Program-made: the position numbers and the translations under genes
Assembly (NCBI GenBank): GCA_017458335.1
Contig: JAFTFT010000004.1
Span: 62,001 to 126,000, forward strand
Direction: 5' to 3'
From: Oscillospiraceae bacterium
GTDB taxonomy: Bacteria > Bacillota > Clostridia > Oscillospirales > Oscillospiraceae
Length of the DNA stretch: 64,000 nucleotides
Notes under the pieces: model-generated
Told to the model about the DNA's origin: nothing
What the model saw: only the letters and a program-made list of their open reading frames with translations
Databases searched by the model: none
Part shown: piece by piece, positions 1 through 64,000 of the stretch
Layout of the letters: each line of letters begins with the position of its first letter
Numbering within the stretch: position 1 is the stretch's first letter

Positions 1-835
1 TTTCATCCGTCATTTTGTACTTCTTCATCTCGTCATCCGACAAGGTAGCTTCAACATTTGACGGATAATTTTTTGCATAACAAAGAATAAACTCATGAAG
101 AGATGCAACACCTTTAGTAAATGCACCAGGGCCGTATTTGTTTTTCCATACGAACGTAGATACGTGATTTGATGCTCCAAAAACCTCATTACATATCTTT
201 TCTAAATTTGCTTGTTCAATTTCATTTATACTAATGAAAATGAGTCCGTCGGACGATAGTAATGTCCTCGCGAGCATGAGGCGTGAGTACATCATTGAGC
301 ACCAATCAGAATGGTACTTTCCAGATGTTGGGTTGTTTTCCCTTGAATAATTAATGTTGCCTTCTTCATCAAGATAGCCTGTGCCATCATCATAATCTTC
401 ATCATTCATTTTAAATGAATCAGGATATACAAAATCATGCCCGGTATTATAGGGAGGATCTATGTAGATTATCTTTATTTTCTCCAAATAGCTTTCTTGA
501 AGCAATTTAAGAACTTCGAGATTGTCCCCTTCAATATAAAGATTCTCCGTGTTATCCCAATCCACGCTTTCCTCAGGGCAGGGACGAAGTGTTTTTCGGA
601 TAGGCTTGTTGGCTTCAACGATAGCGGCCTTCTTGCCCACCCAGGTAAACTCGTAGGCTTCATCGCCTTCCACCACGTCACCAGACAGCATCTGACGAAG
701 CAGGTCAAAGTTGACTGCCTTTTTCAGCTTGCCGTTCTCGTCAGCCATCTCGGTAATGCAATTCGGGAACAGTGCGCCGATTTTTTCCACATTTGCCGCC
801 GTCAGATCAGGTGTTTCCAGTCTCATTTTCTCCAT
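1..835 (-). CDS. Type III-like adenine DNA methyltransferase (Mod), 3' end cut by window edge
   Basis: Site-specific DNA methyltransferase of the beta class used by type III restriction-modification systems. The start ATG at 835 follows GGAGG and sits one base after the stop of the DUF4391 gene, so the two are translationally coupled. The N-terminus begins MEKMRLETPDLTAANVEKIG, typical of Mod subunits. The catalytic motif DPPYNTG lies at residues 126-132, followed by the expected region with SGKYHSDWCSMMYSRL and ISINEIEQANL. In this class the SAM-binding FxGSGTT motif comes later in the chain, so it lies beyond the left edge and cannot be checked. About 278 codons are present of a usual 550-650. 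The next gene of the operon, probably a Res nuclease-helicase, would also lie off the edge. Confidence 0.9.
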   Translation of the reverse strand, partial: MEKMRLETPDLTAANVEKIGALFPNCITEMADENGKLKKAVNFDLLRQMLSGDVVEGDEAYEFTWVGKKAAIVEANKPIRKTLRPCPEESVDWDNTENLYIEGDNLEVLKLLQESYLEKIKIIYIDPPYNTGHDFVYPDSFKMNDEDYDDGTGYLDEEGNINYSRENNPTSGKYHSDWCSMMYSRLMLARTLLSSDGLIFISINEIEQANLEKICNEVFGASNHVSTFVWKNKYGPGAFTKGVASLHEFILCYAKNYPSNVEATLSDDEMKKYKMTDE

Positions 836-836
836 A

Positions 837-1487
837 TCAAAGAGCCTCCAAGTCTTTCTTCAACTTTTTCAATTCCGTATTCAGCTGAACCTGCTTGTTC
901 AGCTGCTTTTCTTTTCGCACCTTTGCTTGCAGCGCTGTGATTTGCTTCTGCAATTCCTGCCTGCGGGCATCACGTTCCACGGACTCTTTCAGTGATTCCG
1001 CACGGTCTGCCTGCAGGGCGTCTCCAGCAATCTGCCTCACGAAGTTTTCATATACGGCGTCAGTATTCAGGCCGTCCACCTTCAAAGGCAGATCCTGTTC
1101 TGGAAGCCAGTCGGTATGATAATAGGTTCCGACCTTGAAGGCACCGCTTCCCGATGCGGCCATTTCCTTATATGCGGTCCACGCTTGGAACTTGCCGTCA
1201 TACTCCAGAAGAAACAGGATATGATACGGAATCTCCTTATCGATCTGCTTCAGGACCGACGCATCCAGCTGCGGAGCTGCCAGCCGAACCTCAAAGACTT
1301 CGATCTCCGTTACGGTTTCACCGGCTGCAAGGTTCATGGTCGCGGCGGCAATCTTGTTGCGCCAGTAGATCACTTTGATCTGGTCAACAAAAATACGCTT
1401 CAGCGCCGGTGTCACCGACAGGTTTTCATAGAATTTCTGCTTGGGAATCCGTCGGTTGAATTCTGTGCTTTTAGGTAAACCCAGCAT
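837..1487 (-). CDS. DUF4391 domain protein of a restriction-modification operon
   Basis: The product is about 216 residues and matches the DUF4391 family (N-terminus MLGLPKSTEFNRRIPKQKFY, then VDQIKVIYWRNKIAAATMNL and IPYHILFLLEYDGKFQAW). The family is usually found beside type III-like methyltransferases and helicases; its biochemical role is unknown. I chose ATG 1487 because AAGGAGG lies 8 bases upstream; an upstream in-frame ATG at 1514 would overlap the helicase gene and lacks such a site. The last 65 residues are a charged, Lys/Glu/Gln-rich coiled coil (ALQAKVRKEKQLNKQVQLN), suggesting oligomerisation or contact with Mod. It sits between helicase and methyltransferase with overlaps or gaps of a few bases, so it is one operon. 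Confidence 0.82.
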   Translation of the reverse strand: MLGLPKSTEFNRRIPKQKFYENLSVTPALKRIFVDQIKVIYWRNKIAAATMNLAAGETVTEIEVFEVRLAAPQLDASVLKQIDKEIPYHILFLLEYDGKFQAWTAYKEMAASGSGAFKVGTYYHTDWLPEQDLPLKVDGLNTDAVYENFVRQIAGDALQADRAESLKESVERDARRQELQKQITALQAKVRKEKQLNKQVQLNTELKKLKKDLEAL

Positions 1488-1500
1488 GGGCAGCACCTCC

Positions 1501-4500
1501 TTACCTAACCACAAGGAAGCAAATCAATTCAAAGTCATCCAGCCCATTGATCTCCGACATCAGGGCAGAGGTTCCGCCGGCAGAGAAGAGGCTGTCGATA
1601 TCGCTTTCTTCCTTCACGTCGATGATGGAATTAATTGCGTCGTTGAGCAGTTCGGATACTTCCTGCATATTCCTTCCGTCATCCGTTTCCTCGTTGAATT
1701 TACGACACAGCGACAGGACAGGCTCCTTTTTCCCGCGGCACAGCAGGCGTACCGTATCCAGCAGTTTCTTTGGGTTCAGGTAATCGCAGACAATGTCTCC
1801 ATCTACGCCGATATAAACCATATAGAACGGGTGGATCCTGTTCTGATTATCAATATTGATGCTGTTATTGATGTTTCGCAGTACGAAGATAACACCTTCG
1901 GGATTCTCCGCGTCAGCAGGAACAACCGCATGCAGGCCCTTCGGCTTCTTATCCAGGTCATCGTGGGTTTTGATGTATTCCAACAGATCCAGCCGGAACT
2001 CGTTCAGTCCCAGGTCCATGATGGAAATGCCCGAAGACATATCTTCGATATCCACGACTTCTTCCTGTAGCCGTTTCAGTTGCTGCTTCCGGTATTCCAG
2101 ATCTCCCTTTTCTTCCGGATTGATCAGGTCATCGTCACCGGTCGACGTCATGACAGAGATTTTCATCCTGGTCTCTACACGGGACTTCAGGTTGATATAG
2201 TCATCCAGCGTCATATCCGGCCAGAAGTTTACCAGTTGAATATACTGGTTCCTACTTCCGATACGGTCGATCCGGCCAAAGCGCTGAATGATTCGGACGG
2301 GATTCCAGTGGATATCGTAATTCACGAGGTAGTCACAATCCTGCAGGTTCTGGCCTTCCGAGATACAGTCCGTGGCGATCAGAATATCGATCTCTGTCTT
2401 GCTGCCGGGCATCAGGACATCGCGGCTCTTGGATATCGGGGAGAAACAGGTCAGGACGTTATTCAGCGTGGGCTTCAGGCCCCTGACCGTGGTGCGTCCG
2501 TCAATGGATCCTGTAATCACAGCGGTATCCAGGCTGTAGCGCTTTTTCATGTAGCTGCTGACCTGATCATACAGATACTCTGCGGTATCCGAGAAAGCCG
2601 AAAAGATGAGGACCTTCCTGTTGCCGGCGTTGATCGGCTTTGCCATCTTCTCATCCAACAGATTGAAGAGTGTCTGAAGTTTCAGATCATGTTCCGGCGT
2701 GATGTCGGCAATCATCAGTGTCAGCAGTTCCAATGTATCCGCATCGTGCTGCAGCTCAGAACGCCAGGTCTTATAGTCCATGTCGGCAAGATCAATCCTG
2801 ACCTTCTTGCCGACGGTAAAGAAGTCCGTGTTGCTGTCTTCTATGTCAAGGTCGCCATCGGCTGCCTCATACATGTCAAGATCGGCGCTGCCATATTTTT
2901 CAAAGTCGTCGATTGCCTTGATGGTGGTGCTGATCAGGTCAAGGATTCGCCCGAGCGTCAGCTTGAAGGAATAGACGGAACTCTCCAGCCGTTTGAGCAG
3001 GTTGATGCTCATGAGTCTCTGGATACCTTGCTCACGGCCGCGCTGAGTCAGGTTGTTTCCCTTGTTATGCGTCAGATCCATATACTTGGACAACTTGCTG
3101 GGGAAGATATAGTTCGATGGCGTATAGATGCATAGGGAGAGCAGCATCAGCTGCTCATAGATCTCATTGTAGTTAATGGCACTGTTCAGGTCCGTCAGGC
3201 CAGGACGCAGAGAGATCGGTTTCAGACGCTCCGGGAACTTTCCAATCTCTTCGGTGTTATAGTATTTTTCAATATGCCGACGGGAGCGGGCGATCGTCAC
3301 GCTGTCCAGTACTTCAAAGAAATCGAAGTCCAGTGTCCGGAGCAAAGCATCGGTTGTCCGGGCTTCTGGTTCCAGCTTGCTCCAGGCATTGAAAGCCTTC
3401 TGTGCCTGCCGGAAGATTTCCTCAATCGGCTTTTGCGTGTCAAGTTTATCGTTGATGAATTCAGAATTCCCCTCATAAGCAAGGGCAAGCTGGTTCCTTA
3501 AATCCGTGAATCTGTTGTTAACCGGAGTAGCGGACAGCATCAGAACCTTGGTCTTTACCCCTGCGCGTATCACCTTGTCCATCAGTTTCACATAACGGTT
3601 TTCCTGCGTGTTGGCATGTGTACCTGCCCCGTTTCGGAAGTTATGCGATTCGTCGATGACGACGAGGTCATAATTCCCCCAGTTCAGGCGATCCAGATCA
3701 AGGCCGTTTGAAACACCACCGGAACGAGACAAATCCGTATGGAAAAGAACGTCGTAGTTCAGCCGATCCGAGGCAATCGGGTTGTTGACATAGTTGTCCT
3801 TGTAAGTGTTCCAGTTCTCACAGAGCTTTTTTGGACACAGGACAAGGACACTTTTGTTGCGATTCTCGTAATACTTGATGACAGCCAGTGCCGTGAATGT
3901 TTTACCAAGACCGACGCTGTCCGCCAAAATGCATCCATTGTATTTCTCCAGTTTGTTGATGATTGCAAGCACGGCGTCCTTCTGGAAATCGTACAGCATG
4001 CTCCAGATTTTACTCTGCTTGAATCCGGTGGCTTCGTTGGGGAGAACGTCTTCGGACAGATCATCCAGAAATTCGCTGAAAACGTGGTACAGCATCATGA
4101 AATAGATGAATTCAGGAGAATTTTCATTGTAAGCAGAAGAAATGTTGTCGATAATCACATCGGTTACGTCCTGGAGCTTACTGCGGTCATTCCAGAGCGC
4201 ATCGAAAAGCTTTATGTACTGCGTGGAGAAGGGGGCCTCCATGCGATTCACCATGTTATAGCTGTTGTTTCCACGCTCACAGCCGATATCGACCGTGGTG
4301 AAGCCGTTCAAAGGCAGGTAAACAACTTCTTCCTCCGCAGAGGCCACTGTCATGAACCCACCCATGTTCTCTCCGGTGATGTTGGAACGGAACCGGGCTT
4401 TTTTGCGAATCCATTCCGCGCATTCCTGCGCAATGGCTTTCTGAGTCATCTCGTTGCGCAGTTTAATCTCGAATTCCGTTCCGTAGAGGCTTTGCTCACG

Positions 4501-4731
4501 ATTCAGTCGGGGGATATAAAACTCCCGCTTTTGCTTTTCCGCGGATTCTGTGATGAAAGTCGGAGAAGTAAAGATAAACCGGAATTCATCGACAGATTCC
4601 AGTTGCTTCTTCAATACTTTATAGGCGTACATGGAAAAGCAGGCTGCCGCGACAGAGACCTTACTGCCGCGACAGATTATCTGTTGCATATCGTCACGGA
4701 CGATCTCAGTGACGTTATCGAACACTTTCAT
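1501..4731 (-). CDS. SNF2-type helicase of the restriction-modification operon
   Basis: Superfamily 2 ATPase of 1076 residues. Residues 271-278 are the Walker A motif DSVGLGKT, 360-363 the Walker B DESH, and 400-403 the SATP motif. Around 780-825 lie the C-terminal helicase motifs SEGQNLQ and RIIQRFGRIDRIGS, the arrangement of SNF2/RapA-like translocases. The first 190 or so residues resemble the PLD-like N-terminal region often joined to such helicases, but I see no HKD catalytic motif, so nuclease activity is not supported. It is the first gene of the operon helicase-DUF4391-Mod and has its own near-consensus promoter. Probable role: DNA translocation in an extended type III-like restriction system. 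The start ATG 4731 is preceded by GGAGG. Confidence 0.85.
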   Translation of the reverse strand: MKVFDNVTEIVRDDMQQIICRGSKVSVAAACFSMYAYKVLKKQLESVDEFRFIFTSPTFITESAEKQKREFYIPRLNREQSLYGTEFEIKLRNEMTQKAIAQECAEWIRKKARFRSNITGENMGGFMTVASAEEEVVYLPLNGFTTVDIGCERGNNSYNMVNRMEAPFSTQYIKLFDALWNDRSKLQDVTDVIIDNISSAYNENSPEFIYFMMLYHVFSEFLDDLSEDVLPNEATGFKQSKIWSMLYDFQKDAVLAIINKLEKYNGCILADSVGLGKTFTALAVIKYYENRNKSVLVLCPKKLCENWNTYKDNYVNNPIASDRLNYDVLFHTDLSRSGGVSNGLDLDRLNWGNYDLVVIDESHNFRNGAGTHANTQENRYVKLMDKVIRAGVKTKVLMLSATPVNNRFTDLRNQLALAYEGNSEFINDKLDTQKPIEEIFRQAQKAFNAWSKLEPEARTTDALLRTLDFDFFEVLDSVTIARSRRHIEKYYNTEEIGKFPERLKPISLRPGLTDLNSAINYNEIYEQLMLLSLCIYTPSNYIFPSKLSKYMDLTHNKGNNLTQRGREQGIQRLMSINLLKRLESSVYSFKLTLGRILDLISTTIKAIDDFEKYGSADLDMYEAADGDLDIEDSNTDFFTVGKKVRIDLADMDYKTWRSELQHDADTLELLTLMIADITPEHDLKLQTLFNLLDEKMAKPINAGNRKVLIFSAFSDTAEYLYDQVSSYMKKRYSLDTAVITGSIDGRTTVRGLKPTLNNVLTCFSPISKSRDVLMPGSKTEIDILIATDCISEGQNLQDCDYLVNYDIHWNPVRIIQRFGRIDRIGSRNQYIQLVNFWPDMTLDDYINLKSRVETRMKISVMTSTGDDDLINPEEKGDLEYRKQQLKRLQEEVVDIEDMSSGISIMDLGLNEFRLDLLEYIKTHDDLDKKPKGLHAVVPADAENPEGVIFVLRNINNSINIDNQNRIHPFYMVYIGVDGDIVCDYLNPKKLLDTVRLLCRGKKEPVLSLCRKFNEETDDGRNMQEVSELLNDAINSIIDVKEESDIDSLFSAGGTSALMSEINGLDDFELICFLVVR

Positions 4732-4796
4732 GTCTGAAAGGGGCCTCCTTAGTTAAAAACAGAAGAAGTGAAGGCTGTAATCCTGCATATAAAAGT

Positions 4797-4825
4797 ATTT
4801 TAAAGGTTAAAAAGCAATACGTCAA
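4797..4825 (-). promoter_or_regulatory. Promoter of the restriction-modification operon
   Basis: Read on the minus strand, TTGACG at 4825-4820, a 17-base spacer and TAAAAT at 4802-4797. The helicase start lies about 65 bases downstream. It overlaps the back-to-back upstream region of the XRE gene. Confidence 0.65.
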
Positions 4826-4837
4826 GGATAATACATG

Positions 4838-4866
4838 TTGAAACTGAGCAAAAGAGAATATATATA
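4838..4866 (+). promoter_or_regulatory. Promoter of the XRE regulator
   Basis: TTGAAA (4838-4843), a 17-base spacer and TATATA (4861-4866). Predicted transcription start is about 4873, immediately before a perfect 12-base palindrome. Confidence 0.55.
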
Positions 4867-4874
4867 GCTTAAAA

Positions 4875-4886
4875 TCTCGTACGAGA
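4875..4886. promoter_or_regulatory. Candidate operator palindrome in the XRE leader
   Basis: TCTCGTACGAGA is a perfect 12-base palindrome. It begins about 2 bases after the predicted start site and directly abuts the purine-rich ribosome site of the XRE gene. Its place suits autorepression by the dimeric XRE protein. This is inferred from position; no second copy was seen near the helicase promoter. Confidence 0.45.
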
Positions 4887-4891
4887 GGGGG

Positions 4892-5215
4892 ATGGCCTCA
4901 TGTACGAAGAATACACGAAAGAGAATTGCACAATTAAGAACGCAGAGAGGTGTTTCTGCGCGTGACATGTCGCTGTCTCTGGGGCAAAACAATAGCTATA
5001 TTAACCAGATTGAAAATGGAAGGATGGTTCCCTCGCTGCAGGGACTGTTCTACATCTGCGATTATCTGAAGATTACACCGCATCAGTTCTTTGAGGACGA
5101 CAATCCGGCGCCGAAAATGCTGGAGGAACTGATCGAGGAACTGAAAAAGCTGGATGCAAAGACCCTGGAGCTGATCACCGACCTGGTGAAGCAGCTGAAC
5201 AAGGGGAAAGAATAA
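4892..5215 (+). CDS. Small XRE-family transcriptional regulator
   Basis: The 107-residue protein has a Cro/C1-type helix-turn-helix at about residues 8-65 (RIAQLRTQRGVSARDMSLSL, then SYINQIENGRMVPS), followed by an acidic-basic helix LEELIEELKKLDAKTLELIT that probably dimerises. It is transcribed divergently from the restriction-modification operon, the usual position of a controller (C) protein. It may regulate that operon, itself, or both. The start ATG 4892 lies just after GAGAGGGGG, a close but usable ribosome site. Its last 34 codons and following hairpin recur as a decayed copy at 6377-6537. Confidence 0.8.
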   Translation: MASCTKNTRKRIAQLRTQRGVSARDMSLSLGQNNSYINQIENGRMVPSLQGLFYICDYLKITPHQFFEDDNPAPKMLEELIEELKKLDAKTLELITDLVKQLNKGKE

Positions 5216-5274
5216 AGAAAACAGGCGTTGTCTCCGCAGCATGATGCTGAAGACGGTGACGACGCCTGTTTTGC
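5111..5274 (+). repeat. Direct repeat, copy 1 (XRE 3' end plus hairpin)
   Basis: About 164 bases covering the last 34 codons and stop of the XRE gene and the downstream hairpin. It aligns almost without gaps to 6377-6539, with roughly one base in ten different. The two copies are in the same orientation and enclose the exported-protein gene at 5437-6342. Confidence 0.85.
5218..5272 (+). terminator. Terminator-like hairpin after the XRE gene
   Basis: The arms AAAACAGGCGTTGTC and GACGACGCCTGTTTT pair over 15 positions with one G-T pair and end in four T. The 25-base loop contains CAGCATGATGCTG, itself nearly palindromic. Confidence 0.7.
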
Positions 5275-5371
5275 GGTTGCTCGAGAGCGACATGAGAAGC
5301 GGAAAACGGCGCATACCTCGGCGGCCGGAACGGCGAAGTGATTCTGAAGCAGCGCTGATTTCTCCTTCGGT

Positions 5372-5400
5372 TTGACCTCCGATAGCAAAAGTGCTATAAT
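5372..5400 (+). promoter_or_regulatory. Promoter of the exported flavin-protein gene
   Basis: TTGACC (5372-5377), a 17-base spacer and a perfect TATAAT (5395-5400). The gene start is 36 bases downstream behind AAGGAGG. Confidence 0.75.
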
Positions 5401-5436
5401 CTGTCTGAAATAAAGTCCAAAAAGGAGGACAACAAA

Positions 5437-6342
5437 ATGAAAAAAACCATCGCAATGCTTCTTGCCCTGCTGATCGCGCTCAGCTGCACGGCTGCCGCTT
5501 TCGCCGATGACGCCGCTGCAGAGGAAGACCCGGAAGCCTGGGCGAAGGCCAATGGATATTTCAAAGGCGAGGATTACTACATGCAGCCCGGTGTTGACGC
5601 CGTCACCTCCGCAACGGAGTCCGGCGTGGGCGGGATCAACTTCGGCGACATCGACCTGTCTGACGAGCTGAAGAAGGAACTGATCCTTGAGTATCTGAAA
5701 GGCGCCGAAAACAACTACCGCGAGATGTATCAGATCGCCACGGCCTACAACAACGTCCCGACGATCGGGAGCGTCGAATACGTCATGGATCCAGCGGATC
5801 TGTCGCTTTTCGGTTCCAGCGAGTCCAACACGGCCAAGCTCAACAACATGGCCGTCAATCCCCAGGTGGATCTGTACTGGACACGCCAGATCCGCGAGGG
5901 CGACATCTGCTCCGAGGAGATGCCCATCCTCCCCACCTATTTCATGAGCTACGGCGTTGAAATCACGGGAACCTATCGTAACATTGTTTTTGCCGAACTG
6001 AGCGAAGAGGAGATCCCTGTCTTTGTCGGCAAAGCTCGCACCTATTTTGCCACGCTGAGCAACACGGCCAAATACGCCGAGATGAGTGATGAAGAGCTGT
6101 ATGATTACCTCTGCAAGTCGCCGATGAATTTTTATCAGATTGTCCCGAGCCGTATTGTCGTGACCTCTCCCTGGTTCCTGAATGTCTTTGACAGCGGATA
6201 CTCCCGCCAGTTTATCAGCGAGGAGCTTCAGAACAAGCTTCTCGAGGCGGTTCAGGAGCAGTATCCCGAAGCCGAGAGCCTGACGGCCATGGGCGCCGGC
6301 GGCGCCACCGGCCTGAAAACCCAGCAGACCCTGACCTTCTGA
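5437..6342 (+). CDS. Exported pyridoxamine-5'-phosphate-oxidase-like (split-barrel) protein
   Basis: Residues 1-23 are a signal peptide (MKKTIAMLLALLIALSC, cleavage near AFA-DD). Residues 54-60 read DAVTSAT, the same pattern as the C-terminal FMN-binding domain of the flavoprotein at 43432-45726. From about residue 100 the chain shows the split-barrel flavin-reductase-like pattern: IATAYNNVPTIGSVEYVM, then SNTAKLNNMAVNPQVDLYW. A likely role is binding a flavin outside the membrane in electron transfer or reduction of a small molecule; the substrate is unknown. The gene has its own strong promoter and is monocistronic. It lies between two direct repeats. The split-barrel assignment rests on pattern only. 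Confidence 0.65.
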   Translation: MKKTIAMLLALLIALSCTAAAFADDAAAEEDPEAWAKANGYFKGEDYYMQPGVDAVTSATESGVGGINFGDIDLSDELKKELILEYLKGAENNYREMYQIATAYNNVPTIGSVEYVMDPADLSLFGSSESNTAKLNNMAVNPQVDLYWTRQIREGDICSEEMPILPTYFMSYGVEITGTYRNIVFAELSEEEIPVFVGKARTYFATLSNTAKYAEMSDEELYDYLCKSPMNFYQIVPSRIVVTSPWFLNVFDSGYSRQFISEELQNKLLEAVQEQYPEAESLTAMGAGGATGLKTQQTLTF

Positions 6343-6376
6343 TGCATTCCCGCGCCGGAAACCGACAGGCCGGTTT

Positions 6377-6481
6377 CCGAAGATGCTGGAAGAGCTGATC
6401 GGAGAGCTGAAAAAGCCGGACGCAAAGACCATGGAGCTAATCACCGACCTGGTGAAGCAACTGAACAAAGAAAAAGAATAA
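6377..6481 (+). pseudogene. Decayed 3' fragment of an XRE regulator gene
   Basis: The 35 codons ending in TAA encode PKMLEELIGELKKPDAKTME and continue ITDLVKQLNKEKE, a near match to the C-terminus of the XRE protein at 4892-5215 (changes include L to P and G for E in the helix). There is no start codon or HTH. It is followed by the second copy of the hairpin. Confidence 0.85.
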
Positions 6482-6483
6482 AG

Positions 6484-6537
6484 AAACAGGCGTTGTCCCC
6501 CCAGCATGATGCTGGTGACGGAGACAACGCCTGTTTT
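6484..6537 (+). terminator. Terminator-like hairpin, second copy
   Basis: The arms AAACAGGCGTTGTC and GACAACGCCTGTTT pair perfectly. It is the likely terminator of the exported-protein gene. The stem keeps a compensating change relative to copy 1, which suggests that the pairing is maintained. Confidence 0.7.
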
Positions 6538-6566
6538 GCCAGTTTGGTGGGCGGGATATTGAATCT

Positions 6567-6700
6567 GATCAATCGGAAATTCTCAGATACTATATGGAAC
6601 TAATCGGAAATTTACGGAAATTGATCAGAAAAACAGGAAATTATTTCCGATAACTTGATAAAACTTCCGATCGGTGATACAATAATTTCCGATCGGAGGG
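6567..6700 (+). promoter_or_regulatory. Iterated operator and promoter of the HTH-AAA gene
   Basis: At least six half-sites of the form GGAAATT or its complement occur in both orientations: TCGGAAATT twice, ACGGAAATT, CAGGAAATT, ATTTCCGAT and TTTCCGATCGG, plus CTTCCGATCGG. The promoter TTGATA (6655-6660), 17 bases, TACAAT (6678-6683) lies inside the cluster, so occupancy would block transcription. The gene downstream starts with a DNA-binding domain, so autoregulation is likely. Confidence 0.6.
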
Positions 6701-6707
6701 CTGCGCG

Positions 6708-8585
6708 ATGGAGAACAAAGGACAATATATCAGCACCACGGAAGCCGCAAAACGCCTGCATGTGACAGGACGCCGGGTGACTGGACTCTGTAATGAGGGA
6801 AAACTGGAAGGGGCAGTTCGGAACGGAAGGAATTGGAAGATCCCCACTCAGGCACTTCAGAACTATATGTTGAGAGAGGGAATATCCCCTTATGAAGTTG
6901 AGCATGAGCAGGAAGCGGAGCTTCTCCCCTGTGCTGTCGGTAATACCTCATATATAGAGATATCCAGTGAATGCTATTATGTGGATAAGACGCTTCTGAT
7001 CCGTGACCTGATCGACGACCACAACATGGTCACGCTTTTTACACGCCCTCGCCGTTTTGGAAAAACACTGGCGATTAACATGCTCAAGACATTTTTTGAG
7101 AAGACAGAAGCGGATACCTCACGATACTTTACGGGGAAGAAAATCTGGCAGTGCGGTGAGAAATACCGCTCACAGCAGGGCGCATATCCGGTCATTACGC
7201 TTACGTTCAAAGATGTGAAATTCCAAAACTGGGCGGAATCAATCGAAGCGATCCGGCTGGTCATGAAAGATGAATACAAACGTCACAGCGAGCTGAAACA
7301 GAGCGCTGCACTGGAACCGGATGCAAAAGATTATATGGCGCGTTTGGAGAAGGGAGAGCTGAGCGATGTAGAACTCAGCCGCGCCCTGTTGAACCTGACC
7401 GGAATGCTTTCCAAGCATTATCAGTCCAGGGTGGTGATCCTGATTGACGAATATGACACGCCGATTCAACAGGGATACGCGAAAGGCTTTTACCAGGAGG
7501 CCATTTCTTTTATGAGAAACTTCCTGTCGGGTGGACTGAAAGACAACACCGAGCTTGCTTTCGGTGTACTTACCGGGATTTTGCGGATATCAAAAGAGAA
7601 TCTGTTCAGTGGATTGAACAATCCAATGGTAAATACCGTGCTGGACAGAAAATACAGCGAATACTTTGGCTTTACGGAAGAAGAAGTGAAGGCGATGGCA
7701 AAATATTACCATCGGGAAGAGGCCATGGATGAAATTCGGAACTGGTATGACGGATACCGCTTCGGAAACACGGAAATCTATAATCCGTGGTCGGTCACGA
7801 ACTATTTTGCTTCCGGATGCCAGGCCAGACCATACTGGGCAAATACCAGCGACAATGAGATCATCCGCGAGATGCTGACTCAGTTGACACCAGAGACCGC
7901 ACAGGAGCTGACCGCGGTTATGCAGGGGGCGGCAATTCCATCGTCGCTGGATCTGGAAGTCATCTATCCCCGGATGCCGGATGGGAGCGACACAATTTTC
8001 AGCTTTCTGCTGTTGGCTGGATATCTGACGCCGGCCACAGTTCCCGAGGAGACGGAAATCGGAACGTTTGCCGAACTGCGCCTGCCGAATTCGGAAGTTC
8101 GAAGAATCTATAACACGGAGATATTAAGCTGGATCAAAACCGGTTCAAACAGCGGCGTGATAGCCGAGATCGAAAAAGCGGTTTACCTCAATGACGGAGA
8201 ACGACTGCAGCGGGCAATCAGAAACTATATGCTGACCACAATCTCAAGCTTTGACGGAGCGGCAGAAGGGTTTTATCACGGGATGGTACTTGGTCTGGTT
8301 GCGAGCCTCTCTTCCAAGTTTCTCATCCGCTCCAACAGAGAAGCGGGGGAAGGAAGATTTGACCTGAGCCTGGAGCCGAAAGATCAGAAGCTCCCCGGAA
8401 TCATCATGGAGTTCAAAGCGGTACCCGCATCGGAAAAGGCGTCGCTCGCTGACCTTGCCGAGGAAGCATTGAGTCAGATTGAGGACAAAGCGTACTTCAC
8501 GGATATGAAGGATCGTGGAGTTTCTGAGATCGTGAAATACGGAATTGCATTTGCCGGCAAAAGAGTAGAAGTGAAAACAGCGTGA
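6708..8585 (+). CDS. HTH-AAA ATPase-PD-(D/E)XK nuclease-like fusion protein
   Basis: A 625-residue protein with three parts. Residues 1-55 are an excisionase/MerR-type helix-turn-helix (STTEAAKRLHVTGRRVTGLC, then NGRNWKIPTQAL). Residues about 80-400 are the AAA-ATPase-like domain PF09820, with Walker A RPRRFGKT at 113-120 and Walker B-like ILIDEYDTPI near 243-252. The C-terminal 150 residues are the PD-(D/E)XK-like domain usually joined to it (GRFDLSL near 548, then MEFKA near 566). The family is very common in gut Clostridia and Bacteroidia and is uncharacterised; defence or mobile-element functions have been suggested. The fused HTH plus repeated sites upstream point to autoregulation. ATG 6708 follows GGAGGGCTGCGCG. 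Confidence 0.85.
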   Translation: MENKGQYISTTEAAKRLHVTGRRVTGLCNEGKLEGAVRNGRNWKIPTQALQNYMLREGISPYEVEHEQEAELLPCAVGNTSYIEISSECYYVDKTLLIRDLIDDHNMVTLFTRPRRFGKTLAINMLKTFFEKTEADTSRYFTGKKIWQCGEKYRSQQGAYPVITLTFKDVKFQNWAESIEAIRLVMKDEYKRHSELKQSAALEPDAKDYMARLEKGELSDVELSRALLNLTGMLSKHYQSRVVILIDEYDTPIQQGYAKGFYQEAISFMRNFLSGGLKDNTELAFGVLTGILRISKENLFSGLNNPMVNTVLDRKYSEYFGFTEEEVKAMAKYYHREEAMDEIRNWYDGYRFGNTEIYNPWSVTNYFASGCQARPYWANTSDNEIIREMLTQLTPETAQELTAVMQGAAIPSSLDLEVIYPRMPDGSDTIFSFLLLAGYLTPATVPEETEIGTFAELRLPNSEVRRIYNTEILSWIKTGSNSGVIAEIEKAVYLNDGERLQRAIRNYMLTTISSFDGAAEGFYHGMVLGLVASLSSKFLIRSNREAGEGRFDLSLEPKDQKLPGIIMEFKAVPASEKASLADLAEEALSQIEDKAYFTDMKDRGVSEIVKYGIAFAGKRVEVKTA

Positions 8586-8682
8586 GAAAAGATGCGGAGG
8601 CATAACAGGACTATATGTGCCTCTGAACCGAGCTGTTCCGCTTTATTATGACGTATCCTACGGAAATAACCTTCACTTTCGA

Positions 8683-8711
8683 TTGTGTTTTCCACAGGAC
8701 GATGCTATAAT
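8683..8711 (+). promoter_or_regulatory. Promoter of the DJ-1/PfpI gene
   Basis: TTGTGT (8683-8688), a 17-base spacer and TATAAT (8706-8711). The gene start is 44 bases downstream. Confidence 0.65.
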
Positions 8712-8754
8712 GCAATCAGCCAAACCAACAAATATTTGAAGGAGGTTGTTTCTT

Positions 8755-9333
8755 ATGGCAAAAAAGGTACTGCTTCTTTGCGGCGATTTCACAGAGGACT
8801 ATGAAACCATGGTGCCGTTCCAGGCGCTGGGCGTGCTGGGGTATCAGGTGGATGCGGTCTGCCCGGACAAGAAGGCGGGCGAGACGGTCGCCACGGCGGT
8901 TCATGACTTCCTGGGCGAGCAGACGTACACCGAGCTCCGCGGTCACAACTTCGCCCTGACGGCGGACTTTGACGCGGTGAAGACCGAGGACTATGAAGGC
9001 CTCTTCATCACCGGCGGCCGTGCCCCCGAGTATATCCGCCTGAACGCGAGAGTCCTGGAGATCGTCCGCGAGTTCTTTGCCGCCGGAAAGCCGGTGGCGG
9101 CCATCTGCCACGGCCCGCAGGTCCTTGCGGCGGCGGGCGTGCTGGCCGGTTACAGGGCCACGGCCTATCCCGCGGTGGGCCCGGACGTGACGCTGGCCGG
9201 CGGCACCTATGTCCCCGTGGATGTGTCGGAAGCCGTTGTGGACCGCAATCTGGTCACGGCTCCGGCCTGGCCCGGCGACACCGCCATCGTCCGTGAGTTC
9301 GCGAAACTCATGGGCGCGAAGATCGAGATCTGA
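8755..9333 (+). CDS. DJ-1/PfpI family protein
   Basis: A cytoplasmic 192-residue protein of the class I glutamine-amidotransferase-like superfamily (deglycase, protease or chaperone activities are known in the family). The nucleophile cysteine is in [16 protein letters not shown] near residue 118, and the preceding [14 protein letters not shown] is the usual PfpI signature. ATG 8755 is chosen because GGAGG lies 9 bases upstream; a TTG nine bases earlier is inside that ribosome site. It is a single-gene unit with its own promoter, closed by the large hairpin at 9403. The substrate is not predictable. Confidence 0.88.
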
Positions 9334-9402
9334 TCCGGGGACAGACGGCAAAGCAGATCAGCATATAAGCTGTTTCACGGAATTGATTGCCCGCCAAGGT
9401 AT

Positions 9403-9445
9403 TACCGGTAAAACTCCCCGCCTCCGGCGGGGAGTTTTACCGGTA
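9403..9445. terminator. Perfect 20-base-pair hairpin between convergent genes
   Basis: The arms 9403-9422 and 9426-9445 are exact reverse complements (left arm begins TACCGGTAAAACTCCCC) with a 3-base loop TCC. Read either way, a G+C-rich core is followed by a TTTT-containing stretch within the arm. It lies between the DJ-1 gene and the convergent membrane-protein gene, so a bidirectional terminator is likely; the unusual length and perfection also allow a small mobile palindrome. Confidence 0.7.
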
Positions 9446-9517
9446 CTGAATATCGTGAAAAGAAAAAAGCAGGAAGACAGACCTTGTATCTGCCTTCCTG
9501 TTTTTACGGTTATGCGC

Positions 9518-10306
9518 CTAGCGCAGCCTGCGAAGACGCTGATCTGTGAACGCGGCGATCTGGGTCCAGAGCCGCAGCAGCTGGTTCTTATGGGCACAGA
9601 GCTTCTCAGAGCAGTTTTTACAGCCGAGATAGCCGTTGGTCGCCTCGGAAAAACGTTCGGGATACCTGTAGAAAGTGATCTCCCAGCGGGCCAGCAGGGC
9701 CACGGACAGCACCAGCAGGCTCCAGGTGTAGGACTTTCGCACAAAGAAGAGCGGTGTGAACATCATGGCGTAGTCCCAGTTATAGATCCGGCAGGTACAG
9801 CAGCATTTGTTCTTCAGAAACCAGCTCTGGAAGGGGCAGAAGAACAGAATGCAGATCATGTCGCAGACCGAATAGGCGAGGCACAGAAGAATCATGATGC
9901 CGTCGTCCAGAATACCGGACATGTGCAGCGCGCCGAAAACGGCATTGAAGGCGATCCAGATCAGGGCCACCAGCACCACGCCGTTGTTGTCCTGAATGTC
10001 GATGTTCGTCCTGCCGGTCTTGACATAGTTCCGGGCAAACTGCTTCTGACATCCAGGACTCTCCAGACGGGAGGGGAAGAAGCGCAGAATCATCTCCACC
10101 GTGAAAACAACCCAGATGAGACTGAGAATCAGGGGACGGCTCTCCAGCACGGCGGAGATCTCCGGGCCGCCGCTCAGACGGCAGGAGAGATACATCCACA
10201 GGAACGCGAGAAACAGCGCGGAACGGTAGACCAGACGAAAATAGTGAAAACTGCTGACCGCGGTCAACTTTGGCTTATGGTGCGGTTGATGAGAAACTTT
10301 TTGCAA
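9518..10306 (-). CDS. Uncharacterised membrane protein with cysteine clusters
   Basis: I do not recognise a named family. The protein of about 262 residues has roughly six hydrophobic segments (for example SALFLAFLWMYLSC, ILSLIWVVFTVEMIL, NGVVLVALIWIAFNAVFG, ILLCLAYSVCDMICILFF, SWSLLVLSVALLA-like). Cysteines cluster in KNKCCCTCRIYNWD after the fourth segment and CKNCSEKLCAHK near the C-terminus, which could bind metal. The start is probably TTG 10306, with AAGGGG eight bases upstream; an earlier TTG at 10363 overlaps the lipoprotein gene. It is the last gene of the operon monooxygenase-lipoprotein-membrane protein. Confidence 0.6.
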   Translation of the reverse strand: MQKVSHQPHHKPKLTAVSSFHYFRLVYRSALFLAFLWMYLSCRLSGGPEISAVLESRPLILSLIWVVFTVEMILRFFPSRLESPGCQKQFARNYVKTGRTNIDIQDNNGVVLVALIWIAFNAVFGALHMSGILDDGIMILLCLAYSVCDMICILFFCPFQSWFLKNKCCCTCRIYNWDYAMMFTPLFFVRKSYTWSLLVLSVALLARWEITFYRYPERFSEATNGYLGCKNCSEKLCAHKNQLLRLWTQIAAFTDQRLRRLR

Positions 10307-10346
10307 GAAATCATCCCCTTGAAAGGATAACAAAGGACAGAAGGAA

Positions 10347-11273
10347 TCAGGCAGCTTCGGCAACTTCGGCGGCCAGAGCTTCCGGCGGGATCATGATCTC
10401 GCCGACGGCGTCGAAGTTATAGAGCTCGGCGGAGACCGTCAGGGTGTGGATATCCAGGTTGAAACCGAGAGCGCTGAGGTCAAAGTCCTCCATCTCTGCC
10501 GCGTCCACTCCGCTCTGGGCGGCCATGGACTGCATGGCGACTTTCATGACCATGGGAATCAGGTTCTGAACGGTCTCGGTGAGATCGATGGAGCCCTTTA
10601 CGATCAGGGCGTTCTCCTTGTCGAAGCCGATGGTGACGGGAATGCTTCCGAGCGCGGTCAGGTCCATACCGCTGAGATCAAGCGGCGTACCGGCGGCGGA
10701 GCCGGCAGCTTCACCGGCCGCTTCCATGGCGGAAGAGAGATCCACATCTCCGAGCAGGTCTTTCCAGAGAATGCTTCCGGAGTAGATCACGGCTTCAGTT
10801 CCGCGGACCGTCTCGGTCCCGGTTTCCTCAAAGGAACCGGCGAGCTTCTTGATCATCGCGAGGGACTTCAGGTCGGAAGAACCCTTTTCCTTCTCGCCGC
10901 TCAAAGAGGTCTCGTTTTTGGACCAGGTCTCACCATTGTCGGCGGAAGTATAGAATACAAGCTTGTCTTCCAGCTTTTCATAGTAGAGAAGCAGGGGCAC
11001 GTTCTCGCCCATGAGGTCGATGGTGAATTCGGCCTTGCCCTTGTCACCCTCCAGGTCGAGGTCAAGAGGACCGGCCACGTTGATCTTGAAGGGAGAGGTT
11101 TCCTCCATCATGGTCATATCCACGTTGAGATCCAGGTTCAGATCAGCCGTCACACTGTCCAGATCGCTCATGTTGGCGGCGGTTTTGGTGATGGTGATGA
11201 CGCTGCAGCCGCTGAGGGCAAAGGTCATCAGAAGGACCAGGAGCAGAGCGAGAATTTTTTGATATCTTTTCAT
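10347..11273 (-). CDS. Lipoprotein with LppX/LolA-like fold (DUF6612-like)
   Basis: The 308-residue precursor has a lipoprotein signal ending in LSGC (Cys at residue 23), so it is anchored on the outer face of the membrane. The mature part has the pattern of DUF6612-type lipoproteins: alternating strands such as ADLNLDLNVDMTM, LLLYYEKLEDKLVFYTSAD, VRGTEAVIYSG and TIGFDKENALIVKGSIDL. A hydrophobic-ligand-carrier fold is likely but unproven. The Ala-rich stretch AAGEAAGSAAG is a probable linker. The gene starts two bases after the stop of the monooxygenase gene, so they are coupled. Confidence 0.65.
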   Translation of the reverse strand: MKRYQKILALLLVLLMTFALSGCSVITITKTAANMSDLDSVTADLNLDLNVDMTMMEETSPFKINVAGPLDLDLEGDKGKAEFTIDLMGENVPLLLYYEKLEDKLVFYTSADNGETWSKNETSLSGEKEKGSSDLKSLAMIKKLAGSFEETGTETVRGTEAVIYSGSILWKDLLGDVDLSSAMEAAGEAAGSAAGTPLDLSGMDLTALGSIPVTIGFDKENALIVKGSIDLTETVQNLIPMVMKVAMQSMAAQSGVDAAEMEDFDLSALGFNLDIHTLTVSAELYNFDAVGEIMIPPEALAAEVAEAA

Positions 11274-11275
11274 GT

Positions 11276-11560
11276 TCAGACCTCCGTATAATGTTCAACC
11301 GGGTAATTGATTTCGATGTATTTTGCAAGCTGCGGAACGATGCGGGTGAAGTGCTCGCTGGTGTTGTGCGCTTCAATGGCGGCCTGATCCTTCCAGATTT
11401 CGATGAAGCAGAACAGGCGCGGGTTTTCGGCACAGCGGTTGAGCGTATAGGTGACGCAGCCCGGCTCGGCCTGGGAAGCGGCAACCAGCTCCTTTGTCAT
11501 GGCCAGATAGTCTTCGACACATTCTTCTTTTACGAGACGTTTGGCAAGGATTTTGATCAT
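11276..11560 (-). CDS. ABM-domain (antibiotic biosynthesis monooxygenase-like) protein
   Basis: The 94-residue protein matches the small dimeric alpha-beta barrel ABM family, which includes YgiN-type quinol monooxygenases and heme-degrading enzymes: MIKILAKRLVKEECVEDYLA, then EPGCVTYTLNRCAENPRLFC and EHFTRIVPQLAKY. Residues typical of heme-degrading IsdG enzymes are not obvious, so a quinol or small-molecule oxygenase-like role is more likely. It is first in an operon with a lipoprotein and a membrane protein and has a promoter at 11591-11619. Confidence 0.85.
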   Translation of the reverse strand: MIKILAKRLVKEECVEDYLAMTKELVAASQAEPGCVTYTLNRCAENPRLFCFIEIWKDQAAIEAHNTSEHFTRIVPQLAKYIEINYPVEHYTEV

Positions 11561-11590
11561 GGTAAAACCTCCCGACGATTTGATGCTTTC

Positions 11591-11619
11591 ATCTTAACAG
11601 AAAATATCCGGGCTTGCAA
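11591..11619 (-). promoter_or_regulatory. Promoter of the ABM-lipoprotein-membrane operon
   Basis: On the minus strand TTGCAA (11619-11614), a 17-base spacer and TAAGAT (11596-11591). The start codon is 31 bases further on, behind GGGAGG. Confidence 0.65.
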
Positions 11620-11864
11620 TGACGATTCAATGAACAATTGCCCTCCGTATGCAAGCAGACACGAACGGCGGGAGAGGGGAAAACCGCCGGGGAATCAAGA
11701 AGGCGGAGCAGTTTGATAAACGGAGAAGAGCAGGAAGAAGCGAATCGAAGGCACAAAACTGTGCAAACTGTATGAAAACAGGGAGAGACGACTGTGCAGA
11801 CCGACCAAAAACAGGACGGGTCAAAATGCGGCGGACCGACGGAATTATGCAGGTATCCGAAAAT
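11620..11864. other. Intergenic stretch without a recognisable gene
   Basis: The sequence between the ABM promoter and the Rex-type site of adhE is purine-rich and holds no open frame with a ribosome site and no clear hairpin. I see nothing further in it. Confidence 0.6.
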
Positions 11865-11882
11865 TTGTTAACCAGTTGACAA
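11865..11882. promoter_or_regulatory. Rex-type redox operator
   Basis: TTGTTAACCAGTTGACAA matches the Rex consensus TTGTTAANNNNTTAACAA at all but one defined position. It overlaps the -35 box of the adhE promoter. Rex senses the NADH/NAD ratio and represses fermentation genes such as adhE when NADH is low. The rex gene itself is not in this window. Confidence 0.8.
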
Positions 11883-11904
11883 AACGCCCGGGATTTGTTA
11901 TTTT
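11876..11904 (+). promoter_or_regulatory. Promoter of adhE
   Basis: TTGACA (11876-11881), a 17-base spacer and TATTTT (11899-11904). The -35 box is inside the Rex-type operator. A second, weaker TTGTTA...TTGAC-like element overlaps the -10 box (11896-11910). Confidence 0.7.
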
Positions 11905-11930
11905 GTTGACGATACAAGGAGGCGATCAAC

Positions 11931-14579
11931 ATGAGCAAAGCATATGAATTCATCGATACTGTTGAGAAGCTGGAAGAGGAGATCGACCGGGTCAAAAAAG
12001 CGCAGGCGATCTATGCGCATTACTCACAGGAGCAGGTGGACAGAATCTTTCTGGCGGCTGCGACGGCGGCCAACAAGGCGCGCATTCCGCTGGCCAAGGC
12101 CGCAGTGGCGGAGACCGGAATGGGAATCGTGGAAGACAAGGTGATCAAGAATCACTTCGCGTCCGAATATATCTACAACGCCTATCGGGACACCAGGACC
12201 TGCGGCGTGATTGAAGAAAACAAAGAATACGGCATGCGGAAGATTGCCGAGCCCCTGGGTCTGGTCTGCGCGATTATCCCGACGACAAACCCGACTTCCA
12301 CCGCCATCTTCAAGACGCTTCTGGCGCTGAAGACCCGCAACGGCATCATCATCAGCCCGCATCACCGGGCGAAGGCCTGCACGGTGGAGGCGGCGAAGGT
12401 CGTCCTGGAAGCGGCCGTAGCGGCCGGCGCGCCGGAAGATATCATCGGCTGGATCGACATGCCGTCGCGTGACATGACGGGCGTGCTGATGAAGAAAGCG
12501 GACATCATTCTCGCCACCGGCGGCCCGAACATGGTCAACGCGGCCTACTCCTCCGGCACCCCGGCGCTGGGCGTCGGCGCGGGAAACACCCCGGCGGTCA
12601 TCGATGAGACGGCGGACATTCTGCTGGCTGTCAACTCCATCATTCACTCCAAGACCTTTGACAACGGCATGATCTGTGCTTCGGAACAGTCCGTTATCGT
12701 GCATACAAAGGTCTATGACGCGGTGCGGCGCGAGTTTGCGGCAAGAGGCTGCTACTTCCTGAAGGGAGAGGAGCTGGACAAGGTCCGCAAAACGATCCTG
12801 ATCAACGGCTCACTGAACGCAAAGATCGTCGGACAGTCCGCGGCAACGATCGCGGCGCTGGCTGGAATCACGATACCCGAGCGGAGCAAGATCCTGATCG
12901 GCGAAGTGGACTCGGTGGACCTGAGCGAGGAGTTTGCCCATGAAAAGCTCTCCCCGGTACTGGCGATGTACCGTGCGGCGGACCTGGAGGACGCTTTCGC
13001 CAAGGCGGAGAAACTGATCGAAGACGGCGGCCTCGGCCATACCTCGTCCATCTACCTGGATACGGTTACCGGACAGGAGAAGCTGGCGGAGTTCCAGAAC
13101 AGGATGAAGACCTGCCGGATCGTGGTCAATACCCCCTCGTCCCACGGCGGCCTGGGCGACCTGTACAACTTTGCCCTGACGCCGTCCCTGACGCTGGGCT
13201 GCGGCTCCTGGGGCGGAAACTCGGTCTCGGAGAACGTCGGGGTCAAGCACCTGCTGAACATCAAAACCGTCGTGGAAAGAAGGGAAAACATGCTGTGGTT
13301 CCGCGCGCCTGAAAAGATCTATACCAAGCGGGGCTGCCTGCCGACCGCTCTGGCCGAGCTGGGAGAGATGGGAAAGACCCGTGCCTTCGTGGTCACCGGC
13401 CCGCATCTGTACAAGTCCGGCGCGGCGGCGCCGATCTTTGCCAAGCTGGAAAAAATGGGGATCCAGCACACCTGCTTCTTCGATGTGCCGAACGACCCCA
13501 CCCTGGAATGCGCCAGACGCGGCGCGGCCCAGATGCTGAGCTTCAAACCCGATGTCATCCTCGCCCTGGGCGGCGGCTCGCCCATGGACGCGGCGAAAAT
13601 CATGTGGGTGCTGTATGAGCATCCCGAGGCGGACTTTGCCGACATGGCGATGCGCTTCTCGGATATCCGGAAGAGAATCTACAAGTTCCCGAAGATGGGC
13701 GAAAAGGCATATTTTGTCGCGATTCCCACCTCCGCGGGAACGGGCAGCGAGGCCACGCCCTTCGCGGTCATCACGGACGAGACCAGCGGAATCAAGTACC
13801 CGCTGGCGGATTATGAACTGATGCCGAACATGGCGATCGTGGACACCGATCTGCACATGAGCGCCCCCAAGGGCCTCACGGCCTCCTCCGGCATCGACGC
13901 GGTGTCCCATGCGCTGGAAGCCTATGCCTCGGTGATGGCCACGGACTACACCGACGCCCTGGCGCTGAAGGCGCTCAAGACGCTGTTTGCCTACCTGCCC
14001 CGCGCCTATGAAAACGGCCAGACGGATCTGGAGGCCAGAGAAAAGGTTGCCAACGCCGCCACCATGGCCGGTATGGCCTTCGCCAATGCCTTCCTCGGCG
14101 TGATGCACTCCATGGCGCACAAGCTGGGCGCCTTCCATCACATTGCCCACGGCCTTGCAAACGCCCTGATGATGGATGAAGTGATCCGCTTCAACTCGGC
14201 CGAGGTGCCGACCAAGATGGGCACCTTCCCGCAGTATGACCACCCGCACACCATGGCCCGCTATGCGGAGATCGCCGCCTATCTGGGCTGCAGAGGGGCG
14301 AGCGATGAGGAACTGGTTGCGGCGCTGATCGAGAAGATCGACGAACTCAAGCGTCAGATCGGCATCAAGCCCACGATCCGCGACTATGTGCCGGATGAGG
14401 AGAGCTTCCTGAAGACGCTGGACGAGATGACGGAACAGGCCTTCGACGATCAGTGCACCGGCGCAAATCCGCGCTACCCGCTGATGAGCGAGATCCGCCA
14501 GATGTATCTGAACGCCTATTACGGGAACACCTTCCAGGAGAAGGCGACCCCCGACACCACGCAGTTGGAGAGGAGCTGA
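11931..14579 (+). CDS. adhE: Bifunctional acetaldehyde-CoA/alcohol dehydrogenase AdhE
   Basis: Cytoplasmic enzyme reducing acetyl-CoA to acetaldehyde and then ethanol with two NADH, which regenerates NAD in fermentation. At 882 residues it has the usual AdhE length. The N-terminal aldehyde dehydrogenase half has the catalytic Cys in GMICASEQS near residue 249. The C-terminal iron-dependent alcohol dehydrogenase half has GGGSPMDAAKIMW near 546 and the metal-binding HSMAHKLGAFHHIAHGLAN near 725. ATG 11931 follows GGAGGCGATCAAC. The Rex-type site in the promoter fits redox control. A kinase-like gene begins five bases after its stop and is probably co-transcribed. Confidence 0.97.
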   Translation: MSKAYEFIDTVEKLEEEIDRVKKAQAIYAHYSQEQVDRIFLAAATAANKARIPLAKAAVAETGMGIVEDKVIKNHFASEYIYNAYRDTRTCGVIEENKEYGMRKIAEPLGLVCAIIPTTNPTSTAIFKTLLALKTRNGIIISPHHRAKACTVEAAKVVLEAAVAAGAPEDIIGWIDMPSRDMTGVLMKKADIILATGGPNMVNAAYSSGTPALGVGAGNTPAVIDETADILLAVNSIIHSKTFDNGMICASEQSVIVHTKVYDAVRREFAARGCYFLKGEELDKVRKTILINGSLNAKIVGQSAATIAALAGITIPERSKILIGEVDSVDLSEEFAHEKLSPVLAMYRAADLEDAFAKAEKLIEDGGLGHTSSIYLDTVTGQEKLAEFQNRMKTCRIVVNTPSSHGGLGDLYNFALTPSLTLGCGSWGGNSVSENVGVKHLLNIKTVVERRENMLWFRAPEKIYTKRGCLPTALAELGEMGKTRAFVVTGPHLYKSGAAAPIFAKLEKMGIQHTCFFDVPNDPTLECARRGAAQMLSFKPDVILALGGGSPMDAAKIMWVLYEHPEADFADMAMRFSDIRKRIYKFPKMGEKAYFVAIPTSAGTGSEATPFAVITDETSGIKYPLADYELMPNMAIVDTDLHMSAPKGLTASSGIDAVSHALEAYASVMATDYTDALALKALKTLFAYLPRAYENGQTDLEAREKVANAATMAGMAFANAFLGVMHSMAHKLGAFHHIAHGLANALMMDEVIRFNSAEVPTKMGTFPQYDHPHTMARYAEIAAYLGCRGASDEELVAALIEKIDELKRQIGIKPTIRDYVPDEESFLKTLDEMTEQAFDDQCTGANPRYPLMSEIRQMYLNAYYGNTFQEKATPDTTQLERS

Positions 14580-14583
14580 GCAT

Positions 14584-15333
14584 ATGAAACTGGATACTGT
14601 CATTGCGGAAAGAAAGACAAAAACCATCTATCGCGACGGGGACTGCTGCATCAAGGTCTTCAACAGTACCTTTTCCAAGGCGGACATCCTGAACGAAGCG
14701 CTGAACAATGCCCGCGTGGAGGATGTCGGCCTGTATGTGCCGAAGATCCTGGAAGTCACCACCATCGACGGCAAGTGGGCGATTGTGTCGGAATTCATCG
14801 AGGGAACCACGCTGAGCCATCTGATGCGGGACAACCCGGAGAAGAAGGACGAGTATCTCGACCTGCTGGTGGAAACCCAGATGCAGATCCACTCCAAGCA
14901 CAGCCCGCTTCTGAGCCGTCTGAAAGACAAGATGAACCGGAAAATCCTCGCGGCCGATCTGGATCCCGTGACGCGCTATGAGCTGCTGATCCGGCTGGAG
15001 GGGCTGCCCACGCACGACAAGCTCTGCCACGGCGACTTCTGCCCGTCGAACGTCCTGCTGACACCGGACGGAAAGCCCTATATCATCGACTGGGCTCATG
15101 CGACCCAGGGCAACGCCTCCGCGGATGTGGCCCGGACCTATCTCACCTTCCATCTGTCGGGCGATGCGGCGACGGCCGAAAAGTACCTGAACCTCTTCTG
15201 CGAAAAGAGCGGCACGGACAAACGCTATGTCCAGAAGTGGATGCCCATCGTGGCGGCTTCCCAGTCCGTCAAGGGAAACCTTGAAGAGCGGGACTTCCTG
15301 CTCAGCTGGACAAACGTGGCCGACTACGAGTAA
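14584..15333 (+). CDS. APH-family kinase-like protein (TIGR02172-like)
   Basis: The 249-residue protein has the aminoglycoside/choline-kinase fold: IYRDGDCCIKVFNSTFSK (ATP-binding lysine), the catalytic loop CHGDFCPSN near residue 147-155, and the metal-binding DWAHA near 169. It resembles the TIGR02172 group, whose substrates are unknown; antibiotic resistance should not be assumed. It starts five bases after adhE (stop TGA, then ATG 14584), which suggests shared transcription under redox control. The GAGAGGAG ribosome site lies inside the end of adhE. Confidence 0.8.
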   Translation: MKLDTVIAERKTKTIYRDGDCCIKVFNSTFSKADILNEALNNARVEDVGLYVPKILEVTTIDGKWAIVSEFIEGTTLSHLMRDNPEKKDEYLDLLVETQMQIHSKHSPLLSRLKDKMNRKILAADLDPVTRYELLIRLEGLPTHDKLCHGDFCPSNVLLTPDGKPYIIDWAHATQGNASADVARTYLTFHLSGDAATAEKYLNLFCEKSGTDKRYVQKWMPIVAASQSVKGNLEERDFLLSWTNVADYE

Positions 15334-15405
15334 GAGGCAGCTGTTTCCGGCGGCGGGAAGCGGAATTCCTTCTGAACTGATGTGCCGATGAAGCTGAAAA
15401 TCACA

Positions 15406-15434
15406 TTGACTTTTTCATGGCGGACCCTTAAAAT
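15406..15434 (+). promoter_or_regulatory. Promoter of the GPH symporter gene
   Basis: TTGACT (15406-15411), a 17-base spacer and TAAAAT (15429-15434), 50 bases before the start codon. Confidence 0.65.
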
Positions 15435-15484
15435 GTGATGGAAAAGCCTTACCCGGAACAAATCAGGAAAGGGAGAAGCCTGCC

Positions 15485-16852
15485 ATGAATGCGAAGAAGC
15501 TGAAACCGATCACCAACAAACTGCTGTGGATCTTTGCCGTCGGCCAGTTCGGCTGGAGCCTGCTGTCCGGCATCGTGAGCAACTGGATGGTCTATTACTA
15601 CACCGGGAGTCCGGATGCCCAGAACCCGAACACGGGCATCTTCGCCTCCGGCATCACCCAGAACCCCATCCTCTTTAAATTGACCCTGTTCGGCCTGGTG
15701 CTGGCGGTCGGACGCATCTTTGACGCGGTCACCGATCCGCTGATCGCCGGCTGGTCCGACAGAAGCAATTACCGGGGCGGCCGCCGCATCCCCTTTATGC
15801 GGGCCGTGGCGATCCCGTTCGCGCTGGTGACCATCGGCCTCTTCACCCTTCCCCAGACGGCAAACACCGTCGTGAACGACGCGCTGCTCTTTGTGCTGCT
15901 GCTGTTGTTCTATCTGGTGATGACCATTTTCTGCACGCCGTACAACGCGCTGATCGCGGAGCTGGGCGACACGCAGGAGCACCGGATCAACGTCTCCACC
16001 TTCATCTCCTTCACCTTTATCGCCGGGCAGAGCGTCTCTTTCATGCTGCCGAACGTGGCGGGAATGCTGCAGGGCGCGGTGGGGCAGGCCGGCTCCGTCC
16101 GCCTCGCGGTGGCGATCATGGCGACCGTCGCCTGCGTCGCGATGCTCATCCCGTCCCTCTACATCAAGGAGCGGGACTACATCGATTCCAAACCCAGCGA
16201 GACCAGGGCCTTCCGCTCCCTGCTCAAAACCTTCTCGAACGGCCAGTTCCGCCGCTTCGTCTACAGCGACGTGATCTACTTCTTCGCCCTGACTCTGTTC
16301 CAGACGGGCCTGGCCTTCTATGAGACCAAGCTCATGGAGATCGAGGATACCTGGACCTTTGTCCTGACGGCGACGATGACCTTCATCAGCGTGCTTCTGT
16401 ACCCGGCGGTCAACAAGCTGGCGCCGAAACTCGGAAAGAAAAAGCTGATCATCACCGGCTTCTTCGCCTACTCTCTGGTCTTCCTGATTACCTCAATCTG
16501 CGGAAAGGGCCTGTACTGGGGCTTCATCGTGGCTGTCTGCGCGTCGGTGCCGATGGCGATCCTGGGCATCCTGCCGCAGGCCTGTGTGGCCGACGTGGCC
16601 GAGCTCAACCGCCTGGAGACCGGAGAGGACCGCAGCGGCATGTTCTTCGCGGCGCGCACCTTCGCCTTCAAGATGGGCCAGGCCCTCGCGATGGTGGTGT
16701 TCACCTCGATGACCGTGGCGGAGACGGCGGCGAGCTACCGCAGCACCGCGGTGGTGGCGACGGTCACCTGCCTGATCGGCGCGGGGCTGTTCTTCCTGTA
16801 TAACGAAAAGATGATCCTCAGGAGGATCGAGGAACTGAAGAAAACGCGCTGA
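15485..16852 (+). CDS. GPH-family (MelB-like) sugar:cation symporter
   Basis: The 455-residue integral membrane protein of the glycoside-pentoside-hexuronide:cation symporter family (MFS superfamily) has about 12 hydrophobic segments. Family marks are the N-terminal KLLWIFAVGQFGWSLLSGIV, the loop FDAVTDPLIAGWSDRSNYRG with its acidic and Arg residues, and GRRIPFMRAVAIPFAL. GPH proteins import sugars or glucuronides with Na+ or H+. No sugar hydrolase lies beside it, so the substrate cannot be named. It has its own promoter and a terminator shared with the convergent putP. Confidence 0.85.
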   Translation: MNAKKLKPITNKLLWIFAVGQFGWSLLSGIVSNWMVYYYTGSPDAQNPNTGIFASGITQNPILFKLTLFGLVLAVGRIFDAVTDPLIAGWSDRSNYRGGRRIPFMRAVAIPFALVTIGLFTLPQTANTVVNDALLFVLLLLFYLVMTIFCTPYNALIAELGDTQEHRINVSTFISFTFIAGQSVSFMLPNVAGMLQGAVGQAGSVRLAVAIMATVACVAMLIPSLYIKERDYIDSKPSETRAFRSLLKTFSNGQFRRFVYSDVIYFFALTLFQTGLAFYETKLMEIEDTWTFVLTATMTFISVLLYPAVNKLAPKLGKKKLIITGFFAYSLVFLITSICGKGLYWGFIVAVCASVPMAILGILPQACVADVAELNRLETGEDRSGMFFAARTFAFKMGQALAMVVFTSMTVAETAASYRSTAVVATVTCLIGAGLFFLYNEKMILRRIEELKKTR

Positions 16853-16945
16853 AGGGAAGCGGCAGGCTGCGTGCCCCGCGAGGACCGGGCCTGTTCCCGG
16901 ACCGAAACCGCGGACCGGCCGGAAACCGCAGAAACCCATCCCATG

Positions 16946-16984
16946 AAAAATCCCCTCTGAGCAGGACGCCCGGAGGGGATTTTT
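16946..16984. terminator. Bidirectional terminator between GPH symporter and putP
   Basis: The arms AAAAATCCCCTC and GAGGGGATTTTT are perfectly complementary over 12 bases with a 15-base loop, and T runs follow in both directions. Confidence 0.85.
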
Positions 16985-17026
16985 ATTTTCATTCCCCGCA
17001 GAAGGGCGGGAATCAGACGAGCGGAA

Positions 17027-18550
17027 TCAGATGCTTTCAAACTCCTTCACGATCTCGTCCTCGGGCTCCTTTGTCAGGAGGCTCACCACGACGATCAGGA
17101 CGCAGCTGACCAGGAAGGAGGGCAGCAGCTCATAGATGTCCCATGCGCCGCCCAGGGGGCGCACGCCAAACTTCCAGACAAAGATCATGATCGCGCCGGA
17201 GAGCATGCCGGCGATGGCGCCGTACTTGTTGCAGCGCTTCCAGAACAGGGAGAAAAGCATGACCGGGCCGAAGGTGGCGCCGAAGCCGGCCCAGGCAAAG
17301 GAGACGACGCGGAAGATGGAACTGTTGGGGTTCAGGGCGAAGAACACGGCGACAATGGCGATGCAGATGACGCCGATCCGTGCGATCAGAAGGCTCTTTT
17401 GGTCATCCAGCTTCAGCCCGCATACATCCTGCAGCAGGTTTTGCGTAATGCCTGACGCGGCGGCCAGAAGCTGAACATCCGCGGTGGACATGGTGGCGGA
17501 GAGAATGCCCGCCAGGATGATGCCCGCGATGATGGAGAAGAAGACGTTCTTCTGGCTCATAACGGCGGAGACGCGGACCAGAACGGACTCTGCTTCCGAA
17601 CTGCTGGCGAAGCCGTCAATCACACCTGCGTTCACGAGCGCATAACCGACGATGCCGATGATGACGGCGACGCCCAGGGAGATGACAACCCAGGAGGCGG
17701 CGATCCGGCGGCTGGTCTTGATGTTCTTCTCATCCTTTGCCGCCATGAAATGGATCAGAATGTGGGGCATGCCGAAGTAGCCGAAGCCCCAGGACAGGGT
17801 GGAGAAGATGGCGAGGAAGCCATATTTCCCGGCCTCGGATGCCTGAATGTTTGTATTGGCAAAAAAGTCCAGATAACCGGGGACGGTCTTTGCATTCTCC
17901 ATCACAGCGCCCCAGCCGCCCGCGGCATTGATGCCGAAGAACAGGACAACGATCAGCGCGAAGGTCATGACCAGACTCTGGATCAGGCTGGTGATGGAAG
18001 CGGCCATGAATCCACCCATCGTGCAGTAGGCGACGATGACGACGGCGGAGATGATCATGGTGGGAACGTAGCTCCAGCCGAACATGGTGTTGAAGAGCTT
18101 GCCGCAGGCCACAAAGCCCGAAGCGGTGTAGGGGACGAAGAAGACGATGATCACCAGCGCGCCGATGATCTCGATGAGCTTGGTGTTGTCACGGAAGCGC
18201 TTTGAAAGATAGTCCGGAACGGTGATGGCGTCCAGCTTCGCGGAATAGACGCGGAGCCGGCGGGCAACGATCAGCCAGTTCAGGTAGGTGCCGGCGGCAA
18301 GACCGATGGCGGTCCAGCCGGCTTCGGCAACGCCGCAGAAGAGCGCCAGACCGGGAACACCCATCAGCAGATAGGCGCTCATGTCCGAAGCCTCAGTGCT
18401 CATGGCGGCGACGACGGGGCCGAGCTTCCGGCCGCCGAGATAGAAGTCGGAGCTGGTACTGGTACCTTTGGAGTGCCGATACCCGATGAGAATCATGCCG
18501 ACCAGGTAGATCACAATCGCGAGCAGGACAAAAATGCTGGATGAAGACAT
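17027..18550 (-). CDS. putP: Sodium/proline symporter PutP
   Basis: The 507-residue sodium:solute symporter (SSS family) has about 13 hydrophobic segments. It shows the PutP signatures SDFYLGGRKLGPVVAAMSTE (N-terminal, with the sodium-site region ASDMSAYLLMG), LSKRFRDNTKLIEIIGAL, and GFMAASITSLIQSLVM. It probably imports proline with Na+. It is divergent from a LysR regulator at 18744, which may control it. The start ATG 18550 has a weak GAGAGG site. The convergent terminator at 16946 ends it. Confidence 0.9.
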   Translation of the reverse strand: MSSSSIFVLLAIVIYLVGMILIGYRHSKGTSTSSDFYLGGRKLGPVVAAMSTEASDMSAYLLMGVPGLALFCGVAEAGWTAIGLAAGTYLNWLIVARRLRVYSAKLDAITVPDYLSKRFRDNTKLIEIIGALVIIVFFVPYTASGFVACGKLFNTMFGWSYVPTMIISAVVIVAYCTMGGFMAASITSLIQSLVMTFALIVVLFFGINAAGGWGAVMENAKTVPGYLDFFANTNIQASEAGKYGFLAIFSTLSWGFGYFGMPHILIHFMAAKDEKNIKTSRRIAASWVVISLGVAVIIGIVGYALVNAGVIDGFASSSEAESVLVRVSAVMSQKNVFFSIIAGIILAGILSATMSTADVQLLAAASGITQNLLQDVCGLKLDDQKSLLIARIGVICIAIVAVFFALNPNSSIFRVVSFAWAGFGATFGPVMLFSLFWKRCNKYGAIAGMLSGAIMIFVWKFGVRPLGGAWDIYELLPSFLVSCVLIVVVSLLTKEPEDEIVKEFESI

Positions 18551-18585
18551 AGTGGGAAACCTCTCTTTTCTTTGCGATAAACGAA

Positions 18586-18613
18586 ATTATAGTCCAAATC
18601 GAAAAAGCGGCAA
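18586..18613 (-). promoter_or_regulatory. Promoter of putP
   Basis: On the minus strand TTGCCG (18613-18608), a 16-base spacer and a perfect TATAAT (18591-18586). Confidence 0.6.
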
Positions 18614-18666
18614 GAGGACTTGACGCCCTTTCCCCTTGAAATTTTCATTTTTTTAATTATAATAGA

Positions 18667-18708
18667 AACAAAAATAATTTTGTTCATAAAAGCATGAATA
18701 TAATTCAT
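18667..18708. promoter_or_regulatory. Palindromes in the putP-LysR intergenic region
   Basis: Two inverted repeats lie next to each other: AACAAAA-ATAA-TTTTGTT (18667-18684) and ATGAAT-ATA-ATTCAT (18694-18708). The second has the short-armed form of LysR-type sites. Placed upstream of the LysR gene and behind the putP promoter, they are candidates for LysR binding. Confidence 0.4.
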
Positions 18709-18743
18709 CTTGAGACAGAAAATGACAGGGGGCGAGGCACGGC

Positions 18744-19634
18744 ATGAACCTCACAAAGTATAAGACACTGGCGACCGTCGTGGAACAGGGGAGCCTGACG
18801 CAGGCCGCAAGACAGATGAACGTGACCCAGTCGGCGGTCAGCCACACCCTGGACAGTCTGGAGAAGGACCTGGGCTTCGCGGTGCTGAAGCGAAGCCGGG
18901 CGGGGGTCTCCCTGACAGGAGAAGGGGAGCGCCTGATGCCGGCGGTGCGGAGCCTCCTCAGCAGCGCCGAGCAGCTGGAACAGACGGCCTCGGCGATCCG
19001 GGGCCTTGACACCGGCACCGTGCGCATCGGGGCCTTTACCTCGGTGGCGGTGCACTGGCTGCCGGGGGTGCTGAAGGAGTTTCAGACCGACTATCCGAAC
19101 GTGGACTTCCGTCTGCTGAACGGCGACTATCATGACGTGGAGGAATGGCTTTCGGACGGAAGCATCGACATCGGCTTCGTCAATGTCCCCTGCGCGCTGG
19201 ACTGTGAGTGCATCCCCCTGATGGAGGACCGGCTGCTGGCGATCCTGCCGCTGGACAGCCGTTTTGCCAGCTATCCGAAGTTCCCTCTGGTGGAGTGCGA
19301 GACGGAGCCTTTCATCAGCCTGCTGAAAAGCTCGGACCACGACGCGCGCCGCGCCCTGGAGGCCGCGGGGGTGAAGCCGAATGTCCGCTTCTATACGAAA
19401 GACGACTACGCCATCATCGCCATGGTGGAGCAGGGCCTCGGGATGAGCATCATGCCGGAGCTGCTGCTGAAGGGGCGGCGCGACCGCCTGCTGACCCTGC
19501 CGCTGATCCCGGAGGCAAAGCGCACCATCGGCATCGCCATCGCGGCGGGGGACCGGGCCGGACCGGCCACCCGACGCTTCGCGGACTATGTGGTGCGGTA
19601 CGTAAAGAAGCAGGCGGCCTTACAGGCGGGATAG
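18744..19634 (+). CDS. LysR-family transcriptional regulator
   Basis: The 296-residue protein has the winged HTH at residues 1-60 (NLTKYKTLATVVEQGSLTQA, then VTQSAVSHTLDSLEKDLGF) and a periplasmic-binding-like effector domain from about 90 (TGTVRIGAFTSVAVHWLPGV). It is divergent from putP, the usual place for a regulator of its neighbour, and upstream of the PFOR gene. The effector is unknown. The start ATG 18744 follows GGGGGCGAGGCACGGC. Confidence 0.9.
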   Translation: MNLTKYKTLATVVEQGSLTQAARQMNVTQSAVSHTLDSLEKDLGFAVLKRSRAGVSLTGEGERLMPAVRSLLSSAEQLEQTASAIRGLDTGTVRIGAFTSVAVHWLPGVLKEFQTDYPNVDFRLLNGDYHDVEEWLSDGSIDIGFVNVPCALDCECIPLMEDRLLAILPLDSRFASYPKFPLVECETEPFISLLKSSDHDARRALEAAGVKPNVRFYTKDDYAIIAMVEQGLGMSIMPELLLKGRRDRLLTLPLIPEAKRTIGIAIAAGDRAGPATRRFADYVVRYVKKQAALQAG

Positions 19635-19666
19635 CGGTGTACGCCCGGATTCTTTTGAATTTCTCA

Positions 19667-19695
19667 TAGACATTTCCGCTGTTTCAGATTAAAAT
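19667..19695 (+). promoter_or_regulatory. Promoter of the PFOR gene
   Basis: TAGACA (19667-19672), a 17-base spacer and TAAAAT (19690-19695), 47 bases before the start codon. Confidence 0.55.
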
Positions 19696-19742
19696 AAAAG
19701 CATTCTCATACAGATCAACAGACAACGAAGGAGAGAAAAGAA

Positions 19743-22700
19743 ATGTCAGACAAAAAAGTGTTCAAATCCATGGACGGCAACGAGGCCGCCTCGTACATCT
19801 CCTACGCCTTTACGGAGACGGCGGCGATCTACCCCATCACCCCGTCCAGCCCCATGGCCACCCATGTGGACGAGTGGGCGGCCAACGGCATGAAGAACAT
19901 CTTCGGCACCCAGGTCCGGATTGTTGAGATGCAGGCCGAAGCCGGCGCCTGCGGCGCGCTGCAGGGCATGCTGGAGGCCGGGTCGCTTGCTTCGACGTAT
20001 ACCTCGTCCCAGGGCCTGATGCTGATGATCCCGCCGATGTACCGCATCGCGGGGCTGCAGCTGCCCGCCGTGATGCACGTGGCGGCGCGCTCCGTCGGCA
20101 CGCATTCGATCTCCATCTTCGGCGATCATTCCGACGTGATGGCATGTCGCCAGACCGGCTGGGCCCAGCTGGCCTCCTCCAGCGTGCAGGAATGCATGGA
20201 CATGGGCGCGGTGGCCCACCTCCCGGCCATCAAGGGGCACCTCCCGGTGCAGCATTTCTTCGACGGCTTCCGCACCAGCCATGAGATCCAGAAGATTGAG
20301 GTCCTGGACTTTGACGACATGGCGAAGCTGGTCGACCGGGCGGAACTGAAAAAGTTCCGGGACCGCGCCCTGAATCCCGAGCACCCCACCATCCGCCATA
20401 CGGGCGAGAACGACGACACCTTCTTCCAGCACCGTGAGACCGTGAACCCGGCGTATGAGGCCTTCCCGGCCATTGTGGAAGAGTACATGGAAAAGATCTC
20501 GGCGCTCACGGGAAGAGAGTATAAGCTCTTCAACTACTTCGGCGCCCCGGACGCCGAGCGCGTCATCGTGGCCATGGGCTCGGTCAGCGACACGGTCCGC
20601 GAGGTGGTGGATTACCTGACGGCCCGCGGCGAAAAGGTCGGCTTCATTCAGGTGCACCTGTACCGGCCCTTCTCCCTGAAGCATTTTGCCGAAGCGATCC
20701 CCGCAAGCTGCCGCATCCTCACCACCCTCGACCGCACCAAGGAACCCGGCTCGCTGGGCGAACCGCTCTTTGAGGATGTCAGCACGGCGGTCCTGGAGGC
20801 GGGCCTGCACCTGCCGGTCCTCGGCGGGCGCTGCGGCCTCAGCTCCAAGGACACCACCCCGGCCCAGATCAAGGCCGTCTTCGACAACATGAAGACCGTT
20901 CAGAAGAACCACTTCACCGTCGGCATCAACGACGATGTGGGCTTCCACTCCCTCCCGGTGGGCGAGAACATCGTGACCTCCGGCGCCTCCATCATCTCCT
21001 GCAAGTTCTGGGGCCTCGGCTCCGACGGAACGGTCGGCGCGAACAAGAACTCCTGCAAGATCATCGGCGACAACACCGACCAGTATGTCCAGGCCTACTT
21101 CCAGTACGACAGCAAGAAGTCCGGGGGTCTCACGAGAAGCCACCTGCGCTTCGGCCATGAGCCGATCCTCTCCACCTACTATGTCACGATGGCGGACTTT
21201 GTGGCCTGCCACAAGCAGAGCTACATGCACACCTATGATATTGTGAATGAGGTCAAGCCCGGCGGCATCTTCCTGCTGAACACCCGCTGGAAGGGCGAGC
21301 AGCTGGTGCACAACCTGCCGAACCGCGCGAAACGCCTGCTGGCCGAGCGGAAGATCAACTTCTACACCATCGACGCAACGGACATCGCCGACGAGATCGG
21401 CCTCGGCAACCGCACCAGCACCGTGCTGCAGGCGACGTTCTTCAAGCTCTCCGGCGTGCTGCCCATCAATGAGGCCGAGAAGTACATGAAGGACGCGGCC
21501 GTCAAGACCTTCTCCCGCAAGGGCGAGAAGATCGTGAACATGAACCTCGCCGCCATCGAGCGCGGCCTCACCGACGCCGTGAAGATCGACATTCCGGCCG
21601 AGTGGGCGGAGCTCAAGGACGAGGTGAAGACGCCGGATGAGAACCTGCCGGAGTTCGTCCGGGAGATCCTGATCCCGATGAACCGCGCCGAGGGCGATCT
21701 GCTCCCGGTGAGCGTGTTCCAGAAATACACCGACGGCATCATGCCGACGGATACGGCCCGCTTTGAAAAGCGCGGCGTGGCGGACAACGTCCCCGTCTGG
21801 GACGCGGACAAGTGCATCGGCTGCAACCGCTGCAGTCTGGTCTGCCCGCACGCGGCGATCCGTCCCTTCCTGTTCACCGAAGAGGAAGCCGCCGCGGCGC
21901 CCCGGACCTGCGTCACCAAAAAGGCCGTGGGCAAGGGCTTTGAGGGCCTGCGCTACCGCATCCAGGTCGACGTGCTCGACTGCCAGGGCTGCGGCAGCTG
22001 CGCCAATGTCTGCCCCTCCAAGGAAAAGGCCCTGAAGATGGTCCCGCTGGACGATGTCCTCGACGAGCAGGCCAACTGGGATCACTGCCTGACCCTCTCC
22101 GAGAAGCCCAACCCCATGAGCCGCTTCTCCGCCAAGGGCAGCCAGTACGAGCAGCCGCTGTACGAGTTCTCCGGCGCCTGCCCCGGCTGCGGCGAGACCC
22201 CGTACATCAAGCTCCTGACCCAGCTCTTCGGCGACCGGCTGTACGTGGCCAACGCCACCGGCTGCTCCCAGGCTTACGGCTTCTATACCCCGAGCTATCC
22301 GCAGACGGTGAACCGGCGCGGCTTCGGCCCGGCCTTCTCCAACTCGCTGTTTGAGAACAACGCGGAATTCGCCCTCGGTATCAGCATCTCGGCCGAGCAG
22401 ATGCGCGATCAGGTCAAGATGCATGCCGGGAACATCGTCGAGAAGACGGAAGACGGAGCCCTGAAAGCCGCGCTGGAAGCCTGGCTCGCGGACGGGGACG
22501 ACATGGACCGGACGGCGGAGCTCTCGGACGCGGTCCGCGGCGCGCTTGCGGCAAGCACGGAACAGAGCGAAGACATCGCCTTCCTCCGTGACCGCCAGGA
22601 CGCCCTGACGAAGAAGGCGGTCTGGATGGTAGGCGGCGACGGCTGGGCCTACGACATCGGCTACGGCGGTCTGGACCACGTCATGGCCAGCGGCCGGAAC

Positions 22701-23261
22701 CTCAACGTCCTGGTCATGGACAACGAGCTCTACGCCAACACCGGCGGCCAGGCCTCCAAGGCCACCCCGACCGGCGCCTCGGTGCAGTTCGCCGCGGCCG
22801 GCAAGGGGACGCCGAAGAAGGACCTCGGCCTCATCCTCTCCACCTACGGCTACGTCTATGTCGCCCAGGTCTCAATCGGCGGCAATCCCGAGCACCTGAT
22901 CAAGTGCCTGAAGGAAGCCGCGGCGTATGACGGACCCTCCATCGTCATCGCCTACGCCCCCTGCATCAACCACGGCCTCTCCAAGGGCATGGGCAAATCC
23001 ATCGACGAGGGCAAGGCCGCGGTGGAATGCGGCTTCTGGCCCCTGTTCCGCTATAACCCGGACAACGAGAAGGAAGGGAAGAACCCCTTCTCCCTGGATT
23101 CCGGCGAGCCCAACGGCAAGCTGCGGGAGTACATGATGGGCGAAAACCGCTTCGCCTCGCTGACGCGCACCTTCCCGGACCGCGCGGAGCAGCTCTTTGC
23201 CGAGGCGGAGGAATTCACCGCCCGCCGCTATGCCAAGTACCGGAAACTGGCCGGTGAATAA
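19743..23261 (+). CDS. nifJ: Pyruvate:ferredoxin (flavodoxin) oxidoreductase
   Basis: Single-chain PFOR of 1172 residues, the normal length. It oxidises pyruvate to acetyl-CoA and CO2 with reduction of ferredoxin, supplying the acetyl-CoA used by AdhE. The order is: domain I with YPITPSSPMATHVDEW, the gamma domain, two 4Fe-4S ligand sets CIGCNRCSLVCPHAAIRP (near residue 693) and CQGCGSCANVCPS (near 749), the proximal cluster motif GACPGCGETPYIK (near 813), and the thiamine-pyrophosphate site GDGWAYDIGYGGLDHV (near 964). ATG 19743 follows GGAGAGAAAAGA. The codon use is strongly G+C biased with few rare codons, as for an abundant enzyme. Confidence 0.97.
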   Translation: MSDKKVFKSMDGNEAASYISYAFTETAAIYPITPSSPMATHVDEWAANGMKNIFGTQVRIVEMQAEAGACGALQGMLEAGSLASTYTSSQGLMLMIPPMYRIAGLQLPAVMHVAARSVGTHSISIFGDHSDVMACRQTGWAQLASSSVQECMDMGAVAHLPAIKGHLPVQHFFDGFRTSHEIQKIEVLDFDDMAKLVDRAELKKFRDRALNPEHPTIRHTGENDDTFFQHRETVNPAYEAFPAIVEEYMEKISALTGREYKLFNYFGAPDAERVIVAMGSVSDTVREVVDYLTARGEKVGFIQVHLYRPFSLKHFAEAIPASCRILTTLDRTKEPGSLGEPLFEDVSTAVLEAGLHLPVLGGRCGLSSKDTTPAQIKAVFDNMKTVQKNHFTVGINDDVGFHSLPVGENIVTSGASIISCKFWGLGSDGTVGANKNSCKIIGDNTDQYVQAYFQYDSKKSGGLTRSHLRFGHEPILSTYYVTMADFVACHKQSYMHTYDIVNEVKPGGIFLLNTRWKGEQLVHNLPNRAKRLLAERKINFYTIDATDIADEIGLGNRTSTVLQATFFKLSGVLPINEAEKYMKDAAVKTFSRKGEKIVNMNLAAIERGLTDAVKIDIPAEWAELKDEVKTPDENLPEFVREILIPMNRAEGDLLPVSVFQKYTDGIMPTDTARFEKRGVADNVPVWDADKCIGCNRCSLVCPHAAIRPFLFTEEEAAAAPRTCVTKKAVGKGFEGLRYRIQVDVLDCQGCGSCANVCPSKEKALKMVPLDDVLDEQANWDHCLTLSEKPNPMSRFSAKGSQYEQPLYEFSGACPGCGETPYIKLLTQLFGDRLYVANATGCSQAYGFYTPSYPQTVNRRGFGPAFSNSLFENNAEFALGISISAEQMRDQVKMHAGNIVEKTEDGALKAALEAWLADGDDMDRTAELSDAVRGALAASTEQSEDIAFLRDRQDALTKKAVWMVGGDGWAYDIGYGGLDHVMASGRNLNVLVMDNELYANTGGQASKATPTGASVQFAAAGKGTPKKDLGLILSTYGYVYVAQVSIGGNPEHLIKCLKEAAAYDGPSIVIAYAPCINHGLSKGMGKSIDEGKAAVECGFWPLFRYNPDNEKEGKNPFSLDSGEPNGKLREYMMGENRFASLTRTFPDRAEQLFAEAEEFTARRYAKYRKLAGE

Positions 23262-23267
23262 TCCCCG

Positions 23268-23759
23268 ATGAAGAATACCGGAAAAACCAATGTCATGCGG
23301 GTCCTGGACAGCCTGAAGATCCCGTATGTCAGCCATTTCTATGAAGAGGACGCGAGCCTCAGCGGCGTCGAGGTGGCCCGGCTCCTGGGCGAGGACGTCG
23401 ACAAGGTGTTCAAGACGCTGGTGACGGAGGGAAAGAGCGGACAGCACTATGTGTTTGTCATCCCGGTGCGGGAAGAGCTCGATCTCAAGAAGGCGGCGAA
23501 GGTCTCCGGCGAAAAAGCCATCGTCATGATCAAGCAGAAGGAGCTTCTGCCGCTGACGGGGTACATTCACGGAGGCTGTTCGCCCATCGGGATGAAGAAG
23601 CCGTTCCCGTCCTTCCTGGATGAGACGGCGGAGCTCTTCGACACCGTCTGCGTCAGCGCCGGAAAAGTCGGGGCCCAGGTGGAGCTGAGCCCGCAGGATC
23701 TGATCCGGGCGGCGGAACTCACGACGGCAGACCTGGTCACGGACGACAGGGATGCCTGA
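23268..23759 (+). CDS. ybaK: Cys-tRNA(Pro) deacylase YbaK/EbsC family
   Basis: The 163-residue protein matches the YbaK editing family that hydrolyses mischarged Cys-tRNA(Pro): MKNTGKTNVMRVLDSLKIPY, then VDKVFKTLVTEG (catalytic lysine region), VFVIPVREELDLKKAAK and YIHGGCSPIGMKK. The length is typical. It begins six bases after the PFOR stop and has no clear ribosome site of its own beyond the PFOR end, so it is probably read from the same transcript. Confidence 0.92.
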   Translation: MKNTGKTNVMRVLDSLKIPYVSHFYEEDASLSGVEVARLLGEDVDKVFKTLVTEGKSGQHYVFVIPVREELDLKKAAKVSGEKAIVMIKQKELLPLTGYIHGGCSPIGMKKPFPSFLDETAELFDTVCVSAGKVGAQVELSPQDLIRAAELTTADLVTDDRDA

Positions 23760-23776
23760 ACAAAGGAGAAAGGAAA

Positions 23777-23796
23777 GCCCGGCCGCAAGGCCGGGC
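23777..23796. repeat. Short G+C-rich hairpin between ybaK and the exonuclease gene
   Basis: GCCCGGCC-GCAA-GGCCGGGC is a perfect 8-base stem with a GCAA tetraloop and no T run. It could slow or stabilise the message between the two genes, and it overlaps the space where the ribosome site of the next gene would be. Confidence 0.5.
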
Positions 23797-23807
23797 GTAC
23801 AGAAACA

Positions 23808-24593
23808 ATGACGCTGGAAGAAGCCAGAAGGCAGATCCCGCCGGGACGGTACCGGCATTTCAAGGGCAACGAGTACGAGGTGCTGGACATTGCGCAGCAC
23901 TCTGAGACCGAGGAGCCGATGGTGGTGTACCGGGCGCTCTACGGGGGGCACGGGCTCTGGGTACGACCGGCGGAGATGTGGCTGGAAAAAGTGGAGCGGG
24001 ACGGAACCGTCTTCCGGCGCTTTACCCGCGTCAGCCCGAAGGGACGCTATGTGGCCTTCGATGTGGAGACGCCCAACAGCCGGAACGACCGGATGAGCGC
24101 CATCGGCGTCACGGTCATCGAAGACGGCGAGATCGCGGAGGAGTTTTATTCCCTCGTAAACCCCGAGACGCGCTTCGACCCCTTCAACATCGAGCTCACC
24201 GGAATCACCCCGGCGGCGGTCGAGACGGAACCGACCTTCCCGGAAATCTGGGCGAAGCTGGAGCCGATGTTTACCAACGCCATCCTCGTGGCGCACAACG
24301 CCGCCTTCGACCTGGGGGTGCTGGCCAAATGCCTGCGTGCCTATGACATCCCCTGGCAGACGCGCGTGAAGTACGCCTGCACCGTGCGCATGAGCCGTGT
24401 GGTTCATCCCGAGACGGAGAACCACCGTCTCAACACCATGTGCGACTGTCTTGGCATCGAACTGGACCACCACCATGCCCTTAGCGACAGCCATGCCTGC
24501 GCCGAGATTCTGCGCCGGTATCTGGACGAGGGCGTGGAGCCCGGCCGCTTCATCCGGACCTACGACCTGAAGACCGGGCGGACAGTACGTTAG
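23808..24593 (+). CDS. DUF1653-DnaQ-like 3'-5' exonuclease fusion
   Basis: The 261-residue protein joins two domains. Residues 5-72 are DUF1653 (GRYRHFKGNEYEVLDIAQHS, then MVVYRALYGGHGLWVRP). Residues 80-245 are a DEDDh exonuclease with all acidic residues visible: AFDVETPN, the NAAFDLG motif, and HHALSDSHACAE. The exonuclease resembles DNA polymerase III epsilon-type proofreaders that act on single strands or small substrates. DUF1653 usually occurs alone as a protein of about 70 residues. No strong ribosome site precedes ATG 23808; it may be coupled to ybaK through the hairpin region. Confidence 0.85.
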   Translation: MTLEEARRQIPPGRYRHFKGNEYEVLDIAQHSETEEPMVVYRALYGGHGLWVRPAEMWLEKVERDGTVFRRFTRVSPKGRYVAFDVETPNSRNDRMSAIGVTVIEDGEIAEEFYSLVNPETRFDPFNIELTGITPAAVETEPTFPEIWAKLEPMFTNAILVAHNAAFDLGVLAKCLRAYDIPWQTRVKYACTVRMSRVVHPETENHRLNTMCDCLGIELDHHHALSDSHACAEILRRYLDEGVEPGRFIRTYDLKTGRTVR

Positions 24594-24631
24594 TCGGCGG
24601 CCGTGAGGCGAGGCCGGGCAAGAAACTTGAT

Positions 24632-25804
24632 TTATGCTCTGTCCGACCGGTTCATGTCCGTGCGGTGGGATCGCCGGTCGTGCCCGCTTTCCCGATAATA
24701 CGCCGCTTTCCCGGCATACATGGCGTGGTCCGCCTCAATAACGAGCTTTTCGGCCGTGATCCCCTGATGTTCGCCGACGAGGGCATAGCCGGCGGCCAGG
24801 TTCAGACTTTTGACCAGTTTCCCGGTCCAGGAAGCGGTTTCCTGTTCCAGGCGGAGCAGAGCCGCGTCGGCCTGCTCCTTTCCCATTCGTGTCAGAACGA
24901 TAAACTCATCGCCGCCGGTTCTGAAGCATTCGTCGCCGGTGAAAACCTTCTCAATGCAGCGGGCGGCGCCGATGATCAGCTCGTCTCCCGCCTTGTGGCC
25001 AATGGTATCATTGACGGTCTTCAGCCCGTTGATGTCAATGGAAAATGCGGCCAGATCACCCGGGATCCCGGCGGGATCCGCGTAACGCTGCAGGGCGGTC
25101 ATATAGGCATGGCGACTGAGCACACCGGTGAGAGCATCCGTCATGAGCTGGGTGTACTGCAGGCGGATATGTTCATCCGCGTGCATCTGATAGAATTCCG
25201 AGTAGTGGATAAACATCAGTGTAACACCCAGGGTCAGGGAGATATACGCGGTCCGGTACTCGCTGCCCAGCAGTTCCTGGATGCCGATGCCGACGATCAC
25301 GAGAAGCAGAACGGAATAGAGAGAAGCGCGGTTCTGCCTGCGATAGGACCTTCCGAAAGACAGAAACTGAGCGGCCATCAGGATGATGACCAGAAGATAG
25401 ACAAGGATATAAACCGTATAAAGCGGGCCGTGAGAATAATGGTTCTGATCGTCAATCACAAGCATCCAGCGATTGAAGCAGGCCACAATCTGGAACAGGG
25501 TGTTGGCGGCAAGCACGGTGATCAGGGCTGTTTGCCACCGATTGTGAAGCTTCATCTGCGCCGCGAGGGCGCCCCCGGCCAGCGGCGTGAGAACATAGTC
25601 CGCGCATTTCACCCCGGCCAGGACCCATTTCGGAAAACTTTCATTGCCGTTTAACTGTATTCCGGTCCATTCGGCAAGCGCAGCAAGCGCAATAATCCCA
25701 TATGTGAGATAGAAGTGCCGTTTGTCCTCTTTCGGGATCCAGCTGTTTTCCCAGAGCAGGATGCAGAGTACACCCAATGCCATCCAGGAAAGGATGATCA
25801 ACAC
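24632..25804 (-). CDS. Membrane-bound diguanylate cyclase (GGDEF)
   Basis: The 390-residue protein has about seven hydrophobic segments in residues 1-205 (sensor part, for example LIILSWMALGVLCILLW, ALAALAEWTGIQL, ALITVLAANTLFQIVACF), then a complete GGDEF domain with the active site RTGGDEFIVL near residue 302. It makes cyclic di-GMP from GTP. At the place of the inhibitory I-site RxxD, five residues before GGDEF, the sequence reads FTGD, so product inhibition through that site is unlikely. The signal sensed is unknown. It is a single gene convergent with the exonuclease gene. Confidence 0.9.
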   Translation of the reverse strand: MLIILSWMALGVLCILLWENSWIPKEDKRHFYLTYGIIALAALAEWTGIQLNGNESFPKWVLAGVKCADYVLTPLAGGALAAQMKLHNRWQTALITVLAANTLFQIVACFNRWMLVIDDQNHYSHGPLYTVYILVYLLVIILMAAQFLSFGRSYRRQNRASLYSVLLLVIVGIGIQELLGSEYRTAYISLTLGVTLMFIHYSEFYQMHADEHIRLQYTQLMTDALTGVLSRHAYMTALQRYADPAGIPGDLAAFSIDINGLKTVNDTIGHKAGDELIIGAARCIEKVFTGDECFRTGGDEFIVLTRMGKEQADAALLRLEQETASWTGKLVKSLNLAAGYALVGEHQGITAEKLVIEADHAMYAGKAAYYRESGHDRRSHRTDMNRSDRA

Positions 25805-25959
25805 TGTATAGTAGCTTAGAATACCGGATCCCTCCTCTCAGAATGAACGCGGCGGGCGCTTGCCTCCTATATCTGACGATTCACTCCCTGCATGATGCGT
25901 GCTGTGCTTCGAGCACTTCGGGCGGCGCGGGAAACTGAACGGTTTCCGTCGGGAGCGCT

Positions 25960-27369
25960 TCAGTTCCAGAAATCGGTGCCCGAAACGCCGTTTTTCGCCG
26001 CGCGATAGACGGGTTCCTTCCCGGCTTTGCGCTGGGCTTCATAGTCCTTCAGGGCGGCCAGCGCGGGTTTTGCCAGGATCAGGATGACCGGAACGTTGAT
26101 GAGCACCATCAGAGCCTGAAGAAGATCGGCCGTATCCCATGCGAGCCCCGCCGAGATGACCGCGCCCAGGAAAATCAGCACGGTAGCGCAGAGGCGGAAG
26201 ATGAGCATGAAGGTCTTGCTCGGTTCACGCTTCATGATGAAACGGAGGCAGCCTTCGGTGTAGTAATAGTTGCCGAGAAGCGTGGTAAAGGCAAAGAGGC
26301 AAACGGCTGCCGTCAGGAAGACAGGACCGAAGTCGCCCAGCACAGCGCGGGTGGACGCCTGTACATAGGCGGCGCCGGCGGCGTCCGCGGTGGGAAGCAC
26401 ACCGGAAAAGAGGCACATGAAAGCAGTGGCCGAGCAGATCAGCAGCGTGTCGATAAACACGGATAACATCTGGACAAGGCCCTGCTTGGCGGGGTGTGCC
26501 ACATCGGCGGCGGCCGCCGCGTTGGGCGCGGAACCCATACCGGCTTCATTGGAATACAGGCCGCGCTTGATGCCCCACATGATGCAGGAGCCGGTGAAGC
26601 CGCCGAAAATGGCCTTGAAATCAAAGGCGGAGCGGAAGATCATGCCGAATACGCGGGGAAGACTGGAGATGTTCATGATCACGACGATCAGGGAGACAAT
26701 AACGTAGAGAAGACCCATTAACGGGACCAGCACTTCGGTCACCCTGGTGAGGCGTTTGCCGCCGCCGAGAACGCAGATCCCGAACAGAACGGCGAGCACG
26801 GCGCCGATCACATAGCGGGTTCGCGAGCTGTAGAAAGAAAAGACGCTGAAGGTGTCCTGGGTGTTATAGGCCGCAAGCATGTTATATCCGACCACGTAGG
26901 TGAGAATCAGAACAACGGCAAAAACCACACCGAGCCAGCGCTGCCCGAGGGCATCCTGCATGTAATAGGAGGGTCCGCCGTAACTGCCTCCGTCGCGATC
27001 GCGTTTTTTATAGATTTGTGCCAGGGTGGATTCCACAAAGGCGGAGGCACCGCCGAGAATGGCCGTAATCCACATCCAGAAAATGGCGCCGGGGCCGCCG
27101 AGGCAGAGCGCGGTGGAGACGCCCATGATATTGCCAGTGCCGACACGGGAGGCGGTAGAGACCATCAGGGCGCCGAAGGATGAGGTTGCGCCGAGATTGA
27201 CCGGCTTCTCCTTTACGACACGGAGGGATTCCCCGAAGAGGCGAAACTGCAGAAGCCAGGTCTGAATCGTGAAATAGATTCCGGCCAGGATGAGAAGCAG
27301 GGGAACAATGTACGGCTGGTAAAGAACCCCGCTGATAGCGTTAACGACATTGTCAATGGCTTGAATCAT
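25960..27369 (-). CDS. AGCS-family sodium:alanine/glycine symporter
   Basis: The 469-residue transporter has about ten hydrophobic segments and the AGCS signatures: TASRVGTGNIMGVSTALCLG (ligand-binding region), GGPGAIFWMWITAILGGASAF, and GLYSNEAGMGSAPNAAAAAD. It imports alanine or glycine with Na+. The promoter at 27441-27469 is close upstream; no operon partner is seen. The 300-base region between this gene and the kinase gene at 27680 contains only the two divergent promoters and no other gene that I can support. Confidence 0.92.
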   Translation of the reverse strand: MIQAIDNVVNAISGVLYQPYIVPLLLILAGIYFTIQTWLLQFRLFGESLRVVKEKPVNLGATSSFGALMVSTASRVGTGNIMGVSTALCLGGPGAIFWMWITAILGGASAFVESTLAQIYKKRDRDGGSYGGPSYYMQDALGQRWLGVVFAVVLILTYVVGYNMLAAYNTQDTFSVFSFYSSRTRYVIGAVLAVLFGICVLGGGKRLTRVTEVLVPLMGLLYVIVSLIVVIMNISSLPRVFGMIFRSAFDFKAIFGGFTGSCIMWGIKRGLYSNEAGMGSAPNAAAAADVAHPAKQGLVQMLSVFIDTLLICSATAFMCLFSGVLPTADAAGAAYVQASTRAVLGDFGPVFLTAAVCLFAFTTLLGNYYYTEGCLRFIMKREPSKTFMLIFRLCATVLIFLGAVISAGLAWDTADLLQALMVLINVPVILILAKPALAALKDYEAQRKAGKEPVYRAAKNGVSGTDFWN

Positions 27370-27440
27370 GATTGCTACTCCTTGCCTTTCATGCAGATCC
27401 TGTTCCGCAAATCTGCATATTTATATTTTTATACAACTTT

Positions 27441-27469
27441 ATTCTACCATAATGAATCGGCTTCTTCAA
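27441..27469 (-). promoter_or_regulatory. Promoter of the AGCS symporter gene
   Basis: On the minus strand TTGAAG (27469-27464), a 17-base spacer and TAGAAT (27446-27441), followed by an A+T-rich leader. Confidence 0.65.
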
Positions 27470-27561
27470 CGGATAAAATACGCATTTGTCGAAGAGCAGG
27501 AGGGCGGAGGACGGCGCCCGGCCGCTTCCAGAACGATAAGGAACAGACGAAGCAAAGATAC

Positions 27562-27590
27562 TTGACGATGAGCCGGTACGATGATATTCT
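27562..27590 (+). promoter_or_regulatory. Promoter of the PfkB sugar kinase gene
   Basis: TTGACG (27562-27567), a 17-base spacer and TATTCT (27585-27590). The leader before the gene contains a small GCTGCC-ACAC-GGCAGC hairpin beside the GAAAGGAG ribosome site. Confidence 0.65.
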
Positions 27591-27679
27591 GGCTTCATCA
27601 AAAAACGGCATTGCTGATCCGCTTGAATGTCTGAAGAGCGGACCCGCTGCCACACGGCAGCAGAAAGGAGAGCAGAATC

Positions 27680-28762
27680 ATGATTCATAAAAATCCAATC
27701 CCACACGAGACGGGACACAAGTTTATTACCTTCGGAGAGATCATGCTGCGGCTGACCCCGCCCAATTACGGGAAGATCCGTGTGGCCAACAGTTTTGAAG
27801 CCAGTTACGGCGGCAGCGAGGCCAATATTGCGCTCTCGCTTGCCAATCTGGGGGTGGACAGCACGTTTTTCAGCGTGGTGCCGAACAACTCCCTGGGGAA
27901 AAGCGCGATCCGCCTTCTGCGCAGCAATGATGTACACTGCACGCCGGTCATCCTCTCCACGCATGAGGAGACGCCGACCCACCGGTTGGGGACGTATTAC
28001 CTCGAAGCGGGTTACGGCATCCGGGCCAGTAAAGTCATTTATGACCGGAAGCACAGCGCCATCACGGAGTATGACTTCAATAAGGTGAATGCCGAAGAAC
28101 TGCTGGACGGCTTTGACTGGCTTCATCTGAGCGGGATTACCCCGGCGGTGAGCCCGAGCTGTGCGGAATTTACGCTCCGGCTGATGAAAACGGCAAAAGA
28201 AAAGGGCCTGACGGTCAGCTTCGACGGAAACTTCCGCAGCAAGCTGTGGAGCTGGGAAGAAGCGCGGGACTATTGCACCCAGTGCCTGCCCTATGTGGAC
28301 GTGCTGCTGGGCATCGAGCCGTATCATCTGTGGAAGGATGAAAACGACCACAGCAAGGGCGACTGGAAGGACGGCGTCCCGCTGCAGCCGGGATACGAAG
28401 AGCAGGATGAGATCTTTCAGCACTTTGTGGAACGCTATCCGAATCTATCCTGCATCGCGCGGCATGTCCGTTATGCCCACAGCGGCAGCGAGAACAGCCT
28501 GATGGCCTATATGTGGTATCAGGGGCACACCTTTGAGAGCAAGTTTTTCACCTTCAATATTCTGGACCGGGTCGGCGGGGGCGACGCCTTTGCCAGCGGC
28601 CTGATCTATGCCATGATGCATCAGTATAAACCGATGGACATGCTGAACTTCGCCGTCGCGAGCAGCGTCATCAAGCACACGATTCACGGAGACGCCAACA
28701 TCACCGACGACATCGAAAGCATCCGGAACCTGATGAATATGAGCTACGATATCAAGCGATAA
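27680..28762 (+). CDS. kdgK: PfkB-family sugar kinase, 2-dehydro-3-deoxygluconokinase-like
   Basis: The 360-residue ribokinase-superfamily kinase shows GGSEANIALSLANLGVDSTF (sugar-binding region), SFDGNFRSKLWSWEEA (typical of KDG kinases) and the catalytic DRVGGGDAFASGLIYAMM near residue 296. Family members phosphorylate 2-keto-3-deoxygluconate for the Entner-Doudoroff or uronate routes. No aldolase or dehydratase lies nearby, so the substrate is an inference. It is a single gene ended by a long hairpin shared with the convergent surface-protein gene. Confidence 0.82.
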   Translation: MIHKNPIPHETGHKFITFGEIMLRLTPPNYGKIRVANSFEASYGGSEANIALSLANLGVDSTFFSVVPNNSLGKSAIRLLRSNDVHCTPVILSTHEETPTHRLGTYYLEAGYGIRASKVIYDRKHSAITEYDFNKVNAEELLDGFDWLHLSGITPAVSPSCAEFTLRLMKTAKEKGLTVSFDGNFRSKLWSWEEARDYCTQCLPYVDVLLGIEPYHLWKDENDHSKGDWKDGVPLQPGYEEQDEIFQHFVERYPNLSCIARHVRYAHSGSENSLMAYMWYQGHTFESKFFTFNILDRVGGGDAFASGLIYAMMHQYKPMDMLNFAVASSVIKHTIHGDANITDDIESIRNLMNMSYDIKR

Positions 28763-28840
28763 GGCAGGAGAGGCCAAGCCGATTCACTGAGCATACGGCG
28801 CAGGCGGCCTCACCGGCAGAGCCTTGGACATATCCCCTCA

Positions 28841-28893
28841 AAACTGAGAAGCACCGGCTTTCCCTGAATGGGTTAGCCGGTGTTTCTCAGTTT
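28841..28893. terminator. Bidirectional terminator between kdgK and the surface-protein gene
   Basis: A 19-base-pair stem (AAACTGAGAAGCACCGGCT with its complement, one G-T pair) and a 15-base loop, ending with TTT on one side and AAA on the other. Confidence 0.85.
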
Positions 28894-28925
28894 CGGTAAG
28901 GAGCAATCCCGCTCCTGTGCTTTTG

Positions 28926-31900
28926 TTACGGGTGCTGTTTTCTGCGGCGATATGCCGTCAGTGTCAGGATCGCTCCTGCCGTGGCCGTCATAAGCCCGCC
29001 GAGAGCGGTGAAGAGTACGGTCCCAGTTCCGCCGGTCGCGGGAAGCTCGACGCCGGCTTCGTTCTTGACAGAGATGGACAACGAGGTTTCAGAAACCAAT
29101 GCGCTGTCATTATCAAGAATGATGTCACTGTTTTCGCCAGTCAATATGTTTCCAGCCTGGTCTGTCAGACGCAGATAAGGCTGTGCCTTCTCCAGAACTG
29201 CTTTAAAGAACACGCTCCCGTTTGTAATCACATAACCCGCAGGGGCTGCGATTTCTTTCAATTCGTATACCTTGTTATACTCGAACCCACTGATGCTAGT
29301 CTCGCCTAGCGTGAAAGATGACTGAATCCCTTTTTCCTGCATGGCAGCAGCTGCGCCACCCGCAGAGACAGGCATGTTGATGATATCCGCAACGGATTTT
29401 GCAGTTAAGAGTTTTCCATCCTGCAGATACAGTTTTTCGAAACCGGTATGGATTTCAAACACTGCATTTTCCAATACCGTACTCGTATTATTCTTGTCAA
29501 CCTTCTTGATATGGATTTGCTTCGTTGTGTTGGTCTGGGTCGTAAGGCCGGAAGCTACTGCTGAGTTTGTCTCCTCGCTGAAAACCGTCGTTCCCTTATC
29601 ATCTTTTATTTCGGTAACCGTGAGTTTCCCATCATTGTCAGCTACCGTGACCGTAAGATTCACCGGGGAGGCAAACTGGACATTTGGCATGTTGTTGGAA
29701 TTATCATACTCCGATATTGTGTAAGTATACGTCCCAGGCCTTGTATACCGAATCGTGCCGAAGGAAAGAGTGTGAACTGCCGTTGAATCATAAATCGAAA
29801 CGACACTGTTTTGTGTCCCATCCGGCATAGGTGATGTACCGGTACCATCTTCTGTGTCCGTATAGGTTGCTGTTCCGGCAGTGAGTGTAAATCGATAATA
29901 CTCCTGTCCCCAGGTATAATCTTCCACCATCTTTTTGACTTTAAGTTCCGCACGTGTCGCTTTACTCTCCGTCACTTTTTTGTTCGTAAACTGATTGTAA
30001 TAGCGGGTATCAGGCGCTTCGATGGTACCTTCCACTGTGGTCTTATCTGCTGATAATGTGCCTCCGGTGTGCTGTACCTTTTCAATCTCATACCCCTCTT
30101 CGATCAGGTTGCTTTCGTCCGTCACAGGTGCCCTGCCGTCGGTTTTCCCGCCGGCATTGTCAGCTGGATATTTATTGACATAAATCTCTTGAATGGTATA
30201 GTTCGTTCCTGTGGGAAGGTTCGTGAAACGGATTACCTCGTCCTGCTTTAGCGTCATGTCATAGGTGATGGTATGATATCCTCCTGAGGCAGGTACCTTC
30301 CATATGATGTTACCATTCTCATCCCGTCTGGCCTTGATGACCGTTTTTCCGTTCTCGGTCACTCTGTCATATTCAATCAGAGCATCATAAACAAGGGTAT
30401 TCCACGCACGGTATGTCTTGCCGCTGAACCTCTCGATATCCTCTGCAAATGCAGACTGTCCGGTCTGGTAACCAAACAGCGTGAAGGCATTGCTCTGTGT
30501 TCTCGGCACATACTCATAGCCAACGATACCCGACGGATCACATCCGTCCGGAATCTGCAGCGTCACCCGGTAGGTGAAGGTTTCTGAAGCTTCCTGTGCT
30601 TCCGTCAGAAGATTCTGCGGATCACTGATAATCTTTGTGATGTCCAATTCGGATGTCTTGTGGTTGACTCCTGTCAGCGATCCGTTGTTTTCTGATGCGA
30701 CATAATAGGTTCCTGTTGCATCCGATTTGCCACTTACTACGATATACGAACTATTGTTGTCATTAAATGTATACTCCTGTTTATTTTCTGCATTCGTGTT
30801 AAAGCGGTCTTTCATCACCAAGAAAGTCGGCACGGCTGTAATGACCATCGGACGCACTGTCTGTGGGGCAAATTCATATTCATACGGATTGCCGCTCACA
30901 ATCTTCTCAGAAAGTGAGTAATTATGCCCGGTCTCCAGAATTTGACCGCCCCGCATGAGGCCCGGTGCGATAAAAATCGTATCTTCCCATTTGCCATTTT
31001 TCGGAAGGTTTAGGGCAAATACTTTTGATTCATCCAGCGTATCAGACAGTGTTCCGTCTTTGTTGTAGTACTTTCCATCCACCAGCAGATAAAAGACGAT
31101 TTCTTCATACGGATCCGCTTCGTTGATCAGATGGGCAAACTCTTTGCGGACAGTCATAATACTGGTGTCCAGGTTCATTTTGCCTTTTGGATCTTCTATC
31201 AGAGCGGATGCGGATGTAGGCGTTCCGGATACCCCGTTTATCGTCTTGACAGATGTATAGTCTACGGTTGCCTTGGTATTGGTCTTCAGGTAATAGACAT
31301 TGTCATCGCCCAAATACACCTGATCCTTCTCTGCCTGACTGAGGCTGTCATAGGTAATTGTCTCATTATTCAGGTCGGCAATCAGATCATAAGCCTCCTG
31401 GCTGGGCCACATGGTGAAGATCATTGTATAGGTGACGCCATCTTCCAGAAGTTCTTCAGAACCCGAATTGATGTTCCAAATCACGGTCCGTGTTCCTACA
31501 GGGTATTTCTCAAGGAACTGGGCTTCTGTGAGATTTGTCAGAGAATTCAGATCTACCGCAGTTCCGTTTTTATAATATTTCGTTTCTCCGCTCTCGGACT
31601 TGACTTCCAGCAGATAGGCATCCGGTGCGTCCTCCCACTCCACTCCGTGACCATCGTTAGCTGTATGATCATACTTTTCCGAACCATCACTATTCTTGCC
31701 TCCGGAGCGGTAATACCGCAGGCTGGAGATATCTCCTCTGGCAAGCCCTGTGGAAGACAGAGCGGTGATACCGTCATTGATCGTGATATTCTTATAGCCG
31801 ACAGCTGCTTGAATATCGGAGATAATGCCGTCAAAATAACCATTAATCGTGGCCGTATCATTTGCCTGCCCCAGATAGGTCCCGCCTATAGCCTGCAGAT

Positions 31901-34900
31901 TTGCCACTTCGCCGAAAGCACCAATCGTATACAGAGTCTTGTTATTTTTAATGATCTGGTCTGCCTGGTTCTTTGCCGCTAGTGCGTACTGATATTTACT
32001 TCTTATGTTTTCATTATAATATGTACCGCCATCCCAGTCATTGTAAGTTCCGTAAGGATGTGCGCAGGAAATGGGATCGCCGTCCGTGACGAAGACAATA
32101 TACGTTGGATCATTGTCATTGAAGTAGATATGATTCGCCGCATACAAAGCATCGTCCCAGTTGGTTCCGGAAGCACAGTCCAATCCGTTTATCATGGTCT
32201 TAAACGAAGTGGCGTCTGTTCCGGAATAAATCGTCCTCATCTCCTCTTCGTTCCGCACACGCTGGGCGAAATTGACAAAGGCCAGTTCGATTGTATCGCT
32301 TTCTTCCGCATTTAATGCAAACAATTTATCTGCCAAAGAACCGATGGCCGATTTTGCCACAGAGAAGCGGGACTGCCCATTCCCGGCATCTTTCTCGTAC
32401 ATACTCCAGGATGTATCAAGGACGATAACTACATTGGCCTTTGTGGAGGATTCCGAATTCTTTTTCTCGCCCTTGGCACTCAATGTGACATCATAGGTAC
32501 CGTCGTGATTGGAAGCAACCTGCTTATCTGTCGTAGGAGCGTTCAGTTCCCCAAGATCAGGTGTCTGACCATCTCCGCTACCCCCGCTCATGCTTCCTTT
32601 TTCATAAATCACATAGATATTTTTATCTGTTTCTGCAAAAGAAACCGGCTTAGTTACACCGGTATCTGTGACCGGTTCTGATGCTGAATAATTCCAGCCG
32701 CCTCCTGTTGGATTCCAGTCAGCCTTTGACAGCTGCCTGTAACGCCATTCCGATACGAAACTCGTTGGTGCTGTACTGCTGGTATAGGATGGATAATCTG
32801 ATAAATCAGCATTCTCAAAAGTATTATTAACACCTGCCCTATATGGCGGGTCCGTATTCAACAGAGGAGAAATCTCCCTTCCGGTTGTTGGATTATTTAA
32901 TCTGGTAGTTACATATCTGTATTCTGGGATATTCTTCTCCAGATCCCACTGATCGCCGTACTGAGAGGGCTTTGGAACGGTAGTGCCTGCAGGTACATCA
33001 CCGTCTTCGTCCACGCCGAATTCGACAAATTCATTGCCGTTCATATAACCGTAGTGAACAGTAATGCCCGGAGCTGAGCCGGAGTATACCAGATAGATCG
33101 ATTCGGCATCTGAAGAATAGTAATACCGCCCGTAGTACGGAGTTCTCGTTAAAGTTACAGAAGATATTTCCGCACCGTCGTAGCTTCCGGAATGCGCATC
33201 TAGGTAAGTATATCCAGAAATCTCGCGAGCCAGATTACTTGGTGTAACATTGTATATGTACTGGTTGTTGCTCCAACTAACCGTTTCATCCGTGTTCCCA
33301 TTGATGCCGTCCGGCCTTGCAATCGGATTCCCATCCTGATCGACATAATAGACTGTGATTTGAGCTCTATTACTAGTGCCCTCACGCAATCTCAGGTTTG
33401 TCGTTGTGTTTGTTGCGCTTCCCCAGGTAATCGTATAAGTGGAAAAACTCTCCGTCGTGAATTCCGCCAGAACGGATTCGGCCTGAACCGTGACTTTGCC
33501 GAGAGCAGCATCGGCTTTGACGAGGGGTTCCGCGACGGTACCTTCCTCTGTCTCTTTCAGGTGTTGCACTTCCAGCGTCGCTTCCAGTTCCTCCTTTTCC
33601 ACTCCTTCGGGGATCGACTTCATGACAATCGAAACATCCACCGGAGCCATTGGTTCCACGATCTGGCCATCTTTATCATAGATTGTAATGTCCAATGCGG
33701 ACATCCCGGCCGGAAAAACGCGAATCGGTCTGACGGCTTCCAGTCCGACCTCTTCCATTGCGGAATTATCGATTTCCTCTGCTTCCGAGGAACTTAGTTC
33801 TACGCTTTCCTCTGGAATTACAGAGAAATAGTCTTCCCCCGTGATCGCTTTCCAGGCATTCTGGAACTCCTGGGATTCTTCTTCCATTTCCGTTACGTTC
33901 AGTCTCGAACCTTCGGGAATCTGTGCATCTTCAGTATAGGTCACTGTGACAACAAAGGTAACATCTTCACCATCGGGTGTGGTCAGTGTGTACTCAGTTA
34001 CCAGCTTCGTTCCTACGACACCAAAGACCGAGAAGGAGCTTGCCTGAAAGTCGAAGGTGCTGGCGGTGCCGTCTGCGCCGGAGACAGCCGGATTCAGTAC
34101 CTCGGTCTCTTCGCCGAAGTGCACCACCTGATAGTTTTCCGCCGTCTCGGCGGGTTCCATATACTCAATCTTCACATCCACCGGAGCGGCCGGTTCGACC
34201 GGGTTTCCTTCCGCGTCGAGGATCGTGATGTCGAAGAAACGGGCCGTCGTGACGGTAACGCGGTCGGTGGTTCCGCCGGTGCTTCCTGTGCTTTCCGTTT
34301 CAACCGCGCTGTCCGTCTCTGCCGGAGCCTCTTCCTCTGCCGGAGTCTCTACGGAGTCTTCCGGCACTTCCGCAGGTTCAGCCGCTGCTTCTGCCCCTCC
34401 TGCAGCAGCGCCCGCTTTCACGGCACTCTGCGCCTGGGCAAGATAAGCTGCGTATTCTTCGCTGTCCTGCGGGATCTCTGCCACGGCGAGCGTGGCCCCT
34501 GCCGGAATCCCGGCTTCGGGGCCATAGGTCACCGTGATGGTATAGGTCTCGCCGTCCGCGGTGATATAGTTTGTGGTGATGGTTTCGGTTCCTACGAGCA
34601 CATATACCGAGAAAGCATCGGATTCAAACTGAATCTCATTGTCTTCATCCGGGTTTTCCACCACCTGAACATCGGCAATGACTTCCGCCGTTGTTGCGGC
34701 GGGTGCTTCGGTGGTCTCGTTCCCGGTCGTCTCTGCCGCGCCTGTCTCAGCCAGGTGGACCAGGGCGACGTTTTCGCTCTCACTGACGAGGGCGGACTTC
34801 ATGCTGACCTTGATCGGGAGCTTCGGCTCAATCAGGTTTCCGTCGGCGTCAAAGAAGCTGATGTCGACGGCCTGGGCGGTGACGAGCTTCTGTTCACCGC

Positions 34901-36536
34901 TGCTTTCCACGGCGCCGGTGACATTGCTGAGGGTGTCGTCGTCCATCTCGACCGGACTGACGACCATGGTGGTCCCTTCCGGGAAAGCGCCCTCTGGCGC
35001 TTCCACAGAGACGATCACACCGTCCGTCTCGCCCGTGAAGCTCTGCGCGGGCATGCTCACGCCGACAGTCTGTTCGGCTGTCTCATCGGCGGGGTCTTCG
35101 CCCGTCAGGTCTACAATTGCGAAGGGAGAGAAACTTGTGCCGGTGAAGACCGCGGTTCCCGTTTCGGCGTCGAAGAGGACATCCTTCACTTCCTGCGCGG
35201 TTCCGTCGCTCAGGTGGAAGAGTTTCGGCGCGCTCATGGTCCGGATCGCGGCGGCCCTGATTGTGACACGGATGGGATCCAGGCCGTTCAGCAACGCGGG
35301 CTCTCCGCCGGAGACAAAGCCGATGTCAAGCAGCAGCATGGAGGAGATTTCCCGCTCTTCGCCTTCGGCCGCGTTCTCATTGACAGCCTGAAGGATCAGC
35401 TTACGAGCGGTGCTTTCGTCGGCATCGCTGAGGATCAGCTGGGCGCTTTCATCCAGCGCGCCCTCGGGGATCTCGGCCAGAACGGTCATGCCGCTCTTTT
35501 CGGCGCCGCGGGTGCCGGTGTAAACCACCGTGTGGGGCTCCTCCACGATGGCAGCATCGTCGTTGTTAACGGTACCCGGATTCTCTCCGTCAGTGTTCAG
35601 ATCAGTGCTGTCGGCAGCGTCGGTTTCGTCAGCGGTGTCGGTGTCGCTGCCAGTGGTGTCTTTGCTCTCGGCCGCTTCGGGATCGGTCTCCTGATTCTCA
35701 GCAGGCTGCTCTTCCTCTTCACTTGCATCCTCTTCAGGGAACAGGAAAACGAGGCCGATCTCTTCGCCTTCGGTATTCTCCGTATTGCCCGCCGCTTCGT
35801 CGTCCAGCTCATACGTCGTGAAGCACTCCGGGCCGTGGACGTGCTCGGTGACCTCCGTCATACCGCAGATCAGGAAGGTGTTTCCGTCCTCATCCACGTA
35901 GATGCTTCCGTCTTCATTCTTCTGATAACAGTCGTCGCTGTGCGCATGCAGAATGACTTCCGGCTTGTCGCAGCTGAGGTTCGTTACATACTCAAAGCAG
36001 CTTTCGTTATGATGGTGGGCGCCTTCGCCCGCTTCCATGCCGCAGGTAAGTTCTTCCGTCCAGGCAAAGCACTCGTCGGTGTGGACATGTCCCTCTTCGA
36101 GGACATTGCCCGCCTCGTCCAGGACCGGCTCGGTGGATTTCCCACAGATCAGGTCGCCCCGGACCCGGGTGTAGCAGGCCTCGGAATGCTGATGGCCGTC
36201 GGATTCGGCAAGCCCGCAGGTCTGCACCGCCGTGGTGGTGTAGCACGTCTCGTCATGCACATGGGCCTTGATCTCCGGCAGCGGGCACACCAGCGTTTCG
36301 TTCTCATCGAAGCAGTCTTCGTTGTGCGTATGCACAAAGTACCCCGCATAGCCCGGACCCACAGGCGCTTCCGCCGTGCAGGTCAGGACCGTTACCTGAT
36401 ACGTCTTTGCCACGGCCGGCTGATGGAACAGCCCGCCGACTCCCACCGTGACAAGCACAGCCAGGACCAGCATCACCGCCAGGTACCAGCCGTGTCTTCG
36501 CTTTGCCTTCAGGAGTTCTCTTGTTTTATCGCCCAT
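28926..36536 (-). CDS. Giant LPXTG cell-wall-anchored surface protein with VWA domain
   Basis: The 2536-residue adhesin-like protein is built as follows. Residues 1-44: long signal peptide (hydrophobic WYLAVMLVLAVLVTVGVGGL). About 67-240: seven HxHxxxC[YF] repeats alternating with (L/T)xCG. About 250-340: Asp/Glu/Thr-rich linker. About 345-1090: four related beta-type modules. About 1060-1155: MucBP-like segment. About 1365-1580: von Willebrand A domain with the MIDAS motif DTSWS. Then Cna-B/pilin-type modules with YELKEIAAPAGY. The C-terminus has LPATG near 2496, a hydrophobic segment and RRRKQHP for sortase anchoring. The likely role is attachment. ATG 36536 follows AAGGAG. Sequence from about 29000 to 33500 is visibly A+T richer than 34000-36500. 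No sortase gene is in the window. Confidence 0.9.
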   Translation of the reverse strand: MGDKTRELLKAKRRHGWYLAVMLVLAVLVTVGVGGLFHQPAVAKTYQVTVLTCTAEAPVGPGYAGYFVHTHNEDCFDENETLVCPLPEIKAHVHDETCYTTTAVQTCGLAESDGHQHSEACYTRVRGDLICGKSTEPVLDEAGNVLEEGHVHTDECFAWTEELTCGMEAGEGAHHHNESCFEYVTNLSCDKPEVILHAHSDDCYQKNEDGSIYVDEDGNTFLICGMTEVTEHVHGPECFTTYELDDEAAGNTENTEGEEIGLVFLFPEEDASEEEEQPAENQETDPEAAESKDTTGSDTDTADETDAADSTDLNTDGENPGTVNNDDAAIVEEPHTVVYTGTRGAEKSGMTVLAEIPEGALDESAQLILSDADESTARKLILQAVNENAAEGEEREISSMLLLDIGFVSGGEPALLNGLDPIRVTIRAAAIRTMSAPKLFHLSDGTAQEVKDVLFDAETGTAVFTGTSFSPFAIVDLTGEDPADETAEQTVGVSMPAQSFTGETDGVIVSVEAPEGAFPEGTTMVVSPVEMDDDTLSNVTGAVESSGEQKLVTAQAVDISFFDADGNLIEPKLPIKVSMKSALVSESENVALVHLAETGAAETTGNETTEAPAATTAEVIADVQVVENPDEDNEIQFESDAFSVYVLVGTETITTNYITADGETYTITVTYGPEAGIPAGATLAVAEIPQDSEEYAAYLAQAQSAVKAGAAAGGAEAAAEPAEVPEDSVETPAEEEAPAETDSAVETESTGSTGGTTDRVTVTTARFFDITILDAEGNPVEPAAPVDVKIEYMEPAETAENYQVVHFGEETEVLNPAVSGADGTASTFDFQASSFSVFGVVGTKLVTEYTLTTPDGEDVTFVVTVTYTEDAQIPEGSRLNVTEMEEESQEFQNAWKAITGEDYFSVIPEESVELSSSEAEEIDNSAMEEVGLEAVRPIRVFPAGMSALDITIYDKDGQIVEPMAPVDVSIVMKSIPEGVEKEELEATLEVQHLKETEEGTVAEPLVKADAALGKVTVQAESVLAEFTTESFSTYTITWGSATNTTTNLRLREGTSNRAQITVYYVDQDGNPIARPDGINGNTDETVSWSNNQYIYNVTPSNLAREISGYTYLDAHSGSYDGAEISSVTLTRTPYYGRYYYSSDAESIYLVYSGSAPGITVHYGYMNGNEFVEFGVDEDGDVPAGTTVPKPSQYGDQWDLEKNIPEYRYVTTRLNNPTTGREISPLLNTDPPYRAGVNNTFENADLSDYPSYTSSTAPTSFVSEWRYRQLSKADWNPTGGGWNYSASEPVTDTGVTKPVSFAETDKNIYVIYEKGSMSGGSGDGQTPDLGELNAPTTDKQVASNHDGTYDVTLSAKGEKKNSESSTKANVVIVLDTSWSMYEKDAGNGQSRFSVAKSAIGSLADKLFALNAEESDTIELAFVNFAQRVRNEEEMRTIYSGTDATSFKTMINGLDCASGTNWDDALYAANHIYFNDNDPTYIVFVTDGDPISCAHPYGTYNDWDGGTYYNENIRSKYQYALAAKNQADQIIKNNKTLYTIGAFGEVANLQAIGGTYLGQANDTATINGYFDGIISDIQAAVGYKNITINDGITALSSTGLARGDISSLRYYRSGGKNSDGSEKYDHTANDGHGVEWEDAPDAYLLEVKSESGETKYYKNGTAVDLNSLTNLTEAQFLEKYPVGTRTVIWNINSGSEELLEDGVTYTMIFTMWPSQEAYDLIADLNNETITYDSLSQAEKDQVYLGDDNVYYLKTNTKATVDYTSVKTINGVSGTPTSASALIEDPKGKMNLDTSIMTVRKEFAHLINEADPYEEIVFYLLVDGKYYNKDGTLSDTLDESKVFALNLPKNGKWEDTIFIAPGLMRGGQILETGHNYSLSEKIVSGNPYEYEFAPQTVRPMVITAVPTFLVMKDRFNTNAENKQEYTFNDNNSSYIVVSGKSDATGTYYVASENNGSLTGVNHKTSELDITKIISDPQNLLTEAQEASETFTYRVTLQIPDGCDPSGIVGYEYVPRTQSNAFTLFGYQTGQSAFAEDIERFSGKTYRAWNTLVYDALIEYDRVTENGKTVIKARRDENGNIIWKVPASGGYHTITYDMTLKQDEVIRFTNLPTGTNYTIQEIYVNKYPADNAGGKTDGRAPVTDESNLIEEGYEIEKVQHTGGTLSADKTTVEGTIEAPDTRYYNQFTNKKVTESKATRAELKVKKMVEDYTWGQEYYRFTLTAGTATYTDTEDGTGTSPMPDGTQNSVVSIYDSTAVHTLSFGTIRYTRPGTYTYTISEYDNSNNMPNVQFASPVNLTVTVADNDGKLTVTEIKDDKGTTVFSEETNSAVASGLTTQTNTTKQIHIKKVDKNNTSTVLENAVFEIHTGFEKLYLQDGKLLTAKSVADIINMPVSAGGAAAAMQEKGIQSSFTLGETSISGFEYNKVYELKEIAAPAGYVITNGSVFFKAVLEKAQPYLRLTDQAGNILTGENSDIILDNDSALVSETSLSISVKNEAGVELPATGGTGTVLFTALGGLMTATAGAILTLTAYRRRKQHP

Positions 36537-36578
36537 GTTGTTCTCCTTTCAAAAAGGACAGTTGCCTCGATCGTTGTA

Positions 36579-37247
36579 TCACTTGAAATCATCCGGGATG
36601 ATCAGGTTTTTGTTCAGAAATTCCTGACGTGCTTTTGCCGCGTCTTCGATGTTTGCAAAATATCCCAGATGAACCGGCTTCCCGTCTTTGAAGCCTCTTG
36701 CGGTCCACTTGTTTGCGTTCTTCGCCCAGGAGACGCCGCGGATCCCCGAACGGTTCCTGCTGGTAAGGCGGCCTTCCAGCACCCCGCGGAGCTGGCTCTC
36801 GGTCATGTTGGTTCCCTCCACGCGGCTCTTCAGGTTGTTGAGACGCGCGGTCTCTCTCTTTTTTTTCCTGGCGCATTCGGGGCAGCAGGTGCTTTTCCCC
36901 GGTGCGACTTCGTATACGGCCTTTTCGACGATCCTGCCGCACTTGCAGCGCCATTCCCACACCGGCCGCTTCATGCCGTAGTGGTCCACGGTCTTATCGG
37001 TTTTTCGGACGCCGATCAGGTCCCCGCGGCGGACCCCGGTATAATCCCCGTGCGGATGCTGTCCGCAGCCGCACGACTTCACACGGCCGGAGCGGAGATC
37101 AAAGGCCATGATTTCCTTCACCGTCCCGCAGGAACAGACACAGATCCAGTATTCCCCGTTGTATCCCCGCCTGCCGGTCGGCGCGATCGCGGTCAACCGT
37201 CCGTATTTCTGACCGGTTGTTACTTCTGTTTTTTTAATATTATCCAT
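36579..37247 (-). CDS. AP2-domain protein with zinc-knuckle-like cysteines
   Basis: The 222-residue protein carries two cysteine sets, CVCSCG...SCGCG (residues 35-65) and WRCKCG...CCPEC (95-125), which could each hold zinc. Residues about 168-210 are an AP2 DNA-binding domain (SGIRGVSWAKNANKWTARGF, then HLGYFANIEDAAKAR). In bacteria such proteins are mostly phage- or homing-element-related DNA binders. No HNH or GIY-YIG nuclease residues are visible. It is 42 bases upstream of the giant surface gene on the same strand and divergent from a two-component system, so it may regulate the surface gene or be a remnant of a mobile element. No strong ribosome site precedes ATG 37247. Confidence 0.75.
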   Translation of the reverse strand: MDNIKKTEVTTGQKYGRLTAIAPTGRRGYNGEYWICVCSCGTVKEIMAFDLRSGRVKSCGCGQHPHGDYTGVRRGDLIGVRKTDKTVDHYGMKRPVWEWRCKCGRIVEKAVYEVAPGKSTCCPECARKKKRETARLNNLKSRVEGTNMTESQLRGVLEGRLTSRNRSGIRGVSWAKNANKWTARGFKDGKPVHLGYFANIEDAAKARQEFLNKNLIIPDDFK

Positions 37248-37444
37248 TTTTCATTCAAACCCGTCTTTGCAAATCAGCAATTACCCGGTATGCTGAAGTG
37301 CCGCTGAAACATGTTGCCGGATACCGGGGCTTCGGAACTCATCGTGAGCACAGTACTGCCTATTATCCCAGCTATTATTTTCCTTCATATCAACGATCAC
37401 GTCAAGAAATGGTTCCGGAATGTCACACTAATTTTTGTTTATAC

Positions 37445-37473
37445 TTGCTATTATAGTCCTGTGCTGATAAAAT
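37445..37473 (+). promoter_or_regulatory. Promoter of the two-component pair
   Basis: TTGCTA (37445-37450), a 17-base spacer and TAAAAT (37468-37473). It sets the transcript start after the upstream in-frame ATG at 37311, which supports the GTG start at 37506. Confidence 0.6.
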
Positions 37474-37505
37474 ATTCATCGAGAAGAACAAAGGGGGGCT
37501 GCGGC

Positions 37506-38105
37506 GTGAGCATGCTTTTTGCGGAGACTTTGAAGAAGCTGAGAACGGAAAGAGGGCTTTCTCAGCAGAAGCTGGCCGAACGGATGTACGTCACCCGCTC
37601 GACCGTGGCCAGATGGGAAAACGGCAGCCGCCTGCCGGACGCCGCGATGATTTCACGCCTGTCCCAATACCTCGGCGTGGGGGTCGACACGCTGCTGAAC
37701 GCTTCGGCGAAAAACGACGAGGCGCCCAGGGTCATCATGGTGGACGACACGAGAATCGTCCTCACCGGGGGCCTTCCGGTTCTGGAAGAGGTTCTGCCGA
37801 ACGCGACCGTCGTCGGCTTCACACGGCCTTCGGAAGCGCTTGACTATGCAAGAACAAACCGGGTCGCCCTGGCCTTTCTGGATATCGAGATGGGAAAGAC
37901 AAGCGGCCTGGAGCTGTGCCGCAGCCTGCTGGAGATCAACCCCCTTACCAATGTGGTGTTCCTGACCGCGTACACCGAATACGCGCTTGACGCGTGGAGC
38001 ACCGGGGCCTGCGGTTTTATGCTCAAGCCCATCACGCCGGAGGGGGTTCGGGAGCAGCTGAAAAACCTGCGGTATCCGTTTTCACCAGGAGGCGCGGGCG
38101 CATGA
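37506..38105 (+). CDS. Response regulator with N-terminal XRE helix-turn-helix
   Basis: The protein of about 199 residues has a Cro/C1-type HTH first (LFAETLKKLRTERGLSQQKL, then VTRSTVARWENGSRLPD) and a CheY-like receiver second (VIMVDDTRIVL, phosphoacceptor Asp in AFLDIEMGKTSG near 121, Thr in VFLTAYTEYAL, Lys in FMLKPI). Most response regulators have the opposite order. I place the start at GTG 37506, seven bases after GGGGGG and downstream of the predicted promoter; a longer open frame from 37311 is not supported. The last codon overlaps the histidine kinase start. It may control the neighbouring surface gene. Confidence 0.82.
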   Translation: MSMLFAETLKKLRTERGLSQQKLAERMYVTRSTVARWENGSRLPDAAMISRLSQYLGVGVDTLLNASAKNDEAPRVIMVDDTRIVLTGGLPVLEEVLPNATVVGFTRPSEALDYARTNRVALAFLDIEMGKTSGLELCRSLLEINPLTNVVFLTAYTEYALDAWSTGACGFMLKPITPEGVREQLKNLRYPFSPGGAGA

Positions 38106-39418
38106 GCGAGCAGCTTTTCCGGTTCACATTCTTTACTGTCAGCGCGATGTTTGCGGTGATGGTACTGGGACTTGTGGACGCGATCATCCTGCCCGGCATG
38201 GACCGCTGGAGCAAGCGCTTTTTCACGGTTCTTTTTTCCGCTCTCGTGCTGTGCATGACGGCCTATCTTGCTGAACTGAGCACGTACGGAGTTCCGGACA
38301 TGATGCGGATTGAAAAGGCAGCGGCTTATTCCGAATCCCTGCTGGCTTCGCTTCTGCTGCCCATGACGACAATCCTCCTGCTGCACCACTGCGGGGAGGA
38401 CTGGAAAAGCAGCGTCCTTTTCCGCATCGTGGCAGCTGTCTGGTTCATCTACTTCGTCCTGCTGAATGCCGCCCTGACAACAAACCTGTTTTTCAATTAC
38501 GAATCGGGGAACCTGTATCAGCGCGGTCCCCTGTACCGGCTGCTGGTCATTCCGCTGATTGCGATCATGCTTCTGAATCTGGAAAGCGTAATCAGAAGAA
38601 GGAACAGGATGCCAAAAAAAATCTATTATACGCTGTTCGCCTCCCTGCTTCCGCTTACGGCCGCGCTGCTCATCCATCTGTTTGTCTCGGTCTTTCTGCT
38701 CCTGTATGTCGGCGTCTGCGCTGCCGCGATTTCGATGTACATCATTATCCTGCAGGGCCAGATCGAAGAGGACCTGCGCCAGCAGCGGGAGATTGCCCAT
38801 CAGCGTGCCAGCATTATGGTGCTGCAGATGCGGCCGCACTTTATCTACAACACCATGACAAGCATCTATTACCTCTGTGACCAGGACGCGAAAAAAGCCA
38901 GGCAGGTCACGATGGATTTCACCACCTACCTGCGCAAAAACTTCACGGCCATTGCAAGTGAAGCGCCGATCCCGTTTACGGAGGAGCTGGAGCATGCCCG
39001 CGCCTATCTCGCGGTCGAGCAGGCCCAGTTTGAGGAGAGCATCTCGGTGGAATACGATACGCCGCATCTTACGTTTCGTGTTCCGCCGCTGACCCTGCAG
39101 CCCATCGTGGAAAACTGCGTCAAGCACGGCAGGGATCCGGACGGCGCGCCGCTGCACATCCGCATTCAGACCCGGAAGACGAATTCCGGGAGCGAGCTTC
39201 TTGTGGAGGACAACGGCCCCGGCTATCACCCGGAGGATGATGACCGGCCGCACATCGCCCTGAAGAACCTCCGGGAGAGACTTGAGATGATGTGCGGCGG
39301 GACCATGACGATCCGCTTCCGCGAAGAAGGCGGAACGGAGGTCAGGATCACGATACCGGATCAGATAAAGGAAGGGAAACGCTCCAGACCGGAGAAGGAT
39401 CCACGCCGGGCGAGATGA
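38102..39418 (+). CDS. LytS/AgrC-like sensor histidine kinase
   Basis: The 438-residue membrane kinase has about six to seven hydrophobic segments in residues 1-215, then a His_kinase domain with the phospho-histidine in LQMRPHFIYNTM near residue 245. The ATPase domain has the N-box QPIVENCVKHG near 334 and the G-box DNGPGYHPEDD. ATG 38102 overlaps the stop of the response regulator (ATGA), so they are translated together. It probably phosphorylates that regulator in answer to an unknown extracellular or membrane signal. Confidence 0.88.
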   Translation: MSEQLFRFTFFTVSAMFAVMVLGLVDAIILPGMDRWSKRFFTVLFSALVLCMTAYLAELSTYGVPDMMRIEKAAAYSESLLASLLLPMTTILLLHHCGEDWKSSVLFRIVAAVWFIYFVLLNAALTTNLFFNYESGNLYQRGPLYRLLVIPLIAIMLLNLESVIRRRNRMPKKIYYTLFASLLPLTAALLIHLFVSVFLLLYVGVCAAAISMYIIILQGQIEEDLRQQREIAHQRASIMVLQMRPHFIYNTMTSIYYLCDQDAKKARQVTMDFTTYLRKNFTAIASEAPIPFTEELEHARAYLAVEQAQFEESISVEYDTPHLTFRVPPLTLQPIVENCVKHGRDPDGAPLHIRIQTRKTNSGSELLVEDNGPGYHPEDDDRPHIALKNLRERLEMMCGGTMTIRFREEGGTEVRITIPDQIKEGKRSRPEKDPRRAR

Positions 39419-39474
39419 TCGTACCGGGAAACTCCGGCCGGATCGAGCGAGCGGACATGGAAAGAAAACATAAA

Positions 39475-39512
39475 AATCCCCCGGCGGGTCATCTCGGACC
39501 TGCCGGGGGATT
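39475..39512. terminator. Bidirectional terminator
   Basis: A 16-base-pair stem AATCCCCCGGCGGGTC with its complement (one G-T pair), flanked by AAAAA and TT. It lies between the kinase gene and the convergent acyl-CoA ligase gene. Confidence 0.8.
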
Positions 39513-39527
39513 CTGAGTACACGCGGC

Positions 39528-41273
39528 TTATTCGGACTTCGCTTCGGCGGCGCTCTCCGCCGCCTTGATTTTGGCCAGCTCCTCCTCTTCGAGGACGCGG
39601 TAGGCGACCTTGCCGACCAGGGTCTTGGGCATGTCGTCCTTGAACTCGATGTCATAGGGCATGGCGTATTTGGCGATGTGCTTGCGGCAGTAGGCCAGAA
39701 GCTCTTCCTTGGTCTCGTCGGTCTGGGGCGTGCCGGGGACGAGCTTGACGAAGGCCTTGACCTTCTGCATCTTGTAGGGATCGGGCACACCGATGACGCA
39801 GCTCATCTGAACCTTCTCATGGGCGTCCAGGATGTTCTCCAGCTGGCCGGGATAGACGTTGTAGCCGGAGGAGATGATCATGCGCTTGGCGCGGCCCTTG
39901 AAGTAGATGAAGCCCTCCTCGTCCTGGGTGCCCAGGTCGCCGGTATAGACCCAGGTGAGGCCGTCGGCGTGATGACGCAGGGTCTGGGCGGTCTCTTCCG
40001 GATGCTTCATGTACTCCTTCATAACGGTGGGGCCGGCGAGCAGAATCTCGCCCTCCTCGCCGTAGGGGAGCTCACGGTCGGTGCCCGGCTCGACGATCTT
40101 GATATAGGTGTCGGGGAAGGGGATGCCGATGCTGCCCTCCTTGTAGCGGGCAGGAGGCGTGAGGCAGCAGGCCGTGACGGTCTCGGTGGTGCCGTAGCCT
40201 TCGCGGACCTGGATGACGGCGTTGTGCTCGTAGAGGAACTTGTCGAACTTCTTTTTCAGCTCGATGGAGAGACTGTCGCCGCCGGAGAAGACACCCTTCA
40301 GGCAGCTGAGATCCGCGCCGTCCATGCTGGGCAGGCGGAGCAGCGCCTCGTACAGCGTCGGAACGCCGGCGATGAAGTTGCAGCGGTACTTGGTGATGAG
40401 CTTGGCGTAGCTCTGAGCCGTGAAGCGCGGCACCAGGATGCAGCGGCCGCCCTGGGCCAGCATCGAATGAATGCAGACGCCGAGACCGAAACCGTGGAAG
40501 AGCGGCATGGCCGAGAGCATCTTGTCGCCCGGCTTGAACATGGGGTTTGTAGCGATGATCTGCTGGGAGAGGGCGTTGAAGTTCCGGTTGGTCAGGACGA
40601 TGCCCTTGGTGGTGCCGGTGGTGCCGCCGGAGTAGAGAATGACGGCGGGAGCATCCGAAGGACGGCTCACCTTGTAGTTGTAGAAGCAGTGATCCGCCAG
40701 GTGCATGAACTCCTTCCAGCGGATGACCGGCGCGTCCTTGGGGATTTTCTTGATCTTGCGGCCCTCGGTGAGCATGTAGCCGGCGCGGACCGGCTTGGAG
40801 AGCGCATCCTTGACTGACGCGATGATGATGTTCACGACCTTGGTGTTCTCGCGGATGTGCTCAAACTTGTGATAGAACTGATCCAGGGTGATGGCCGTGA
40901 CGGATTCGGACTCATTGAGATAGAACTCGATCTCCTTCTCGGCGGAGAGGGGGTGAATCATGTTGCCGATGGCGCCGACAAGGTTCACGGCATAGAACAT
41001 ATAGATGGCCTGGGGGCAGTTCGGCATGGCGATGGTGACCTTGTCGTTCTCCCGGATGCCGATGGTCTTGAGCGCGCGGGCGCAGCGCTCGATCTCCTTC
41101 ACCATCTGGCGGTAGGTGGTGTGTTTGCCCATGAAGTCAAAGGCGATGTTGTTGGGGTACTGCTCGGCGATCTGCATGACCTTCTCGACCATGGAGCCTT
41201 CGAAGTAATCGAGATGCATGGGAATCTGGTCCATCTGATTCGCCCAGGGTGTTTTGGCGGTAATCGCTTCCAT
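39528..41273 (-). CDS. AMP-forming acyl-CoA ligase (long-chain fatty-acid ligase-like)
   Basis: The 581-residue adenylate-forming enzyme has the P-loop-like motif ILYSGGTTGTTKGIVLTN near residue 215, the A5 motif GYGTTETVTACCL near 357, the A7 motif WVYTGDLGTQDEEGFIYFKG, and the C-terminal lysine motif PKTLVGKVAYR near 556. It activates a carboxylic acid, probably a fatty acid, to its CoA thioester. It lies 33 bases downstream of the E2-like gene and is co-transcribed with it, which suggests that the two act on the same acyl group. ATG 41273 follows AGGAG. Confidence 0.9.
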   Translation of the reverse strand: MEAITAKTPWANQMDQIPMHLDYFEGSMVEKVMQIAEQYPNNIAFDFMGKHTTYRQMVKEIERCARALKTIGIRENDKVTIAMPNCPQAIYMFYAVNLVGAIGNMIHPLSAEKEIEFYLNESESVTAITLDQFYHKFEHIRENTKVVNIIIASVKDALSKPVRAGYMLTEGRKIKKIPKDAPVIRWKEFMHLADHCFYNYKVSRPSDAPAVILYSGGTTGTTKGIVLTNRNFNALSQQIIATNPMFKPGDKMLSAMPLFHGFGLGVCIHSMLAQGGRCILVPRFTAQSYAKLITKYRCNFIAGVPTLYEALLRLPSMDGADLSCLKGVFSGGDSLSIELKKKFDKFLYEHNAVIQVREGYGTTETVTACCLTPPARYKEGSIGIPFPDTYIKIVEPGTDRELPYGEEGEILLAGPTVMKEYMKHPEETAQTLRHHADGLTWVYTGDLGTQDEEGFIYFKGRAKRMIISSGYNVYPGQLENILDAHEKVQMSCVIGVPDPYKMQKVKAFVKLVPGTPQTDETKEELLAYCRKHIAKYAMPYDIEFKDDMPKTLVGKVAYRVLEEEELAKIKAAESAAEAKSE

Positions 41274-41306
41274 AGATAGTCTCCTGTCAGATTCGATTGA
41301 AATTAA

Positions 41307-42209
41307 TCAGAGTTTTGCGTTGTAATCAAAGTTGCTCGGCTGGTTCAGCGGCAGGTCAAGCAGCTCGGGATGGGCAAAGATGTATTTCACGAGCTTCAGG
41401 CTGCGCGCAAAGTAGAAGCCGTCCGCGATGCGCTCGTCCAGCGTTGCGCCGATGTCGACCACGTCACGGACCTGGGTGCTTCCGTCGGGCATGACACGCG
41501 CTTCCTTGTGGATGGTGCCGATGGTGACCATGATGCTGTTGGTGCCGTAGTTGTTCAGGTGGTGATAAACCGCCGGCGCCTGGATGCTGCCGAGATTCGA
41601 GAGCAGCACGGAAGAATAGTTCGGGTCGCCGTCGGTGATGACTTTCGGATTCAGGCCCCAGAAGTCGAGCCAGCGGATGATCCGGATCGCGGCCATGAGC
41701 AGAATCCTCGGAATTTTCGCAAAACCGTCGACCACCGCGTCGATGCCGCCGGTGGAACTTTCGCTCTTACGGGTCTCGCGGACTTCGCCGGCGATCTTGT
41801 AACTCATGGTGTCGAGCGTCTCATCTTCCTTCGGGATGAAGAACATCAGGGCCTCTTCGCCGCTGTCCTGGAAACGGCGCTTGCAGACGAAGCTGAGGCT
41901 GATGTCATTATGCTCGTACATCCTTCGGCCCTGAATGAAGTAGTTCATCTTGGGACGTTCTTTGAGCATGCGGGCGACAGACATGATGAGCGCGTGAAAC
42001 ACGGTGGTCTTGTAGTCGGGATGGGTGGCGTTCTTCGCGTCCAGGTAGGGCAGCAGCTCCGTCACGTCGAAGCTGTCGTTCATGAAAACCTCGGCGTCGG
42101 TGCGATTGGGCATCAGGTGCCCCATGACGGTCTGCAGACCGGGTACATCCCTTACCCAGCGCGCGTCACGGCGGTCGCCCCAGCGGCGTTTCGGTTTTGT
42201 ATCGGCCAT
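41307..42209 (-). CDS. E2-like acyltransferase domain protein lacking lipoyl domain
   Basis: The 300-residue protein matches the catalytic domain of 2-oxoacid dehydrogenase E2 and chloramphenicol acetyltransferases. The end SNLGSIQAP and GATLDERIADGFYFARSLK aligns with the E2 motif DHRxxDG, but the catalytic His is replaced by Glu (DERIADG). No lipoyl or peripheral-subunit-binding domain precedes it. The N-terminus has RRWGDRRDARWVRDVPGLQT. Its partner is an acyl-CoA ligase, so transfer of an acyl group from CoA is one possibility; a non-catalytic binding role is another. ATG 42209 is chosen for GGGAGG eight bases upstream; an in-frame ATG at 42230 lies before that site. Confidence 0.8.
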   Translation of the reverse strand: MADTKPKRRWGDRRDARWVRDVPGLQTVMGHLMPNRTDAEVFMNDSFDVTELLPYLDAKNATHPDYKTTVFHALIMSVARMLKERPKMNYFIQGRRMYEHNDISLSFVCKRRFQDSGEEALMFFIPKEDETLDTMSYKIAGEVRETRKSESSTGGIDAVVDGFAKIPRILLMAAIRIIRWLDFWGLNPKVITDGDPNYSSVLLSNLGSIQAPAVYHHLNNYGTNSIMVTIGTIHKEARVMPDGSTQVRDVVDIGATLDERIADGFYFARSLKLVKYIFAHPELLDLPLNQPSNFDYNAKL

Positions 42210-42250
42210 ATGATTATCCTCCCGGATCAATCTTTCAAAATTCTGAAGGG

Positions 42251-42279
42251 ATTGTACTCTATCTCGGGCCGAAAAGCAA
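42251..42279 (-). promoter_or_regulatory. Promoter of the E2-like/acyl-CoA ligase operon
   Basis: On the minus strand TTGCTT (42279-42274), a 17-base spacer and TACAAT (42256-42251), 42 bases before the start codon. Confidence 0.65.
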
Positions 42280-42366
42280 GATGAAACAAGACTTTTTACA
42301 AAAAAAGAGCAGCTTTCCCAATATGTCCGATACCATGACGGAAAAGTGTCCGTATGGTTTCGGCCG

Positions 42367-43257
42367 TCAGCTCAGAACGGGCACAATCCCGCTGGAATTC
42401 CCCGCCCCGTAGGTCAGCCGGATAAAATCCAGAAAGCGCAGAACGGCCGGGTGCGGATCCGGCCGATAAAAGATCCCGTAGGGGAGGGAGAAGGTCGGGA
42501 AAAAAGGGACGACCGACATGTTGATCAGAATGTCGTGAAAGCAGAGCGGCACCAGCTGAACATCACCTGTGAAAGCGGATTCCCAGAACATGTTCATGCC
42601 GCTGCCGAAATGATAGACGACATTTGCACCGTGGTCACGCAGATGCTTGAGCAGCTGCGTGATGGTGTCACAGGAACCGTCGTTGATGGTGATCACGGTT
42701 TCTCCGCGAAGATCCTCCGCCGTGATTACAGATTTCCGGGCGAGGGGATGCCCCTGAACAAAGGCACAGCCGAAGGGAACCTGACAGATCTCCAGAAAGC
42801 GCCAGTCCCGCATCCATGGAATGTTGCTGTTAAGACTCTCAATCAGGTCCGTGCTTTCCGGAATCTGCTCTCCGACGTTGATGCTGGCCATCTGAATTCT
42901 GCAGTCAGGATCCTCCGCGGAAAACAATACCCACAGGTCATAGAGCAGACGGCACTTTTCCAGCATGGAGGTACCGATGCAGATGCTGTTTTCCGCAGAG
43001 GCGGCGGAACGGACGCCGGCGCGCAGCTCGTCGCCCATTCGGATAAAGCTGCGTCCGTGCGCTTCGAGATATTCCCCGGCCGGGGTCAGGGTAACGCCTT
43101 TGCTTGTACGGAGAAAAAGCTCCACACCGAGATCCTTCTCCAGCGCCCGAATCTGATGGAGTACGGCACTGGGGGTCAGATACAGCTCTGCGGCGGCTTT
43201 GGAGAAACTGCCGCTTTCAATTACGGTGAAAAATGTTTTCAGCTGAGGGTTATACAT
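42367..43257 (-). CDS. LysR-family regulator divergent from the flavoprotein reductase
   Basis: The 296-residue protein has an HTH at residues 1-60 (YNPQLKTFFTVIESGSFSKA, then LTPSAVLHQIRALEKDLGV) and an effector domain from about 90. It is transcribed away from the flavoprotein gene at 43432, and a perfect inverted repeat lies between them, so it probably controls that gene in response to the reductase substrate. ATG 43257 follows AAGGGGAGGAGG. Confidence 0.92.
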   Translation of the reverse strand: MYNPQLKTFFTVIESGSFSKAAAELYLTPSAVLHQIRALEKDLGVELFLRTSKGVTLTPAGEYLEAHGRSFIRMGDELRAGVRSAASAENSICIGTSMLEKCRLLYDLWVLFSAEDPDCRIQMASINVGEQIPESTDLIESLNSNIPWMRDWRFLEICQVPFGCAFVQGHPLARKSVITAEDLRGETVITINDGSCDTITQLLKHLRDHGANVVYHFGSGMNMFWESAFTGDVQLVPLCFHDILINMSVVPFFPTFSLPYGIFYRPDPHPAVLRFLDFIRLTYGAGNSSGIVPVLS

Positions 43258-43321
43258 GAGAGCGTCCTCCTCCCCTTAAAACAGGACAAATCAGATGACA
43301 GCCAGCTGCAGAGAGCGAGCG

Positions 43322-43344
43322 GGCATTTAATATTATTAAATGCC
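43322..43344. promoter_or_regulatory. Perfect inverted repeat, candidate LysR operator
   Basis: The arms GGCATTTAAT (43322-43331) and ATTAAATGCC (43335-43344) are exact complements with a 3-base centre. They are about 20 bases upstream of the putative -35 box of the flavoprotein gene, the usual place for LysR activation, and 65 bases from the LysR start. Confidence 0.65.
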
Positions 43345-43362
43345 ATTATAAAAGATCTGAAC

Positions 43363-43392
43363 TTCAAAAGCAACGGGATTCTAACGTATAAT
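43363..43392 (+). promoter_or_regulatory. Promoter of the flavoprotein reductase gene
   Basis: TTCAAA (43363-43368), an 18-base spacer and a perfect TATAAT (43387-43392). The weak -35 box suits activation by a regulator. Confidence 0.55.
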
Positions 43393-43431
43393 ACAGAAAG
43401 AAGATCCAAAATGATTAAAGGAGGAATCCCC

Positions 43432-45726
43432 ATGGCAAAATTCATTTCCCGTCGTGATTTCCTGAAGGGTACCGCGGCAGGCGCTCTCGGCCTTGCAGCC
43501 GGCAGCCTCTTCGGCGGCAGAGTCGAGGCAAAAGCGGAGGGCCCCGGCGACCCGGCCCCGGCGGAAGTCAGCCCGAACCCCGACATCACCTGGGACGACA
43601 TCTTCGCCACCAGCTATTCCCAGGCGAACCGCCGCTCCAATCCGGATGCCAAGGCGCCGGAGAACCCGGAAGAGTACATCGTCCAGAAGGGCAACGGCGA
43701 CATCGGCCCCTCCTTGATGGTCGGCTCGGTCGGCGCGCTCGGCATCACCGAAGATAAGTTCATGAACAACAAGCCGGCGTGGCTCGGCGATGAGCCGGAC
43801 CTCTCCGGAAAGGTCTCCTACACGAAGGAAGCGGACGTCCTCGTCATCGGCTCCGGCCAGGCGGGCACCTCCGCCACGCTGCACTGCGCGGACCAGGGCC
43901 TGAAGGTCATCTGCTGCGAAGTGCAGACCTGGGAAGAGTATGACAACTACGCCTGCGACCTCACCACCTACAACTCCAAGTTCTTCCTGGACAAGGGCGC
44001 GGAGAAGTATGACCCTAACGACATCTTCACCGAGTACATGAACAAGGCCCTCGGCCATGCCAACCAGAAGATCGTCATGGACTATGCCAAGCGCTCCGGC
44101 GAGGCGCTGGACTGGATGCTGGCCTATCTGCCAGAGGACTATGTGGCAAAGTATGCCCATGCCTGCAACTACAAGGGCAACAAGGAGTTTGACGGCACCT
44201 GCAGCGGAAGCAGATACTTTGTCGGCATGACCCAGTGGCGCGACACCGGCACGGAGAGCAACACCAACAACAACATGTGGCCGTACACGGTCCGCCTGCT
44301 GCAGCAGAAGGCGCAGGAACTCGGCGCGGAATACATCTACGGCGCGCAGGGCCTCACCCTGGTGCATGAAAACGGACAGGTCACCGGCGCCATCTTCACC
44401 GATGTGGACGGCAATTACTTCCAGGTCAACGCCAAGGCGGTCGTTGTGGCGGCCGGCGACTTCGGCGGCAACCCGGACATGCGTCTCGACCTCTGCGATC
44501 AGCTCCGCAACCTGGCCTGGTCCTACGGCCTCGACCGCACCGATGTCAACAACGTCGGCTCCATGGGCCGCGACGGTTCCGGCATCCGCATGATGCTCTG
44601 GGCAGGCGCCACGATGGAAGCCGGTCCCCGTGCCGGTCAGGCGGCGGGCATCAACTCCAGACCGAGCTTCCCCTTCGGCGGTGTGTGGCCCATTTTCGGC
44701 AACGACGGCAAGCGCTTCTTCAACGAGACCATCACCCGTCACGGCTCCGTCGGCTATCTGGACATGCTGCCGGAAGGCCTGAAGATGGCCTGCGTCACCG
44801 ACTCCAACTGGGACGAGTACTGCGAGTATCAGGCCTATGACCATCAGGCCATGGACCGCAGCAACGACTATATGCTGGAAAAGGTCCGCAAGGACATGGC
44901 CAACTACGTCGCCGGTCCGGACGGATTCTCCGTGCAGGCCTTTGCCCGCTACGGCAACGACCCCACCACGCTGTATGCCGCCGAGACGCTGGAAGAACTC
45001 GCCGACATCATCGGCTATGAGGGAGAGGCCAAGCAGGGCTTCCTGGATGAGGTCAAGCACTGGAACGAGATGTGCGACGCCGGCTACGACAGCGACTGGG
45101 GCGCGGATAAGAGCCTCATGCACTTCAAGATCGAGAAGGCCCCGTTCTTCGCGGCGACCGCGGTCACCGGCGGCAAACCCTCCGGCGGCCTCTGCCAGCA
45201 TGCGGCGGTCTGCACGGACGGCGAGTACCGTGTCCTGAAGGGCGACAAGAGCCCGATCCCCGGCCTCTATGCCGTCGGCAACAGCTGCGGCCAGCGCTAC
45301 GGCGTGCAGTATCACACCCCCACCGCCGGCAACAGCTGCGGAAGCGCCTTCACCACCGGCTACCTCGCGGCGGAATACCTCGCGGCCGATCTGGAGAAGG
45401 GCATTGAAGCGCCTGCCGCCGCGGCGGCCGAAGAGCGCAGCACCAACGGCAAGTACTATGCCGGGACCTATACCTCTTCCAAGAACACCGGCTACAGCAC
45501 GGTGACGGTCGAGGCCACCTTCTCCGAGGACGAGCTGCTGGACGTCAGCATCAAGTCCTCCGGCGATCAGGACCTCATGCCGCAGGATCTGAAGGACGCC
45601 ATGGCCGCCGCCATCAAGGAAGCGGGCAGCACGGATGTGGACGCGGTCAGCTCCGCGACGCTGAGCTTCTCCCGCCAGGGCGTCATCGACGCGTTCGCGG
45701 ACATCCTTGCGCAGGCGACCGCCTGA
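43432..45726 (+). CDS. Tat-exported FAD/FMN flavoprotein reductase (fumarate/urocanate-reductase-like)
   Basis: The 764-residue precursor has a twin-arginine signal (SRRDFLKG at 6-13, then a hydrophobic stretch). The FAD_binding_2 domain has ADVLVIGSGQAGTSATLHC near residue 135 and NSCGQRYGVQYHTPTAGNSC near the end of the FAD part. Residues about 670-764 are an FMN-binding domain with DAVSSATLSF near 737, where ApbE would attach FMN. Such enzymes reduce unsaturated acids (fumarate, urocanate, cinnamates and others) as electron acceptors outside the membrane. In many relatives the FMN domain comes first; here it is last. The start follows AAAGGAGG. The substrate is unknown; a LysR gene lies upstream. 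Confidence 0.85.
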   Translation: MAKFISRRDFLKGTAAGALGLAAGSLFGGRVEAKAEGPGDPAPAEVSPNPDITWDDIFATSYSQANRRSNPDAKAPENPEEYIVQKGNGDIGPSLMVGSVGALGITEDKFMNNKPAWLGDEPDLSGKVSYTKEADVLVIGSGQAGTSATLHCADQGLKVICCEVQTWEEYDNYACDLTTYNSKFFLDKGAEKYDPNDIFTEYMNKALGHANQKIVMDYAKRSGEALDWMLAYLPEDYVAKYAHACNYKGNKEFDGTCSGSRYFVGMTQWRDTGTESNTNNNMWPYTVRLLQQKAQELGAEYIYGAQGLTLVHENGQVTGAIFTDVDGNYFQVNAKAVVVAAGDFGGNPDMRLDLCDQLRNLAWSYGLDRTDVNNVGSMGRDGSGIRMMLWAGATMEAGPRAGQAAGINSRPSFPFGGVWPIFGNDGKRFFNETITRHGSVGYLDMLPEGLKMACVTDSNWDEYCEYQAYDHQAMDRSNDYMLEKVRKDMANYVAGPDGFSVQAFARYGNDPTTLYAAETLEELADIIGYEGEAKQGFLDEVKHWNEMCDAGYDSDWGADKSLMHFKIEKAPFFAATAVTGGKPSGGLCQHAAVCTDGEYRVLKGDKSPIPGLYAVGNSCGQRYGVQYHTPTAGNSCGSAFTTGYLAAEYLAADLEKGIEAPAAAAAEERSTNGKYYAGTYTSSKNTGYSTVTVEATFSEDELLDVSIKSSGDQDLMPQDLKDAMAAAIKEAGSTDVDAVSSATLSFSRQGVIDAFADILAQATA

Positions 45727-45735
45727 TGCTATAAT
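45707..45735 (+). promoter_or_regulatory. Candidate promoter giving a leaderless transcript
   Basis: TTGCGC (45707-45712), a 17-base spacer and TATAAT (45730-45735) overlap the end of the flavoprotein gene. The expected start site is 1-3 bases before the ATG at 45745, which has no ribosome site. Confidence 0.45.
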
Positions 45736-45744
45736 CTCTTCACT

Positions 45745-46626
45745 ATGTCAGAGAAACAGTCAGTCGTCATGAAGCTGAACATCCCGTTCTGCACGCGCAA
45801 GCCGTCCTTCGTCGGCCGGGCGCTCGTCGAGACCGGGAAGACGGATCTGGTGCGCCGCTATATGCTGGCCCTGGCGCAGGAGCTCGCGGCGAACGGGGAG
45901 GAGTTTTCCGACTGCCGCGTGGAAGCGATCCGCCTGGGCGGAGGATCGGCCTCCATCATGGGCGGGGAAGACTTCGACCGGCTGTGCCGCCTGATCCGGG
46001 AGCGCTACGATGTGGCGGAGGACGCGCCGATTACGATGCGCTGCTCCCCGGCGGACATCAACGGCGCCAATCAGCCCTTTTTCAACCGGAATCATGTGAG
46101 CCGCTATGATCTGGAATTCTACTCGCTGGAGCCGCAGGACTTCATCCATCTGGACTGCCTGAACTATATGGACCAGCTGCCTTACATCTCCTCCGGCTTC
46201 CTGCGCGCGTCCCAGAGACCGGTGATGGGCTTTGTGCTGCTGTACGGGAAGAAAACCGTCTCCCGTTACGGCTTCCGGCGTTCGGTGCTGGAGACCACAA
46301 GACGCCCGGTGAGCCATGTGCTGCTGCAGAAGTGCGCGGGCGCGGATCAGATGAGCGAAGAGGAATGCGCGGCGCAGCTTGCGGAGGCGGCGGAGCTGCT
46401 GACAGAGGCGGGGTACCATGAATACCTGCCCCGGCGCTGGGCAAAGGAAGGAAGCGCGGACCGCTTCTGGACCCTGAGCGCGGCGGGAACGCCGGTTCTG
46501 GCCTTCGGCCTCGGCGCGGTTACGGTCATCGACGGCGCGGTCACGCGCAACACGACGGACCTGGAGCGGTATCTGACTTACAGCGGAGACTATGAAGCCA
46601 TCACCGAGACCGTGACGCCGGTTTGA
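45745..46626 (+). CDS. HemN/HutW-like radical-SAM-fold protein without cluster cysteines
   Basis: The 293-residue protein follows the coproporphyrinogen-oxidase-like pattern: KLNIPFCTRKPSFVGR aligns with the HemN motif IPFCxxxCxYC, RLGGGSASIM with the GGGTPS motif, and VLAFGLGAVTVIDGA with the GLGAGA motif. However, only the first cluster cysteine remains; the other two are Pro and Val, so it cannot hold the 4Fe-4S cluster in the usual way. It is also shorter than HemN (about 380-450). It lies 18 bases after the flavoprotein gene. The open frame is intact, so this looks like a repurposed pseudoenzyme rather than a pseudogene. The role is unknown, perhaps heme or flavin handling. Confidence 0.7.
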   Translation: MSEKQSVVMKLNIPFCTRKPSFVGRALVETGKTDLVRRYMLALAQELAANGEEFSDCRVEAIRLGGGSASIMGGEDFDRLCRLIRERYDVAEDAPITMRCSPADINGANQPFFNRNHVSRYDLEFYSLEPQDFIHLDCLNYMDQLPYISSGFLRASQRPVMGFVLLYGKKTVSRYGFRRSVLETTRRPVSHVLLQKCAGADQMSEEECAAQLAEAAELLTEAGYHEYLPRRWAKEGSADRFWTLSAAGTPVLAFGLGAVTVIDGAVTRNTTDLERYLTYSGDYEAITETVTPV

Positions 46627-46644
46627 ATTTCAAAGACAAAACAA

Positions 46645-46672
46645 TTACCCCGCCGGGAAACCGGCGGGGTAA
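46645..46672. terminator. Bidirectional terminator
   Basis: TTACCCCGCCGG-GAAA-CCGGCGGGGTAA, a perfect 12-base-pair stem with a GAAA loop between convergent genes, followed by AAAACGTTTT. Confidence 0.8.
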
Positions 46673-46708
46673 AAACGTTTTATGACTCTTTCGAATCCGG
46701 TGCAGGCA

Positions 46709-47584
46709 TCAACCTTCAAAGTCGCCGTAGAGGATGCGGGCGAGCTCGGAGTCCTTATCCAGCATGACGGTCTTGTTGTCGCCGGTGAGGGATTCCTTCA
46801 GTGCGTCAAGGGAGCGGGTGAAGCTGTAGAAATCGGCCTTGGCCTCATTGTTGTAGGCCTCCTGCAGGATGCGCATGTATTCGCTCTCGCCCTCGGCGAG
46901 AATGGTGGCGGCCTGCTTCTCGGCCTCGGCCTGCATGACGGTGACCTTGCGGTCGGTCTCGTTGCGGATCTTCTGAGCCTGGGCGGCGCCCTCGGCGGTA
47001 TATCCGGCGGCGATGTTCTCGCGCTCGGAGATCATGCGGGTGAAGACGGCGGCCTTGTTGTCCTCCGGAAGATCCAGGGCCTTGATCTCAGACTGTATGA
47101 TCTCAATGCCGTAGACCTGAATGTCGGCGTTGGCGTCATCGGTGATGAGCTGGGTAAGGCGCTCACCGCGGGCGGCGATGATCTCATCCTGGGTCATGCC
47201 CGAGATGATCTTCTTCAGACTGTTGTAGACCGCGGCCTCGATGCGCTCGGCGGCGCGGGCCTCAATGGCGTTCAGGGTCTGGATATAGAGCGTCGGATTG
47301 GTCACCCGCCAGAGCACGTAGTTGTCCGAGATCATGGACTTTTTGTCCTTGGTGATGACGTCGGAGGCGGGAATGTCATAGAGAATCGTCGCGGCGGAGA
47401 TACGCTGGATGGTCTGAATAAAAGGTACCTTCATCTTCAGGCCCGGCGTGTCGACGACGTTCACGATGCGCCCGAACTGACGCACGGCGACATACTGCTT
47501 CGGCTGGACGGTGTAGAGCGAATTATAGAGCACAAAGACCAGCAGAACCGCGAGGACCAGGGCGATGATTTTTTTTGTAGTCAT
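46709..47584 (-). CDS. hflC: HflC, SPFH/band 7 protease-modulator protein
   Basis: The 291-residue band 7 protein has a single N-terminal membrane segment (KIIALVLAVLLVFVLYNSLY), then the SPFH domain (RQFGRIVNVVDTPGLKMKVP) and a coiled coil rich in Ala/Glu (AQAKI- and EAEKQAATILAEGESEYMR-type). With HflK it forms the complex around the FtsH protease that limits its action on membrane proteins. It follows hflK after 14 bases in the same operon. ATG 47584 follows GAGGAGG. Confidence 0.92.
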   Translation of the reverse strand: MTTKKIIALVLAVLLVFVLYNSLYTVQPKQYVAVRQFGRIVNVVDTPGLKMKVPFIQTIQRISAATILYDIPASDVITKDKKSMISDNYVLWRVTNPTLYIQTLNAIEARAAERIEAAVYNSLKKIISGMTQDEIIAARGERLTQLITDDANADIQVYGIEIIQSEIKALDLPEDNKAAVFTRMISERENIAAGYTAEGAAQAQKIRNETDRKVTVMQAEAEKQAATILAEGESEYMRILQEAYNNEAKADFYSFTRSLDALKESLTGDNKTVMLDKDSELARILYGDFEG

Positions 47585-47598
47585 GGCGATTCCTCCTC

Positions 47599-48639
47599 TC
47601 AGTCAGCCGGAGCTTCCGCGGTGAAGCTCTCCAGGGGCAGCATGGTCTGGGTGCTGCCGTCGGTGATAACAACCTTCAGATCGGGAAGCACGCTCTCCAG
47701 CGTCTCATAGAACATGCGCTGCTTGGTGATAAGCGGGTTCTGGGCGTACTGTTCATACATGGCGTTGAAGCGGGCCACCTGGCCTTCTGCCTCGGCGATA
47801 CGGGCGGCCTTCTGCGCTTCGGCGGTCTGGACGATGCGGTCCGCCTGGGCCTCGGCAGCGGGGATCTGCTCGTTTTCATACTTGCGGGCCTGGTTGATCT
47901 TGGTCTCGGCGGACTGCTTGGCCGTCTCGACCTCCTTGAAGGCGGCGACGATCTCTCTGGTGGGCGGCGCCGCGTCCTGAATGGTGATGTTCACGATCTG
48001 GATCCCGATGTCCTGATCCTGCAGATCCTTGACGATCTTTTCCTTGACATCGGCCTGGATGGCGCTCTTGCCGGTAGTCATGGCCTCGTCGACGGTGTAG
48101 TTGATGACCGTGCTGCGGATGCTGGCCAGGGCGATGTTGTGGAGAATCAGCTCGGGATCATGGGAATTGAACAGATAGGCAACCGGATCGCTGACCTTAT
48201 ACTCCATATAGAAGTCAATGTTGATGAGGTTGAAGTCCTTGGTGATCATGATCCCGTCAAATGAGTTCGTGATGTTCTGCCCGCCTGAGCTCACGGAATA
48301 ACCGATGCCGGTGCCGTGGGTGGTGATGTCCACCATGTGCACCTGCTGCAGATAGGGAATCTTGAAGTAAAGGCCGGCGGTGTTGGTGCGCAGAACCTTC
48401 CCGAACATGGTGACGACGGCGTTCTCCTGCTCGCTGACATTATAATAGGAACCCATCACCGTGCCAAGCAGCACCAGCACCAGCACGGCAATGACGACGC
48501 GCTGCAGAATCTTCTTCACATTTACATCCGGCTTGCTCCGGCGCGGCGGTGTTCCGCTGCCGCCGGGCGGGGTGCCGCCCACATCCCGGAACTGGCCGTC
48601 CCGGAATTCACGGCCCTGAAAGCCTTTGAAATCAGGCAT
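47599..48639 (-). CDS. hflK: HflK, SPFH/band 7 protease-modulator protein
   Basis: The protein of about 346 residues has a Gly/Pro/Arg-rich cytoplasmic N-terminus (GGTPPGGSGTPPRRSKPD), one membrane segment (VVIAVLVLVLLGTVMGSYY), the SPFH domain (NAVVTMFGKVLRTNTAGLYF) and a coiled coil (AAEAQADRIVQTAEAQKAAR). It is the partner of HflC. The start is ATG 48639, seven bases after GGAGG; a GTG two codons earlier overlaps that site. Its promoter is at 48669-48697. Confidence 0.92.
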   Translation of the reverse strand: MPDFKGFQGREFRDGQFRDVGGTPPGGSGTPPRRSKPDVNVKKILQRVVIAVLVLVLLGTVMGSYYNVSEQENAVVTMFGKVLRTNTAGLYFKIPYLQQVHMVDITTHGTGIGYSVSSGGQNITNSFDGIMITKDFNLINIDFYMEYKVSDPVAYLFNSHDPELILHNIALASIRSTVINYTVDEAMTTGKSAIQADVKEKIVKDLQDQDIGIQIVNITIQDAAPPTREIVAAFKEVETAKQSAETKINQARKYENEQIPAAEAQADRIVQTAEAQKAARIAEAEGQVARFNAMYEQYAQNPLITKQRMFYETLESVLPDLKVVITDGSTQTMLPLESFTAEAPAD

Positions 48640-48668
48640 ATACACTCCTCCTTAATCATGTTGTCCGT

Positions 48669-48697
48669 ATTCTATCATATTGTGAGAAAAAAGACAA
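48669..48697 (-). promoter_or_regulatory. Promoter of hflKC
   Basis: On the minus strand TTGTCT (48697-48692), a 17-base spacer and TAGAAT (48674-48669), 30 bases before the start. Confidence 0.7.
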
Positions 48698-48772
48698 GGA
48701 TAACAGAGCACAGGGCAGGAGAGAGGGAAGGGCAGGGAGAGAACAGGCGAGGAGAAACCGGAGAGAAGGAGC

Positions 48773-48801
48773 TTGACCTCGGAATGGGACTGTGATATTC
48801 T
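48773..48801 (+). promoter_or_regulatory. Promoter of galKT
   Basis: TTGACC (48773-48778), a 17-base spacer and TATTCT (48796-48801), 75 bases before galK. No clear operator was seen. Confidence 0.65.
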
Positions 48802-48875
48802 GAAACAGTGCAATCCGGGACCCGGGGATCACGGGCGCCGGTTTTCAAGAACAATCACATACAGGAGAGTATGCT

Positions 48876-50057
48876 ATGTATGAAGCTTTGAAAAAGCAAT
48901 TTGCCGAGGTGTTCGGCACGGCGCCGGCGCTGCTGTTCTCCGCCCCCGGCCGGGCTGAGCTCTGCGGCAACCACACCGACCATCAGTGCGGGATGATTCT
49001 GGCCGCGTCCATCAATCTCGAGACGGTCGCCGCGGTGCGACCCGCGGCGGAACCCAGAATCCGCCTGCTGTCGGAAGGCTACCCAATGTGCGAGGTGGAC
49101 CTGCGGAAGCTGGATCCCGCCGAAGAGGAAAAGGAGAGCACGACGGCGCTGATCCGCGGCGTGGCGGCAGGCTTCGCCGAAAAGGGATTCAAGCCGGCGG
49201 GCTTTGATGCCTGCGTCTGCTCCAACGTTCTGGCAGGGAGCGGCCTGTCGTCTTCGGCGGCCTTCGAGATCCTGCTGGGGACCATTGAGAACCACCTGAC
49301 CGAGGCGCAGCTTCCGGCCATGGAGCTGGCAAAGATCGGCCAGACGGCGGAGAACCGCTACTTCGGCAAGCCCTCCGGCCTGCTGGATCAGGCGGCGTCG
49401 GCATCCGGCGGCGTCGTGTACATTGATTTTGCACCGGGAAGAGAGCCCGTTGCGGAGACCATCGACATCAACTTTGAAGAGTACGGATATGCCCTGGTGG
49501 TAATTGACAGCGGGGCGGATCACGCGGGACTCACGGACGACTATGCCTCGATCCCGAAGGAACTGCACAAGGTCTGCGATTTCTTCGGAAAGAACGTTCT
49601 GCGCGAGGTCGATGAGCGGCTGTTCTACGAGAAACTCCCGGAGGTCCGGGCGGCCGCGGGAGACCGCGCGGTTCTGCGCGCGATGCATATCTATGATGAG
49701 AACCGCCGCGTCCATATGGCGCGCGCGGCGCTGAAGTGCGGGGATATGGAGACCTTCCTGCGGGAGGTGAACGGTTCCGGCCGGTCCTCCCAGCTCCTGC
49801 TTCAGAACATCATCCCGCGTAAGGCTTCGGACCGCCAGGCCCTGAGCTATGCCCTGGCCTGTGCCGAGAGGCTGCTGGAAGGGGAAGGAGGCTGCCGCGT
49901 TCACGGCGGCGGCTTCGCCGGGACGATCCAGGCCTTTGTGCCTCTGAACCGCGTGGATGCCTTCTGCGCCGAGATGGACCGCCTGCTGGGCGCGAAGAGC
50001 TGCCACAGACTGTCGATCCGCCCGGTGGGTGGCGTGCTGCTGGAGGTGCTGGAATGA
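48876..50057 (+). CDS. galK: Galactokinase GalK
   Basis: The 393-residue GHMP kinase phosphorylates galactose at C1 (Leloir pathway). The galactokinase signature is present as SAPGRAELCGNHTDHQCGMI (residues 22-41), though the usual GRVNLIGEHTD reads GRAELCGNHTD, so the canonical Glu is Asn. The ATP-binding loop is VLAGSGLSSSAAFEILLG near 127 and the C-terminal motif GGCRVHGGGFAGTIQAFV near 337. The Glu-to-Asn change also occurs in clostridial GalK relatives as far as I recall. Its last four bases overlap galT (ATGA), so the pair is translationally coupled. Confidence 0.9.
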   Translation: MYEALKKQFAEVFGTAPALLFSAPGRAELCGNHTDHQCGMILAASINLETVAAVRPAAEPRIRLLSEGYPMCEVDLRKLDPAEEEKESTTALIRGVAAGFAEKGFKPAGFDACVCSNVLAGSGLSSSAAFEILLGTIENHLTEAQLPAMELAKIGQTAENRYFGKPSGLLDQAASASGGVVYIDFAPGREPVAETIDINFEEYGYALVVIDSGADHAGLTDDYASIPKELHKVCDFFGKNVLREVDERLFYEKLPEVRAAAGDRAVLRAMHIYDENRRVHMARAALKCGDMETFLREVNGSGRSSQLLLQNIIPRKASDRQALSYALACAERLLEGEGGCRVHGGGFAGTIQAFVPLNRVDAFCAEMDRLLGAKSCHRLSIRPVGGVLLEVLE

Positions 50058-51553
50058 GTGTGAAGGTCAATCCCGCTCTGCTGGGGCTGCTGAACTATGC
50101 GGAGGAAAAGGGCCTGATCGAGGCCTGTGACCGGACCTACTGCCGCAACCGCCTGCTGCAGATGCTGCAGCTCGACGCCCCGGATGAAGGGGAAGAGGCG
50201 CTGGACGCGCCGCTGGCGGAGCTGCTGGAGATCCTGACGGATTCGGCCGTGGAGCGCGGCGTGATCGCCGACGGCGTCGTGACGAGGGACCTGCTGGACT
50301 GCCTGCTGATGGAGGCGGTGACGCCGTTTCCGCATGAGGTGCGCAGGACCTTTGCCGAGAAGTATCGGGAGAGCCCCCTCGCGGCGACGGATTGGTTTTA
50401 CGCCTTCAGCTGCGACACCAACTACATCCGCCGCGACCGGATCGCCCGGGATAAAAAATGGGTCTACACCGGCCCGTACGGCGCGCTGGACATCACCATC
50501 AATCTCTCGAAGCCCGAGAAGGACCCGCGGGCCATCGCGGCCGCCAAGCTCCTGCCGCAGACGGACTATCCGAAGTGCCAGCTCTGCGCCGAGAACGAGG
50601 GCTATGCCGGACGCCTGAACCATCCGGGACGCTCGAACCACCGCCTGGTCCCGCTGAAGATCGCGGGAGAGGACTGGTTCTTCCAGTATTCGCCGTATGT
50701 CTATTACAATGAGCACTGCATCGTCTTCAACAGCCGCCACACCCCGATGAAGATCGACCGGGCGGCGTTTGAGAAGCTCTTCAGCTTCCTGACCCAGTTC
50801 CCGCACTACTTTGTGGGTTCCAACGCGGACCTGCCCATCGTGGGCGGCTCGATCCTCAGCCACGACCACTTCCAGGGCGGACACTATGAGTTCGCCATGG
50901 CGCGGGCCGAGGTGGAAGAGGCGTATTCCTTCCGGGACTTCCCGGATGTCAGGGCGGGCATCGTCCGCTGGCCGATGTCGGTGCTGCGCCTGAGGAACGC
51001 CGACCCGACGCGGGTGATCGACCTGGCCGAGCGGGTGCTGACGCACTGGCGCGGCTACAGCGACGAGAGCGTGTTTGTCCTGGCGGAGACGGACGGCGTG
51101 CCGCACAACACCATCACGCCCATCGGACGGCGGCGCGGAGAGGACTATGAACTGGACCTGGTGCTTAGAAACAACATCACCACCGACGAGTTCCCCCTCG
51201 GGGTCTACCACCCGCATCAGGAGCTGCACCACATCAAGAAGGAGAACATCGGCCTCATCGAGGTCATGGGCCTCGCGGTGCTTCCGGCCAGACTACTGAC
51301 CGAGCTGGACGAGCTGAAGAAAGCCATGCTTTCCGGCGCGGATCTGAGAGCGAATGAGCACACGGCCGCGCATGCCGACTGGGCGGAGGAGATTCTGAAG
51401 AGACGCCCCTTCAACGCGGAGAACGCGGAAGCGGTCCTGCAGGAAGAAGTCGGCGCGGTGTTTGAGAAGGTGCTGGAAGACGCGGGCGTCTTCAAGCGCG
51501 ACGAGATAGGCCGGGCGGCCTTCCGCCGCTTCCTCGACAGCGTGAACGGATAA
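50054..51553 (+). CDS. galT: Class II UDP-glucose-hexose-1-phosphate uridylyltransferase GalT
   Basis: The 499-residue protein is the Firmicute class II GalT (about 500 residues, unlike the 350-residue class I). It exchanges UMP between UDP-glucose and galactose-1-phosphate. Typical segments are FYAFSCDTNYIRRDRIARDK, YPKCQLCAENEGYAGRLNHP, and the region VGGSILSHDHFQGGHYEFAM holding the active-site histidines. It is coupled to galK by ATGA overlap and ends in a hairpin at 51570. No galE or mutarotase is in this window. Confidence 0.94.
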   Translation: MSVKVNPALLGLLNYAEEKGLIEACDRTYCRNRLLQMLQLDAPDEGEEALDAPLAELLEILTDSAVERGVIADGVVTRDLLDCLLMEAVTPFPHEVRRTFAEKYRESPLAATDWFYAFSCDTNYIRRDRIARDKKWVYTGPYGALDITINLSKPEKDPRAIAAAKLLPQTDYPKCQLCAENEGYAGRLNHPGRSNHRLVPLKIAGEDWFFQYSPYVYYNEHCIVFNSRHTPMKIDRAAFEKLFSFLTQFPHYFVGSNADLPIVGGSILSHDHFQGGHYEFAMARAEVEEAYSFRDFPDVRAGIVRWPMSVLRLRNADPTRVIDLAERVLTHWRGYSDESVFVLAETDGVPHNTITPIGRRRGEDYELDLVLRNNITTDEFPLGVYHPHQELHHIKKENIGLIEVMGLAVLPARLLTELDELKKAMLSGADLRANEHTAAHADWAEEILKRRPFNAENAEAVLQEEVGAVFEKVLEDAGVFKRDEIGRAAFRRFLDSVNG

Positions 51554-51569
51554 GAGACAGAGAATACAG

Positions 51570-51601
51570 CGGAGCTTCACCCGGATGCGGGCGAAGCTCC
51601 G
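51570..51601 (+). terminator. Terminator of galKT
   Basis: CGGAGCTTC and GAAGCTCCG enclose a further CCC/GGG pairing, followed by TTCTT. Confidence 0.75.
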
Positions 51602-51636
51602 TTCTTAAAAGAAAACGTGGTAAACTGAAAAAAGTT

Positions 51637-51664
51637 TGTAACGAAATGCCTTTCCGTACGTCTA
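51637..51664 (+). promoter_or_regulatory. ECF-type promoter of the sigma/anti-sigma operon
   Basis: TGTAAC (51637-51642), 16 bases, CGTCTA (51659-51664). This has the -35 TGNAAC and -10 CGTC form of ECF sigma promoters, not that of the housekeeping sigma. It lies 32 bases upstream of the sigma gene, so autoregulation is likely. Confidence 0.65.
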
Positions 51665-51696
51665 ATCGGCGAGTCAGTCAATGAGGAGGTGAACAT

Positions 51697-52182
51697 GTGA
51701 CACAGGAAAACAGTGAAAGACTCTACCGGACCTGTTATATGCGGGTCTTCTCATTCGCGATGACCCTGACCGGAAACCGGGAGCAGGCAGAGGAGATCAC
51801 CCAGGAGACCTTCTTTCGGGCAATCACCCGGGAGAGCGGCTTTCGCGGCGAGTCAGACGAGGTGACATGGCTGTGCACCATTGCAAGGAACCTCTTTGCG
51901 GATGAGAAGCGCCGGGAGCGCAGACATGAGGCAATTCCGGAGGAGCTGCCCTTTGACGGCGAAAGCCCGGAAGAGACCGCTGCCGACCGGGATTCCTCCT
52001 TTCGGATCCATCTGGCGCTGCATGCGCTGGAGGAACCGTACCGGGAAGTGTTCGAGCTTCGCGTCTTCGGGGAACTGAGTTTCCGGGAAATCGGGATGAT
52101 CTTCTCAAAGACGGAAAACTGGGCCCGTGTCACCTATCACCGCGCCAGACTCAAACTGCAGGAAAGGATGAACAAGAAATGA
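51697..52182 (+). CDS. ECF-family RNA polymerase sigma factor
   Basis: The 161-residue sigma-70 factor with regions 2 and 4 only. Region 2 includes YMRVFSFAMTLTGNREQAEE and ITQETFFRAI; region 4 includes EEPYREVFELRVFGELSFRE and RVTYHRARLKLQERM. The start is GTG 51697 behind GAGGAGGTG. The anti-sigma gene begins within its stop codon (ATGA). An ECF-like promoter precedes it. The signal is probably cell-envelope stress or a similar outer signal, given the membrane anti-sigma. Confidence 0.93.
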   Translation: MTQENSERLYRTCYMRVFSFAMTLTGNREQAEEITQETFFRAITRESGFRGESDEVTWLCTIARNLFADEKRRERRHEAIPEELPFDGESPEETAADRDSSFRIHLALHALEEPYREVFELRVFGELSFREIGMIFSKTENWARVTYHRARLKLQERMNKK

Positions 52183-52919
52183 AATATCAATGTGACGTAA
52201 TTCGGGATCTGCTGCCGCTGTATGCGGACAGGGCCTGCAGCGAAAAGAGCCGTGAAATGGTGGAAGAGCACCTGCAGGAGTGTGCGGACTGCCGCAGGAT
52301 GGTGAGCATGCTGCTGAAAACCGAGATCGAGGACACCCTGCAGCATGAGGAGGAATCCGTCCTCCGCTACGGCGCCCGTCAGTTCCGGCGCCGGTCTGCC
52401 GTCGTCGGGTCCGCCGTTTCCGGGGCGTTCGCCGTTCCGATTCTGATTCTCCTCGGTCTGAATCTTGCGATCCGTCCGACGGTCAGCTGGATCTCGATCG
52501 TGATGGCGGCCTTCTGTGTGGTCGCCTCTCTGGTCGCCGTGCCGATGCTGGTGAAAGAGGACAAACTGTTCTGGACCTTCTGCGCGTTTACCGCAAGCAT
52601 TCTGCTGCTGCTCGGCGTCGCGTGCCTGTACACGCACGGAGACTGGTTTGGCGTTGCCTCCAGCGGTGTCGTTTTCGGGCTGAGCGTGGTGTTTCTGCCC
52701 TTCCTTCTCCGGGCAAAGCCCGTCCGGATGCTGATCGGGCAGAGCAACCGCCTTTTGATTGTGCTGGGCGTGGATTTCGCGCTGTTTTTCAATCTCCTGA
52801 ATATGGCGGATACCCAGGGAAAAGTCACCGTCAGCAACATCCTGTTTACGGTCGGCATTATCGGAGGAATCATCAGCGTGCTGTTCGGCCTGATCCGGAA
52901 CGCAAGGCGGACGGAATAA
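52179..52919 (+). CDS. Membrane anti-sigma factor with zf-HC2 domain
   Basis: The 246-residue protein has a cytoplasmic zinc-binding anti-sigma domain at residues 1-45, with the HxxxCxxC motif in EEHLQECADCRRMV. About six hydrophobic segments follow (SAVSGAFAVPILILLGLNLA, WISIVMAAFCVVASLVAVPM, LFWTFCAFTASILLLLGVAC and others), more than in a one-helix anti-sigma. It holds the sigma factor at the membrane until a signal releases it. Coupled to the sigma gene by overlapping stop and start. Confidence 0.9.
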   Translation: MKYQCDVIRDLLPLYADRACSEKSREMVEEHLQECADCRRMVSMLLKTEIEDTLQHEEESVLRYGARQFRRRSAVVGSAVSGAFAVPILILLGLNLAIRPTVSWISIVMAAFCVVASLVAVPMLVKEDKLFWTFCAFTASILLLLGVACLYTHGDWFGVASSGVVFGLSVVFLPFLLRAKPVRMLIGQSNRLLIVLGVDFALFFNLLNMADTQGKVTVSNILFTVGIIGGIISVLFGLIRNARRTE

Positions 52920-52939
52920 CCGCGCAAAAGCGATTTGCG

Positions 52940-52968
52940 CAGGGCAGTGTGACTGTCACACTGCCCTG
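52940..52968. terminator. Bidirectional terminator
   Basis: CAGGGCAGTGTGAC and GTCACACTGCCCTG are exact complements with almost no loop, between the convergent anti-sigma and reductase genes. Confidence 0.75.
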
Positions 52969-52974
52969 TAACGA

Positions 52975-53931
52975 TTACTTCAGATACTGTTTGTCGTAGT
53001 TGCCCTGGATGGCCTTGACCATGACGGTGAGCAGGTCGTTGACCGGCGTGGGAATGCCGAACTGCTTTCCATACTCGGAGAGCTTGCCGTTCAGGACTTC
53101 GATCTCAGTCTGACGGTGGTTGATGAGCATATCCTGGGCCATGGAGGGATAGTAGTCGCCCATGTTGTCGATGAAGTTCTTCAGGTGGGTGTTTTCAAAC
53201 TCCACGGGGTCAAAGGGAACGCCCTTTGCCGTGGCGATGGCGCAGGCTTCGCGCACGACGCCGCGGAAGAGCTCCATGCCGTAGGGATCTTCGGCAACCT
53301 CGAAGATCTTCAGACGAAGCAGCGCGCAGACGGTGTTGACGGTGCAGTTGATGATGACCTTCTTCCAGATGTTGGGGCGGTCATCTTCGTTGAACTCGGC
53401 ACGGCAGCCGCCCTTGGTGAAGACCTCGGCCAGGTGCTTTCCGGCCTTGTCGGTGACGGGGCCGTTCTCCAGTGCGCCGAAGTGGACCAGCGTGCCCTCC
53501 ACCTCGGTGGAAACGCAGCAGCCGGGCTCCTTCAGCTGGGTGCCCAGAGCCCCGGAGCCGCAGAGAATGCGGTTGGCCGGGAAGTGCCGAAGCAGGATGT
53601 CGTCATTGCCGAGACCGTTAATGAGGGAAACGAGAACCGTGTCCGGTCCGATGCAGGGCATCGCGCTCTGGACGGCGTTCTCCAGCTGGGTGGCCTTGGT
53701 GACGAAGATCACGATGTCCATGATGCCGATGTCATCGGCGGTGTAGGCGGTCTTGAAGCCGTCGAGATGGTAATGGGTATCGGGATAGACGATGAACTCC
53801 AGGCCGTCCTTCGCGACCTTGTCCATGTGGGCCTGATAGCGGTCCACCAGGGTGATGTCCGCGCCGCCCTTGCGCAGGTATCCGGCGAAGCAGCTTCCGG
53901 CTGCGCCGCAGCCGATCATGGCGATTTTCAT
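52975..53931 (-). CDS. Ketopantoate-reductase-like oxidoreductase
   Basis: The 318-residue NAD(P)H-dependent enzyme of the ApbA/PanE family has the nucleotide-binding MKIAMIGCGAAGSCFAGYLR at the N-terminus, VIFVTKATQLENAV (the conserved Lys) and WKKVIINCTVNTVCALL. PanE reduces 2-ketopantoate, but many members act on other 2-keto or 2-hydroxy acids. Here it is the last gene of an operon with a split transketolase and an IlvD-type dehydratase, so a catabolic 2-hydroxy-acid role is more likely than pantothenate synthesis. ATG 53931 is chosen: GGAGG lies ten bases upstream, whereas TTG 53937 is too near. Confidence 0.85.
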   Translation of the reverse strand: MKIAMIGCGAAGSCFAGYLRKGGADITLVDRYQAHMDKVAKDGLEFIVYPDTHYHLDGFKTAYTADDIGIMDIVIFVTKATQLENAVQSAMPCIGPDTVLVSLINGLGNDDILLRHFPANRILCGSGALGTQLKEPGCCVSTEVEGTLVHFGALENGPVTDKAGKHLAEVFTKGGCRAEFNEDDRPNIWKKVIINCTVNTVCALLRLKIFEVAEDPYGMELFRGVVREACAIATAKGVPFDPVEFENTHLKNFIDNMGDYYPSMAQDMLINHRQTEIEVLNGKLSEYGKQFGIPTPVNDLLTVMVKAIQGNYDKQYLK

Positions 53932-53957
53932 GTTCAATATTCCTCCTTAATAATGTT

Positions 53958-55652
<1,695 letters not shown>

Positions 55653-55697
55653 GGTATTGAGTCCTTCCTGTCAGAATAGTGTGGATGATCGGAAATC

Positions 55698-55721
55698 GGG
55701 CGGCGGCCGAAACCGCCGCCC
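55698..55721 (-). repeat. Hairpin inside the transketolase-dehydratase operon
   Basis: GGGCGGCGG-CCGAAA-CCGCCGCCC, a perfect 9-base-pair stem in the 89-base gap. On the minus strand it is followed by GATTTCC without a T run, so it more likely adjusts message stability or reduces read-through than ends transcription. Confidence 0.5.
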
Positions 55722-55741
55722 GCAAAGACGTACTGTAATAT

Positions 55742-56677
55742 TTACTTGCGCGCGTCCTTCGCGGTCGCGACGATGTCGGCGACGGAGAGACCGTAGGCGT
55801 CGAGAAGCTCGGCTGCCTTTCCGCTGCGCGGATACTTGTCATGCAGTGCGACGCGGAGCACACGGCAGGGATTCAGACGGCAGGCAACCTCACAGATCGC
55901 GTCGCCGAGACCGCCGTAGATGTTGTGGTCCTCGACCGTGACGGCGCAGCCGCAGCGGGCCAGAACGGCCGCGACACCCTCGTCATCCATGGGCTTGATG
56001 GTGGAGACATCCACCAGCGTGCCGCTCACGCCGTCGGCATGCAGCTGATCGAGCGCGGCGATGGCGCGGTCCATGATGAAGCCGGAAGCAAAAATGGCCA
56101 CATCATTGCCGTAGGACTTGACCTCGCGGACCTTGCCGAAGGTGAAGGGCGTGCCGTCGGGGAAGACTTCGGGCTCACGGCCGGAACCGAGACGCAGATA
56201 GCAGGGACCGTCGACTTCCATCATGGCCTTCGCGGCATAGTAAGCCTGCTGGCCGTCGGCCGGGGTCAGGATCTTGACGCCGGGCATGCTGCGCAGAATA
56301 CCGACGTCCTCATAGAACTGATGGGTGACGCCCTCGCGCTCGCCGCCCAGCATGCCGCCGTTGAGGCCGATGAGCTTGACGTTCAGGCCGGGATAGGCGA
56401 TAAAGGTGCGGATCATCTCGCAGGCGCGCATGGTCAGGAAGCCGGCATAGGAGACCACGATCGGCTTCATCCCGGTGGTGGCGAGACCCGCGGCAATATC
56501 CACGGCATCCTGCTCGGCAATACCGACCTCGATCACGCGGTCGGGAAACTCCTCACGAAACTTTGTCGCACGGGCGGCGGCAACGGCGTCGGGGGAGACG
56601 ATCACGATTTTTTCATCTTCGCGGGCCAGCTCCTGGATGGCCAGCATCGCAGCTTCTCTGGTAGATTTCAAAGCCAT
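55742..56677 (-). CDS. Transketolase, C-terminal subunit
   Basis: The 311-residue protein contains the pyrimidine-binding and C-terminal domains of a transketolase: RVIEVGIAEQDAVDIAAGLA (catalytic Glu), KPIVVSYAGFLTMRACEMIR, and GVTHQFYEDVGILRSMPGVK, then a C domain with VTVEDHNIYGGLGDAICEVA. It needs the N-terminal subunit encoded 14 bases upstream to make an active thiamine-dependent enzyme. Such two-gene transketolases occur in specialised sugar pathways in bacteria, besides the ordinary single-chain enzyme. Confidence 0.92.
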   Translation of the reverse strand: MALKSTREAAMLAIQELAREDEKIVIVSPDAVAAARATKFREEFPDRVIEVGIAEQDAVDIAAGLATTGMKPIVVSYAGFLTMRACEMIRTFIAYPGLNVKLIGLNGGMLGGEREGVTHQFYEDVGILRSMPGVKILTPADGQQAYYAAKAMMEVDGPCYLRLGSGREPEVFPDGTPFTFGKVREVKSYGNDVAIFASGFIMDRAIAALDQLHADGVSGTLVDVSTIKPMDDEGVAAVLARCGCAVTVEDHNIYGGLGDAICEVACRLNPCRVLRVALHDKYPRSGKAAELLDAYGLSVADIVATAKDARK

Positions 56678-56691
56678 TTTTCTTCCTCCCC

Positions 56692-57510
56692 TCAGATCTT
56701 GTCCTTGAGCGCTTCACGCGCGATCTCGACTTCTTCGTCGGTGGGCACTCTCTTGTGCCAGGCGTTGTTGTCTTCCATATAAGGAATGTTCTTGCCCTTG
56801 ACGGTCTTGCAGGCGATCAGGGACGGCTTGTCGGTGACTTTCTTCGCTTCGGCGATGGCGGCCTGAATCTGGGCAATGTCGTGGCCGTCGATCTCCTGAA
56901 CGTGCCAGTGGAAAGCGTTCCACTTGTCGGCAACCGGGTACAGGCTCGAGAGCTCGGTGACCTTGCCGCCGGACTGATGGTTGTTCAGATCCGCGAAGAC
57001 GATGAGGTTGCCGGCCTTGAACTTGGCGGCAGCCATGGCGGCTTCCCAGATGATGCCCTCTTCCTCTTCGCCGTCGCCGACGATGGCATAGACGTAGTTT
57101 TCAATGCCCTGCATCCGGCAGCCCATGGCCATGCCGAGACCGATGGCCACGCCGTTGCCGAGAGAACCGGAGACCGTGTCGACACCGGGGATTTTATTCA
57201 TATCGGGGTGACCCTGCAGGAAGGAACCCAGAGAACGCAGGCCCTTCAGTTCCTCCAGCGGGAAGTAGCCCTTGCGCGCAAGCGCGGCATAAAGAATCGG
57301 GCAGGCGTGCCCTTTGGAAAGCACAAAGCGGTCGCGCTCAGGCCAGCGGGGATTGGCCGGGTCAAGCTTCATTTCTTCAAAAAACAGAACAGCCATGATA
57401 TCCGCGATCGACATACAGGGACCGGGATGGCCGTCACCTGCATCATGAACCGTTTCCACCACATCCAGACGAAGACGGTTGGCAATGCGGGAGAGTTCAT
57501 CAACAGTCAT
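56692..57510 (-). CDS. Transketolase, N-terminal subunit
   Basis: The 272-residue protein contains the thiamine-pyrophosphate-binding domain: VHDAGDGHPGPCMSIADIMA, LSKGHACPILYAALARKGYF and the GDG...N metal and pyrophosphate motif in VGDGEEEEGIIWEAAMAAAK followed by FADLNNHQSGG. It is the first gene of the four-gene minus operon. Its promoter and operator at 57538-57586 lie just upstream. ATG 57510 follows GGAGG. Confidence 0.92.
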   Translation of the reverse strand: MTVDELSRIANRLRLDVVETVHDAGDGHPGPCMSIADIMAVLFFEEMKLDPANPRWPERDRFVLSKGHACPILYAALARKGYFPLEELKGLRSLGSFLQGHPDMNKIPGVDTVSGSLGNGVAIGLGMAMGCRMQGIENYVYAIVGDGEEEEGIIWEAAMAAAKFKAGNLIVFADLNNHQSGGKVTELSSLYPVADKWNAFHWHVQEIDGHDIAQIQAAIAEAKKVTDKPSLIACKTVKGKNIPYMEDNNAWHKRVPTDEEVEIAREALKDKI

Positions 57511-57537
57511 TGGGGATGCACCTCCGAAAAATTTAAT

Positions 57538-57551
57538 ATCCTATGTAGGAT
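57538..57551. promoter_or_regulatory. FadR/GntR-type operator, transketolase operon
   Basis: ATCCTATGTAGGAT is a perfect 14-base palindrome covering the predicted transcription start. The 18-base string TCCTATGTAGGATGTTTA (57539-57556) recurs exactly at 58623-58640. Binding would block initiation of the transketolase operon. Confidence 0.75.
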
Positions 57552-57557
57552 GTTTAA

Positions 57558-57586
57558 ATTCTAACGACTTCCGATGATTTTGTAAA
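57558..57586 (-). promoter_or_regulatory. Promoter of the transketolase operon
   Basis: On the minus strand TTTACA (57586-57581), a 17-base spacer and TAGAAT (57563-57558). The operator begins 7 bases downstream. Confidence 0.7.
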
Positions 57587-57722
57587 GAGTTTTTATCGTA
57601 GAAACTGAGATTTCGTCGCTTTGCCTATTTTGAATGACAAAAAATGTGCAAATTCACGAAAGCATCCAAGTTTCCGGCCCGGACATGGGAAAAGAAGGGC
57701 TTGGTCGAAAGAGAGAAAAGGC

Positions 57723-57752
57723 TTGACAGTCCGCTGTACAAGCAAGTATTAT
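57723..57752 (+). promoter_or_regulatory. Promoter of the FadR-type regulator gene
   Basis: TTGACA (57723-57728), an 18-base spacer and TATTAT (57747-57752). No copy of the TCCTATGTAGGA operator is present here, so autoregulation by the same site is not indicated. Confidence 0.65.
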
Positions 57753-57808
57753 GATAGATATTCTTATATCCTTCAAAAAATCGTAATACAGGAACAGGCA
57801 GGCACGAT

Positions 57809-58534
57809 ATGGACAGCAACGAACTTGAATTCCCCGTGATCCGCAGCACCTCGGTGGTGGATTCTGTAAAGGACTGGATCACCGATCAGATGATCAAGGG
57901 CAATCTGCGCCCGGGCAGCAAGCTCCCCACGGAGGCGGAACTGAGCCAGCGCCTCGGCGTGGGGCGCAACAGTGTCCGCGAGGCCATCAAGCAGATGGAA
58001 GCCTACGGCGTACTCTATATCAAACGGGCGGAAGGAACCTTTGTCGCAGAACAGTTCGATCCGAAAATGCTCTCGCCCATTTTCTACAGCATCATTCTGC
58101 AGAATGCCAGCTGGCAGGACTTCGTCGACCTGCGCCGCGCCATCGACATCGGGACCCTCTATGTCCTGATCGGTCGGGAACCGAAAAAAGAGGAACTGGG
58201 ACGCCTCAGTGCGGCACTCCAGAACCTCGAAAAAGCGGTCAGCGCCAAAAAACTGGACGTGCAGAAGATTACGGAGGCGGACTGCATCTTCCACAACGAG
58301 ATCATCAGCCTCACCAAGAACCCCCAGCTGAAGACACTGTCGGAGTATATTAACCGCATCACGGTCCCCAGCCGGGAGAAGACCACGGAGATCGTCATCG
58401 CCAACGGCGAGATCGACAAGTATGTCCATCTGCACCGGGAGCTGTATCAGATCGTCCGTGACGGAAAACGGGAGGCCATCGAGCAGGCGGTGCTGAACCA
58501 CTATGTGTTCTGGGAGAAGACGAACCAGGTGTGA
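57809..58534 (+). CDS. FadR-subfamily GntR transcriptional regulator
   Basis: The 241-residue protein has a winged HTH at about residues 10-78 (VVDSVKDWITDQMIKGNLRP, then LGVGRNSVREAIKQMEAYGV) and an all-helical FCD effector domain (DFVDLRRAIDIGTLYVLIG, then ADCIFHNEIISLTKNPQLK and HRELYQIVRDGKREAIEQAV) with the Asp/His residues that usually hold a metal. It is encoded between two divergent operons that carry an identical palindrome at their predicted start sites. It is therefore the likely repressor of both, released by a pathway acid. Confidence 0.92.
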   Translation: MDSNELEFPVIRSTSVVDSVKDWITDQMIKGNLRPGSKLPTEAELSQRLGVGRNSVREAIKQMEAYGVLYIKRAEGTFVAEQFDPKMLSPIFYSIILQNASWQDFVDLRRAIDIGTLYVLIGREPKKEELGRLSAALQNLEKAVSAKKLDVQKITEADCIFHNEIISLTKNPQLKTLSEYINRITVPSREKTTEIVIANGEIDKYVHLHRELYQIVRDGKREAIEQAVLNHYVFWEKTNQV

Positions 58535-58584
58535 TTTGGTAAATATGCTCAAAAAACAGGCCGGAATATTGTCAAAAGATACAA

Positions 58585-58613
58585 TTTACTTTTGTTCGTT
58601 ATAGTGTTAACAT
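58585..58613 (+). promoter_or_regulatory. Promoter of the racemase-TRAP operon
   Basis: TTTACT (58585-58590), a 17-base spacer and TAACAT (58608-58613). The operator starts 10 bases downstream, a layout parallel to the transketolase promoter. Confidence 0.5.
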
Positions 58614-58622
58614 GAAATAAAG

Positions 58623-58640
58623 TCCTATGTAGGATGTTTA
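58623..58640. promoter_or_regulatory. FadR/GntR-type operator, racemase-TRAP operon
   Basis: TCCTATGTAGGATGTTTA is identical to 57539-57556; the core TCCTATGTAGGA is a perfect palindrome. It lies about 80 bases before the racemase-like gene. Confidence 0.75.
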
Positions 58641-58719
58641 TAAGAGAAATCTGATTCGCCCGGAAACAGCCTGCAGAGGAATTTGAAAAACATATGGAAT
58701 TAATAACGAGGTATCGAAT

Positions 58720-59391
58720 ATGAAAGTCGGATTGATTTATACCAGCACCACACCCGAGCTGATCGCCGATGTGGAACGCGAAGTGAAGAAGCAGCTGGGC
58801 GAGGATGTAGAGATGTTCTCCCTGCAGGATCCGAGCATTCTTGCGGATGTCCGCGCAGCGGGCTATGTGACCGCGGCTCCTGCCGCCCGTCTGATCGGCA
58901 TGTATATGAAGGCCGTGGAAGAGGGCGTGGACGCCATGCTGAACCTCTGCTCTTCCGTGGGTGAAGTGGCGGACTGCGTACAGGATGCGGCGAAGTATCT
59001 CGGCGTTCCCATCGTCCGCGTGGATGAGGAGATGTGCCGCGAGGCCGTCCGGCTCGGAAAGCGCGTCGGCGTGATGGCAACCCTCCCGACGACCCTGACC
59101 CCGACCAAGAACACGGTCGCCCGTGTGGCCCGCGAGATGGGGGCTCATGTGGAGCTGGTGGACTGCCTGGTGGACGGGGCCTTCGGTCTGGATCAGGAAC
59201 AGTTTAAAAAGCGCCTCACCGATGCGGCGGCGGACATCATCGACCAGGTCGATGTCGTTGTTCTTGCACAGGGCAGCATGGCCTATGCCGAAGAGCATCT
59301 GCGCAGCGTGTACGGCAAGCCCTTCCTCGGAAGCCCCAGATTCGGCGCCGCGGAGCTCAAGAAGGCCCTGCAGGCCAAGGGCGTCATCTGA
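58720..59391 (+). CDS. Asp/Glu/hydantoin-racemase-like protein
   Basis: The 223-residue protein belongs to the Asp/Glu racemase superfamily: MKVGLIYTSTTPELIADVER, AMLNLCSSVGEVADCVQDAA (first catalytic Cys) and VGVMATLPTTLTPTKNTVAR. In the second half the usual Cys in VVLAxG is Gln (VVVLAQGSMAYAE), so a two-base racemase mechanism is unlikely. Relatives with one Cys include decarboxylases and isomerases of dicarboxylic acids. It is first in an operon with a TRAP transporter and is therefore probably the first enzyme acting on the imported acid. ATG 58720 has only a weak ribosome site (ACGAGG). Confidence 0.8.
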   Translation: MKVGLIYTSTTPELIADVEREVKKQLGEDVEMFSLQDPSILADVRAAGYVTAAPAARLIGMYMKAVEEGVDAMLNLCSSVGEVADCVQDAAKYLGVPIVRVDEEMCREAVRLGKRVGVMATLPTTLTPTKNTVARVAREMGAHVELVDCLVDGAFGLDQEQFKKRLTDAAADIIDQVDVVVLAQGSMAYAEEHLRSVYGKPFLGSPRFGAAELKKALQAKGVI

Positions 59392-59473
59392 GCGCAGCTT
59401 CCGGCGGACTGAACGGTATTCTCGCTCTCATGAAGAGCTAAGAATAAAAAAGAATCAGAAAGGAACAGAACAA

Positions 59474-60478
59474 ATGAAGAAGATCCTCGCACTCGTCATG
59501 GCCCTGACCATGATCTTCGCTCTGACCGCTGTCAGCGCGAGCGCGGACGACGCCATCGTCCTGAAGATCGGTGTTTCCACCGCGGATACCGACCCGCGCA
59601 ACATCGCAGCCAATGACTTCGCAAAAGAAATCGAAGAGAAGACCAACGGCGCCGTCAAGGCGGAAGTTTATCCCTCCGGCCAGCTCGGCGGCGACGGCCA
59701 GCTCGTTGAGTCCCTGGCGGTCAACGACGGTACGGTTGACATCGTCATCACCGACGCGTCCAACTTCGGCACCATCGTTCCCGACATGAACATCTCCGGC
59801 CTGCCCTTCCTGTTTGCGGACTTTGACGCTGCCTTTGCCTTCATGGAAGGTGAGATCGAAGCTGCCGCCGAGGCAGAGCTTCTTGAGCTCACCGATGTCC
59901 ACGTCCTGACCCACTATTCCAACGGCTTCCGCTGCGTCACCAACTCCAAGGGACCGGTCGAGACCCCCGCTGACATGAAGGGCATGCTCATCCGTACCCC
60001 GGAGAACCAGGTCATCATGGCCACCATGTCCGCTCTGGGCGCCAACCCCCAGCCTCTGGCCTTCTCCGAGCTCTATCAGGCTCTGCAGCAGAAGACCTAT
60101 GACGCACAGGAGAACCCCATCCCCATCATCTACAACAACAAGCTCTATGAAGTTCAGGAGTACCTCTCCGTCACCAACCACATCTACTCCGGCCTCTGCT
60201 TCGCCATTTCCGGCAGCGCGTGGGACAGCCTGACTGCCGAGCAGCAGGAGATCGTCGCCGCCGCGGCGCAGTCCTCCGGCGAGTGGCAGAGCGAGACCAT
60301 CCGCCAGCAGACGGACGACCTGGTTGCCAACCTCGAAGAAGAGGGCATGAAGGTCAACTTCCCCGACCTGGCTCCGTTTGCCGAAGCCACCAAGTCTGTC
60401 ATCGAAGAGAATGCCCTGGGCATCTCCGAAGACCTGCTGACCGCTCTGGCTGCCCAGACTGAGGAAGCCGCCGCATAA
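59474..60478 (+). CDS. dctP: TRAP transporter substrate-binding protein DctP
   Basis: The 334-residue precursor has a signal peptide (KKILALVMALTMIFALTAVS, cleavage near ASA-DD) and the DctP fold: KIGVSTADTDPRNIAANDFA, EVYPSGQLGGDGQLVESLAV (carboxylate-binding region) and FRCVTNSKGPVETPADMKGM with Arg and Lys that bind an acid group. It captures a small organic acid outside the cell for the DctQM permease. The gene has unusually biased codon use, as expected for an abundant binding protein. A hairpin follows it at 60502. No clear lipobox is seen, so anchoring in the Gram-positive envelope is unclear. Confidence 0.92.
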   Translation: MKKILALVMALTMIFALTAVSASADDAIVLKIGVSTADTDPRNIAANDFAKEIEEKTNGAVKAEVYPSGQLGGDGQLVESLAVNDGTVDIVITDASNFGTIVPDMNISGLPFLFADFDAAFAFMEGEIEAAAEAELLELTDVHVLTHYSNGFRCVTNSKGPVETPADMKGMLIRTPENQVIMATMSALGANPQPLAFSELYQALQQKTYDAQENPIPIIYNNKLYEVQEYLSVTNHIYSGLCFAISGSAWDSLTAEQQEIVAAAAQSSGEWQSETIRQQTDDLVANLEEEGMKVNFPDLAPFAEATKSVIEENALGISEDLLTALAAQTEEAAA

Positions 60479-60501
60479 ATCCTTAACACGAACTTAGCGA
60501 C

Positions 60502-60535
60502 GGGAAGGCCTTTTTCCCAATAAAAAGGCCTTCCC
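60502..60535 (+). terminator. Intercistronic hairpin between dctP and dctQ
   Basis: GGGAAGGCCTTTTT-CCCAAT-AAAAAGGCCTTCCC, a perfect 14-base-pair stem with a 6-base loop, followed by TCTGC rather than a T run. It may partly end transcription or protect the dctP message, so that more binding protein than permease is made. Confidence 0.7.
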
Positions 60536-60593
60536 TCTGCTATATCTGAATTACGGACCTCTAACCCATACCACCTATTACGGAGAAGATCGA

Positions 60594-61124
60594 ATGCGTA
60601 AGAAACTATATGATGTGCTGAAAGTCATCCAGACATGGATCGACCGGATCACGACAGGCGTTGCCTCCGTGCTGATCGGCGTCATGTTCGTGGTGATTAT
60701 CGCCAATGTCATTCTTCGCGGAATCCCCGCGGTCGGAGGCTTCCGCTGGTATATGGAATTCAGCCAGTACGCCAACGTCTGGGCGATGCTGATTGCCGCC
60801 GCGGGTATTGCCGTGCAGTGCACGAACCTGCGTGTGGAAGCGGTGGATTCCATTATGAAAAAGATTCCCGGTGGAAATAAGCTCTCCAAGGTGATCATCG
60901 ATGTGGCGCTGATTCTGTTCTATGTTTCCATGTTCGTCAGCGGAAAGACCTTCGCCAGGAAGTCCATGATTATCAAGGTTTCCACCATGCCATCCTTCAA
61001 GATGGGGCAGGTTTACCAGATCTTTCCCTGGGCTGCGGCGCTCTGCATTGCTGCCGGCCTGATTCATCTTCTGATCACCCTGCTTGAGAAAGAAGAATAC
61101 CTCGAGGAGGTGAAGGAATCATGA
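60594..61124 (+). CDS. dctQ: TRAP transporter small permease DctQ
   Basis: The 176-residue membrane protein has four hydrophobic segments (TGVASVLIGVMFVVIIANVI, YANVWAMLIAAAGIAVQCTN, VIIDVALILFYVSMFVSGKT, IFPWAAALCIAAGLIHLLIT), the DctQ pattern. It forms the permease with DctM. The last codon overlaps the dctM start (ATGA). Confidence 0.9.
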   Translation: MRKKLYDVLKVIQTWIDRITTGVASVLIGVMFVVIIANVILRGIPAVGGFRWYMEFSQYANVWAMLIAAAGIAVQCTNLRVEAVDSIMKKIPGGNKLSKVIIDVALILFYVSMFVSGKTFARKSMIIKVSTMPSFKMGQVYQIFPWAAALCIAAGLIHLLITLLEKEEYLEEVKES

Positions 61125-62404
61125 GTATGGTCGCGTGGCTTCTGATCAGCTTTGCGGTCCTGATGTTCCTCGGCGTTCCCATCGGCATCTCGCTTGGCCT
61201 CTCCGCCGTGGGCGGCATGCTCTTTATCAACAACAGCACGGATCTCATGACCATCACCAAGCGCATGTTCGAGGGCATGAACAGCTGGGCGCTGCTGGCG
61301 ATTCCTCTCTACACCTTCGCGGGCTACACCATGTCCAAGGGCGGCATTTCTTCCCGTTTGATGGACTTCTGCTATGCCATCGTGGGCCACATCTACGGCG
61401 GCCTGGCGCATGTGAACGTCCTGGCCTCGATGATCTTCGCCGGCATCTCCGGCTCCGCGGTCGCGGATACCGCGGGTGTCTCCGGCATGTTCATGCCGAC
61501 GATGATCAAGAAGGGCTATTCCAAGGAACTGACGGTCACGGTCACGGGCGTGTCCTCCACCGTCGGCATCATTATCCCGCCCTCCATCCCGATGGTCGTC
61601 ATCGCCGGCATCTGCTCGATCTCCACCGGCAAGATGTTCCTCGGCGGCATCATCCCCGGCATCCTGATCGGCCTGAGCCAGATGATCATCTCCTACATCT
61701 TCGCAAAGAAGGAAAAGGTTCAGCCGGAACCCGGCCACTTCCAGATGAGCGAAGTCTGGCGTACCTTCAAGGGCAGCTGGCCTGCCCTGCTGATGCCGGT
61801 CATCATCATCGGCACCATCACCGCAGGAATCGTCTCCCCGACCGAAGCGGGCGCCATCGCCGTTGTCTACGGCCTGATCTGCGGCGGCCTTGTCTACCGT
61901 GAGCTCAAATGGGCGGACCTGAAGTTCTGCTTCACCGAAACCGTCCGCGTCTCTGCGCGTATCTTCGTTGTCATCGGCTGCGCCAAGCTCTACACCATCA
62001 TGCTCACCACGGCCGGCTTCGACAAGTGGCTCACCGGAGCCATGCTGGGCGTCAGCACCAACCCCACGGTTATCCTGCTGATGATCCTGCTGCTGTTCTT
62101 CATCGTGACGATGTTCATGGAATCCATCGCGGCCCTGACCCTGTTTATGCCCATCATTTTCCCGATCGCCATGTCCGTCGGCATCGACCCGATCGTCCTC
62201 GGCGTTCTGGTCACGGTCATGATCGGCGTCGGCCTTGTGACGCCGCCGGTCGGCATGTGCATCTATGTCGCCTGCGACATCATGAAGATCACCGTCGGCA
62301 GCACGCTGAAGTATCTGTTGTGGTACATTCTGGGCACCTTTGTGGTTATCGGTATCCTGATCGCCTTCCCGCAGCTGATCACGGCGCTGGGCGCCTTCGT
62401 TTGA
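61121..62404 (+). CDS. dctM: TRAP transporter large permease DctM
   Basis: The 427-residue protein has about 12 hydrophobic segments and the DctM signatures: MLFINNSTDLMTITKRMFEG, AGISGSAVADTAGVSGMFMP, IIIPPSIPMVVIAGICSIST, and IVSPTEAGAIAVVYGLICGG. It carries the sodium-coupled transport path of the TRAP system. It is followed by a terminator at 62454. Confidence 0.94.
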   Translation: MSMVAWLLISFAVLMFLGVPIGISLGLSAVGGMLFINNSTDLMTITKRMFEGMNSWALLAIPLYTFAGYTMSKGGISSRLMDFCYAIVGHIYGGLAHVNVLASMIFAGISGSAVADTAGVSGMFMPTMIKKGYSKELTVTVTGVSSTVGIIIPPSIPMVVIAGICSISTGKMFLGGIIPGILIGLSQMIISYIFAKKEKVQPEPGHFQMSEVWRTFKGSWPALLMPVIIIGTITAGIVSPTEAGAIAVVYGLICGGLVYRELKWADLKFCFTETVRVSARIFVVIGCAKLYTIMLTTAGFDKWLTGAMLGVSTNPTVILLMILLLFFIVTMFMESIAALTLFMPIIFPIAMSVGIDPIVLGVLVTVMIGVGLVTPPVGMCIYVACDIMKITVGSTLKYLLWYILGTFVVIGILIAFPQLITALGAFV

Positions 62405-62453
62405 GCGGAAGGAGCAGTAGCTCCTCTCATTCCGATAAGCAAACTGAATTCAG

Positions 62454-62489
62454 GAGACCTCGAAGCGGCGGATACTGCTTCGAGGTCTC
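62454..62489 (+). terminator. Terminator of the racemase-TRAP operon
   Basis: GAGACCTCGAAGC and GCTTCGAGGTCTC pair perfectly over 13 bases with a 10-base loop, followed by ATTTTACC. Confidence 0.85.
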
Positions 62490-62582
62490 ATTTTACCCCG
62501 GCAAAAAGAAAGGCCTTTTTGGCGTATCCTTTCCCGGCAAACTCAAGGTGGGTTTTAAACTGAAAAAGTTGGTAGGACGGTC

Positions 62583-62611
62583 TTGCCAAAGCCGCGGAAA
62601 GTGGCTATAAT
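62583..62611 (+). promoter_or_regulatory. Promoter of the GDSL hydrolase gene
   Basis: TTGCCA (62583-62588), a 17-base spacer and a perfect TATAAT (62606-62611), 66 bases before the start codon. Confidence 0.7.
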
Positions 62612-62677
62612 CAAAACAGAATCGAGACAGTCCGGTTATGAGAAAGCCGGAAGGGACTGCGGAAAGGAAGCCGGAGA

Positions 62678-63289
62678 ATGGGGACAATCATCTGCCTCGG
62701 AGACAGCCTGACCTATGGATACGGGGTACGAAGAGCACAGTGCTGGACGGAACTGGCCGCCGGGATGAGCGGCTGGAACGTCGTTAACCGCGGCATCTGC
62801 GGCGACACGACCGGCGGAATGCTGGTGCGGCTGCGCGAGATCCTGCGGGAAGGCATCGGAAAGCGGGAGGAGCGCTGCTTCCTGCTGATGGGCGGCTGCA
62901 ACGATATTTTCTTTTCCGGAAGCAGTACTGGCGCCAGAGAAAACATGGCCGCCATGGCGCATCAGCTTTTCGCGGAGGGAGAGATGCCGCTGATCGCCGT
63001 CGGACCCGGGATCGCGAAGGGGAACTTCCCAACGATGTGGTCCGACCTGGTGGATTTCCCGGCGGCGGGGGAAGTTGTCCGGGCGTACTATGAATGGCTG
63101 GAGCGCTTCTGCTTAAGCTTCGGTGTCCGGATGATCGACTTCCGGGGGGATTTCCGCGACCGGGAAGGGAACATCAGGACAGAACTCTATCTGGACGGAC
63201 TGCACCTCAACCCGGAGGGCCACCGCGTGATGGCCGAACGGGTGGCAAAGGTGCTCGGCGTGATGGACCGGGAGACGATGAATCCGTAA
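62678..63289 (+). CDS. SGNH/GDSL-family hydrolase
   Basis: The 203-residue cytoplasmic esterase or lipase-like protein has all four SGNH blocks: GDSLTYGYG (catalytic Ser near residue 9), NRGICGDTTGGM (Gly), LLMGGCNDIFF (Asn) and DGLHLNPEGH (Asp and His near 184-187). There is no signal peptide, so it acts in the cytoplasm, perhaps as a deacylase. ATG 62678 follows GGAAGCCGGAGA. A FadR-type regulator begins 43 bases after its stop and may be co-transcribed. Confidence 0.9.
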   Translation: MGTIICLGDSLTYGYGVRRAQCWTELAAGMSGWNVVNRGICGDTTGGMLVRLREILREGIGKREERCFLLMGGCNDIFFSGSSTGARENMAAMAHQLFAEGEMPLIAVGPGIAKGNFPTMWSDLVDFPAAGEVVRAYYEWLERFCLSFGVRMIDFRGDFRDREGNIRTELYLDGLHLNPEGHRVMAERVAKVLGVMDRETMNP

Positions 63290-63332
63290 TCCGGGCAGAT
63301 TGCGGGACAGCGACGTGTGAGGAGAGAACGAT

Positions 63333-64000
63333 ATGCAGTTTGAAAAGATCCAGAACAACGGACCGAAGGTTCCCGAGCTCGTCATGGACAGCCTGCTGAA
63401 GGCGATGGAAGCCGGGACCATCCGGGTGGGAGAAGAGCTGCCTCCGGAGAGGGACCTGGCAGAGGCTCTTGGCATCTCCCGCAATTCCCTGCGAGAGTGC
63501 CTCGCGATCATGAGCTTCATGGGAATCGTGGAGAACCGGGGTAACCGCAAGATCCTGGTGAAGAACGCGGACCGCTTCCGGAAAGCCCGGTCGCTGATTG
63601 ACCTCTCCTATTCCCGGGACACCTTTGAAGATTTCATGGAATTCCGCCGGACCAACGAGAGAGAAATCGCCCGGCTTGCCTGCATCCGGGCAACCGAAGA
63701 GGACCTGGAGCGGCTCCGCAACTCGGTGGAGCGTCTGGAAGCGGACGCGACGGACTTCGAGGCGGATGTGGACTTCCACGTCAATCTGGCCTATGCCAGC
63801 CACAACACGATCTTCGCCGCGATGCTGAACTACGTCAACAGCCTGATCCTGGAGCTGCGCATGCGCTTCTTTGAGCGGGAGGAGTACCACGGCAAGACCG
63901 CGGAAGCCCACCGTCGCATCTATGAAGCGGTAAAAGCCAGGGATGAGGAACTGGCCGTGTACGAGATGGGCAGACATCTGAAGATCATCGAGAATTACGA
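63333..64000 (+). CDS. FadR-subfamily GntR regulator, 3' end cut by window edge
   Basis: About 222 codons are present with no stop before the edge. The HTH is at residues 10-75 (VPELVMDSLLKAMEAGTIRV, then LGISRNSLRECLAIMSFMGI) and the FCD domain follows (DFMEFRRTNEREIARLACIR, then DFEADVDFHVNLAYASHNTI). It resembles the regulator at 57809 in family but not closely in sequence. It probably controls genes to the right of the window. The ribosome site GGAGAGAACGAT precedes ATG 63333. Confidence 0.92.
   Translation, partial: MQFEKIQNNGPKVPELVMDSLLKAMEAGTIRVGEELPPERDLAEALGISRNSLRECLAIMSFMGIVENRGNRKILVKNADRFRKARSLIDLSYSRDTFEDFMEFRRTNEREIARLACIRATEEDLERLRNSVERLEADATDFEADVDFHVNLAYASHNTIFAAMLNYVNSLILELRMRFFEREEYHGKTAEAHRRIYEAVKARDEELAVYEMGRHLKIIENY

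Follow-up and report, generated by a model that had tools for sequence, protein, structure and literature searches.

A putative AYRT-box operator associated with a FadR-type regulator and three operons for transketolase and TRAP transport in an Oscillospiraceae genome

The locus and its repeated element

The window, a stretch of 64,000 nucleotides from an Oscillospiraceae bacterium (contig JAFTFT010000004.1), carries the gene of a GntR-FCD regulator between two divergent operons. Pfam searches bear out the gene content given in an earlier note on this DNA, namely a transketolase-dehydratase-reductase operon, a FadR-type gene and a racemase-TRAP operon. The features are listed below; the promoter hexamers were recognised by eye.

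52975..53937, - strand: ApbA/PanE-type reductase (PF02558, PF08546)
53958..55652, - strand: IlvD/EDD-type dehydratase (PF00920; exceeds the cut-off of ilvD TIGR00110)
55742..56677, - strand: transketolase C-terminal half (PF02779, PF02780)
56692..57510, - strand: transketolase N-terminal half (tktN), first gene of its operon (PF00456)
57535..57554, + strand: putative transketolase-operon operator AATATCCTATGTAGGATGTT, that is A[ATAT]CCT[ATGT]AGG[ATGT]T; best matrix match, 23.7 bits
57586-57581 and 57563-57558, - strand: transketolase-operon promoter, -35 TTTACA and -10 TAGAAT, 17-bp spacer
57809..58534, + strand: FadR-subfamily (GntR-FCD) regulator (PF00392, PF07729, both above cut-off)
58585-58590 and 58608-58613, + strand: racemase-TRAP promoter, -35 TTTACT and -10 TAACAT, 17-bp spacer
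58619..58638, + strand: putative racemase-TRAP operator AAAGTCCTATGTAGGATGTT, that is A[AAGT]CCT[ATGT]AGG[ATGT]T, with a first box that deviates from AYRT; matrix 16.1 bits on the + strand, 17.7 on the - strand
58720..59391, + strand: Asp/Glu-racemase-family protein, first gene of the second operon (PF01177)
59474..60478, + strand: TRAP solute-binding protein DctP (PF03480)
60594..61124, + strand: TRAP small permease DctQ (PF04290)
61121..62404, + strand: TRAP large permease DctM (PF06808)

The 18-base sequence TCCTATGTAGGATGTTTA was indeed found at 57539-57556 and 58623-58640. Both copies are on the + strand and are therefore oppositely oriented relative to their operons, and the window holds no further exact copy. 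Matches with up to two mismatches remained at chance level (five in the window, shuffle mean 2.5, with at least five in 16 of 100 shuffles). The core had been described as a perfect palindrome, which is true of the arms TCCTA/TAGGA but not of the central TG, which is not self-complementary. The proposed promoters of the form TTTAC[AT]-17-T[AN]NNAT can be read as TTTACA-17-TAGAAT on the - strand and TTTACT-17-TAACAT on the + strand, and the 12-bp core is separated from the -10 hexamer by 7 bp and 9 bp, respectively, in agreement with the 7-10 bases claimed.

The regulator contains a GntR winged-helix domain (PF00392, 61.8 bits against a cut-off of 27) and an FCD domain (PF07729, 48.4 bits against 24.3). 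Its residues D158, H162, H209 and H231 fit the spacing of what we take to be the metal ligands in the FCD domain of LldR. The best solved relatives by sequence are LldR/CGL2915 of Corynebacterium (PDB 2di3), PdhR (5kvr) and 7c7e, and by profile 7c7e, 6az6 and 2di3; similarity to LldR, PdhR and 7c7e is low (best E 2e-12), and the likeness is known here from the protein sequence only.

The site in the whole genome

In the organism's own genome (2.95 Mb in 44 contigs, 84% complete), the 12-mer TCCTATGTAGGA has three exact copies, all on the same contig and each ahead of an operon. A genome-wide motif search was a check named beforehand, and with three operon-linked copies in 2.95 Mb the exact motif is not scattered. 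Copies with up to two mismatches are background, at 90 compared with 139 for a reversed control pattern.

The third exact copy lies 18 kb beyond the window and ends 42 bp upstream of a second dctP gene (dctP2). It is preceded by TTTACT-17-TAACAT, and all three own sites stand behind TTTAC[AT]-17-TANNAT. The racemase and third-site promoter regions share 73% identity across 73 bp (E 4e-4). The genes 3' of the third site encode DctP-DctQ-DctM, a zinc alcohol dehydrogenase and a second DctP and DctM, followed by E1 alpha/beta, E2, an RpiB-like isomerase and a 2-hydroxyacid dehydrogenase. Its membership of the regulon is supported by one genome of the genus (G262), in which close homologues of its DctP and DctM have their own site next to the regulator. 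In that genome, homologues of DctP2 (80%) and DctM2 (87%), with a 37% identical alcohol dehydrogenase in front, adjoin the regulator behind a site, and further sites precede tkt and the racemase gene. The earlier proposal of two operons in one regulon is thus supported as to the linkage and wrong as to the number, which is at least three, the third being a second TRAP operon.

All seven one-mismatch copies in the own genome were viewed with their flanks and none was adopted as a site. One (L013) overlaps an AGGAGG shortly upstream of an ATG, and those in L012 and L016 belong to a single stretch common to both, at contig ends. This stretch, of at least 115 bases with TCCTATGCAGGA, is the same at L012:107 and in L016 (start of contig C1 and end of contig C27) and is likely a repeat that broke the assembly.

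Several further features were observed in the neighbourhood. A second FadR-type gene (63333-63998), whose product has the usual contact Arg, leads another island (L009:1033-10849) with DctQ-DctM-DctP, E1 alpha, E1 beta, E2, E3 and a gene that by eye resembles alcohol dehydrogenases. No place in this island scores above 8.4 bits with the operator matrix described below. Its E2 (L009:6657-8003) and E3 (8019-9728) share an identical start of about 70 residues, an apparent copy of the lipoyl domain to judge by the sequence. The catabolic island is broken up at L009:11057-14972, between the second and the third cluster, by genes that look methyltransferase- or restriction-like and HNH-like by eye and by a transposase gene (DDE_Tnp_1_6). 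Finally, a lipoate ligase gene (L009:16835-17854) is divergent from the operon behind the third site, whose products include a lipoyl E2, and may share control with it.

Site architecture in relatives of the regulator

Relatives were collected by scanning genome contigs with an alignment built from the regulator and five relatives (31-37%); at least 595 stretches matched and the best 80 loci were kept. The best relative (L036, from MAG RUG13855) has a 69% identical regulator, flanked on either side by genes in the same order. The exact 12-mer is found there before the transketolase operon, behind TTTACA-17-TAATAT, and the two-mismatch form TACTATGTTGGA before the racemase gene, behind TTTACA-17-TACCAT. 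Among the best 80 loci, the exact TCCTANNTAGGA was found in L036 only, and none of the seven loci of 26-37% relatives in the first family sample had it with up to one arm mismatch. We first read this rarity as non-conservation and reversed that reading because of a looser search for boxes. The pattern TCCTAYRTAGGA occurred in four of 40 genomes (the own genome, 24 of the genus and 15 of the order), namely the own genome and three with a TATATA centre.

The intergenic DNA of 55 loci (the window part and L036-L089, 54 of the best 80 relatives' loci) was counted for 7168 palindrome seeds with 5-base arms and spacers of 0-6. The top seed is TATGT-N3-ACATA, in 19 loci where 3.0 are expected; TCCTA-N2-TAGGA ranks third, in 11 of 55 loci where 1.25 are expected. 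Many of the aligned instances show four-base boxes with three bases between them, for example [ACAT]CCT[ACGT]AGT[ATGT] in L043 and L049, [ACAT]ACT[ATGT]TGG[ACAT] in L048 and, with five boxes, [ACAT]AGG[ATGT]AGT[ACGT]AAT[ACAT]ACT[ATGT] in L039. Some fit imperfectly: the first box is AAGT in two own sites and ATAA in L042, and the third is ACAA in L045. AYRT boxes were then counted at pitches of 4-15 in 86 kb of intergenic DNA from 53 loci, with the window and L036 excluded. At pitch 7 there were 27 triples in 18 of the 53 loci (mean 0.9 and maximum 4 in 30 shuffles), and four boxes in a row occurred seven times in six loci, against 0.1 in shuffles. The next-best pitches for triples were 5 (seven sites) and 14 (six sites). 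The whole loci L090-L115 gave eight triples at pitch 7 and 0-3 at other pitches. Some triples are mere AT-rich runs (L058).

As a separate observation, Halobacillus and Lentibacillus (L091:7846 and L093:6663) have near-perfect and perfect 18-bp palindromes of the layout [ACAT]CAT[AYGT]ATG[ATGT] about 150 bp upstream of distant FadR relatives.

From these sequence comparisons the element is probably a run of AYRT boxes at a 7-bp pitch that exceeds 12 bp, of which the 12-bp palindrome probably forms merely the middle. The identification as an operator is supported, and its description as a palindrome is corrected to that of a box run. We consider it unlikely that the operator is a plain 12-bp palindrome for one dimer, with outer boxes and pitch that are incidental. 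Such a palindrome would account for the perfect arms at all three own sites and for the third rank that its seed reached without prior knowledge. The top seed, however, is another sequence, the conserved stretch around the site spans 20 bp, and pitch 7 is prominent for three as well as four boxes, with pitches 5 and 14 mildly raised. Moreover, the symmetry axis falls within a box, contrary to the FadR-subfamily consensus TKGT-N2-3-ACMA given in the portions of the motif survey used here (Suvorova et al. 2015, PMC4494728), which the 12-bp palindrome does not fit.

Conservation of the box run was examined upstream of the racemase gene. A tblastn search with the own proteins over L036-L064 (29 of the best 80 loci) found the racemase in 11. 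L037 was dropped since its racemase starts at the contig edge, which left ten loci with upstream DNA, or 11 with the window. In leave-one-out scoring, the assigned site was the best in 11 of 11 regions and was reached by none of 1000 shuffles in each; the sites had originally been chosen by eye. The other check named beforehand, that the motif be kept in relatives that keep the locus, was thus borne out, in exact or related form, in all 11 racemase upstream regions. A matrix was built from nine distant relatives, excluding the window and L036 sites. Its three highest-scoring places in 122 kb were the own sites (23.7, 18.4 and 17.7 bits); the next separate one scored 8.4 bits. Between 57565 and the start of the regulator gene, no place exceeded 4 bits, which gives no sign of autoregulation there. 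The corresponding sequence-only model (R1), run on the whole own genome, had only one match up to E 10. This was the transketolase site (E 0.19), and the other two own sites were not among the matches up to that limit.

The box run resembles FadR-subfamily operators, as far as the survey portions describe them (PMC4494728), in its four-base boxes with three bases between, hence a 7-bp pitch, and in boxes 2 and 3, which are here mostly GT-N3-A[CT] (GT-N3-AC at the third own site and both L036 sites, GT-N3-AT at both window sites). Weaker extra boxes 7-12 nt from site centres are also reported there. It differs in the three to five boxes of many relatives, the axis through a box, the CCT/AGG between boxes in the window sites and the lack of Arg28 in the regulator. 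Aligned by eye with the DNA-contact residues of E. coli FadR in Table 1 of PMC4494728, the regulator has A43 for R35, G52 for T44, R53 for R45, N54 for T46, S55 for T47, R57 for R49, R73 for H65 and A74 for G66. Arg28 and Gly59, according to the survey the commonest but not strictly defining residues of the subfamily, are thus replaced by Ala43 and Ala74. None of 54 relatives (L036-L089 of the best 80 loci) has Arg at position 28, which lies outside both fetch patterns. By a simple pattern, position 59 is Ala, Pro or Ser in 49 of the 54 and Gly in four, a count that is biased because one of the two fetch patterns requires Ala, Pro or Ser there. In the survey, Arg28 and Gly59 go with a G/C pair at box positions 6/14, which we take as the second base of the box, and avoid A/T. 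An A/T pair stands there in ACAT boxes and in ATGT boxes, the kind used by the window sites; the ACGT boxes that are common in relatives carry C rather than T, so that the contact argument is partial. At the level of sequence, contact residues and box bases are partially consistent, which is not proof.

Site and regulator across the genus, and a proposed mechanism

A search of 102 genomes of the genus (E up to 1e-40) found the regulator at 68% identity or more in four (G000, the own genome, and G189, G244 and G262) and at 35-39% in four others. The exact 12-mer stands ahead of tktN in all four close-regulator genomes and in one of the 98 others (G212), and no genome besides these five contains it. 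Its total over the 102 genomes, eight, equals that of the reversed control, and the pure count was rejected as evidence. Although the raw count is not enriched, seven of the eight copies lie just upstream of tktN, the racemase gene or dctP2, and the signal is therefore one of position. Conservation on both sides of the regulator was confirmed in the three other close-regulator genomes, each with flanking sites. L036 and G244 look like the same species from their identical printed stretches, and we therefore counted them once. The regulator match in G244 (L122, contig C7) contains one TGA, whereas the frame is open in the look-alike L036. The full racemase gene of G189 (L160:7358-8026) has a partial copy in front of it (L160:6766-7092).

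TktN is present at 89-99% identity in eight genomes, with promoter and operator in five and no operator in three. All five loci with the operator before tktN, the own one included, have TTTACA-17-TANNAT. In the three genomes that lack the operator (G246, G173 and G169), no close regulator was found. G246 has a 28% regulator and no operator in 14 kb, and its tkt, ilvD and apbA, 93-99% identical, are linked to a different TRAP set. In G173 and G169, which have tkt-racemase-TRAP operons, 12 and 14 kb, respectively, contained neither regulator nor operator. Leaving G212 apart, this co-occurrence indicates that the site follows the regulator and not the enzymes. In G212 the exact 12-mer occurs twice, once before tktN and once at L131:411 (contig C4), between two open frames unrelated to the regulon. 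The contig runs on past the operator for approximately 760 bp to its end, and neither this stretch nor, at E 1e-40, the genome as a whole gave a regulator match; the regulator is thus not at its usual place there, and it may lie in missing sequence. As a side observation, the tkt-ilvD-apbA cassette of G246 (L155, contig C9) is accompanied by a different TRAP set and a different FadR-type gene, which looks like an exchange of the cassette between transporters and regulators.

Around the 35-39% genus regulators, the matrix gave 14.2 and 16.6 bits in two short loci and 8.3 in one, and no place above 6 bits in the fourth. A second model (R2), built from 11 lineage sites, returned 11 places at E <0.3 in the 102 genomes, all within the five genomes with the 12-mer ahead of tktN; as it was trained on the sites it recovers, these positives are circular and only its negatives are informative. 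No fourth place in the own genome passed E 3, under stricter filters that lose weak matches.

Taken together, the repeat is very probably a conserved operator. Our preferred reading, to which we give a probability of roughly 0.8, is that it serves as operator to the FadR-type regulator whose gene lies between the operons, and that dimers of this regulator on AYRT boxes would block RNA polymerase. It is quite improbable that the boxes are bound by another FCD regulator, such as the product of the FadR-type gene at 63333, and that the adjacent regulator has its targets in other places. In favour of this reading, nine FCD genes are present in the own genome, the 63333 gene is located between the second and the third site, and the site occurs in G212, where no close copy of the adjacent regulator was found. 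Over the 102 genomes, however, G212 apart, the site goes with the adjacent regulator. L036 keeps both sites, yet the frame after its DctM appears helicase-like by eye and is not the 63333 gene (16.7 kb seen), and the product of the 63333 gene retains Arg at the contact position (PPERD). That the element is a structure in the transcribed 5' leader or a start-site sequence, as its position at or just past the expected start in most loci read would allow, is highly improbable, since its distance from the -10 hexamer varies (7, 9, 11 and 17 bp), the L049 boxes lie between TTGACA and TATAAT-like hexamers (by eye) and the element is absent before 89-90% identical tktN genes where no close regulator was found. 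A 2-nt loop cannot close a TCCTA/TAGGA hairpin, and an RNA hairpin was rejected for this reason and because the L049 site is upstream of the expected start.

Under the operator reading, dimers of the adjacent regulator would bind directly to the run of AYRT-like boxes that overlaps the expected starts of the transketolase-dehydratase-reductase operon, the racemase-TRAP operon and the distant second TRAP operon. The bound regulator would then block RNA polymerase. Repression is favoured over activation by the placement of the site, which in most loci read extends over the bases expected to be transcribed first and in L049 over the promoter spacer. FadR-subfamily regulators bind ligands such as carboxylic acids (PMC4494728), and here a carboxylate imported by the TRAP system, or its product, may bind the FCD domain and release the regulator, so that uptake and breakdown would be switched on together. 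We speculate that the substrate is a branched hydroxy or sugar acid, which would suit an IlvD-type dehydratase and a PanE-type reductase.

A comparable system is NanR of E. coli, in the aspects covered by the parts of PMC8012715 used here. NanR is a FadR-type repressor with a (GGTATA)3 operator on which three dimers are in close contact; its binding is weakened by the sugar acid whose use it controls, and its cooperativity requires a 32-residue N-terminal extension. The present system is similar in combining a FadR-type regulator, presumably also a repressor, with a run of repeated boxes. In contrast to NanR, it has AYRT-like boxes at a 7-bp pitch and no GGTATA repeats, and its helix-turn-helix match starts at residue 18, the long N-terminal extension being missing. 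Three boxes might be shared through overlapping two-box positions or through an extra dimer docked as in NanR (PMC8012715). In the literature searched, we found no apparent report of this operator, matches to the motif string being judged in part and by titles and the starts of abstracts, and no paper on multi-box FadR operators or on the pathway.

More tentatively, and at less than even odds, the regulator may represent a widespread FadR-subfamily lineage with a modular operator, an AYRT ladder at a 7-bp pitch that can be extended from three to five boxes. Loci of this lineage are titled Clostridia, Selenomonadales/Sporomusa and Treponema. If this is true, the number and orientation of boxes would set the dimer count and the tightness with which TRAP and transketolase genes are shut off, and a tunable NanR-like assembly would have been reached with different protein parts. 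The ladder would provide a natural series of three, four and five boxes for the study of GntR dimer assembly on DNA.

Overall, our data provide a testable operator and three target operons for an uncharacterised regulator lineage present in many anaerobe genomes. This lineage appears hardly represented in the FadR motif survey, whose first column, which we read as that of FadR, has one Clostridia regulator in the portion used here (PMC4494728). Moreover, two TRAP systems, a split transketolase, a dehydratase and a reductase would be joined in one pathway, which narrows the search for its substrate.
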